41,024 bases of DNA, from the NCBI GenBank assembly GCA_018824205.1, contig JAHJGX010000071.1:1-41024 (forward strand), in the 5' to 3' direction. Positions 1-41,024 of the stretch are shown here, piece by piece. The position numbers and the translations under genes were made by a program. The notes beneath the pieces were generated by a model. The model saw nothing but the letters and a program-made list of their open reading frames with translations. It was not told the DNA's origin and did not search any database. The stretch comes from a bacterium (GTDB lineage Bacteria > Fidelibacterota > UBA2242). How positions within the stretch are numbered: the stretch's first letter is position 1; each line of letters starts with the position of its first letter.

Positions 1-1376
1 CCGCTTTCATCATTGGCATTGCCGTTGAAGGGATAATATGCAACCAGACTAGATGGTTCCGAATCCTTCACACAACGAATTGAAAAACCATACGTCTTAC
101 CGAGATTACTCCGGTTAATACCGAAACTATCGTAGTACAACGCATGGCGCCATGCGTTAGTACTATTATCTTTTGATGCCGACCATAAGTCGGCATTAAG
201 CAACATCTTCTCGAAACCACCATCGAAACCACGACGGTAACCCGCGGGTAATGCAGTAAAGCCATATTCATCAGTACCGTTGCCATTGTCATGCCAGCTA
301 CTAGTAGATTTTAGTTTTGTTCCAGCATTACTTCCGAGATAATCTGCTAATTCTGTCCACTCTTCATCTGTCGGTACATGCCAACCCTCAGGAGCAATAT
401 TTCGACTGTCATCTACTGCATACCAGTTATAAAGAGCACCATAAGTATTACTATCGTTGTTATCATAAAAACAGTAGGCACCTTCAGTTGTTGAAGACCA
501 TACGGTGCTATTCGGGACTTTTGAAATGGCATTACCGTTCCGATAATGGGTGACTTTGAGATTTTCTGCCATCCACCATTGGTTTCCAATTTTTACTGTT
601 TGATAGGTATTATCATCTATATCAGTAACCGTCCCTGTCTCGTAAAGTGGCCATCCACCCTCATGATAAAGAGAATCTATCTCTGATTCAGTCAAAGCTC
701 GATTATAAACTCGTACATCATCAATTATCCCATGGAACTGATAGCTTCCACCAACACGCTTTCCAATAGTCAATCCTCCAACTTCAGAAATATTCCCATT
801 TGAAAATTCCTGGCTTTCAACTTTTTGTCCATTGAAATAAGCAGATAGAGTATTTCCATCGTATGTATAGCCAATAAATAACCATTTATCAATTGCCACG
901 GATGGGTTATCGAAAAATAAGCTTGTATAACCGCTAGCACAATTAATCTGTGAAACAAAGATAGTATCTACATTAAAGTGCAGAATTTCCTGACAGTCAG
1001 AAGGTGAGGCAAATTTTGAAGCGCTTATAACGCTCCCACCAGTATTCAAAGATTGTATATTTGCCCACGCAAAAAAGGATACCGCAGGTAAATTGTGAAC
1101 CATTCCATCCACTAAATAGACATAATCATCTACTCCATCAAAACTATATGAACTATTTTCATTCCCAAACCTATCGGTTGTTAAGGTAGCACCATTCACA
1201 GTTCCATTATTTCCGTTTCCACTCTCGTCATTGGAATTGCCGTCAAATGGGTAATATGCAATTAATCCATCATCAATTATTATCGAATTTCCAGTCAGGT
1301 CTCGTCCACTTGTAGTTTGGTTCACAATAAGAATGTAAAAAATGGTTGTCGCCACGAATAAAAATGTTTTTCTCAT
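1..1376 (-). CDS. Secreted LamG (concanavalin-like) + FISUMP (Fib_succ_major paralogous domain) protein, C-terminus truncated by window edge
   Basis: Manual translation of the minus strand from ATG at 1376 stays open to the window edge: MRKTFLFVATTIFYILIV (signal peptide), LIAYYPFDGNSNDESGNGNNGTVNGA...IIDDVRVYNRALTESEI (LamG), then YQTVKIGNQWWMAENLKVTHYRNG...GALYNWYAV...GWHVPTDEEWTELADYLG...GYRRG...WSASKD...SIRCVKD (FISUMP), then a second LamG start LVAYYPFNGNANDESG. Absent from the ORF track because it has no stop inside the window. Confidence 0.88.
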   Translation of the reverse strand, partial: MRKTFLFVATTIFYILIVNQTTSGRDLTGNSIIIDDGLIAYYPFDGNSNDESGNGNNGTVNGATLTTDRFGNENSSYSFDGVDDYVYLVDGMVHNLPAVSFFAWANIQSLNTGGSVISASKFASPSDCQEILHFNVDTIFVSQINCASGYTSLFFDNPSVAIDKWLFIGYTYDGNTLSAYFNGQKVESQEFSNGNISEVGGLTIGKRVGGSYQFHGIIDDVRVYNRALTESEIDSLYHEGGWPLYETGTVTDIDDNTYQTVKIGNQWWMAENLKVTHYRNGNAISKVPNSTVWSSTTEGAYCFYDNNDSNTYGALYNWYAVDDSRNIAPEGWHVPTDEEWTELADYLGSNAGTKLKSTSSWHDNGNGTDEYGFTALPAGYRRGFDGGFEKMLLNADLWSASKDNSTNAWRHALYYDSFGINRSNLGKTYGFSIRCVKDSEPSSLVAYYPFNGNANDES

Positions 1377-1414
1377 TCTACACCTCTCTTTAGTTTATTC
1401 ATATCAATATTTCG

Positions 1415-1480
1415 CTATTTCACATTTCCATCTTCCAGCCGCATCAGGAACTTGGCCGTCCTGCGATCTGCAAACCACCA
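1415..1480 (-). pseudogene. 3'-terminal fragment (21 codons + stop) of a second holin-like gene
   Basis: Minus strand reads TGG TGG TTT GCA GAT CGC AGG ACG GCC AAG TTC CTG ATG CGG CTG GAA GAT GGA AAT GTG AAA TAG = WWFADRRTAKFLMRLEDGNVK*, the same peptide as the C-terminus of the CDS at 1773-2381. Confidence 0.8.
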
Positions 1481-1772
1481 ATGCCTGCGGCATAAATCTC
1501 AAGCACCAAATTCCAAATACCAAATAATATCCCCCATCAGGGGCTCCCGGTGGAGCAATATCTAAATCTCAATGATCCAAACCACCTATGGTCGGATTTT
1601 ACTCGTTTGGGATTTGCTCCAAAGGAGTCCCTTCGGGAAATTTCGGTGATTGTCTCACCAGAGACTCCTGTTGGAGGGATTTGCCTGCCCGATCTGCGAC
1701 AGCAGGCGGGTTTGTCCGCTCGGACGAATGTCCATTCGGACGGGGAATTTGTCATTTTGGATTTGAGATTTT

Positions 1773-2381
1773 TCACTGTTTCACATTCCCATCCTCTAAA
1801 CGCATCAGGAATTTGGCCGTCCTGCGATCCGCAAACCACCAACTGACACAGGATACCGTCAGGTAGACCATGATGGTGATGATCTTATCAAAAAGCGCGT
1901 AGGCCTGAGTCGTTTCAAGCGGTGTTGTCTCACTGGTTTGCTGCAATGTTTGCCAGGCCACGATGGTGATCCAGGTGGAGACGCCCATCAGGTAATAGGT
2001 GATCGCCGGCCGGGCCAGATGTTTCAGAAAATCCACAATCCCAAACAGGAATGAGAGGATAGCGCCGATCCAGGAAGTCCAGGGGCTTTCCATCAGTTTG
2101 TTCATGTAGGAACTGTCAAAGAGCGGTTTCTCCGCCTGCCCGTAGGAAGCTTTCAGGGCATCCACTTCAGCCAGTGAGATTTTACCCTCTGTTTCTGCTG
2201 TTGTTACTTTGACCTGCATTTCGGCTTCCAGCCGGATGGTCTGCATGTCCAAATCCGCCATCTTGGCAGCGTGATCGTTCTTCAGTTTCTGCATTTTAAA
2301 ATTCGTGAATGAGGTCAGGGCGTTGCCGATCAGTCCGGTCAGTCCGCCGCCAAGGATCGATGCTAAAATGTTTGCAGCCAT
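1773..2381 (-). CDS. Phage holin-like / 3TM membrane protein
   Basis: 202 aa ORF, N-terminal Gly/Ala-rich helix (MAANILASILGGGLTGLIGNALTSF), coiled coil, then several TM segments; AGGAGG SD just upstream of ATG; adjacent to a DUF5675 gene. Confidence 0.65.
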   Translation of the reverse strand: MAANILASILGGGLTGLIGNALTSFTNFKMQKLKNDHAAKMADLDMQTIRLEAEMQVKVTTAETEGKISLAEVDALKASYGQAEKPLFDSSYMNKLMESPWTSWIGAILSFLFGIVDFLKHLARPAITYYLMGVSTWITIVAWQTLQQTSETTPLETTQAYALFDKIITIMVYLTVSCVSWWFADRRTAKFLMRLEDGNVKQ

Positions 2382-2394
2382 AATGCCTCCTTCT

Positions 2395-2430
2395 CTCAGC
2401 CTCCCGGAGGTTTGAAACTTCCGGGAGGTT
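2395..2430. promoter_or_regulatory. Hairpin between the DUF5675 and holin-like genes
   Basis: CCTCCCGGA (2400-2408) and TCCGGGAGG (2420-2428) form a perfect 9-bp stem. Confidence 0.5.
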
Positions 2431-2431
2431 T

Positions 2432-2911
2432 TTATGCTTCCGCAATTGTATCCAGTATCTTCAGTTGAAAAGACTGTCCCTGAAACAGGTTTTGAAACGT
2501 TGTAATGGACGGCCGTGAACAGAGCACCGCCCGCTGTCCCTGCAGGATTCCGGTATATTTGCCAAGCAATATGCAGCCATTGGTGTGAGTTTTCAGTCCT
2601 TTGGAAACGACACCCGCCCAGTTGCCGGAATGAATCAGGATAAAGGAACGGTCGGGAACCTCTGTTATCCAGTAGACCCGTCCGTATTTTTGTGAGATGC
2701 GGATTTGAACAGTATAAGTTCCTGAGGGAATACAGGAAATATTTCGTTGATTATTTTGCCAGGGAAGTTCCAGACTGTAACAATGAAAATTCCGAGAGAT
2801 CATAAGCCCCTCGGTCCCGTGATCGGAATGTCTCAATCGTATCAATGTCGCTCGATTCGAGCCGGCAGAAATTCCTTCGTCAGACATGCTTACTATCCCT
2901 TCAATAAGCAA
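2432..2911 (-). CDS. DUF5675 family protein (phage lysis-associated)
   Basis: Motifs ...CYSLELPWQNNQRNISCIPSGTYTVQIR...VPDRSFILIHSGNWAGVVSKGLKTHTNGCILLGK resemble DUF5675; true start may be the internal Met (MSDEGIS). Confidence 0.65.
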   Translation of the reverse strand: MLIEGIVSMSDEGISAGSNRATLIRLRHSDHGTEGLMISRNFHCYSLELPWQNNQRNISCIPSGTYTVQIRISQKYGRVYWITEVPDRSFILIHSGNWAGVVSKGLKTHTNGCILLGKYTGILQGQRAVLCSRPSITTFQNLFQGQSFQLKILDTIAEA

Positions 2912-3079
2912 ATGTTATCTTCTGTCTGTCAAATTATAGTAAGTAAAAACCGGGCGATTTAGACTTACCGCTTCTCCCACCAAAGAACGCATTAACATTA
3001 GTTCAATAAATCGGAAATGTCAAGGTTTTTCATTTAGTGATGTTATAAAATGAAAATCATTTATTCGAATTAAACACGT

Positions 3080-3103
3080 AGAGACGTTGCATGCAACGTC
3101 TCT
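3080..3103. repeat. 24-bp perfect palindrome AGAGACGTTGCATGCAACGTCTCT
   Basis: Read directly; located just downstream of the TonB receptor stop and followed on + strand by a T run. Confidence 0.9.
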
Positions 3104-3118
3104 GCACATGTTTTTTTA

Positions 3119-5452
3119 TTAAAGCTTAACCGATACCGAGACAAACACATTCCGGGTTGCGCCGGGCCAGTAATAGGCCCAATAGCCGTCCCATTCATAA
3201 CCGTATCCGAATGTTGAATACAGAGTATCGAAGATATTGTTCACTTTCACGCTCAGTTCCAGATGCCGAAAACTGATTCGAAAACCGCCGTCATAAAGCC
3301 AGTAATCCGGATTGGCGCCAATATTTTCATTATCAATGGTCTGTTTGCCAACATAGCGTGATGTCAGAAAAACAGAGAGATGGTTCACTGGCTTGACGGT
3401 CAAACTGCCATTAAAAAGAACACACGGCACATTGGGAATGGTATTTCCTTTTAAATCGCCAGTACTGAAAATATGTTCGCCAATGCTGCTATTCAGGTTC
3501 AATGACCAGTATTTTGAAGCTTGATAGCCGAACTCAATTTCAAGTCCCTGATGCAGTGTTTTCCCGGCCTGGTAATAATCGTACTCTCCCTCCTGTTCAA
3601 TATCGATATTCTTCAGCTGTTCATTTTTATAATTGATCCGGTAAAGATTCAGATCGATTTCAAGTTGCCGGATTCTATATCTGCCTCCTAATTCATAATC
3701 ATGAATTAATTCAGCCGAGGCTTTTTGGGGAGCATTCCATACATCGTCGGCTTCAATAATCTGGTCATCGGCCGGTTCCCGCTGGGCTTTACCGTAATTG
3801 GCAAAGACAAACAATTCATCAGAGAACGAATAAATCGCCCCCAGGCGCGGATTCAGAAAATTCCATTTTGCATCCAATTGATATCCGACAGCATGTCCGA
3901 TTTTCTTCTGATCCATATTCCAGTGAATGTATTGATATTGCAAATCGGCAATCAGTTTCAATTTTTTCAGCGGTTCGAAAGCAAAGTGTGCGAAACCGGT
4001 AGTGATTAGTTTTTCACCAATATAGTTATAATATTGATACCAGTCTTCGGAAATTAGAGACGATAAATCAGGATCTGAGAAATCGGCGATTTCCCCAAAA
4101 TGGTCGCCGGTGTAAGAACGAATCTCGCCACCGATATCAAGACGATATTTATCACGGATATAAGTTAGTGTCGGAATAATTCCAAAATAGTTATTGACGA
4201 TCCATTTCCTTCGCAAAAGGTCAGTTTTCATCTCCATTTCCAGAGAATCGGAATATTGATCATTAACATCCAGATTATAGGAGTAAATATCACATCCTTC
4301 TTTAAATACTTCGTAATATCCGCTTCCCTTTACTAAATAAGCAACATTACAGAAGTGAAGACGATCGCTGATCCGCCATGAGCTGTTCAGTGAATAAACT
4401 TGTTGTAAGAAGTCATCAAGGTAAGATTGATAGCCTGCCCGCCGCTTTTCACGGTCATCAATATTATCGGCAGAAACGCCGTCCCACATCAGATGACTGT
4501 TCTCATAGCCGACTAATGCTCTGAATTGATGCGTAAAGTTTTTACCGTCATATTCGACCCCAAAGGCTCCTGATTTTTGGACGGTATCATGAAAATCCCG
4601 ATAGCCTTCGGATTTAATTTGTGAAAGCCTTGCCGACATTTTTACTCTCTTATCGAAAAGCGCTCCACTAGTGGCTTTTAGATGGATTTTAGACGTATTG
4701 TACGAACCCGCACCCACATTCAGCGACAATTCCGGTTTATCGGACCCAATCGATGTAATCACATTTACCGATCCTCCAAAAGCCGAAGTGCCATAAAGGC
4801 TGTTCCCAATGCCGCGCTGTATCTGAACATCTTCGGCATCACTAAGAACATCGCCATGATCAACCCAATAAACCTGATGACTTTCATTATCATTCAAAGG
4901 CACATTATTCATCATCACCGCAATGCGGCTCTGATCAAAACCCCGAATCTGGATATAGGAATATCCGGTCCCATTGCCGCTTTCACTGTAGGAATAAACA
5001 CCCGGTTCCATCGCCAGAATCATAGGAACATCTTCAACCGTATAACGAGCTTTAATCTCTTCATTAGACAATGTCGAAAAAGCCACCGGGGATTTGCCTT
5101 TAACGGCTCTAGTTGCCGTCACAAAAACCTCTTCACCTGCTATAACTTCAGCCCTTAGATAGATATTACCAATAGAACTATTATAAACTATAAAGGAAGT
5201 ATCCCGAAAAGCAATGTGAGATATGGTTACTTTAACCGGTAATTTTTCAGATTTAACTTGAAAATCGCCTGTCTCGCCGGAATAGGTTCCCTCGCCGGTT
5301 GTCAGTAAAATATTGGCATATTCCACCGGTTTGCCGGTTTCAATGGACAGTAATTTTCCGCTGATTACATAATCTGTGGCAAAAACTGATTTAAAAATGA
5401 AAAACGGGAAAAGAAAAATTAAGAAAAACGTTAGAAATGATTTGTGATTCAT
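3119..5452 (-). CDS. TonB-dependent outer-membrane receptor with N-terminal carboxypeptidase-regulatory-like domain; predicted thiamin/precursor receptor
   Basis: 777 aa: signal peptide, CarboxypepD_reg-like start (YVISGKLLSIETGKPVEYANILL), plug (VPMILAMEPGVYSYSESGNGTGYSYIQIRGFDQSRIAVMMNNVPLND), beta barrel ending in aromatic-rich terminus; TPP riboswitch immediately upstream. Confidence 0.9.
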   Translation of the reverse strand: MNHKSFLTFFLIFLFPFFIFKSVFATDYVISGKLLSIETGKPVEYANILLTTGEGTYSGETGDFQVKSEKLPVKVTISHIAFRDTSFIVYNSSIGNIYLRAEVIAGEEVFVTATRAVKGKSPVAFSTLSNEEIKARYTVEDVPMILAMEPGVYSYSESGNGTGYSYIQIRGFDQSRIAVMMNNVPLNDNESHQVYWVDHGDVLSDAEDVQIQRGIGNSLYGTSAFGGSVNVITSIGSDKPELSLNVGAGSYNTSKIHLKATSGALFDKRVKMSARLSQIKSEGYRDFHDTVQKSGAFGVEYDGKNFTHQFRALVGYENSHLMWDGVSADNIDDREKRRAGYQSYLDDFLQQVYSLNSSWRISDRLHFCNVAYLVKGSGYYEVFKEGCDIYSYNLDVNDQYSDSLEMEMKTDLLRRKWIVNNYFGIIPTLTYIRDKYRLDIGGEIRSYTGDHFGEIADFSDPDLSSLISEDWYQYYNYIGEKLITTGFAHFAFEPLKKLKLIADLQYQYIHWNMDQKKIGHAVGYQLDAKWNFLNPRLGAIYSFSDELFVFANYGKAQREPADDQIIEADDVWNAPQKASAELIHDYELGGRYRIRQLEIDLNLYRINYKNEQLKNIDIEQEGEYDYYQAGKTLHQGLEIEFGYQASKYWSLNLNSSIGEHIFSTGDLKGNTIPNVPCVLFNGSLTVKPVNHLSVFLTSRYVGKQTIDNENIGANPDYWLYDGGFRISFRHLELSVKVNNIFDTLYSTFGYGYEWDGYWAYYWPGATRNVFVSVSVKL

Positions 5453-5457
5453 AGCAA

Positions 5458-5537
5458 TCTCCCTTCGCTGGCATTATCCAGATCAGGTTCATAGGGTATT
5501 TTCTCAGCCTTTCATATGTTAGTGAAAAGCACCCCCC
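5458..5537 (-). promoter_or_regulatory. TPP (THI-box) riboswitch
   Basis: Reverse complement GGGGGTGCTTTTCACTAACATATGAAAGGCTGAGAAAATACCCTATGAACCTGATCTGGATAATGCCAGCGAAGGGA contains the hallmark CTGAGA, ACCCT and GAACCTGATCTGGATAATGCCAGCGAAGGGA segments. Confidence 0.96.
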
Positions 5538-5619
5538 AGAACTTCAGTTTTAAAATATCACGGTTCTAATTTAATAACTATTCATTACTAAAATCAAATA
5601 GTATTAAAAAGAATATTAG

Positions 5620-5712
5620 CGGGAACGCCTGGGAGTCGAACCCAGCTTCCCGATTGTGTCGGGAACAGCGATTTTGAAGACCGTGGCACCCACCGGGGTT
5701 GCAATCATTCCC
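5620..5712 (-). tRNA. selC: tRNA-Sec (anticodon TCA)
   Basis: Minus strand GGGAATGATTGCAACCCCGGTGGGTGCCACGGTCTTCAAAATCGCTGTTCCCGACACAATCGGGAAGCTGGGTTCGACTCCCAGGCGTTCCCG: CTTCAAA anticodon loop, 7-bp variable arm (TTCCCGA/TCGGGAA), CTGGG-TTCGACT-CCCAG T arm, extended acceptor GGGAATG/GCGTTCCC; CCA not encoded. Confidence 0.87.
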
Positions 5713-6532
5713 ATGAATTCCTCTTAATCACGATAAAATCAATTTTATGGAGCGCTTTCAACCGATCACCGGCAGCTTTGGCTTCTTCCTGAGAATTGTA
5801 GTTTCCAACCCGCACAGATAGCAGATCCGTGTTACTGCCTTTAATTTTCTGAACATAGGGTTCATAACCATAAGATTGAAGACGATTTTTTAGAGCCAGC
5901 GCATTCTGCGAATTTCCGAAAGCACCAACCTGCAAGGCCCACTTTGGTTCAGAAATAGTTCGTTCAACCGGTTTTGGTTCCGGAGCCTGTTTAACATTTT
6001 CCATCGGTTTATCATCTGTTACATAAACCGGGGCGGACTGATAGTTTTTAAAAGGTAGTTTCATATCCGGATATCGTTTCAGATAGTAAGAATAGTAGTA
6101 ATCAACAGAATCTTTTTTATTCAAAACGTTAAAACTGCTCAGCAGCATATAAACACAATTTCCGATATTTTCACTATCCGGATATTTGGAAATTAACTGT
6201 TTTGAATAATCTATGGTTCTATTATAAAGCCCCTTGGTGTATAGATATTCAATGATTCTTGTCAAGGCATCGTCCGCCCGGCCACTGTTCGGATACTGGC
6301 TCATGACATCTTTGTAAATTAAAAGAGCCTTATCGCCTTCAGGTTCGACTAATGCTGAGAGATACAGGACATCCGGATTATTGGGATATTTTCGCATCAA
6401 ATTCGGGATAGCCGATCTAACCTGATCAACTTCATCCTGTTCGATATATTCAAAATATCGATTAAGATCCTGGGTAAAAATCAGGACCGGGAAAAAGAAG
6501 AGCACTACCATAAAAAGTCGTTTCATTATCAT
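5705..6532 (-). CDS. TPR-repeat/SPOR-domain secreted protein
   Basis: MIMKRLFMVVLFFFPVLIFTQ signal; TPR-like repeats; C-terminal SPOR-like WALQVGAFGNSQNALALKNRLQSYGYEPYVQ...LSVRVGNYNSQEEAKAAGDRL. Start overlaps the upstream stop (ATGA). Confidence 0.8.
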   Translation of the reverse strand: MIMKRLFMVVLFFFPVLIFTQDLNRYFEYIEQDEVDQVRSAIPNLMRKYPNNPDVLYLSALVEPEGDKALLIYKDVMSQYPNSGRADDALTRIIEYLYTKGLYNRTIDYSKQLISKYPDSENIGNCVYMLLSSFNVLNKKDSVDYYYSYYLKRYPDMKLPFKNYQSAPVYVTDDKPMENVKQAPEPKPVERTISEPKWALQVGAFGNSQNALALKNRLQSYGYEPYVQKIKGSNTDLLSVRVGNYNSQEEAKAAGDRLKALHKIDFIVIKRNSWE

Positions 6533-7668
6533 TCCAAAAATGAATCCTCGATTCCGCAAACAGGACAAATCCAAAGCGCTTCATTGGCGATATGTCCGCA
6601 ATTGGAACAACGGACTTCATTAATGGAATCAAACCGATTTACTATATCCGTCAGCACGTCACCGGCCTCCCGGTCACGTTTGAGGGCAATTAACAACTTA
6701 CAGTAGGCGATTTTCGCTATCACCGAGCTTGGGTTGGTTTCGATCAAATCACTGATCAGATCCGACGCCCTGGATAAGTCTCCTTTGCGTTCATAAAAAC
6801 TTGCCAACGCGGTTATTGTGCGAACATCGTTTGGTTCATTTTTCAATATTTTCAGATAAAAATCTTCAATATTTCCAAAATTACCGTAATTAAACAGTAC
6901 TTTTTGAAGTTGAGGAAAAATCAGCCATGCTTTCCTGGGAGCAATTTCAGCAAATTTTTCCCACCACCCCACGGCGTCGGCATCCCGTTTTTCTTTTAAA
7001 TATGACTCTGCTATGTAATAGTAACTCGCCTCACAGCGGGAGTCGATTCGAATCGCTTTCCGAAAAATCAGACGAGCATCATGAAACGCTTGGTTATCAA
7101 ATTTTTCAAGGCCTTCCTGCACTTTGTAAATAGCCATGGCCCGCTTATTGTCTTCTTTTCGGATATGAAGAACTCTTTCCATGTATTCCGATGCTTTATT
7201 CCATTTTTTCAGATCCCGGTATAAGTGCCATATTTTTTCCAAAGCCCAAATGTTTTTCTTTTCCACATCCAGTATGTTCAGCGCAACAGATAATGCAATC
7301 CCCTTCTCATTAAGGTCAACATAATCCAGTACCAGGTTGCGCATAATTTCCAGTTTCTGGAGTTTGTTTATGTTCTGACGATAAAGTAAGGCCTGATGCA
7401 CCTTCACAGCGGGTTTTAATTTTCCGGTTTTACGGAGAATATTTCCTAAATTAATATACGCGTCAATATGGCTGGTGTCTTTCTCAATGATCGATTTCAG
7501 TTCCTTGATAGCGATGTCGTACTCGCCCTGCAGAATGTGGTTCAAAGCCTGTGAATAGAGCGATGTTTTTGGCTTTGTCTCCGATTTCCTCCGCCCAATA
7601 ATGGTCCCAAATACCATTATTAAGATTACAACAAATACAAACGCCAGAATGATTTCAAATGTTGTCAT
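6529..7668 (-). CDS. LapB/YciM-like TPR protein with C-terminal rubredoxin-like zinc knuckle
   Basis: N-terminal TM anchor, TPRs, C-terminal RCSNCGHIANEALWICPVCG; adjacent to LapA-like gene. Confidence 0.75.
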   Translation of the reverse strand: MTTFEIILAFVFVVILIMVFGTIIGRRKSETKPKTSLYSQALNHILQGEYDIAIKELKSIIEKDTSHIDAYINLGNILRKTGKLKPAVKVHQALLYRQNINKLQKLEIMRNLVLDYVDLNEKGIALSVALNILDVEKKNIWALEKIWHLYRDLKKWNKASEYMERVLHIRKEDNKRAMAIYKVQEGLEKFDNQAFHDARLIFRKAIRIDSRCEASYYYIAESYLKEKRDADAVGWWEKFAEIAPRKAWLIFPQLQKVLFNYGNFGNIEDFYLKILKNEPNDVRTITALASFYERKGDLSRASDLISDLIETNPSSVIAKIAYCKLLIALKRDREAGDVLTDIVNRFDSINEVRCSNCGHIANEALWICPVCGIEDSFLE

Positions 7669-7686
7669 TTATAATCCTTTATTCGA

Positions 7687-7995
7687 TTATTCTTTTATCT
7701 CAACCTCTTCAAGGTCCTTATTGCGCAATAGATCAATCTCTTTTTTTAGCTTTTTATATTCACTGTTTAAGACGCGCACTATCTTCTTTTGTTCCAAAAT
7801 CTGAAACCCGGCAATCAGGTAGCCAATCAAAAATCCGAAAACCAATGATAGTAACAACACGACGATCATTTCAGTACTGAACGCATAGTTACTACTGAAG
7901 AATTTCAAGGTAATCTTCTGACCCACATTCTGAATTACAAACACCAGTAAAATCAGAACAACTAAAACTAGCCCAAGCAACTTTAAATATTTCAT
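7687..7995 (-). CDS. LapA domain (DUF1049) small membrane protein
   Basis: MKYLKLLGLVLVVLILLVFVIQN...VTLKFF-like, second TM and basic coiled-coil tail; start taken at internal Met (MKYLK). Confidence 0.7.
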   Translation of the reverse strand: MKYLKLLGLVLVVLILLVFVIQNVGQKITLKFFSSNYAFSTEMIVVLLLSLVFGFLIGYLIAGFQILEQKKIVRVLNSEYKKLKKEIDLLRNKDLEEVEIKE

Positions 7996-8002
7996 AACAA
8001 CC

Positions 8003-9307
8003 TCATGATTTTTGAATTTTTCCAAACAGACTGACACCGGGTGCGCCGGTAATTAATATATTGATTAAATCACCAATGTCAGCGCTTCCTTCTTTTAAAA
8101 TTACCAGTTTATTCGAATCAGTCCTACCTATTTTTTCATCAACATTTTTTTTACTGCATCCGTCAATTAATACCGATTGAATGGTCCCGATTGTCTGACG
8201 ATTTCTGAACGTTGTATGTCTTTTCTGTTTCGCAATGATGAGGTTCAGGCGTTCCGCTTTTTCTTCCTCGGTAACGTCATCGGTCAGTTTAGCGGCAGCA
8301 GTATTTGGACGTGGAGAATACTTAAACATGTACGCATTATCAAAGATAACTTCATCCATCACATGTAGAGTTTCTTCAAAATCAGCTGCGGTTTCACCGG
8401 GAAAACCGACAATAATATCAGTTGTAATTCCACATTCGGGTAAATATTTTCGGATATTCGTCACAAAGTCTAAATACTTTTCCTGTGTATAAGAGCGATT
8501 CATCGCGGACAATACTTTTGTTGATCCCGATTGCAGAGGTAAATGAATATGTTTACAGATATTGTCATAGTCACGCATTGCTTCCAGCATTCTTGTGTTT
8601 ACATCTTCCGGATGGGGTGATGTAAAGCGAACCCGCTTAACACCTGGTATTTCCGCAACTTGAATGAGCAGGTCCGGGAAACGGTGATCATCGTAACGAT
8701 AGGAATTGACATTTTGTCCGAGCAGCGTGATTTCCTGATACCCGTCACTAACGGCCCTCTTTATTTCTTCAACAATGCTTTTTATGGAGCGACTGCGTTC
8801 ACGGCCGCGGGTATAGGGAACAATGCAATAGGAACAGAATTTATCACAACCCCGCATGATTGACACCCAGGCATTAACGATACTGTTCCTGAACGGCATC
8901 AGACCATCGTAGACTTCCTTTCTGGAAAGATTTACGTCAATAAAGGAATGGGTTTTATTCACTACTAATTCAGGGATTTGACGATAGGCGTCCGGACCTA
9001 ATACAAGATCAATAAAGGGTTTCTCTTCTAATATTTTACCACGATCACGTTGGGCAACACAGCCCACGAGACCAAGGAGAAGATTCGGATTCGTTTTCTT
9101 AAAGGATTTAAACTGGGACAGCCGTGATATTGCCCGGTTGTCAGCACCATGACGAACGCTGCATGTATTCACCAGGATGATATCGGCTTCATCCGGATTG
9201 CAGGTTGAAATAAAATTTTCTCGTTCCAGAAGTCCGGCAATGATCTCAGAATCAGCCTCGTTCATCTGGCAACCGTAAGTTTCAATATAGTATTTACCTG
9301 CTTTCAT
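8003..9307 (-). CDS. miaB: tRNA-2-methylthio-N6-dimethylallyladenosine synthase MiaB
   Basis: YYIETYGCQMNEADSE, NTCSVR, GCVAQR, IMRGCDKFCSYCIVPYTRGRERSR radical-SAM CxxxCxxC, HLPLQSGS, DIIVGFPGET, C-terminal TRAM-like domain. Confidence 0.95.
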   Translation of the reverse strand: MKAGKYYIETYGCQMNEADSEIIAGLLERENFISTCNPDEADIILVNTCSVRHGADNRAISRLSQFKSFKKTNPNLLLGLVGCVAQRDRGKILEEKPFIDLVLGPDAYRQIPELVVNKTHSFIDVNLSRKEVYDGLMPFRNSIVNAWVSIMRGCDKFCSYCIVPYTRGRERSRSIKSIVEEIKRAVSDGYQEITLLGQNVNSYRYDDHRFPDLLIQVAEIPGVKRVRFTSPHPEDVNTRMLEAMRDYDNICKHIHLPLQSGSTKVLSAMNRSYTQEKYLDFVTNIRKYLPECGITTDIIVGFPGETAADFEETLHVMDEVIFDNAYMFKYSPRPNTAAAKLTDDVTEEEKAERLNLIIAKQKRHTTFRNRQTIGTIQSVLIDGCSKKNVDEKIGRTDSNKLVILKEGSADIGDLINILITGAPGVSLFGKIQKS

Positions 9308-9380
9308 AGTAGCTGAAACTTAAAAAAAAACAGCCTATTAATAAAGCTGAATTAAAAAATATGATATTAGTAAAAATATT

Positions 9381-10301
9381 CTAACGGATATATCCGGTGA
9401 AATAATAATCGAGTGGGTTTTTATTTATCCCGAACTGCCGTATTTCGTAATGTAGATGAGACGCGGTACTTCTGCCGGTGCAACCAACTTCGGCAATTTT
9501 TTGACCACGCATTACAACATCACCCGGTTTAATTACCATTTTGGATAGATGAGCGTAAAAGGTCGAATAACCATACCCATGATCGACTTTAATTATCTTA
9601 CCATATGTGCTGCTGTAATTTGTGCTTCGGACAACACCGTCAGCAGTTGCATACACAGGCGTTCCCGATGGTGATGATATATCAATTCCATAATGGAACT
9701 GCCGGGTACCGGTGAACGGATCACGACGATAACCATAACCATCTGAAATATAGCCGGTGTTTACCGGGCGAATTGATGGAGTTGATTTTATCTGGGGAGA
9801 TCGATGCTTAATAGCATTATAGATTTCTTCGTAGCTGATACGTTCCAATTTGATTTCACGGGTCAGACGGTCCAAATCCGTTGCCAATTCCGATATCTTC
9901 ACATTGTCATCTGGTAACAGATTGTCCAGTTCTTCGCCTTGAAAACTATATTTTCCTCCAATACCAAGTTTCCGAACATCCCGATCAATTACCGGAATAT
10001 CAGCATATGTTCGTAATGCCTGATCTTTTTCGGCAAGAACATGCAGTTCTGATTCCATTTGTTGAATCCGCTGATCCAGATCGTACATGGTGCCAACAAG
10101 TTTACTGTTATTTTTTTTAAGTCGGACTACTTTGGCATTATAAATGGAATTTGAAAAAGCATTAATTCCGATTGTTACTGCACCTATGATTACTAAAACA
10201 GCAAAAACCACCGAACCGATCAACTGTCTGTGAGACAAGCTAAAAGTTTTTGGCGATCTTTTTGTGTTCCAAACAAGAACAAGTTTGGATTGTTTCTTCA
10301 T
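9381..10301 (-). CDS. M23 family metallopeptidase (cell-wall endopeptidase)
   Basis: N-terminal TM and coiled coil; FHYGIDISSPSGTPVYATADGVV, GYGYSTFYAHLSKM, HLHYEIRQFG motifs. Confidence 0.92.
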   Translation of the reverse strand: MKKQSKLVLVWNTKRSPKTFSLSHRQLIGSVVFAVLVIIGAVTIGINAFSNSIYNAKVVRLKKNNSKLVGTMYDLDQRIQQMESELHVLAEKDQALRTYADIPVIDRDVRKLGIGGKYSFQGEELDNLLPDDNVKISELATDLDRLTREIKLERISYEEIYNAIKHRSPQIKSTPSIRPVNTGYISDGYGYRRDPFTGTRQFHYGIDISSPSGTPVYATADGVVRSTNYSSTYGKIIKVDHGYGYSTFYAHLSKMVIKPGDVVMRGQKIAEVGCTGRSTASHLHYEIRQFGINKNPLDYYFTGYIR

Positions 10302-10393
10302 TCTTTTTCTAACAATTTTCTATATTGGTAACCCCAAGATCTTCATCCACACCTCATATTAATAAAATGTAAACACTTTGTCAACATTTTTTA

Positions 10394-11257
10394 TCAGCCT
10401 AAAAAACCTCTTAAATTGAGCGCTCTTGAAGTGTGTCGCAGCTTTCGTAATGCCTTCTCTTTTATTTGACGGACTCTTTCTCGTGTCAAATGAAGATAAT
10501 TTCCTATTTCTTCAAGCGTCATTGGCAGCTCATGGCCAATCCCAAAGTACATCCGAATAATGGTCGACTCTCTATCGTCAAGACTTCGCAATGCCCTCTC
10601 AACTTCAATATGAAATGATTCTTCGGTAAGCAAATTCCCCGGTTCGTTTTCCTCCTGGCCCCTTAAAATATCCTGAAGAGTTCCACTTCCATTTTTCCCA
10701 ATAGGGGAATCAATACTCAAGGTTCCCTCAGAAAGCTGCCGGAGGACATCCAGATCAATTTTTTCCTGGGCAAGGATTTCTTCAATTTCTTCTGTCGTCG
10801 GTTCCCGTTCATATTCCTGCTCGAATTCAGAGGTTATTTTCGAGATTTTATTAAGATTCCCAACCACATTTAGCGGCAATCTTACTAATCGTGAATATTC
10901 GGAAATTGCCTGTAATATGGTTTGTCTGATCCACCATACGGCATATGAGATAAATTTAAACCCCCTGGTTTCATCAAAACGCTGGGCCGCTTTTATTAAT
11001 CCGATATTTCCTTCGTTAATCAGATCTTCAAGGGACAATCCATGATTCTGGTATTTTTTTGCGACAGATACTACGAAACGTAAATTCGCCCGTAATAACT
11101 TGTCAAGTGCCTGTGAATCCCCCTGCCGGACTTTTGCAGCAAGTTCTATTTCCTCTTCGGGTGTCAGAGGATCTTCGTGGCTGATTTCCTCAAAATATCT
11201 CTTAAGCACGTGACTATGCGAGTGGGGATATTTATCTAAGGACCCGCTCTTTTTCAT
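10394..11257 (-). CDS. rpoD: Primary/group 2 sigma-70 family RNA polymerase sigma factor
   Basis: Regions 1.2-4.2: DPLTPEEEIELA, LRANLRFVVSVAKKYQNHGLSLEDLINEGNIGLIKAAQRFDETRGFKFISYAVWWIRQTILQAI, MTLEEIGNYLHLTRERVRQIKEKALRKLR. Confidence 0.92.
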   Translation of the reverse strand: MKKSGSLDKYPHSHSHVLKRYFEEISHEDPLTPEEEIELAAKVRQGDSQALDKLLRANLRFVVSVAKKYQNHGLSLEDLINEGNIGLIKAAQRFDETRGFKFISYAVWWIRQTILQAISEYSRLVRLPLNVVGNLNKISKITSEFEQEYEREPTTEEIEEILAQEKIDLDVLRQLSEGTLSIDSPIGKNGSGTLQDILRGQEENEPGNLLTEESFHIEVERALRSLDDRESTIIRMYFGIGHELPMTLEEIGNYLHLTRERVRQIKEKALRKLRHTSRALNLRGFLG

Positions 11258-11285
11258 TATGGATTTTTAATTTGAAATTGGGAAA

Positions 11286-11672
11286 CTATTTTTCTTCTTT
11301 TTTCGTTTCCGGATTGGCTGGTTTCGCCTTTTCTGCCTGACTAGCCCCCTGAATGGACTTGTACTGTTTTTCCTTGTCTTTCAGTTTCTTCTCTAAATCT
11401 TTTATCACTGCCAGACAGGCTTTTACATTTTCATTTTTTTCAAAATCTTTGGTTTTCTTTTCCTGAATTAGATGATAAACAGTACCACCCAATTCTGCAA
11501 ACTGTTTTTCTATATCCCGTTTTGTCTGGAATATATCCAGTTTAACTTTCCCAAGTTTTGTGACTTCTTCCGCTTTATCCGCGGCTTCACGGGTAAATTC
11601 TCCGGCCTTATCAGCGGCTTTGGTGACCCATTCTCCAAGGTTTTTCTTTATGTCGCCCCATAAGTTTGCCAT
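11286..11672 (-). CDS. Small coiled-coil hypothetical protein
   Basis: 128 aa, Lys/Glu/Ala-rich coiled coil; RBS AGGAGG upstream. Confidence 0.55.
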   Translation of the reverse strand: MANLWGDIKKNLGEWVTKAADKAGEFTREAADKAEEVTKLGKVKLDIFQTKRDIEKQFAELGGTVYHLIQEKKTKDFEKNENVKACLAVIKDLEKKLKDKEKQYKSIQGASQAEKAKPANPETKKEEK

Positions 11673-11760
11673 TTATCCTCCTGTTTTTATGGTTGCAATA
11701 TATCCTTGTTTACACATTAAATCAAGTACATACATTTATAATATACAAGGATATTTCTAA

Positions 11761-11798
11761 ATAAAAAATGGGCTATTTCAATAATTGAAACAGCCCAT
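11761..11798 (-). terminator. Rho-independent terminator of groESL
   Basis: Minus strand ATGGGCTGTTTCAATTATTGAAATAGCCCATTTTTTAT: long stem followed by T run. Confidence 0.9.
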
Positions 11799-11820
11799 TA
11801 TATGCGTAATCAGTTATTGA

Positions 11821-13464
<1,644 letters not shown>

Positions 13465-13469
13465 CTATT

Positions 13470-13757
13470 TTAGCTGATAACAGCCAAAATATCACTTTCT
13501 CTCATGATTAGATGTTCAATACCATCAATGGTGACTTCAGTCCCGGAGTACTTACCGTAGAGAATCTTATTCCCTACTTTCACTTCCATAGCGACTTTTG
13601 TTCCGTTTTCACTGACTTTTCCCGGACCGACAGCAATAACAGTGCCTTCCTGAGGTTTTTCCTTTGCAGTATCCGGAAGGATAATTCCACCGGATGTCTT
13701 TTCCTCGGGTTCGGATGATTTTACAACCACGCGATCTGCTAAAGGTTTAATTGCCAT
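13470..13757 (-). CDS. groS: Co-chaperonin GroES
   Basis: [47 protein letters not shown], 95 aa. Confidence 0.98.
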
Positions 13758-14138
13758 ATTCTATTCTCCTTTCAATTTTTTAGCACTTTTTCAATCATTG
13801 GTTAAAGTTAATTGTATTTAATCGATAATCTTCATTAAATAAAAACCAAATTCCATCCAGTTTTCAGTTCTACTTCTATTAAAAAGCGTTCATCATTTTA
13901 CAAAGCCTGTGCCAGAAATCATACAGGACATTTCGTCACACAAGTTAATTGGTATATTGCCTCTATTTGACATTACGACAATATCCCCAAATATTGCTAT
14001 GTTTGCACAGATTGTATATTGGATTCTCGCGTTGGATAATATTTACCTTTGTAAACAAATATCTGGATTGACTTAAAAGATATTTAAACTTTTATAATCC
14101 TAATATAAACATATGTTTTTCGTCTATAAAATGGGTAG

Positions 14139-14211
14139 TACCCCCAACAGGACTTGAACCTGTGCTTCCGGCTCCGGAGGCCGGCGCTCTATCCAACTGA
14201 GCTATGGGGGC
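14139..14211 (-). tRNA. tRNA-Arg (anticodon CCG)
   Basis: Minus strand GCCCCCATAGCTCAGTTGGATAGAGCGCCGGCCTCCGGAGCCGGAAGCACAGGTTCAAGTCCTGTTGGGGGTA; anticodon loop CTCCGGA; no encoded CCA. Confidence 0.95.
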
Positions 14212-14380
14212 GTCAAGAAGCGGGCTAAATTACATCATTCAAATCTAACACACAAAAGTTTTATGAAACTTTTTAAGTCCAAAGGAGTTATGTATGGCGA
14301 TATTCGGGAAATAACTATGAATTATTCCTATTTATTTCTATCTTACGTCGATTTTTACAAAGATAATCTGAGGAGAAAAC

Positions 14381-15397
14381 ATGAAAAAATTCGCCATTTT
14401 ACTGCTGGTATTGCTAGCGGCTGTTACATCGTGTACTAAAAAGGAACCCAGTTTAATTCTGGAAAAGGATAGTCCGGCTTACATCCTTGCAAAATCTCTC
14501 ACTGAAAAAGTCCCTTATTATGATCCCGACCAGAATAATCCCCTGATCTCGACCAAATACTTTGACATCACTACTGGTGATATACTGAACATTATTCAGA
14601 CAAATTTCGGAAACCGGTCGCAGCAATTGACGAATTTTAATGCTGACCGTATAAAGACGATTATTGATCAAAACGCTCTCCAGATGGGTGAAGTCAAACT
14701 TCTCCTCAGGGAATCTGAAACATTGAATATTCAGGTATCTGATGAAGAGATCGACAGTCTGATTAGCGAACGATATATCCGTGATGGCGGAGAAGAACGG
14801 TTTATGTCCTGGTTGAAAAACAACAACATCGAATATGAAACTGTCCGCAATGACACTCGTGACGGGATCATGATTGAGAAATACGTTGACACCGCACTTT
14901 CAAAGAATTTCGAAGTCACCGAGGAAGAATTGATGGAAAATTTTCAGCAGGATAAATATGCAACAGTCCGCCATATTTTACTGAAAACACAGGGTCTTGA
15001 CGACTCCAGTAAAGTTGCCAAATACAAAGAGATGGAAGCTATTTTGAAACGGGCAAACGCAGGGGAAGATTTCGCCGCTCTGGCCAACGAATACTCCGAA
15101 GATCCCGGTTCCGGCAAAAATGGCGGTCTGTATGAAAACTTTACTCGCGGCCGCATGGTTAAACCCTTTGAAGACGCATCCTTCGGTGTTCCCATTGGTG
15201 AAATCAGTGATATTGTCGAAACATCCTACGGCTATCACATCATAAAAGTAATTGAACGAAAGCCGGAAGAAAAACCGTTCGAAGATGTAAAAGACAGTAT
15301 GAAGGCAAAATTAGAACAGGATAAGCGGACCCAGGTTTATGATGATAATCTGACAAAGCTGAAGAAGAAAGCAAATTTTAAAGTAATCGAATATTAA
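14381..15397 (+). CDS. Parvulin-type peptidyl-prolyl cis-trans isomerase lipoprotein (PrsA/SurA-like)
   Basis: Lipobox-like LLAAVTSC; VRHILLKTQG...AGEDFAALANEYSEDPGSGKNGGLYENFTRGRMVKPFEDASFGVPIGEISDIVETSYGYHIIKVIERK. Confidence 0.92.
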   Translation: MKKFAILLLVLLAAVTSCTKKEPSLILEKDSPAYILAKSLTEKVPYYDPDQNNPLISTKYFDITTGDILNIIQTNFGNRSQQLTNFNADRIKTIIDQNALQMGEVKLLLRESETLNIQVSDEEIDSLISERYIRDGGEERFMSWLKNNNIEYETVRNDTRDGIMIEKYVDTALSKNFEVTEEELMENFQQDKYATVRHILLKTQGLDDSSKVAKYKEMEAILKRANAGEDFAALANEYSEDPGSGKNGGLYENFTRGRMVKPFEDASFGVPIGEISDIVETSYGYHIIKVIERKPEEKPFEDVKDSMKAKLEQDKRTQVYDDNLTKLKKKANFKVIEY

Positions 15398-15416
15398 TAA
15401 AGTTGGCCATTTACTT

Positions 15417-15452
15417 AAGCCGTCTGTCCTAAATGAACAGACGGCTTTTTTA
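15417..15452 (+). terminator. Rho-independent terminator (convergent PPIase/ApbE junction)
   Basis: AAGCCGTCTGT-N9-ACAGACGGCTTTTTTATT, 11-bp stem. Confidence 0.92.
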
Positions 15453-16436
15453 TTGGTTAAACCCTGATGATTTGAAAATTTTCCCATCGTGCCGGACGAT
15501 TAATCCCTCCGTACTCGGTATTTTTTCCAGTAACTCTATACCCTGTCTCGCACCGGCTACAAATATCCCTGTTGCCAGTGCATCGGCTTGTTCTGTCGTA
15601 GGAGCGATGATAGTGACAAACTGGCAGGAATCGGCCGGTAATCCGGTCTTTGGATTTAACAGATGATGAAACCGTTTTTCATTGTAAAAAAAGAACTTCT
15701 GATAATCGCCAGACGTCACCACCGCTCCGCTGTCTATTTCTATGATTTTCAGGATTTCCTGCTGAACTCGTGGATTTTGAATTCCTACCCGCCATTTTTT
15801 CCCATCAGCCCGGCATAATACCCGTAAATCACCGCCCGCATTCACCAGGGCACCTTTAACGCCGTTCTCAGACAAGATTTCAATCGCCCGGTCAACCGCG
15901 TAACCCTTGGCAATTCCTCCGGTCGTCAGCATTGTCCTCGGCGATGCAGATAAGAGCATATTATTTTCGGGATCAACTGTTAAGGTCTGGTAATTCACGT
16001 ACGGCAGTACGGATTCAATTTGGTCCTCAGTCGGTGGTTTCGGATTTTCCGATTTAAAATCCCACAGTGGCATTAACACACCGACAGTCATATCGAAGCA
16101 ACCATTTGTGAGTCTTGATACTTCCAGTCCTCTCTGAATCAAACTTAATACTTCTTCAGGCATTGCGACCCTGTCGCCCGTCCGGTGGCTGAATTCATAC
16201 AACGGACTTTCCGGATTGCCCTCGTAAAACAGCGAACCGATCCGGTTAATCTCAGTCATTGCTGCTGCAATGGCCATATTCGCATGGTATTCGGAATTGT
16301 CTAACACGGTAATTTCAATCACCGTACCCATTGCGAATCGGGTAACCTGATATGGTTTTAATGGACTGTCAGAGTTGCAGCCGGACAGACCAGCGATAAT
16401 TCCAATTAGAATCAGTGTAAAAAATACTTTTTTCAT
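15450..16436 (-). CDS. apbE: FAD:protein FMN transferase ApbE (lipoprotein)
   Basis: LSGCNSD lipobox; FAMGTVIEITV; GGIAKGYAVDRAIEIL; NAGGDLRV; next to rnf genes whose products need covalent FMN. Confidence 0.93.
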   Translation of the reverse strand: MKKVFFTLILIGIIAGLSGCNSDSPLKPYQVTRFAMGTVIEITVLDNSEYHANMAIAAAMTEINRIGSLFYEGNPESPLYEFSHRTGDRVAMPEEVLSLIQRGLEVSRLTNGCFDMTVGVLMPLWDFKSENPKPPTEDQIESVLPYVNYQTLTVDPENNMLLSASPRTMLTTGGIAKGYAVDRAIEILSENGVKGALVNAGGDLRVLCRADGKKWRVGIQNPRVQQEILKIIEIDSGAVVTSGDYQKFFFYNEKRFHHLLNPKTGLPADSCQFVTIIAPTTEQADALATGIFVAGARQGIELLEKIPSTEGLIVRHDGKIFKSSGFNQ

Positions 16437-16458
16437 TTGAATGTTTTTCTTGATTGGA

Positions 16459-16899
16459 TTATTGACAAATCTCTTTCATGGAGAAAACAGAAAAATCCGT
16501 CGAGGCTTTTTTCGTTGCCCAGATTCGGGTAAGCCATCCGGCTAGAAACAGCACCAGAACTGCAATAGTGAATTGAAGAACTTCCGGTGGAATCCCGATC
16601 AACGGTGCTTTAATAAATACTCCGGCAAGAATAATGGAAATCAGAAAACCCAGTAACGGAAATCCGTATTGCATAAACGTCAGTTGCAGTTGATTCTTAT
16701 CGGATTGTTCAATGAGAATCCGGTCATCAATTTTCGCGTTCAGTGTATTTTTTAATCTGAGGGTTCGCTTTCCCGAATCGCCCGGCCGGCAAATCATCCG
16801 GGCACCACAGGAATGGCAATGATCGTTTTCAAGCAATTCGATCTCGGCAATATTATCGATTATATCAACAATAACGCCTATTTCAAAACTCTCATCCAT
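16459..16899 (-). CDS. rseC: RseC/MucC-family SoxR-reducing / Rnf-associated membrane protein
   Basis: N-terminal HCHSCGARMIC, KIDDRILIEQSD, two TM segments; directly downstream of rnfB. Confidence 0.8.
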   Translation of the reverse strand: MDESFEIGVIVDIIDNIAEIELLENDHCHSCGARMICRPGDSGKRTLRLKNTLNAKIDDRILIEQSDKNQLQLTFMQYGFPLLGFLISIILAGVFIKAPLIGIPPEVLQFTIAVLVLFLAGWLTRIWATKKASTDFSVFSMKEICQ

Positions 16900-17733
16900 C
16901 TATTTCTCGTCGGCTTTACCAACAATTACAATACATTTGGTCGGGCATTTTTCGGTCGGCAGAACGAGCTCCCTGGTGTATTTTTCATGATCCACAACAG
17001 CCAGATTGTCGGTTACATTGAAACCAATCCCATCCACTGCTTTCTCACAAATCTTGCAGCCGATACAGGCCGCGCTGCAAACCGCCCTGGAATTTTTACC
17101 ATTGTCCTTATTTCGGCACAGTACAAAGACATGATGGCTGAGTGGATGCAATTCGATAACATTACGCGGACAGGCTTCCACACAATTCCCGCAACCGGTA
17201 CACTTGGCCCGATCCACAACCGGAATACCTTTGTCGTTCATATGAATAGCATCAAAGGGACAGACCGTCACACAATCACCATATCCCATACATCCGTAAC
17301 TGCAGGCCCGTTCGCCGCCGCCGACGAAGGTCGCTCCGATACACGACTGAATGCCTTCATAATCGGCTTTCTTTTTAACGGTACCATCGCCACCCTGGCA
17401 CATAACAATCGCCACCCGTCGTTCACCGGATTCCACTTCTACACCTAAGATCCGGGCAATTTTTTCAGCAGCGTCGGGGCCACATACCGGACAAGCGCTC
17501 AATTGAGTCTTACCTCCGGTCAGGTTCTCGGCAAAATTCGCACAACCAGCATAGCCGCAACTGCCGCAGTTCGCACCGGGCAACAGATCGGCAACTATTT
17601 CAATTTGGGGATTTTCTTCAACATGTAATTTCTTGTTTGCGAGGGTAATCAGAATTGAGAAAATGAGTCCCAATCCACCCATACTCAGTACCGCACCAAT
17701 AATATCCGCATATATCAGAGAGCTGTCAACCAT
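16900..17733 (-). CDS. rnfB: Electron transport complex subunit RnfB
   Basis: N-terminal TM, LLPGANCGSCGYAGCANFAENL...SACPVCGP, ferredoxin clusters GYGDCVTVCPFDAI and CTGCGNCVEACPRNVI. Confidence 0.96.
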   Translation of the reverse strand: MVDSSLIYADIIGAVLSMGGLGLIFSILITLANKKLHVEENPQIEIVADLLPGANCGSCGYAGCANFAENLTGGKTQLSACPVCGPDAAEKIARILGVEVESGERRVAIVMCQGGDGTVKKKADYEGIQSCIGATFVGGGERACSYGCMGYGDCVTVCPFDAIHMNDKGIPVVDRAKCTGCGNCVEACPRNVIELHPLSHHVFVLCRNKDNGKNSRAVCSAACIGCKICEKAVDGIGFNVTDNLAVVDHEKYTRELVLPTEKCPTKCIVIVGKADEK

Positions 17734-17746
17734 TTCATTACTCCAT

Positions 17747-18322
17747 TTATATCAGTCCGGAAAAACCCATAAACGCCAACGCCAGACAACCGGCAACAAT
17801 CATTGTTATCGGCGCACCTTTGAAATATTCAGGAACATCGGCCAGTTCCAATTCCTCACGGATACCTGCCATAATGACGATTGCCAGTGTAAATCCCACA
17901 CCGGCACTGAATCCAAATATGATGCTTTCAATGAAATTATATTCCTTTAAAACCAGGAATAATGCAACTCCCAGAATAGCACAGTTGGTAGTGATTAAAG
18001 GCAGGAAAATTCCCAGCGCATCATACAGCGGTTTACTGACTTTTTTAATGAACATCTCAACCAGCTGCACCAGAGACGCGATTACCAGAATAAAGGACAC
18101 TGTCTGTAAAAACTGGAGATTCAATCCCTCAAGAATGTACCGGTTAACCAACCAGGCTACCGCCGCCGTTAATGTCATCACGAAGGTTGTCGCCATTCCC
18201 ATGCTGATCGCCGGGCCGATTTTTTTTGAAACACCGACAAACGGGCAGATACCCAAAAAATTTACGAGGACGTAATTATTTACAATCACCGCTGACAGAA
18301 ATATAATAACCAAGTTTGCCAT
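17747..18322 (-). CDS. rnfA: Electron transport complex subunit RnfA
   Basis: NNYVLVNFLGICPFVGVSKK, TTNCAILG, GFTLAIVIMAGIREELELADVP. Confidence 0.96.
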   Translation of the reverse strand: MANLVIIFLSAVIVNNYVLVNFLGICPFVGVSKKIGPAISMGMATTFVMTLTAAVAWLVNRYILEGLNLQFLQTVSFILVIASLVQLVEMFIKKVSKPLYDALGIFLPLITTNCAILGVALFLVLKEYNFIESIIFGFSAGVGFTLAIVIMAGIREELELADVPEYFKGAPITMIVAGCLALAFMGFSGLI

Positions 18323-18930
18323 TATTTAGCCCTCCTTGCGTTCAGCCAGTTGCTGATTCCAATCATCAATCCTAATGTCAAAAATGCACCCGGTTGCAAA
18401 ACCATCACCATCCATGGTTCAAAACTTAGTGGCATTATCTGGACGGCGAAAATGGTTCCGACGCCCAGAAGTTCCCGGATTGAGCCTAATATCGTTAGCG
18501 TAATCGTAAAACCAATGCTCATTCCCAGTGCATCAATAACCGAGCGCCCTACCGGGTTTTTCGATGCAAAGGCTTCCTGACGACCCAAAATGATACAGTT
18601 TACAACGATCAGCGGTACGAACGGCCCGAGGGCTTTGCTGATATCTGGAACATGGGCAGCCAACATTTTATCTGCAATAGTTACAAACGTAGCGATGACA
18701 ATAATAAATGTCGGTATCCGTACCTCTTTGGGGATAATGTTACGGGCCAGCGATATAATTGCACTGGACATAACCAGCGTAAATATCACTGCCAGCCCCA
18801 TGGAAAATCCGTTGATCGCCGAATTGGTAACCGCCAGCGTCGGACAAAGCCCAAGCAGCATGCGCAGCACCGGATTCTCGTCCCACAGTCCTTTGAGAAA
18901 TTCTTTGGGATGACTTGTCTTACTTGCCAT
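18322..18930 (-). CDS. rnfE: Electron transport complex subunit RnfE
   Basis: NPVLRMLLGLCPTLAVTNSAINGFSMG, VNCIILGRQEAFASKNPVGRSVIDALGMSIGFT. Confidence 0.96.
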   Translation of the reverse strand: MASKTSHPKEFLKGLWDENPVLRMLLGLCPTLAVTNSAINGFSMGLAVIFTLVMSSAIISLARNIIPKEVRIPTFIIVIATFVTIADKMLAAHVPDISKALGPFVPLIVVNCIILGRQEAFASKNPVGRSVIDALGMSIGFTITLTILGSIRELLGVGTIFAVQIMPLSFEPWMVMVLQPGAFLTLGLMIGISNWLNARRAK

Positions 18931-18931
18931 A

Positions 18932-20020
18932 TCAGTTCACCTTCCGGTTTAGATAAGTAGCGCGATACCCTTGTATCGAAGCATTCAACATCTTGATAAT
19001 TGCATCTGAGGAAACGGTCGCACCGGATATTGACTGAACCTCCCCATTCTGTTTATTCGGAGTTTCGGTCACGGTTGAAATAACTTTCTGTACATACAGG
19101 TCAGTAAATTGCTTTAAAAACCATTCCGGGTCGCTGTTTGTCGTGTCATTGACCAAACGGGTTCCCCATCCTTCTGTTTCATCCTGTTCGATAATTTCAA
19201 TGCTCAATAGTTTCGAAAAATCCGGATTCATGCAAGCTAAAACTTTTATTGTGCTCTGAAAACCTTCGCCACTGGCAATAAACGCAACCCCAGTAACGGA
19301 ACCGCTGTCATTTTTTTTCAGAAAATAGGTCTTATTATCGATGGTTACTATTTTCGCACCTTCGGGAACCAGTTCCGGACCAAATGATGTTTCATTGATT
19401 GCATCAATCGCCGGACATACTCCAATTTTCAAATCGGTATTATTCTTCAATATCATGCTGTTTTCTATAAGTGCAGCGTTAATGATATCAATAACGGCTT
19501 TGGATGAGATGGTCGCTCCGGTAATGGCCATGATTTCACCGGCTGATTTGTCGGGAGCCTGGTTTTTCAGATATGTAATTTTATTCGTTACATTCAGTTC
19601 ATCAAACTGATTGGGAAACCATTCCGGATTAGCCTTGCTGGCGGGATCGGTTTCAATCTTGGTTCCCAGCCCGGGCGTCTCTTTCTGTTCCAGAATTCTG
19701 ATTTTTACAATTTGAGTCAAGCCGGCATCCATTCCAACCAGTATACGGAGTTTACTCTGGAAACCGTTTCCTTCTGTCAGGAATGCAATTCCTTTTACAT
19801 TGTTCTGAGCATCGTATCCAAAGTAAAACTGTTTATTTTCATAAAACTGTTCTTCAATTTTATCACATCCCGGCAATACACTGCTCAAGGCATCATTCAG
19901 GACTTTATTCTGATGCGCTTCAATCAGCGGGCTGGTATGCAAATTGAGAAATGATAACAACAGTCCCGATAAGACAGCGGTTGCAGTCAAAACTAAAATT
20001 AGTCGATAGGATTTGGTCAT
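18932..20020 (-). CDS. rnfG: RnfG-type subunit with two tandem FMN-binding domains
   Basis: Start corrected to MTKSYRLILVLTATAVLSG (the ORF-track start lies inside rnfD). Two FMN_bind units: ...ETPGLGTKIE...EIMAITGATISSKAVIDIIN and ...ETEGWGTRLV...EVQSISGATVSSDAIIKMLN. Confidence 0.92.
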   Translation of the reverse strand: MTKSYRLILVLTATAVLSGLLLSFLNLHTSPLIEAHQNKVLNDALSSVLPGCDKIEEQFYENKQFYFGYDAQNNVKGIAFLTEGNGFQSKLRILVGMDAGLTQIVKIRILEQKETPGLGTKIETDPASKANPEWFPNQFDELNVTNKITYLKNQAPDKSAGEIMAITGATISSKAVIDIINAALIENSMILKNNTDLKIGVCPAIDAINETSFGPELVPEGAKIVTIDNKTYFLKKNDSGSVTGVAFIASGEGFQSTIKVLACMNPDFSKLLSIEIIEQDETEGWGTRLVNDTTNSDPEWFLKQFTDLYVQKVISTVTETPNKQNGEVQSISGATVSSDAIIKMLNASIQGYRATYLNRKVN

Positions 20021-21048
20021 TTCTTCAGCTCCCCGAATATTTTTGGTCTGGTGTAGCGGTTGATCAAGGGTACAAATGCGTTCATAAACAGAATCGAGTA
20101 CATCACGCCCTCCGGCAATCCACCAAACAGTCGTATGATTATCAGTACAGCGCCCATTCCAAAGCCATATATCCATGTGCCTTTCGGAGTGACCGGTGAT
20201 GTCACCATATCGGTTGCCATAAAAAAGGCGCCCAGCATCAATCCGCCGGAAAACAGGTGAAACACCGGATCGGGATACTGTTCCGGATTTATAATCCACA
20301 ACAAACCGCCCAGAATAAATACAGTGCCCAGATAACTGGCCGGAATGCGCCAATCGGCGTATTTCTTTACCAAAAGGTAGACACCGCCAATAATGATCAG
20401 CAGCGCGCTTGTTTCACCGATACAGCCCCCGATTTTTCCCATAAACATATCGAAATATGGCGTCATTATTTTTTCAAACTTAAATGATCCAAGCGGAGTG
20501 GCGGTCGTAATTGCGTCGATACCAACCGGGGCCGTCCAGGTTGTTATTTTTACCGAAAAACTTGCCTGCAGGAATGCCCGTCCTAAAAGCGCCGGGTTGA
20601 AAATATTATACCCCAATCCGCCAAATATCTGCTTACCGATTGCGATGGCAAAGACAGCGCCAACAGCGGCATATGCTTTGGGAAATGCCGGTGGTAAAGT
20701 CATCGTCAGGAGCAGCCCAGTCAGGACCGCACTGCCATCGGCGACACTGGATTCCCGTCCACGCATTTTATTGATAACAATTTCCGTCGCAACCGCTGCG
20801 ATCACCGACGCGAGAACTGTCAATAAAACGTTAAACCCAAAATTATACATACCGTAAACAACAGCCGGCATCAGCGCTGCGATCACAGTCCACATGATTT
20901 TCGGCACTCTGTCTATCGTTGCCATATGCGGCGAAGAACTCAACAGATACTGTGGCTCCGGTTTCTTTTCCTTCCCAACCGGCTTGGGTTTCGGTTTTTC
21001 GGTATTGGCCGGTTCTTCATTTGGAATGGGTTGTTTCGTATCTTCCAT
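20017..21048 (-). CDS. rnfD: Electron transport complex subunit RnfD
   Basis: LLSSSPHMATIDRVPKIMWTVIAALMPAVVYGMYNFG; DAITTATPLG (covalent FMN site); FNPALLGRAFLQASF. Confidence 0.96.
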   Translation of the reverse strand: MEDTKQPIPNEEPANTEKPKPKPVGKEKKPEPQYLLSSSPHMATIDRVPKIMWTVIAALMPAVVYGMYNFGFNVLLTVLASVIAAVATEIVINKMRGRESSVADGSAVLTGLLLTMTLPPAFPKAYAAVGAVFAIAIGKQIFGGLGYNIFNPALLGRAFLQASFSVKITTWTAPVGIDAITTATPLGSFKFEKIMTPYFDMFMGKIGGCIGETSALLIIIGGVYLLVKKYADWRIPASYLGTVFILGGLLWIINPEQYPDPVFHLFSGGLMLGAFFMATDMVTSPVTPKGTWIYGFGMGAVLIIIRLFGGLPEGVMYSILFMNAFVPLINRYTRPKIFGELKK

Positions 21049-21071
21049 AGGAACAGCTTCTTTCTGCTAAT

Positions 21072-22409
21072 TTATACAGTTGCCAGTTTTGCTTTTCTTT
21101 TCATCTCGTTGATCCGCAGTTTACCAATCCGGATTCGCTGGACAAGCGGAATTTGTGACGGGCATACAAAGGCACATGAACCACATTCGACGCAGTTCAG
21201 AATCCCTAAATCTTCCGCCATCTGCCAGTTCTCCACCTGGGCAAAGCGTGCCAGGCGGGTCGGTAACAGATTCATCGGACAGGCGCCAATACAGGTTCCG
21301 CACTGAATGCAGGGATATTCTTTGTGTTTAATTACTGAAAGATCGGTCAGACATAAAATCCCGCTGGTTGCTTTAATCACCGGAACATTCAGGGTGTGCT
21401 GGGTAATACCCATCATCGGTCCACCCATAATAATTTTTACCGTATTATCTGTAAGTCCGCCACAGAAGTCGATCAGATTCTGAAAAGGTGTTCCAATTCT
21501 TGCAATCACATTTTTTGGTTCTTTGATACCGTCACCGGTGATTGACACAACGCGCTCAATAAGTGGTTTATTTTTAGTTACTGCTTCTGCGACAGCGATG
21601 GCAGTGCCGACATTATTGACGACAACTCCCACATCCAATGGTAATCCACCGGTTGGTACGTTGCGATTAATTACTGCTTTGATAAGCATTTTTTCGGCAC
21701 CCTGAGGATACTTGACCTTTAATGGAATAACCTCAATATTATTAAAAGCAGATGTTGCTTTTTCCATCGCCGCAATTGCATCGGGTTTATTGTTTTCAAC
21801 ACCGATCACACCGCGCGAAACATTCAGTGCTTTCATCAATATTCTGGTTCCCAGCGCCACTTCTTCCGACTGTTCGACCATCATACGATGATCAGCGGTC
21901 AAATAGGGTTCGCATTCACAGCCGTTCAGTACAAATGTATCAATTTTCTTCTCTTTTGAAGGGGATAATTTAACATGAGTCGGAAACGCCGCTCCGCCTA
22001 AACCAACGATTCCTGCTTTTTGCACCAGATCAACAATCTCATCAGTTAAAAGGTTTTCCCAGTTGCTGGTTTCATCGAACGATTTAATCCATTCATCTTT
22101 ACCATCGCCGGTAATATGAATCATGAGGCCATTGATACCCAAGGGGTGCGGGAAATTATCGATCGTTTTTACCGTGCCTGAAATTGTCGCGTGGATCGGA
22201 CTGGAGACAAAACCGGTACTCTGACCAATAATCTCACCGGTTTTTACTGTCTGCCCTTTTTCAACTAATGGCCTGCAGGGAGCGCCAATATGCTGGTGAA
22301 CCGGAATAAACACCTCTTCCGGAATCGGAAGCCGTTCCAGCGTTTTATGTTCTGATAAGAATTTATACTCTTCAGGATGCACACCTTTTTTAAACGTCTT
22401 TAATTTCAT
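21072..22409 (-). CDS. rnfC: Electron transport complex subunit RnfC
   Basis: Start set at MKLKTFKKGVHPEEYK; GLGGAAFPTHVKLSP; NGCECEPYLTADHRMM; two 4Fe-4S motifs CIQCGTCIGACP and CVECGSCAFVCP. Confidence 0.95.
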   Translation of the reverse strand: MKLKTFKKGVHPEEYKFLSEHKTLERLPIPEEVFIPVHQHIGAPCRPLVEKGQTVKTGEIIGQSTGFVSSPIHATISGTVKTIDNFPHPLGINGLMIHITGDGKDEWIKSFDETSNWENLLTDEIVDLVQKAGIVGLGGAAFPTHVKLSPSKEKKIDTFVLNGCECEPYLTADHRMMVEQSEEVALGTRILMKALNVSRGVIGVENNKPDAIAAMEKATSAFNNIEVIPLKVKYPQGAEKMLIKAVINRNVPTGGLPLDVGVVVNNVGTAIAVAEAVTKNKPLIERVVSITGDGIKEPKNVIARIGTPFQNLIDFCGGLTDNTVKIIMGGPMMGITQHTLNVPVIKATSGILCLTDLSVIKHKEYPCIQCGTCIGACPMNLLPTRLARFAQVENWQMAEDLGILNCVECGSCAFVCPSQIPLVQRIRIGKLRINEMKRKAKLATV

Positions 22410-22665
22410 CGAAACATAACTCCTGTTAAACCCTCTGTTCCATGACAAAAAAATGCCAGCCAAATTTATAAGCTTCATTTTTAAGATGCCCGAACTTTTT
22501 TCCGACTATATTTAATAATTTTTTACAACCAGTATCTTTAACTATTTTTACTATATTTTTTCAATTAGGAGAGAACTGTTCTGATCTAAGAGAATCTTAT
22601 TTTTAGAAACATTTCTGACAATTGGTTTTTAGATAAAATGGATGTAAGTTATTATGCTTTTTGAA

Positions 22666-23019
22666 GGGGGCGAATGGATTCGACGGGATTGAAGAACCGA
22701 TGAATTGCGTGCCGTGGTTTTCAGGAGGGCCACGTTAATAAACCTGAAAAACCTCAAATGCCAATTCTTTTGGCAACGTTGCTTACGCTTAGTTAAGCAG
22801 CCGTTCTTATCTGATTTTGTCTGTTGGTCAGGTAAGGGCGTCGATTTAACAGACTAGTTCTTCACTTTCGTGCGCGGGTGATGAATGAAACTATAGCGGA
22901 CTGGCTTTATCGGAAGTTTGTTTGTTGTCGACGATAAAGTAAGAATTTTCAACAAACTACGCACGTAGTGGTTCAACGCTTCTCTTTTTCGGACGAGGGT
23001 TCAATTCCCTCCGCCTCCA
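22666..23019 (+). ncRNA. ssrA: Transfer-messenger RNA (tmRNA)
   Basis: 5' GGGGGCGAATGGATTCGACGGG and 3' GAGGGTTCAATTCCCTCCGCCTCCA acceptor/T arm; pseudoknot PK1 and tag ORF between; CCA not encoded. Confidence 0.96.
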
Positions 23020-23176
23020 CTCTTCGTCCCGACCCAATCGGGACTTCGCGCGGCAGGTCACTTTTCTTATTTCAGATAAGAATTTTAAATCCAATCACAG
23101 CGAAGAGTGTCCTGCGAAATTTGCGTTACTCTAAAACTCCAGCAAAATCCAACAAAACAATATTGTAATGTGTTTA

Positions 23177-24427
23177 TTACTTTCCGAATATCGGTTTCAG
23201 GTAATCATGCCAATAACTTTGCCAGTTATACTGGCTGAAAACCCGTCTAAACAGCAGATCACTGCGGGATAAATTTTCTTTGAGGAATTTTACCAGCCGG
23301 TTAGCGTTGAATTCGGAACTTTCGTCTGTTGGTAAATAAAGCACGCCGTCTTCCGCGGTTTCACGGAAAACCGGGATTTTTGAAACGGCAATCGGAGTTC
23401 GGGCGGCGCCGGCTTCCAGTATTGGTAATCCAAATCCCTCATCATGACTCAAGTATAAAACCAGGTGTGCGACGAAATACAGATCGTGGACAACATCCCG
23501 GTTTTTTACCTGCGAAATATTCAATGTATCAAACAACTCATCCAAAAATAATATGTGGTTCTCCACTCCCAGTTCTTTTACTAATCGCTTTAATTCAATT
23601 GAATATGGTGAAACTTCATTATTTATCAGTTCGGTCTGACCGGTAATTATTCCAAGGACATCCGGAAAAGATTCTTTCAGTTTTGCAATAATTTGAATAC
23701 TCCGTTCAATATTTTTTCGGGGCAACTGGCGAGCCGGAATTAAAATAAACGGATATCTGTGGAATAGTGTCAATTGGGATATTATTTGAGTCGTTTCATG
23801 GTGAAAACTGAGAAAATCCTGATATTTCAGAACATTCGGAACAACTATAATTTTTTTCCGTGGAATACCCAGCAGTTCCGCCATTTGCCGACGTCTGTAC
23901 TCAGAGATTGTTATATAATGTACATTTGGTAAAACTGATTTTAGCAGCATCCAGGGTTTGCGATTATACAAATAATTCTTATGGTCATCCATCAACCAGG
24001 CCAGATCGTGAGTCCAAAGATAAAATTGCTTATCCTTGCTTTTCTGGATATAATTCCAAAAAGCTTCAGTGGCGGTTAAATTGAACGGCATTGACATGAT
24101 ATTGTGAATAATGATCGTATCGATATCGCCAATCTGGGTTTCAATTTTCTTCTCCAGATTATGCAACCGGTATTCGTAATCTTCCGGTAAGGATCCAAAT
24201 TTTAGTATTCGTTGAACCTTTTGTATGTGAGGATTGTTCGGACTAAGATCCGGGACGAGACTTGTTTTAATATTTTTGCCTTCAATTTTTCCCTCACCCG
24301 ACAACAGTGTCACCAGGTAGCCCTGTTGCGCAAAAGCCTCTGCCTGAGGTCCGATGATATTTTCAACACCACCAACGATCGGCGGCAATGTATAATGGGC
24401 AATAATGATTTGTTTAATAGATTTCAT
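23177..24427 (-). CDS. Glycosyltransferase family 4 (GT-B fold)
   Basis: LPPIVGGVENIIGPQAEAFAQQGYLVTLL N-terminus; PRKKIIVVPNVLKYQDF; LILIPARQLPRKNIERSI; LYLSHDEGFGLPILEAGAARTPIAVSKIPVFRETAEDGVLYL. Confidence 0.88.
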   Translation of the reverse strand: MKSIKQIIIAHYTLPPIVGGVENIIGPQAEAFAQQGYLVTLLSGEGKIEGKNIKTSLVPDLSPNNPHIQKVQRILKFGSLPEDYEYRLHNLEKKIETQIGDIDTIIIHNIMSMPFNLTATEAFWNYIQKSKDKQFYLWTHDLAWLMDDHKNYLYNRKPWMLLKSVLPNVHYITISEYRRRQMAELLGIPRKKIIVVPNVLKYQDFLSFHHETTQIISQLTLFHRYPFILIPARQLPRKNIERSIQIIAKLKESFPDVLGIITGQTELINNEVSPYSIELKRLVKELGVENHILFLDELFDTLNISQVKNRDVVHDLYFVAHLVLYLSHDEGFGLPILEAGAARTPIAVSKIPVFRETAEDGVLYLPTDESSEFNANRLVKFLKENLSRSDLLFRRVFSQYNWQSYWHDYLKPIFGK

Positions 24428-24607
24428 GTGTTTCCCTTATTCAACTGCTCTAATTTATAGTAAAATTACTGTAACTGGAATATTTAATACAATTTATTAG
24501 GACAACAAATTGTAGAATAAACTGTCCTAATACAGATTTTTATTTTTGAGATTTCTGATACTTTAAAATTATTCGTATATTTTCATTAGATAAATGATAA
24601 AGAGATT

Positions 24608-26056
24608 ATGAAAAAGACCACACATTTTATACCAATTTTCCTGCTACTTGTATTTGTAATGTCATGCGGCAGACATGAATATCCGACGACAAAATCGGAA
24701 CAGGCCCGGGAATTTTATAAAAAAGGTGAGGAATCCCGCCTCCAATTATACTATCGAAATGCGGTGAATAATTATCTCCGTGCGTTTAAACTCGATACCA
24801 GCTTCGCATTGGCTGCAATGAAATCCGCTCAAATGTATCTAATTTTTGGTATCGAAGACAGCGGAACCTACTATTTTAAAAAGGCTTATCAATTATCAAG
24901 CCAAATGCCGGATGTCGAGCGACTAGTGATCGACTATCACTGGTCTGAATTCAACTCGAATGAAAATCGTATGTCTGCTCTGGCTGATTCACTGACCGCA
25001 TTATGTCCTGAAAATTTCGATGTCCGTATCATCGACGCCTATAATAAATGGCGAAAATTGCGATATGAAGACGCCCGTAAATCCTTTCAGAAAATTCTAA
25101 GAGATTACCCAAATTATATTATTGCCTACAATAATATTGGCTATTTATATGCCTATGATGGTCTTTTTAAGGAAGCTGTTGATAACCTGGAAAAATATAA
25201 ACGCTATGCCGCAAATCAACTCAATCCTTATGACAGTCTTGCCGAGATCTATATCGCAATCGGCCGCTATTATGAAGCGATTCATACTTTAGAGTATCTT
25301 TTAAAGAACAGACATGACGAGCTCGTTCAAAATGAGTTTATCGGTGCCACAATTTATGTCCGAATTGCAATTGCTTACCGTAAGCTGGGACAATATCAGA
25401 AAGCCCTTGATTATCTGCAGCAGGCCGAGCAGTTATTTTCTTCAAATTACTCTATCAGCCGAATTTACCTGAACCGTTTTAGTATATATCGGGAACTGGA
25501 ACAAGTTGATCAAATGGAAAAAATCCTGAACAATCTGAAAAGTACAATCACCGCAAATGAATTCACCTATCAGACTGCCATGATACAAATAATGAAAAAT
25601 GATTATAATCAGGTACTGGAAATTCTCGATAGGTACAAAAGGACTGATGGACCAATGAAAAAATCAAGCCGGGAAATCCTGATCACAAACGCTGCGATTG
25701 AAGGCGAATTAAACCTGAAAACCGGTTTATATAAAGAAGCTGCCGAGCAGTTTAAATTAGCCACCGACACCTATAATGATAATCTAAATTCAACTGAACT
25801 TCGCCTAAAAGAGTATATCTCCCTGGGAAGCGCCGGTGATTATTCTGCGGCTTTAAATGGTTTACGGCAACACATTAAAGTAAATCCTAACTGTCCTCTG
25901 GCCCTGATCTATGCTTCCGAATATTACATGAAATCCGGTAAATACTCCGAAGCACAGGCCTATATAAACAATTTTCTGAATTTATGGAAGGATGCCGATC
26001 CGGACACTCCTCTATTAATGCATGCCCGGTCTATTCAGGCGGAGTTGAGTCAGTAG
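24608..26056 (+). CDS. TPR-repeat lipoprotein
   Basis: Lipobox LLLVFVMSCG; multiple TPR-like repeats. Confidence 0.75.
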   Translation: MKKTTHFIPIFLLLVFVMSCGRHEYPTTKSEQAREFYKKGEESRLQLYYRNAVNNYLRAFKLDTSFALAAMKSAQMYLIFGIEDSGTYYFKKAYQLSSQMPDVERLVIDYHWSEFNSNENRMSALADSLTALCPENFDVRIIDAYNKWRKLRYEDARKSFQKILRDYPNYIIAYNNIGYLYAYDGLFKEAVDNLEKYKRYAANQLNPYDSLAEIYIAIGRYYEAIHTLEYLLKNRHDELVQNEFIGATIYVRIAIAYRKLGQYQKALDYLQQAEQLFSSNYSISRIYLNRFSIYRELEQVDQMEKILNNLKSTITANEFTYQTAMIQIMKNDYNQVLEILDRYKRTDGPMKKSSREILITNAAIEGELNLKTGLYKEAAEQFKLATDTYNDNLNSTELRLKEYISLGSAGDYSAALNGLRQHIKVNPNCPLALIYASEYYMKSGKYSEAQAYINNFLNLWKDADPDTPLLMHARSIQAELSQ

Positions 26057-26711
26057 CCGAAGCCGGCAACTGCAACGATATATTACTGACTTCCAATCCA
26101 CTGCTGTCATATTGAATAATATGCTGAACTGACTTTACATAATCGAATGTGAATTCACTAAGTTCAATTACCTTGTTGTCCCGGCTCCGAATCCAGATTT
26201 CCATGACCAGATCATTGCGCTTATTATAGCGTAATTCGAGCCGGCCAACATCCTCCCCACTGGCGGCTTTTACCTCGTATTTAATGGGGTTCCGACTTGA
26301 ATCGAACGTGCATAAAGTAAAATAATCTTTCTGTGAGGACGTCCAATCACGTCCCTGAATTTTCTGCAGCATCTGGGACTGAATTTCATCGGGCAGATAG
26401 GATGTTCGTGACAATAACAATGAATCCGGGGCATAGGTATCGGTTACGATTAAATTACCGCTCCGGTCATAATAATACTTCGTATAAGACGCAATACTTC
26501 CATTGGATAAAATATAATCGAGTTGCTTTGTCAGCCGGTTTTCTATGACTGCCCGATAAAACGGTTTAGCAACTACTTTTGACGGACTTACATCAATTTT
26601 ACGAATGAAATCCTCATAACTCAGGTAGTATCGGGTCACAGTCTGGGCGGATGTCATTCCAGTTAGTAGTAATATGATAACGGAAAAAATAATACAATTA
26701 AAATTTCTCAT
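26031..26711 (-). CDS. Secreted hypothetical protein
   Basis: Signal peptide MRNFNCIIFSVIILLLTGMTSAQT; YYDRSGNLIV/RYNKRNDLVMEIW repeats weakly reminiscent of YD/MORN-like strands. Confidence 0.55.
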   Translation of the reverse strand: MRNFNCIIFSVIILLLTGMTSAQTVTRYYLSYEDFIRKIDVSPSKVVAKPFYRAVIENRLTKQLDYILSNGSIASYTKYYYDRSGNLIVTDTYAPDSLLLSRTSYLPDEIQSQMLQKIQGRDWTSSQKDYFTLCTFDSSRNPIKYEVKAASGEDVGRLELRYNKRNDLVMEIWIRSRDNKVIELSEFTFDYVKSVQHIIQYDSSGLEVSNISLQLPASATDSTPPE

Positions 26712-26817
26712 GGTCTATTTTAACCCGATTCGGCCTTTGTTTCAAGATTTCATTTATACGGACGATGATTATTTCTTAATTGACACTGGCAATGGATTTG
26801 ATTATTTTAATCACGAC

Positions 26818-29800
26818 ATGATTTTTTTAGTTGAAGCATTAAAAAGAAATGACCACATCTGTGGATTGTCAAAACAGATTAACGGATTTATCTTTTTATG
26901 TGTTTTTCTGATAGCTACATCTGATGTATATGGATTGAACACTGTTGTTGAATTTGAAAATCCAATATTATTTCGGGGGCAAAATTCACTCACTGTTTTT
27001 TCTATATCACAGGACTCTTCCGGTTACATATGGATAGGCTCAAACAAAGGACTGTTCAGATACGATGGGATAACATATAAGCGCTATACTCATCGTGATA
27101 ATGATTCACATTCGATTTTCTCAAACATGATCTTTCGAACCAATGTCGATCCACAAGGTGTTTTATGGATTTCCGGTAATGACGCGTTCGCACGCTATGA
27201 TGCGGTAAATGATTCTTTTCAATCATATTATCTGGATTCCATGTTAGTGGATCATAGTGTTATTAGTTCACGGGCAATTTATGATATAGTTTCAGACAGT
27301 TCTTCACTCTGGGTAGGCTTAATGGCAGGAGCAGTTTACCGATTTGATAAATCTGATGAATCATTTGAACATATTTTAACAGCAAAATCACTGAAAAGCA
27401 GTGGTAAAAAAGTTACTAAGATCTCACTATCCAAAAGTAATCAGCACATTTATTGCACAATATATAATGAAATATTTAAGATCGATATGAAATCATTCTT
27501 AATCGATACAATTGCCCCGGATATAAGTGGTCTATCGGGTCAGGTCTTTTATCCAAACTATTTCACTACAACAAAAAATCTCTGGATCGGAAACAATAAA
27601 TTAGAACTATTTTCAATAAGCAATAATACGATCACAAAGATAATATCTGTCAATAAAGAAATAACAGTTTTAAAAAAAAACAGATTGATCCTTAAAATTC
27701 AGGAGGACAGCAACGGTAATCTTTGGATAGCTACATCCGACCATGGATTGGTATTTTACAATACTGCAAAAGGTGCGTTCACGTATTCAATCGACAATAA
27801 TAGCAATATTAAAGGTGTTAATAAAAATAGCATTGGGACTGTCTTTATTGATAATACTGGAACTATTTGGGTCGGAGCTTCTGCTCAGGGATTATTTAAG
27901 AGTATAAAATCCCATTCTATAAATAATATTGAATCAATTTCAGATGGTGATAATATCATTCAAAATGACAACATATTATTTATGAATATACTTTGTGATG
28001 ATACAGCATTATGCTTTATTGACAAGGAAGGCTTGTTTATATTTTGTCCTGATGATGAACTGTTCCATCGTATTTCCAGCAATGCTACAGTCAATCAATA
28101 TTTCATGTCGTTAACCATAAATAATATGATCACGTTAAAAAATAGATACGTATGGTTTGCGACGGAGCAAGGATTAGTCAAACTAGACCGGAAAACAAAT
28201 CAAATCGACCAGTTCCTGCCAGATCAGGATTGTGATGATCAAAAATATGGTAATTATATTAGTGCTTTGACAATTACCAATGACAGTACTCTCTGGCTCG
28301 GCACATACACCGGAGCACTTTTCCAGTTCGATATCGTATCATCACGATTTGTTCGACGATTTAATCCGGAATATCAATTAGCTTTTAACAGATTGTCAGA
28401 ATTCCCAAAATATGAAGAAGCAATTCTTTCGATCGAAAAAGAAAGCGATAATGAATTATGGATTGGTACATCTAATTCAGGCCTGGGTTTATTTGACATA
28501 AGTAAAGGCATATGTACAAAAACCTACACTCTGGGTAATTCTGCTACACAGTCAATTTACTCAATTGATTATATAAAAAGAGACTCCGAAGGTGATATTT
28601 GGATTGCTGTAAAGACGTACGGATTTTATAAATACGATAAGATCAACGATAATTTTGCACACTATTTTGATGAAGAAGGATTAATATCGAACAATATCAC
28701 TTCAATCACAGAAGACAGTATTCATCAGTTATGGCTTGGGACCGAAAATGGTTTGGTGCTATTTGATAAACATACAGACTTATTTACGTATTTTGATACA
28801 ACAAGTAATTTCATGTGCTACGACAAAACACTCAATGATATCTATTTGAATTCTGTCAGAGAAAAATCGGCATCCCACAGTAGCAGACATTTTCCCGGAA
28901 CATTAAAAGGACTTACTCTCACGAATGGAACCTCTATATTCTACGGACCAAACGGAATAAGCTATTTTAACTCTAAAGATTTTAATAGCGAAAGTTCCCC
29001 AATAATGCTTTCAGATTTTAAAATATTCAATACAAGTCAAAAATATCCAATTCCAATACATGATGTAAGAAATATAGAGATGTCCTATAAAGACTATATA
29101 TTTTCATTTGAATATCGTATTATTGACTATAATAATCCCAAAAATAATAAATATGCATTCTGGCTTGCAGGATTTGAAAAAGAGTGGAATTATACCAATA
29201 ACGAGAATAAAGTAACCTATTTTAATATTCCTCCCGGTAAATATATCATGAAAGCTATAGGATATAATTCTGTCGGTGCCTGGAATGAAAAGCCAGTCGA
29301 AATCGGCATAACCATCACGCCCCCCTTCTGGCAGACCTGGTGGTTTCGAATTATGGTCGGATTATCCGTAGCTGGACTGGTTGGTTTTGCGTTCTGGTTC
29401 CGAATACACCAGATTCAAGAACAGAAAAAACTTCTCGAAGTTCAGGTTCGACAGCGCACAAACGAACTCCATGAATCCAATGAGCAGTTAACTGAAGAAA
29501 TTCAGTTCAGGAAAAAAGCGGAAGCTGAACTCCGTAAAAGCGAAGAAGAGTATCGTGATCTTTTTGATAACGCCTATGACGTCATCTGGATTTCCGATAT
29601 TGATGGTAAAATCCAGGCCATTAATCATTTTTTTCAGGATCTGCTTGGTTACCCCAAGAATGAAATTATCGGGACGGCTCTATTAAACTATATCAGTCCC
29701 GAGCACCGGTTCAGGGCAATTCGTAATTATCTGAAATTCAAGCAGGAACACCTGATTGAATGTGAATTGAATTTTAAAACCCGGGATAATGGCATTCGCA

Positions 29801-30600
29801 TTCTGTGGCTGAAAGTACGCGGAATTTACGAAAACGGCGGTATCGTCGGGATTCACGGGATCGGCAGGGATTCTACAGAGCTGAAAATGGCTCAGGCCGA
29901 GTTGCAGGAAGCCGAACGGATGAAACGCGAAAGCATGAAGCAACTGACCCTTAAGCTTGCCCACGAGATCAAGAACCCGTTAACCAGCATTACCAGTTCC
30001 GCGCAATTAGTAGCATCTTCAAAAGACACCAGGGAAAATCCCAAAATCCAGCGTCACATGAATATCATTAACAAAAATGTAAATATCTGTAACCATGTGA
30101 TCCGGGAACTCTATTCATTCACCCATAAACCGGAACTGAATCTCACTGTAATCCAGATTCCCGTTTTTATAGCAGACCTCCGTTCCTACGCGGAAAGTAA
30201 AATCGAAACCAATTCATTAATTAAGATTAAAACTGCTATAAATGAATCTGTAAATGACATTTTGGGTGATAAATTTCGATTGGAACAAGCATTCTCAAAC
30301 ATAATTAATAATGCATTCGATGCAATGCCCGAAGCAGGTACTTTGTCGATAAATGCCTATTCATCGGATGATACTGTTTGTATTGAAATTAGTGACACCG
30401 GATGCGGCATGTCGGAAGAGACGATTCAAAATATATTCAAACCCTTTTACACATTAAAAGCCAGTGGTTTCGGATTGGGAATGCCTGTTGTGAAAGACAT
30501 TATTGATGCCCATCAGGGATCAATAAACATAACAAGCAAACCCGGTCAAGGCTCCACGTTCAGCTTATATTTTAACGCTTATTTTCCAAAAGCAGATTAA
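26818..30600 (+). CDS. Sensor histidine kinase: periplasmic Reg_prop beta-propellers + Y_Y_Y + TM + PAS + HisKA/HATPase
   Basis: Repeated YIWIGSNKGLFRYD / LWIGTSNSGLGLFD blades; Y_Y_Y GFEKEWNYTNNENKVTYFNIPPGKY; PAS EYRDLFDNAYDVIWISDIDGK; H-box LKLAHEIKNPLTSI; N-box FSNIINNAFDAMPEAG; G-boxes. Start moved from 26674 to the signal-peptide-bearing Met at 26818. Confidence 0.9.
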   Translation: MIFLVEALKRNDHICGLSKQINGFIFLCVFLIATSDVYGLNTVVEFENPILFRGQNSLTVFSISQDSSGYIWIGSNKGLFRYDGITYKRYTHRDNDSHSIFSNMIFRTNVDPQGVLWISGNDAFARYDAVNDSFQSYYLDSMLVDHSVISSRAIYDIVSDSSSLWVGLMAGAVYRFDKSDESFEHILTAKSLKSSGKKVTKISLSKSNQHIYCTIYNEIFKIDMKSFLIDTIAPDISGLSGQVFYPNYFTTTKNLWIGNNKLELFSISNNTITKIISVNKEITVLKKNRLILKIQEDSNGNLWIATSDHGLVFYNTAKGAFTYSIDNNSNIKGVNKNSIGTVFIDNTGTIWVGASAQGLFKSIKSHSINNIESISDGDNIIQNDNILFMNILCDDTALCFIDKEGLFIFCPDDELFHRISSNATVNQYFMSLTINNMITLKNRYVWFATEQGLVKLDRKTNQIDQFLPDQDCDDQKYGNYISALTITNDSTLWLGTYTGALFQFDIVSSRFVRRFNPEYQLAFNRLSEFPKYEEAILSIEKESDNELWIGTSNSGLGLFDISKGICTKTYTLGNSATQSIYSIDYIKRDSEGDIWIAVKTYGFYKYDKINDNFAHYFDEEGLISNNITSITEDSIHQLWLGTENGLVLFDKHTDLFTYFDTTSNFMCYDKTLNDIYLNSVREKSASHSSRHFPGTLKGLTLTNGTSIFYGPNGISYFNSKDFNSESSPIMLSDFKIFNTSQKYPIPIHDVRNIEMSYKDYIFSFEYRIIDYNNPKNNKYAFWLAGFEKEWNYTNNENKVTYFNIPPGKYIMKAIGYNSVGAWNEKPVEIGITITPPFWQTWWFRIMVGLSVAGLVGFAFWFRIHQIQEQKKLLEVQVRQRTNELHESNEQLTEEIQFRKKAEAELRKSEEEYRDLFDNAYDVIWISDIDGKIQAINHFFQDLLGYPKNEIIGTALLNYISPEHRFRAIRNYLKFKQEHLIECELNFKTRDNGIRILWLKVRGIYENGGIVGIHGIGRDSTELKMAQAELQEAERMKRESMKQLTLKLAHEIKNPLTSITSSAQLVASSKDTRENPKIQRHMNIINKNVNICNHVIRELYSFTHKPELNLTVIQIPVFIADLRSYAESKIETNSLIKIKTAINESVNDILGDKFRLEQAFSNIINNAFDAMPEAGTLSINAYSSDDTVCIEISDTGCGMSEETIQNIFKPFYTLKASGFGLGMPVVKDIIDAHQGSINITSKPGQGSTFSLYFNAYFPKAD

Positions 30601-30615
30601 TAATGAGGATATTTC

Positions 30616-32013
30616 ATGCCCTACTCAATTTTAGTTGTTGATGACAATATTGACACACAGGAAAATATTCGGGAATTGTTCGAAGAAAACGACTATATCA
30701 GCTTTGGTGCTGCGAATGGCAAGGAAGCTCTGAAAATCCTCGAGCGTGAGAAACCGGACGGTATGATTCTGGACATGAATATGCCAATAATGAATGGCTG
30801 GGAGGTACTGGAGAAAATAAAACCTGAAATCGAACACGGTTTGCTAGTGATAATCATCACTGCCTACGGAGATGTACCACTGGCCGTTGATGCTATCAAA
30901 CAGGGTGTTTTTGATTTTTTCGATAAGCCTTTTAATAATGATAAATTGCTTTTAAGTATTAAAAATGGTCTGGAAAAATTCAAAATCCAGCAGGAATTAA
31001 AGGAACTAAAAGCCAAAGGTCCGTCAAACCTCGTGACACTCGATGATTTTGGGCCAAGCCGGATAATTGCCACAGTTCTGGAAGATGCGAAGAAAGTAGC
31101 AAAAACCAATTACTCTGTACTGATTGAAGGACCGACCGGCAGTGGCAAGAATCTCCTGGCCCGTTATATTCACCAGCAAAGTTTGCGAAAAGATGCTCCC
31201 TTTGTTAATGTCGATTGTGGCACGATTACCGGTACTCTGATCGAAAGTGAACTCTTTGGACATATAAAAGGTTCTTTCACCAGTGCTTTTGATACGAAGG
31301 AAGGTAAATTTAAATTAGCGCATAAAGGCACACTTGTGCTTGATGAAATCGGAAATATTCCACTGGAGCAACAAATCAAGTTTCTGCGCGCCGCGGAAGA
31401 AAAGAAAATTTCGCCGATTGGATCAAATCAGGAATTTGATGTTGATTTTCGCCTGATTGTGGCGACTCTGGAAAATCTTGAAAAATTGGTTGCCGCAGGA
31501 AAATTCCGAAGGGATTTATATTACCGTATCGCCGAATTCTCGATCAAAGTACCTGCACTGGCAGACAGACAGAGTGATATTATCCACCTGGCAAAACGAT
31601 TCATTCAGAAATGTAATCTGAATCTTAACAAACAGATACCCGATGAATTAAGCGCTGATGTTATTGACAAGTTGCTGTCTCATCACTGGCCTGGCAATGT
31701 CCGTGAATTGCAACATGTTATAAGTACGGCTGTACTTATGGCTAAAAAACAGATTTTCCCAAAGGATATTATCTATCGTGGACTTACTGCAAATGGTTCA
31801 AATGATGTCAGTAATATCTTGATAAATTATCAAAAAGGCTTACCGTTAAGAGATGACATGAATATTTTAATTGAAAATGTTGAACGTCAATATCTAAACA
31901 AGGCTCTTGAACTGGCAGAATACAATAAATCAAAAGCGGCTGATATATTTGGCATCGATCGTAAAAATTTTTACAGGAAGTTATCGAAGTACGGACTCAA
32001 GCGCAGCAAATAG
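30616..32013 (+). CDS. NtrC-family response regulator (REC + AAA+ sigma-54 interaction + Fis HTH)
   Basis: REC ILVVDDN...MILDMNMPIMNGWE...KPF; Walker A GPTGSGKN; ELFGHIKGSFTSA; LVLDEIGNIPLEQQIKFLR; FRRDLYYRI; WPGNVRELQ; C-terminal KALELAEYNKSKAADIFGIDRKNFYRKLSKYGL. Confidence 0.92.
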   Translation: MPYSILVVDDNIDTQENIRELFEENDYISFGAANGKEALKILEREKPDGMILDMNMPIMNGWEVLEKIKPEIEHGLLVIIITAYGDVPLAVDAIKQGVFDFFDKPFNNDKLLLSIKNGLEKFKIQQELKELKAKGPSNLVTLDDFGPSRIIATVLEDAKKVAKTNYSVLIEGPTGSGKNLLARYIHQQSLRKDAPFVNVDCGTITGTLIESELFGHIKGSFTSAFDTKEGKFKLAHKGTLVLDEIGNIPLEQQIKFLRAAEEKKISPIGSNQEFDVDFRLIVATLENLEKLVAAGKFRRDLYYRIAEFSIKVPALADRQSDIIHLAKRFIQKCNLNLNKQIPDELSADVIDKLLSHHWPGNVRELQHVISTAVLMAKKQIFPKDIIYRGLTANGSNDVSNILINYQKGLPLRDDMNILIENVERQYLNKALELAEYNKSKAADIFGIDRKNFYRKLSKYGLKRSK

Positions 32014-32021
32014 GAAAATAT

Positions 32022-32558
32022 CTATTCTTTGGGAGTTTCCCAGATTTCAGTTCCAAAAAAATCCCAGGGCAGGCGCTTCTCATCGCACTCTGAAACGTCG
32101 GACGAAAACTTCTGGCTGACAAAATAAATGATCCGTGAACGCTGTGAAGAGGGATTTTTACATCCGTGCGCAATACCTGGTGGAATTACTACCAACTGAG
32201 ATTTACAATCCCCTAACACAAGTTTTATTATAATTCCGGAAGTTTTCGAATCAATTCGTTGATCAGCCAACACCAGAATCATTTTATCCGTCGGCGGCAC
32301 ATACCAGATATCCAACTGTCTTTCGTGAATATGAAAGGCTTTTATAACACCGGCATCCATCTCACTGTAATTAATCTGGGCGACTGTGAATGATTCCTCG
32401 GCGTCTAATATTCCGGCAGTCAGGCGGCTAAGTTCTGTCAGCGAGCCCCCCTCATCATTGAAGCGTCGGAGATTTATTATTTTCACACCATCGATTGCCG
32501 GTTTCGGGGAATAGTCCTGAACACTGAGAGAACTTCGTGCATCATCGGTTAATTTCAT
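32022..32558 (-). CDS. RmlC-like cupin / dTDP-4-dehydrorhamnose 3,5-epimerase-related protein
   Basis: KIINLRRFNDEGGSLTELSR, INYSEMDAGVIKAFHIHERQLDIWYV, VVIPPGIAHGCKNPS. Confidence 0.75.
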   Translation of the reverse strand: MKLTDDARSSLSVQDYSPKPAIDGVKIINLRRFNDEGGSLTELSRLTAGILDAEESFTVAQINYSEMDAGVIKAFHIHERQLDIWYVPPTDKMILVLADQRIDSKTSGIIIKLVLGDCKSQLVVIPPGIAHGCKNPSSQRSRIIYFVSQKFSSDVSECDEKRLPWDFFGTEIWETPKE

Positions 32559-32641
32559 TTAAAACTTCCTTCATTATTTGACTGATAACTTAATTGCATT
32601 AAAATAAAAACACAACTACAGTATAATGTTCCCGACTATGC

Positions 32642-32670
32642 TTGACATTCCTTGATATTGCTGTTAAATT
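32642..32670 (+). promoter_or_regulatory. Predicted sigma-70 promoter for the nuo-like cluster
   Basis: TTGACA (32642-32647) - 17 nt - TAAATT (32665-32670), about 24 bp before the first ATG (32694). Confidence 0.5.
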
Positions 32671-32693
32671 TTTCTATTCGAAAATGTGAGGCA

Positions 32694-32966
32694 ATGCCAA
32701 CTATTACTGTAAATCGAGAGAAGGACCTTACGCAGCCACCAACAGTTCATCAATCTAACCGTTATCATTTGTTTTGGGTTCTGTTTCAATTATTTTGTCT
32801 GATTACGGTAGCCATCCTGTTCTTTTCAGTATATTATTTAAATGATGAACGCAGATTATTAATTATTCCTTTGCTTGTATATCTTATTATTAATTCAATT
32901 GTTTACTTCAAATTGTATTATAAAAATACAACCATGCAGAATCAAATTTCAAAACAATCAAAATAA
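32694..32966 (+). CDS. Small two-TM membrane protein, first gene of nuo-like cluster
   Basis: MPTITVNREKDLTQPPTVHQSNRYHLFWVLFQLFCLITVAILFFSVYYL...; two hydrophobic helices; 17 nt before the next CDS. Start chosen downstream of predicted promoter. Confidence 0.6.
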   Translation: MPTITVNREKDLTQPPTVHQSNRYHLFWVLFQLFCLITVAILFFSVYYLNDERRLLIIPLLVYLIINSIVYFKLYYKNTTMQNQISKQSK

Positions 32967-32983
32967 ATGCAAACGGTAGTCAT

Positions 32984-34093
32984 TTGAGCAGTAATTCCCC
33001 GATAAATTTACACTATTATCTCAGCGATCAGGAAACCTTACTATTGTTTAATATTGATTATTCCGGCAATAAAATTACCGGGATCAGGCATCCATTTTCG
33101 GGTCAAATCAGGGAAATTCAAATAATTACCGATTGTAATCCCGAACAGCCAATGATTCCCTATCCGGATATTTACAAATCTCCGGATACACTTGATTTGC
33201 AATTGGCCCAAATCATGGCGATTGAAACTCATTATCATTGCGAGGTGCCGGATTATGCCCGTTTAGTCCGTTTACTTCTCATGGAAATGCATCGTTTACT
33301 TAATCACTTCAATTATTTCAGTACACTTGCTTTTGCAATTCAGTTTCCGAAACTCTTAGAGAAATCAGTCGCGAACAGTGCTATTATACGCGCACTTCTG
33401 TTAAATATCGATAAAGTGCAATCTCTGAATAAATACTTTGTTATCGGTGGAATTGCGACGGACCTGCCGACAGGTTTTATTGAAACCCTGACAGATTCAA
33501 TTCATGTAATTCAAAAAAACCTGGGTTATTATGAAAGACAATTGGTTCAAAAAACACTATTGTCCAATCTGCTTGAAGATATTGGTATTATCAGTCAGAA
33601 ACATGCAAAAACCTGTTCGCTGTCCGGACCCAATTATTACGCATCCCTCCCACATACAGAATACAGTCTATTTACAAACAATCTGTTTCAAAAAAGTGTA
33701 CACCTGGAACCGATAAAAACCGATTTTCGCAAAGGAACAATTGGCGATTCTTGGAACCGTTCCTGGATCCGGTTTATGGAAATTGAACAATCCCTTAGAT
33801 TAATCCTTCAGCTAACCGGCGTCATCATGAAAACAGACATTAATCTGATGATTCAGCCGTTTTTACCAGGCCGGGATTCTGATTTTATGGTTAATTTTAA
33901 CCATGCAGAGGGCCAGATTATCAGCCATATCAGCAAGAGTCAAAATAATCATTATATCACCGGCAAACATCAATACCCTGTAATAAATGTGATTAAAAAC
34001 CTGGATTCAATCCTCGTTGGCGAGAGAATTTCATCGGCAAAAATTGTATTAAGCAGTCTCAATCTCAATCCTGTTAAATATCTCATTCACTAA
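32984..34093 (+). CDS. Divergent NuoD-like (49 kDa / NiFe-hydrogenase large-subunit fold) protein
   Basis: TTG start. YARLVRLLLMEMHRLLNHFNYFSTLAF ~ NuoD 'RAQYIRVLFSELTRILNHLL'; IGGIATDLPTGF ~ 'PGGVHQDLPEGL'; GYYERQLVQKTLLSNLLEDIGIISQKHAKTCSLSGPNYYAS ~ NuoD; GTIGDSWNRSWIRFMEIEQSLRLI ~ '[24 protein letters not shown]'. Confidence 0.78.
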   Translation: MSSNSPINLHYYLSDQETLLLFNIDYSGNKITGIRHPFSGQIREIQIITDCNPEQPMIPYPDIYKSPDTLDLQLAQIMAIETHYHCEVPDYARLVRLLLMEMHRLLNHFNYFSTLAFAIQFPKLLEKSVANSAIIRALLLNIDKVQSLNKYFVIGGIATDLPTGFIETLTDSIHVIQKNLGYYERQLVQKTLLSNLLEDIGIISQKHAKTCSLSGPNYYASLPHTEYSLFTNNLFQKSVHLEPIKTDFRKGTIGDSWNRSWIRFMEIEQSLRLILQLTGVIMKTDINLMIQPFLPGRDSDFMVNFNHAEGQIISHISKSQNNHYITGKHQYPVINVIKNLDSILVGERISSAKIVLSSLNLNPVKYLIH

Positions 34094-35157
34094 TGAATAG
34101 TATGTTGATCTTAACATTGCACAGCACGATAAATACCGGATTTTTAACAATCCCGGATCCTAATTACCAAATTCTGTTATCACATGCCATTTCGTTGTTC
34201 ATTTTATTATTTTTATCCTTTCAGATTATTTCGGCCGTAACCGCCAATAATTTTACTCCTGCGAAATCAGATCGACATCTTGTAGCAAAATTACTCTCCC
34301 CTGTTAAATCCTTGCTGCATCATTTCCTCAATCGTCGAAGAAACCTGACAAAGTTCAACATCAGAAAGGAGTTTTTATCCTTTAATCTCCTCTATTCACT
34401 GATGTCTCTGATCAATATTTGCGCACTAATCCTGTTCCCAATCAGCCAACAATATTCCGGTGTCCAGTTGGATTACAGTTGCATGATTGTCATCCTATGT
34501 CTGCTGTTGAACCTGATAGTTTATGCAACTGGTGTGAGTTACTCCAATAAAAATACGACTGCCGTTGTTCTCCGGAACAGTCGATTAATATTCACTGTAT
34601 TAATAGTAATTATCGTCGCGAGTTTATCGGTTAGCGGTTCACTGCACTCGTTCAGAATAAGTTCGATTGTTAAAATTCAGCAAGACCGTTTTTTATTTAC
34701 ACTGCCCGCCTGGAATATCCTGCGCAATCCATTATTGTTCCTAAATGCAATACTCTTTTTTGTATACACTGTATTACTGGCTCAGTTGCTTAATCAGACA
34801 GAACAGCCTGTTCCATTTAAGATTCCCTGCCATCCCTTAAAAACAGCCGACACGTTCAGCTACAGGGTCGTTGAGTTTTGGAAATTCAGTTTTCTTGTGC
34901 TAATTACTTTTTATTATATTTTCCTGTTTTGGGGCGCCTATTCATCTCCATTTTACGGTGGGAGTTCTGTGATAAGCAATATCACAGCAATTGCATGGTT
35001 ATTAATGAAAATCTGTACTTTCTTGATTTTGATCAGGTTCGTATACCGCTCAATCCCGCATTTAATTGAAGAACAGATTCTTCAGCTAACATATACATTC
35101 ATTTTTCCGATTCAGATAATATCACTGGTGTTGGGATTAATTTTTTTGCATAACTAA
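34093..35157 (+). CDS. Divergent NuoH-like membrane protein
   Basis: 354 aa, about 8 TM segments, nuo-order position after NuoD-like; QPVPFKIPCHPLKT...FSYRVVEFWKFSFLVLITFYYIFLFWG aligns by eye with NuoH 'PFDLPEAE.E...EYSG..FALFFLAEY'. ATGA-type overlap with previous gene. Confidence 0.65.
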   Translation: MNSMLILTLHSTINTGFLTIPDPNYQILLSHAISLFILLFLSFQIISAVTANNFTPAKSDRHLVAKLLSPVKSLLHHFLNRRRNLTKFNIRKEFLSFNLLYSLMSLINICALILFPISQQYSGVQLDYSCMIVILCLLLNLIVYATGVSYSNKNTTAVVLRNSRLIFTVLIVIIVASLSVSGSLHSFRISSIVKIQQDRFLFTLPAWNILRNPLLFLNAILFFVYTVLLAQLLNQTEQPVPFKIPCHPLKTADTFSYRVVEFWKFSFLVLITFYYIFLFWGAYSSPFYGGSSVISNITAIAWLLMKICTFLILIRFVYRSIPHLIEEQILQLTYTFIFPIQIISLVLGLIFLHN

Positions 35158-35179
35158 GAAGTAACGAAAGGCTGTTCAT

Positions 35180-35650
35180 TTGTCCGTATCACTCACAATC
35201 TTGATTCTTTTGATCTTGGGTACAGCCGCTATTTGGGTATTTACTCAAAATAAACTGATAAAATCAATACTGTTCCCAGTCAATTTGTTGCTATTGTATC
35301 TCCTTTTCTGGAAAATTGCCGGGCCTGTATTCGCGCATCTTTGTCTAATTGCAGGATTTCTGATTGTATTTGCACAACTGTTGCTTTCTCCAGATGCCGA
35401 ACCTGAAGGAAGCACCCGCCTAAAACTTCGATTTAAACATGTGATTTCATTGGGCACCATTGCACTTTATATCATCACATCATTGATAGTTTTTACAGAA
35501 GCCGCCAGACAATCCGGATCCCTTGAATTCCCTGACTCTATGATACCTGCAGAATTTTTCAATCTTATATGGATATATATTATTTTACTGGCTCTGTTTT
35601 CAATCCAGATATATATTTTATTGAGAGGAGTCTTTAAAACGGATGAGTAA
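35180..35650 (+). CDS. Divergent NuoJ-like membrane protein
   Basis: 156 aa, about 5 TM, TTG start, gene order and size; low sequence identity. Confidence 0.5.
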   Translation: MSVSLTILILLILGTAAIWVFTQNKLIKSILFPVNLLLLYLLFWKIAGPVFAHLCLIAGFLIVFAQLLLSPDAEPEGSTRLKLRFKHVISLGTIALYIITSLIVFTEAARQSGSLEFPDSMIPAEFFNLIWIYIILLALFSIQIYILLRGVFKTDE

Positions 35651-35933
35651 CTTTTTTCTGTACATGGTTGGAGCATTCGGACTGGTTTCCATTGGAATAC
35701 TGGGTTGTATTATCAACCGTTCTTTGACATTGAAATTACAATCCGTTTTCCTTATCATTGCTGGTGCATGCATCGCCTACTTCAGCCTTGGAAACAGATT
35801 CGGACATACCAGGCAGATTCTTCTTTATGCGTCTGTCATTTTAATCATATTTTTATTCATTTTTTTAACATCGGTTATCATTTATAGTAAATCCGGAAAC
35901 GGAAAAATCACTGATGTATCGGAGAAACCATGA
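35643..35933 (+). CDS. Divergent NuoK-like membrane protein
   Basis: 96 aa, 3 TM, gene order and size; overlaps neighbours on both sides. Confidence 0.55.
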   Translation: MSNFFLYMVGAFGLVSIGILGCIINRSLTLKLQSVFLIIAGACIAYFSLGNRFGHTRQILLYASVILIIFLFIFLTSVIIYSKSGNGKITDVSEKP

Positions 35934-37861
35934 CATTTATCCTGGCACTAATATTTTTTGTCCTATTTTCGTTGCTGCTGATTAATAACCTGGCACCGGA
36001 TTTCAGCATCAAATACCGTCGCTTGCACACCTGGCCTGTATTTCTTTTTACGGTCCTCTCATACGGCTTGCTCATCTCGCAGATTATATCGGGAAATCCA
36101 AACTTCAGCACCAGCATAACTTGCGATTGGTTGCGGTTAGGCTCAACAAACCTGAACATAACATTTTACGTCAGCAATCCGACAGTGATATTCGGAGTAA
36201 TGTTGGCGACGTTGTTTCTCGTTCAAATTATCAGCCTTTATGCCCGTCAAGGCAGTAATAGTCAGCTCGGACCGCTGGATAATTGGGCCAGACACCAGAT
36301 CAACTGTATTTATACATTGATAATTGCCGGGTTGTTGGTTCTGATGGTTGACAGTCTCCTGATTCTGTTTTGCGGAATGGTTCTGATCAGCGGAATTGTC
36401 ATCTATAGAAATCTTTTAATAAACAGCGGAAAAACTTCAACAAATAGTCTGATCTGGTTCTTAATTGCAGATTCAATTTATCTGATTGCAGTTTTATATG
36501 CTTACACTCTCTTTCATACTGTGTCAATTTCCGAGATGGCTTCAATAGTCAATGGCAACATTCATGGTCTTCCATTTAGCGTTGTTGGATTTCTGATTGT
36601 ACTGTCAATTATTATAAAACTAATCCAAATTCCGTTTTCAGAACAGACCAACAGTACAAAATCATTTACTGATCAAAGCGTTTTCAGTATCAGTGCAATT
36701 TCAATTATCATGATTCTGCTGCTCAGATTCATAAATATACTTTGCAGCTCGTGTCTGACATTTATTTTGATTATCGGGATTATTATCGCATTGTTTTCTG
36801 CGTTTTCATCGATGTTCAAAAATAGTTCGGAACCTGCATATAAATCACTGCTACTCGCTCAGACCGGAATATTTTTAATCATCATCGGCAGTCAGGCAAG
36901 CATAAACGCCCTGTTGTTCATCGTCAGTTTCACCTTCGCCAACTTACTGTTAATCTTCAGTCAGAATGCGATTCTACAATTTCAGTTGGCAACGGACTCC
37001 AGGAATTCCCTGTATAAATCCGGCAGCGTATGGATATTTTTATTTGCAGCCTTTGGCATTAGCGGCTTGCTGCCAGGTTCGGGCTTTATTCCTCGGCATA
37101 CGCTGATTCAACAGTATTTGAATTTCGCATTGGACAATCCGTTGTTTTGGGTGGTTCTCATTTTTACCAGCCTTTGTCTGTTGCTGATATCGTATGCATC
37201 ATTCAGATATTTTTTCAACAACCTTTCCCGCTGGAAAACCAAAAATACTTCCTGTTCAACACTACAGCTTTACGGTGGAGTTCTGTTTGGAATATTGATT
37301 CTCTTAAACCTTTATCCGGTCTTTACCTTGCCCCGTTTTAATCCGATAACTTCAGACAATTGGATTTACCGGATAATGGGCGGCTCCGAAATTTTTTCCA
37401 ATGTCGTCGACATTCAATTATATACGGCTCTGGGTATAACGGTCGGAATACCACTTGTCGGTTTTTTCCTGGCATTGTTAACCTATCATTTTCAGCTTAT
37501 TAAAATATCTTCAATCCATTCGGTTTTCAAACCTATAAAACAACTATATTCTTTTTCGAATACTTTGTTCGCAAATTTCATAAAGTCCGTTTCCGAAATT
37601 TTTTCCGGGTTATCAGCTGCGTTTATTTCTATTGAAGAAACCGTGATCCAAAAATTATTAATGACAAGCTCAGAATTTTTAAATTCAATAGCGGCCGGTT
37701 TTGCATCATTAAACCAAAAAATTACCAGCCGAAAACCATCGACAACTGTCTTGAATCGCATTTCAGATAGCATTTTAGTATCATGGGAAAAACATGATCT
37801 GTTAATTCCATTCCTGTTAGTTATTATTATGATCATCATCTTTGCGTTAAGCATTATTTAA
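35930..37861 (+). CDS. Divergent NuoL-like antiporter-fold protein
   Basis: 643 aa polytopic, size and order of NuoL; FGISGLLPGSGFIPRHTLIQQYLNF ~ NuoL 'LIGLPPFSGFFSKDEIL'; long amphipathic C-terminal region. Confidence 0.65.
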   Translation: MTFILALIFFVLFSLLLINNLAPDFSIKYRRLHTWPVFLFTVLSYGLLISQIISGNPNFSTSITCDWLRLGSTNLNITFYVSNPTVIFGVMLATLFLVQIISLYARQGSNSQLGPLDNWARHQINCIYTLIIAGLLVLMVDSLLILFCGMVLISGIVIYRNLLINSGKTSTNSLIWFLIADSIYLIAVLYAYTLFHTVSISEMASIVNGNIHGLPFSVVGFLIVLSIIIKLIQIPFSEQTNSTKSFTDQSVFSISAISIIMILLLRFINILCSSCLTFILIIGIIIALFSAFSSMFKNSSEPAYKSLLLAQTGIFLIIIGSQASINALLFIVSFTFANLLLIFSQNAILQFQLATDSRNSLYKSGSVWIFLFAAFGISGLLPGSGFIPRHTLIQQYLNFALDNPLFWVVLIFTSLCLLLISYASFRYFFNNLSRWKTKNTSCSTLQLYGGVLFGILILLNLYPVFTLPRFNPITSDNWIYRIMGGSEIFSNVVDIQLYTALGITVGIPLVGFFLALLTYHFQLIKISSIHSVFKPIKQLYSFSNTLFANFIKSVSEIFSGLSAAFISIEETVIQKLLMTSSEFLNSIAAGFASLNQKITSRKPSTTVLNRISDSILVSWEKHDLLIPFLLVIIMIIIFALSII

Positions 37862-37884
37862 CAATTGAATGAAAGGTAATATAA

Positions 37885-39375
37885 ATGGGTAATCACCTGC
37901 TTTTAACCATTCTCGGTCTGCCTGTTTTGGGTACGTTTATCCTGATCCTGATCAAAGAAGAGAAATCATCCGTTCTGAAAACAATATCCGCCGTCGTCAC
38001 CGGTTTACAGCTTTGGATAGTAATTCAGTTGATCTCCAATTTTGATAAATCCGCGGGATATCTCCAGTTTGTCGAGCATTTCAGCTGGATTAACCTGTTA
38101 AACATCGATTTTGTTATTGGATTAAACGGCATCAATCTGCTCTTCCTGGTACTTTCAACCGTAATTTTCTTTGCAACCGTATTCATCAGCTGGCAATTGG
38201 GAAACCGCCAGAAATCCTTTTTTGTTCTAATGATGTTACTGAACTCGGGGATTACCGGGTTATTTATCGCATTTGATCTTTTTCTGTTTCTAATGTTCTA
38301 CGGAATTACACTGTTTTCGATGTTCCTGCTGATCACGCTTTTTACCTCGAAATCAGAAAATATCAATAACGGGTATTTCGGCATATACGCCCTGATTTCA
38401 TTCTGTCTGATCACGATTGGCATATTAGTAATTAATAATCAAAGTCCACTGTCCGGTTTCAATCTCAGCACACTCACCCGGAATCCGGAGGCTTTGATGA
38501 ATATTCAGACCGGAGGCTTTTTTATTTTCCTGATCGGATTCCTGTTAATTGCTCCGGTTGTTCCGTTCCATACCTGGCTTGTGCCTGCCGCCGGGAATTC
38601 AATTGCATCGGTATCGATTTTGCTATTAGCGCTTTTCTCTAAAATCAGCATCTTCGGAATACTCCACATTGTCATTCCCCTGTTTCCACAAAGTTCCATA
38701 CAGTTTGCCCTGATTTTTGGTATTCTGGGTTTGGTGAGCATTCTATACTTTGCCTTTTGTGTATTCAGTTTCCCGCAATACCGGAAAATCGTCATCTATT
38801 TTACCGGTTTTCTGAATGCCTTTATCTATCTGGGTTTATCGGCGCTTTTATCCATCAAGCATCAAAATCTTGATGCATCTTTGACAGGACTAAACGGCGC
38901 CGTTATTCAATCCATATCTGCCGGGCTGCTTATCGTGATTATGGTGATATTACCGAAGATTCGGAGGACAGCTCAAGATAGAACACCGGCTTCCGGCAGC
39001 AACCGCTGGGCGGTCATGTTCATGATGCTGATGGTTCTGCTGGCTGGTATCGGTCTGCCGGGATTTCTGAATTTTATCGGGCAGTTCCTCTGTCTCTCGG
39101 GCGCGTTTCATATGCTTTCAACTAGAATTTTCTCGGTGATTGCATTGCTGGGTCTGATTCTGGTTGGAGTACAATTTTTTAAAATTATCCGAAGCACAAT
39201 TCAGGCTACAAATGAATTTGATTTTACAACAGACTTAAGTGAAATGAGTAATGAAGTGATCATTGTAGCGGTAATCTTAATTGCGCTTTTACTGCTCGGT
39301 ATTTTCCCCGAAACCGTCCTGCAGATGATAGACCGGAGCGTGTATAGTTTAATTGAATATATAACCGTTATCTAA
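37885..39375 (+). CDS. Divergent NuoM-like antiporter-fold protein
   Basis: FDLFLFLMFYGITLFSMFLLI ~ 'DLLLFFVFFEAMLIPMYFLI'; FLLIAPVVPFHTWLVPA ~ 'AFAIKVPLFPFHTWLPDA'; GLNGAVIQ; IGLPGFLNFIGQFLCLSGAF ~ 'LGLPGFNGFVGEFLIL.G.F'. Confidence 0.78.
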   Translation: MGNHLLLTILGLPVLGTFILILIKEEKSSVLKTISAVVTGLQLWIVIQLISNFDKSAGYLQFVEHFSWINLLNIDFVIGLNGINLLFLVLSTVIFFATVFISWQLGNRQKSFFVLMMLLNSGITGLFIAFDLFLFLMFYGITLFSMFLLITLFTSKSENINNGYFGIYALISFCLITIGILVINNQSPLSGFNLSTLTRNPEALMNIQTGGFFIFLIGFLLIAPVVPFHTWLVPAAGNSIASVSILLLALFSKISIFGILHIVIPLFPQSSIQFALIFGILGLVSILYFAFCVFSFPQYRKIVIYFTGFLNAFIYLGLSALLSIKHQNLDASLTGLNGAVIQSISAGLLIVIMVILPKIRRTAQDRTPASGSNRWAVMFMMLMVLLAGIGLPGFLNFIGQFLCLSGAFHMLSTRIFSVIALLGLILVGVQFFKIIRSTIQATNEFDFTTDLSEMSNEVIIVAVILIALLLLGIFPETVLQMIDRSVYSLIEYITVI

Positions 39376-39385
39376 TTCGGAGAAT

Positions 39386-40777
39386 ATGAATAATTTCCTT
39401 AGTCTCCATTATTTTATTCCTGAATTCATTCTGCTCCTGAATGTGTTCTGCCTGTTTTTCTCATCCGAGATCAAACAAAGACATCTGATAAAGATCCGGC
39501 AGATTCTGCTGATTGTCAGTGTAGTTACTTTTGCTGCACTCAACCTGATTCGTTGGTTTGACCATCCTTGTGGCCTGTTTTACAACTCCTTTGTCCATGA
39601 CCCATTCTTGAACATGTTCAGCATTATACTTTTGTGTGTTTTCCTGATATTCGAACTACCGGAATTGTGGAAATATTGGTCTTCCGGTTATACAAACGAT
39701 CTTCTTCAAAAATTAATAATCCTGACCGCATCTATCCTGCTGCTTGAAGCCAATTCAACGATCGGGCTCCTTTTATGTATAGGGTTGATTTATATTGGCA
39801 ATTCTATCATAATGAATCGATTTTCACATCTAAATACAGACAATAGGCAGATTACTGTCGATCTGACAATCCAGATACTGTTATTCGGACTACTCTTTTT
39901 CGGGTTCTCGATTGTCTACGGCTTTACCGGATCGCTTTACTTTCATACTGCACAGTTACCGGCTGCGGCACTTTTGGAATCCCCGCTTAATTTCTGTTTC
40001 CTGACCCTTTTCCTAATTTTAGGACTCGGCCTTTTTGGAATTATCCTGCCCTTCAGAACCCTGCATGAAGATCATCACCAAACCTACCATGTTAAGTATT
40101 ACGGTTCATCCTATTTCCTTCCTTTTATCGCTCTTTTTGGCTCATTAATCAGAATACTGAACGGCATCTTTCCGATGATTCGCAATTATGGGGCGGTTCC
40201 AGGTGAATACATGGTTTTTGTCATCGGATTATCGATTTGCCTTATCGCAGGCGCAAACTTCTACTACTTCAAGAAAAAAACGATCAACGATCTTTTTGTT
40301 ATTTCACTGATAATCCATTACGGATTGATCATTTCAGGTCTGGCGGTTTTCACCAAAGAAGCACTGACTGTCTCGATTTATTTGATCATTTCGACAACGA
40401 TTATCCTTTCCGGAATCATCCTTCTTCAAAAAAGTGACAAGATTTCCACACAGTCTAAATTAATAAAAACGGTTTTCTATCTTGGATTAATCGGAATGCC
40501 CGGCACTCCCGGATTTACCGGCAGATTTTTACTTTTGAGAGCGCTATATAACGGCGGTGTTCCACTCCGGCTCATTGTATTAATAATTATCAGCATCCTT
40601 CCGATCATATACTTTTACACAGTCGAGATTATCAGTCTTCATCGGATTAAAACCGTTCATCCTGGGATTAAAATTTTACCTGTCCCTGCATTTCTGGCAT
40701 TTTTCACAATCTTAATGGTTATATACTGGGAACCTTTTATCCAATTAATCACTAAATCTTTAGTCTTCTTTAACTAA
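39386..40777 (+). CDS. Divergent NuoN-like antiporter-fold protein
   Basis: LIGMPGTPGFTGRFLLLRALYNGG ~ NuoN 'LSLAGIPPTAGFIGKFYLF.A....G'; about 13-14 TM; gene order. Confidence 0.72.
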   Translation: MNNFLSLHYFIPEFILLLNVFCLFFSSEIKQRHLIKIRQILLIVSVVTFAALNLIRWFDHPCGLFYNSFVHDPFLNMFSIILLCVFLIFELPELWKYWSSGYTNDLLQKLIILTASILLLEANSTIGLLLCIGLIYIGNSIIMNRFSHLNTDNRQITVDLTIQILLFGLLFFGFSIVYGFTGSLYFHTAQLPAAALLESPLNFCFLTLFLILGLGLFGIILPFRTLHEDHHQTYHVKYYGSSYFLPFIALFGSLIRILNGIFPMIRNYGAVPGEYMVFVIGLSICLIAGANFYYFKKKTINDLFVISLIIHYGLIISGLAVFTKEALTVSIYLIISTTIILSGIILLQKSDKISTQSKLIKTVFYLGLIGMPGTPGFTGRFLLLRALYNGGVPLRLIVLIIISILPIIYFYTVEIISLHRIKTVHPGIKILPVPAFLAFFTILMVIYWEPFIQLITKSLVFFN

Positions 40778-40792
40778 TTAAAGAGTAATTTT

Positions 40793-41024
40793 ATGGATAC
40801 GCATAAAAAGATTTTGTTTTTTGATGTTGACACCCAGATTGATTTTATCGAAAAAAACGGAGCACTCTACGTACCGGAAGCAGAGACATTGAAGCCGCAT
40901 TTTAAGCAGCTCCTTCGATATGCCCGAATTAACGGAATTCCAGTCTGGGGCAGTGTCGATGCCCATGGTGAACAAGATCCGGAATTGATTCAAAACCACG
41001 GTCCGTTTCCAAATCATTGCATGC
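40793..41024 (+). CDS. Isochorismatase/nicotinamidase-family cysteine hydrolase, truncated at window edge
   Basis: MDTHKKILFFDVDTQIDFIEKNGALYVPEAETLKPHFKQLLRYARINGIPVWGSVDAHGEQDPELIQNHGPFPNHCM...; not in ORF track because open at the edge. Confidence 0.8.
   Translation, partial: MDTHKKILFFDVDTQIDFIEKNGALYVPEAETLKPHFKQLLRYARINGIPVWGSVDAHGEQDPELIQNHGPFPNHCM

Follow-up and report, generated by a model that had tools for sequence, protein, structure and literature searches.

The RnfG subunit of the Rnf complex, a main energy converter in anaerobes, is encoded in the window analysed here (41,024 nucleotides of a genome from Candidatus Neomarinimicrobiota, which are uncultured marine bacteria) as a tandem of two FMN_bind domains, and aligned sequences display a clear difference between the flavin pockets of first and second domains. 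We favour, with moderate confidence, an explanation in which domain 1 performs the normal electron shuttling of RnfG and domain 2 would carry a tethered second flavin of changed redox behaviour, acting as a side branch or an electron store.

The rnfG gene runs on the minus strand from 20020 to 18932 and encodes 362 residues plus a stop codon, its ATG start overlapping the rnfD stop; the 363 residues of the sequence-only reading, which gave no strand, had counted the stop codon as a residue. The assignment of 18932..20020 as a tandem rnfG relies on the reading frame, on Pfam and NCBIfam matches and on the separate testing of each half. The gene is located between rnfD and rnfE in a complete operon, all on the minus strand, in the order rnfC (21072..22478), rnfD (20017..21048), rnfG, rnfE (18322..18930), rnfA (17747..18322), rnfB (16900..17733), a gene for an RseC/MucC-like membrane protein (16459..16899), which has the same position in the operons of relatives, and apbE (15450..16436). 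Pfam and NCBIfam matches to this row of genes confirm the complete Rnf cluster with adjacent apbE that had been proposed. A genome search detected a single ApbE (FAD:protein FMN transferase), the one inside the rnf operon, and thus the same enzyme must also serve RnfD and a separate Nqr operon on contig C222. RnfD retains its Thr in a site of the covalent-flavin type (DAITTATPLG, by site comparison), as do those other Rnf-type RnfDs in the phylum whose site is readable. Its TTAT in place of TGAT was considered as a correlate of tandem RnfG and discarded, the letter before ATPLG varying across the phylum without relation to the tandem.

Further flavin-related genes are present in the same genome (G000). 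The separate nqr operon (G000:C222 19000-32304) is complete and includes a canonical single-domain NqrC with ETPGLG and SGAT. A small lipoprotein-like FMN_bind protein with an SGAT motif (L044, about 5300-5700; G000:C220:9489-9686, in a 134-aa open frame) adjoins a flavodoxin-like gene and is a possible additional ApbE substrate. Elsewhere in the window, two genes (32984-35157) match the NADH dehydrogenase 49-kDa and NADHdh membrane subunits, the frames at 35180-37861 match no Pfam family, and the cluster from 32984 to about 40777 is possibly hydrogenase or complex-I-like.

Domain 1 (residues 36-196; 19433..19915) is a canonical RnfG FMN_bind domain by alignment and Pfam, with ETPGLGT at residues 114-120, Lys152 and, further on, AITGATISSKAV, which contains Thr170. 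Its ETPGLG (19664..19681) is the flavin-pocket motif by sequence and by comparison with NqrC, and Thr170 (codon 19511..19513), the predicted FMN attachment residue, aligns with Thr185 of A. woodii RnfG. Domain 2 (residues 207-362; 18935..19402) is a second FMN_bind domain by alignment, Pfam and model; it displays ETEGWGT at residues 281-287, lacks a Lys at the position of Lys152 and continues into SISGATVSSDAI with Thr335 (codon 19016..19018), predicted from sequence and alignment to be the second attachment residue. In its altered pocket motif, ETEGWG (19163..19180), Trp replaces Leu. The motifs quoted from both halves in the sequence-only reading had been read correctly. All three hallmarks of RnfG (ETPGLG, the pocket Lys and the Thr of (S/T)GAT) are found in domain 1, whereas domain 2 holds only the Thr/GAT and ET parts.

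Each half is recognised as FMN_bind in its own right. On the whole protein Pfam FMN_bind matches two stretches (8.6e-31), the first at residues 86-184, and when tested alone domain 1 (2.8e-17, 63.6 bits) and domain 2 (4.1e-13, 50.2 bits) both exceed the curated cut-off of 22 bits. The NCBIfam model rnfG TIGR01947 likewise matches two stretches, scoring 140.3 bits for the whole protein against a cut-off of 102. The two tandem domains with intact attachment motifs are therefore upheld. The predicted model of domain 2 is of moderate quality (pLDDT 66.6, pTM 0.70), and its top 18 hits among PDB structures are all NqrC or RnfG, which points to an FMN_bind fold for the second motif, the property on which the tandem proposal had been made to depend. 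The full-length AlphaFold model (5 rows) is poor (pLDDT 50) and was not used for distances; within it the stretch between the domains, about residues 197-220, is predicted to be poorly ordered. There is one strong transmembrane helix, near residues 7-25, and no comparable second hydropathy peak. With this single N-terminal anchor both FMN_bind domains should face the periplasm, on the same side of the membrane.

The assembly that contains the window is fragmented (275 contigs), so that the tandem might be thought a product of assembly or binning, or of two genes fused by a sequencing error. This has a negligible probability, as the same architecture of 360-376 residues occurs in MAGs of several projects (loci L005, L006, L007 and L008; G006, G063 and G068 of other genera) and fragments fitting it occur in G002, G004, G011, G012 and G015. 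These independent genomes rule out an assembly artefact.

The distribution of the tandem was followed in 23 genomes of the order and 245 of the phylum; the four named relatives are MAGs of Candidatus Neomarinimicrobiota. Tandem RnfGs form three sets. Set (i), in the family of the window, comprises genera g1 (represented by five genomes, in some of which contig ends divide the gene), g2 and g6; set (ii) belongs to genus g3 of the same family (G006, plus G012 at a contig edge), and set (iii) to G063 and G068 of genus g26, in another family. One-domain RnfGs of about 195-215 residues are found in the sister genera g4, g5 and g7, in other g26 members and in the other lineages sampled. The possibility, raised at the outset, that a tandem is simply the rule in the clade thus holds in part: it is present in four of the seven genera of the window's family and is not the rule in the phylum. 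The earlier statement that canonical RnfG has one FMN_bind domain is right. Within the phylum the tandem is derived; one domain is present in the sister genera and in every other single RnfG that was examined. The operon order is otherwise identical in tandem and single-domain relatives. With both forms in sister genera and the same gene order, the effect of the extra domain is testable by comparison. Outside the phylum, a plasmid search gave four weak matches, each covering at most half of the query; an annotated copy from Monoglobus has about 254 residues.

Some tandem loci have peculiarities of their own. In G006 (L039 = G006:C201, about 2480-3090 and 3655-4215) short inserted genes interrupt the rnf operon on both sides of rnfA, separating it from rnfE and from rnfB, and by eye their products resemble a GxxExxY protein and an S23 (four-helix-bundle) protein; the rnf operon of its relative G012 has no gaps like these. 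In G063 and G068 (L071, L066) a short stretch (e.g. SVMENDKTVEYTF) is inserted into the first domain ahead of the FMN_bind core and is absent in single-domain relatives.

A tree of 52 domains rejects a single clade for all second domains (p-AU 1e-4). The g26 second domains are placed inside g26 and those of g3 with the g3 first domain (support 96/95). The second domains of set (i) form a long branch of uncertain placement, and the test does not reject a common origin for both sets in the family of the window (p 0.19). The tandem arose at least two times, and three times in the best tree, two of the origins being certain and the third likely. The two halves are least alike in set (i) (35-41% identity), closer in set (iii) (51-53%) and closest in set (ii) (70%), consistent with different ages. 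Sequence and tree together support gain of the second domain by duplication of the soluble part of RnfG itself.

The pocket was compared over the 31 alignment columns in which at least 95% of the 40 first and single domains agree, against 12 second domains. Leu118, the Leu of ETPGLG, is present in 40/40 first and single domains and in none of the 12 second domains, which have W, C or I instead; Lys152 is present in 39/40 and 1/12, respectively. Of the 31 columns, these are the two at which all three sets have a different residue in most of their second domains. Both map to the flavin site of NqrC. Borshchevskiy et al. describe ETPGLG and Lys211 as absolutely conserved and located in the NqrC flavin pocket (PMC4348036), where Leu180, equivalent to Leu118, and Leu149 squeeze the isoalloxazine (PMC4348036). 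Lys152 sits 18 residues ahead of the flavinylated Thr, matching NqrC Lys211. If the three sets are independent, the chance of sharing the loss of these two columns is about 1.4e-4 in a simple draw, with values of 0.003 to 0.07 for three sets under other definitions and 0.06 for sets (i) and (iii) only, all with a conservation threshold chosen after seeing the data. On these alignments, convergent loss of Leu118 and Lys152 across the sets is likely.

A second domain that has lost two pocket residues in nearly all cases might be a degenerating duplicate with no redox role, retained only for structure or docking. Domain 2 does evolve faster than domain 1 between G000 and G003 (83% versus 93% identity), and set (ii) contains two exceptions, a TCAT in place of TGAT in G012 and the pocket motif ETPEIG in G006, which may indicate that its second domains are relaxing; the TCAT of G012 would fit degeneration. 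Decay would, however, be expected to strike the flavinylation motif early, and this motif persists, the attachment Thr in 12/12 and the whole GAT in 11/12 second domains. Invariant in all of them are also the Glu and Thr of ET, an aromatic at 254, W300, Q304, F305 and N346. Thr335 and Phe254 align with Thr185 and Tyr113 of A. woodii RnfG, and the A. woodii FMN-G variant (T185A, Y113A, FMN-site residues) is described as having lost growth and activity (PMC11889175). The A. woodii flavinylation site reads EIQAITGST, so the absence of an Asp at -6 from EVQSISGAT does not argue against flavinylation. For close pairs the dN/dS of domain 2 (YN00) is 0.12 (G000/G003), 0.15 (G009/G013) and 0.20 (G063/G068), indicating that purifying selection maintains domain 2. 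Two of these pairs show weaker constraint on domain 2 than on domain 1, and the third shows the opposite. Degeneration is accordingly improbable, and domain 2, judged from its sequence, probably serves as a modified second electron carrier and not as a redundant duplicate.

In the published Rnf electron path, electrons leave RnfB for the RnfA/E cluster and then reach the FMN of RnfG, which travels between that cluster and RnfD to deliver them (PMC11889175, PMC12174285). By homology domain 1, which adjoins the membrane anchor and has the canonical pocket and so fits the normal RnfG step, would take electrons from the RnfA/E [2Fe-2S] cluster and deliver them to the FMN of RnfD. The intact motifs suggest that ApbE probably flavinylates both domains, making two flavins in tandem RnfG likely. 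In domain 2 the Leu clamp is replaced and the Lys lost, changes that, from flavoprotein chemistry, should shift the potential and the anionic semiquinone stability of the flavin held there, so that its redox behaviour should differ. This systematic loss of two residues makes a concrete, testable prediction on the redox properties of domain 2.

Where the second flavin would act in the path is harder to place. It might be a bridging relay between RnfA/E and RnfD in an extended wire along the U-shaped route, such that domain 1 need not swing. A swinging movement of RnfG/NqrC between RnfA/E and RnfD has been described, and in the structure the AE1-FMN(G) distance exceeds 20 A (PMC11889175, PMC12174285), a gap that a second flavin could shorten. 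Yet one would expect a relay to retain the canonical pocket, and domain 2 has lost its Leu and Lys; in addition, the linker between the domains is predicted to be poorly ordered and close relatives function with a single domain. We regard such a relay as unlikely, and the extended electron wire of the sequence-only reading is reduced to a possibility, given a diverged flavin pocket on a linker predicted to be disordered. These same two features speak for a functionally distinct second carrier more than for an additional step of the same kind.

For such a distinct carrier, the probable and best-fitting role would be an electron store or a side branch of the kind that Méheust et al. propose for multi-flavinylated RnfG (PMC8238504). 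Domain 2, on its linker, could meet domain 1 and draw off or feed in electrons, and might thereby form a side branch or store facing the periplasm; these are the least certain steps, and any direction of electron flow through domain 2 is a guess. A search of the genome for one multiheme family, Cytochrome_C7, gave no match, and no electron-acceptor gene is among the operon neighbours, which are of housekeeping or regulatory type and encode a Cpn60 chaperonin, a PpiC-type protein, a glycosyltransferase, TPR proteins, a sensor kinase and a sigma-54 response regulator. More tentatively, second domains that arose two or three times and each lost the same two pocket residues could represent a recurrent re-tuned flavin branch. 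If true, the innovation would be a recurrent one, in which a second, re-tuned flavin in the periplasm gives the Rnf complex a branched electron path.

Compared with known systems, single-domain RnfG (TIGR01947; C. tetanomorphum 7zc6_G, A. woodii 9eri_G) shares the N-terminal anchor, the FMN_bind fold and the operon place with the tandem, and ETPGLG and (S/T)GA(T) with its domain 1; the tandem adds a full C-terminal FMN_bind domain with an altered pocket. NqrC of Na+-NQR (4u9s, 4xa7) is homologous to the RnfG domains in its FMN_bind domain and pocket but, unlike tandem RnfG, it is a single domain, retains ETPGLG and Lys and belongs to a different operon. The soluble proteins SaFMN3 and CbFMN4 have serial FMN_bind domains with covalent FMN shown after ApbE co-expression (PMC10339131). 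In contrast to tandem RnfG they are not Rnf subunits, and their domains are more than 80% identical, with one potential for SaFMN3 (PMC10339131), against 35% identity between the RnfG halves. The closest counterparts are the "multi-flavinylated RnfGs" reported by Méheust et al. in 2021, with a second, bifurcated electron route proposed (PMC8238504). Like the tandem they have more than one FMN_bind domain in the RnfG of an RNF cluster (PMC8238504), and the tandem combines more than one FMN_bind domain in a protein predicted to be extracytosolic with an apbE gene in the cluster. The subset named there is from Christensenellales and has a multiheme domain (PMC8238504). The main text of that paper has no word beginning "Marinimicrobia", and the passages of that text considered here make no mention of divergence in the second-domain pocket (PMC8238504). 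Multi-flavinylated RnfG is thus already published, and the tandem in Neomarinimicrobiota is not new in kind; relative to the passages of PMC8238504 considered here, what appears new is the distribution in the phylum, the occurrence of single and tandem RnfG in sister genera and the altered pocket of the second domain.
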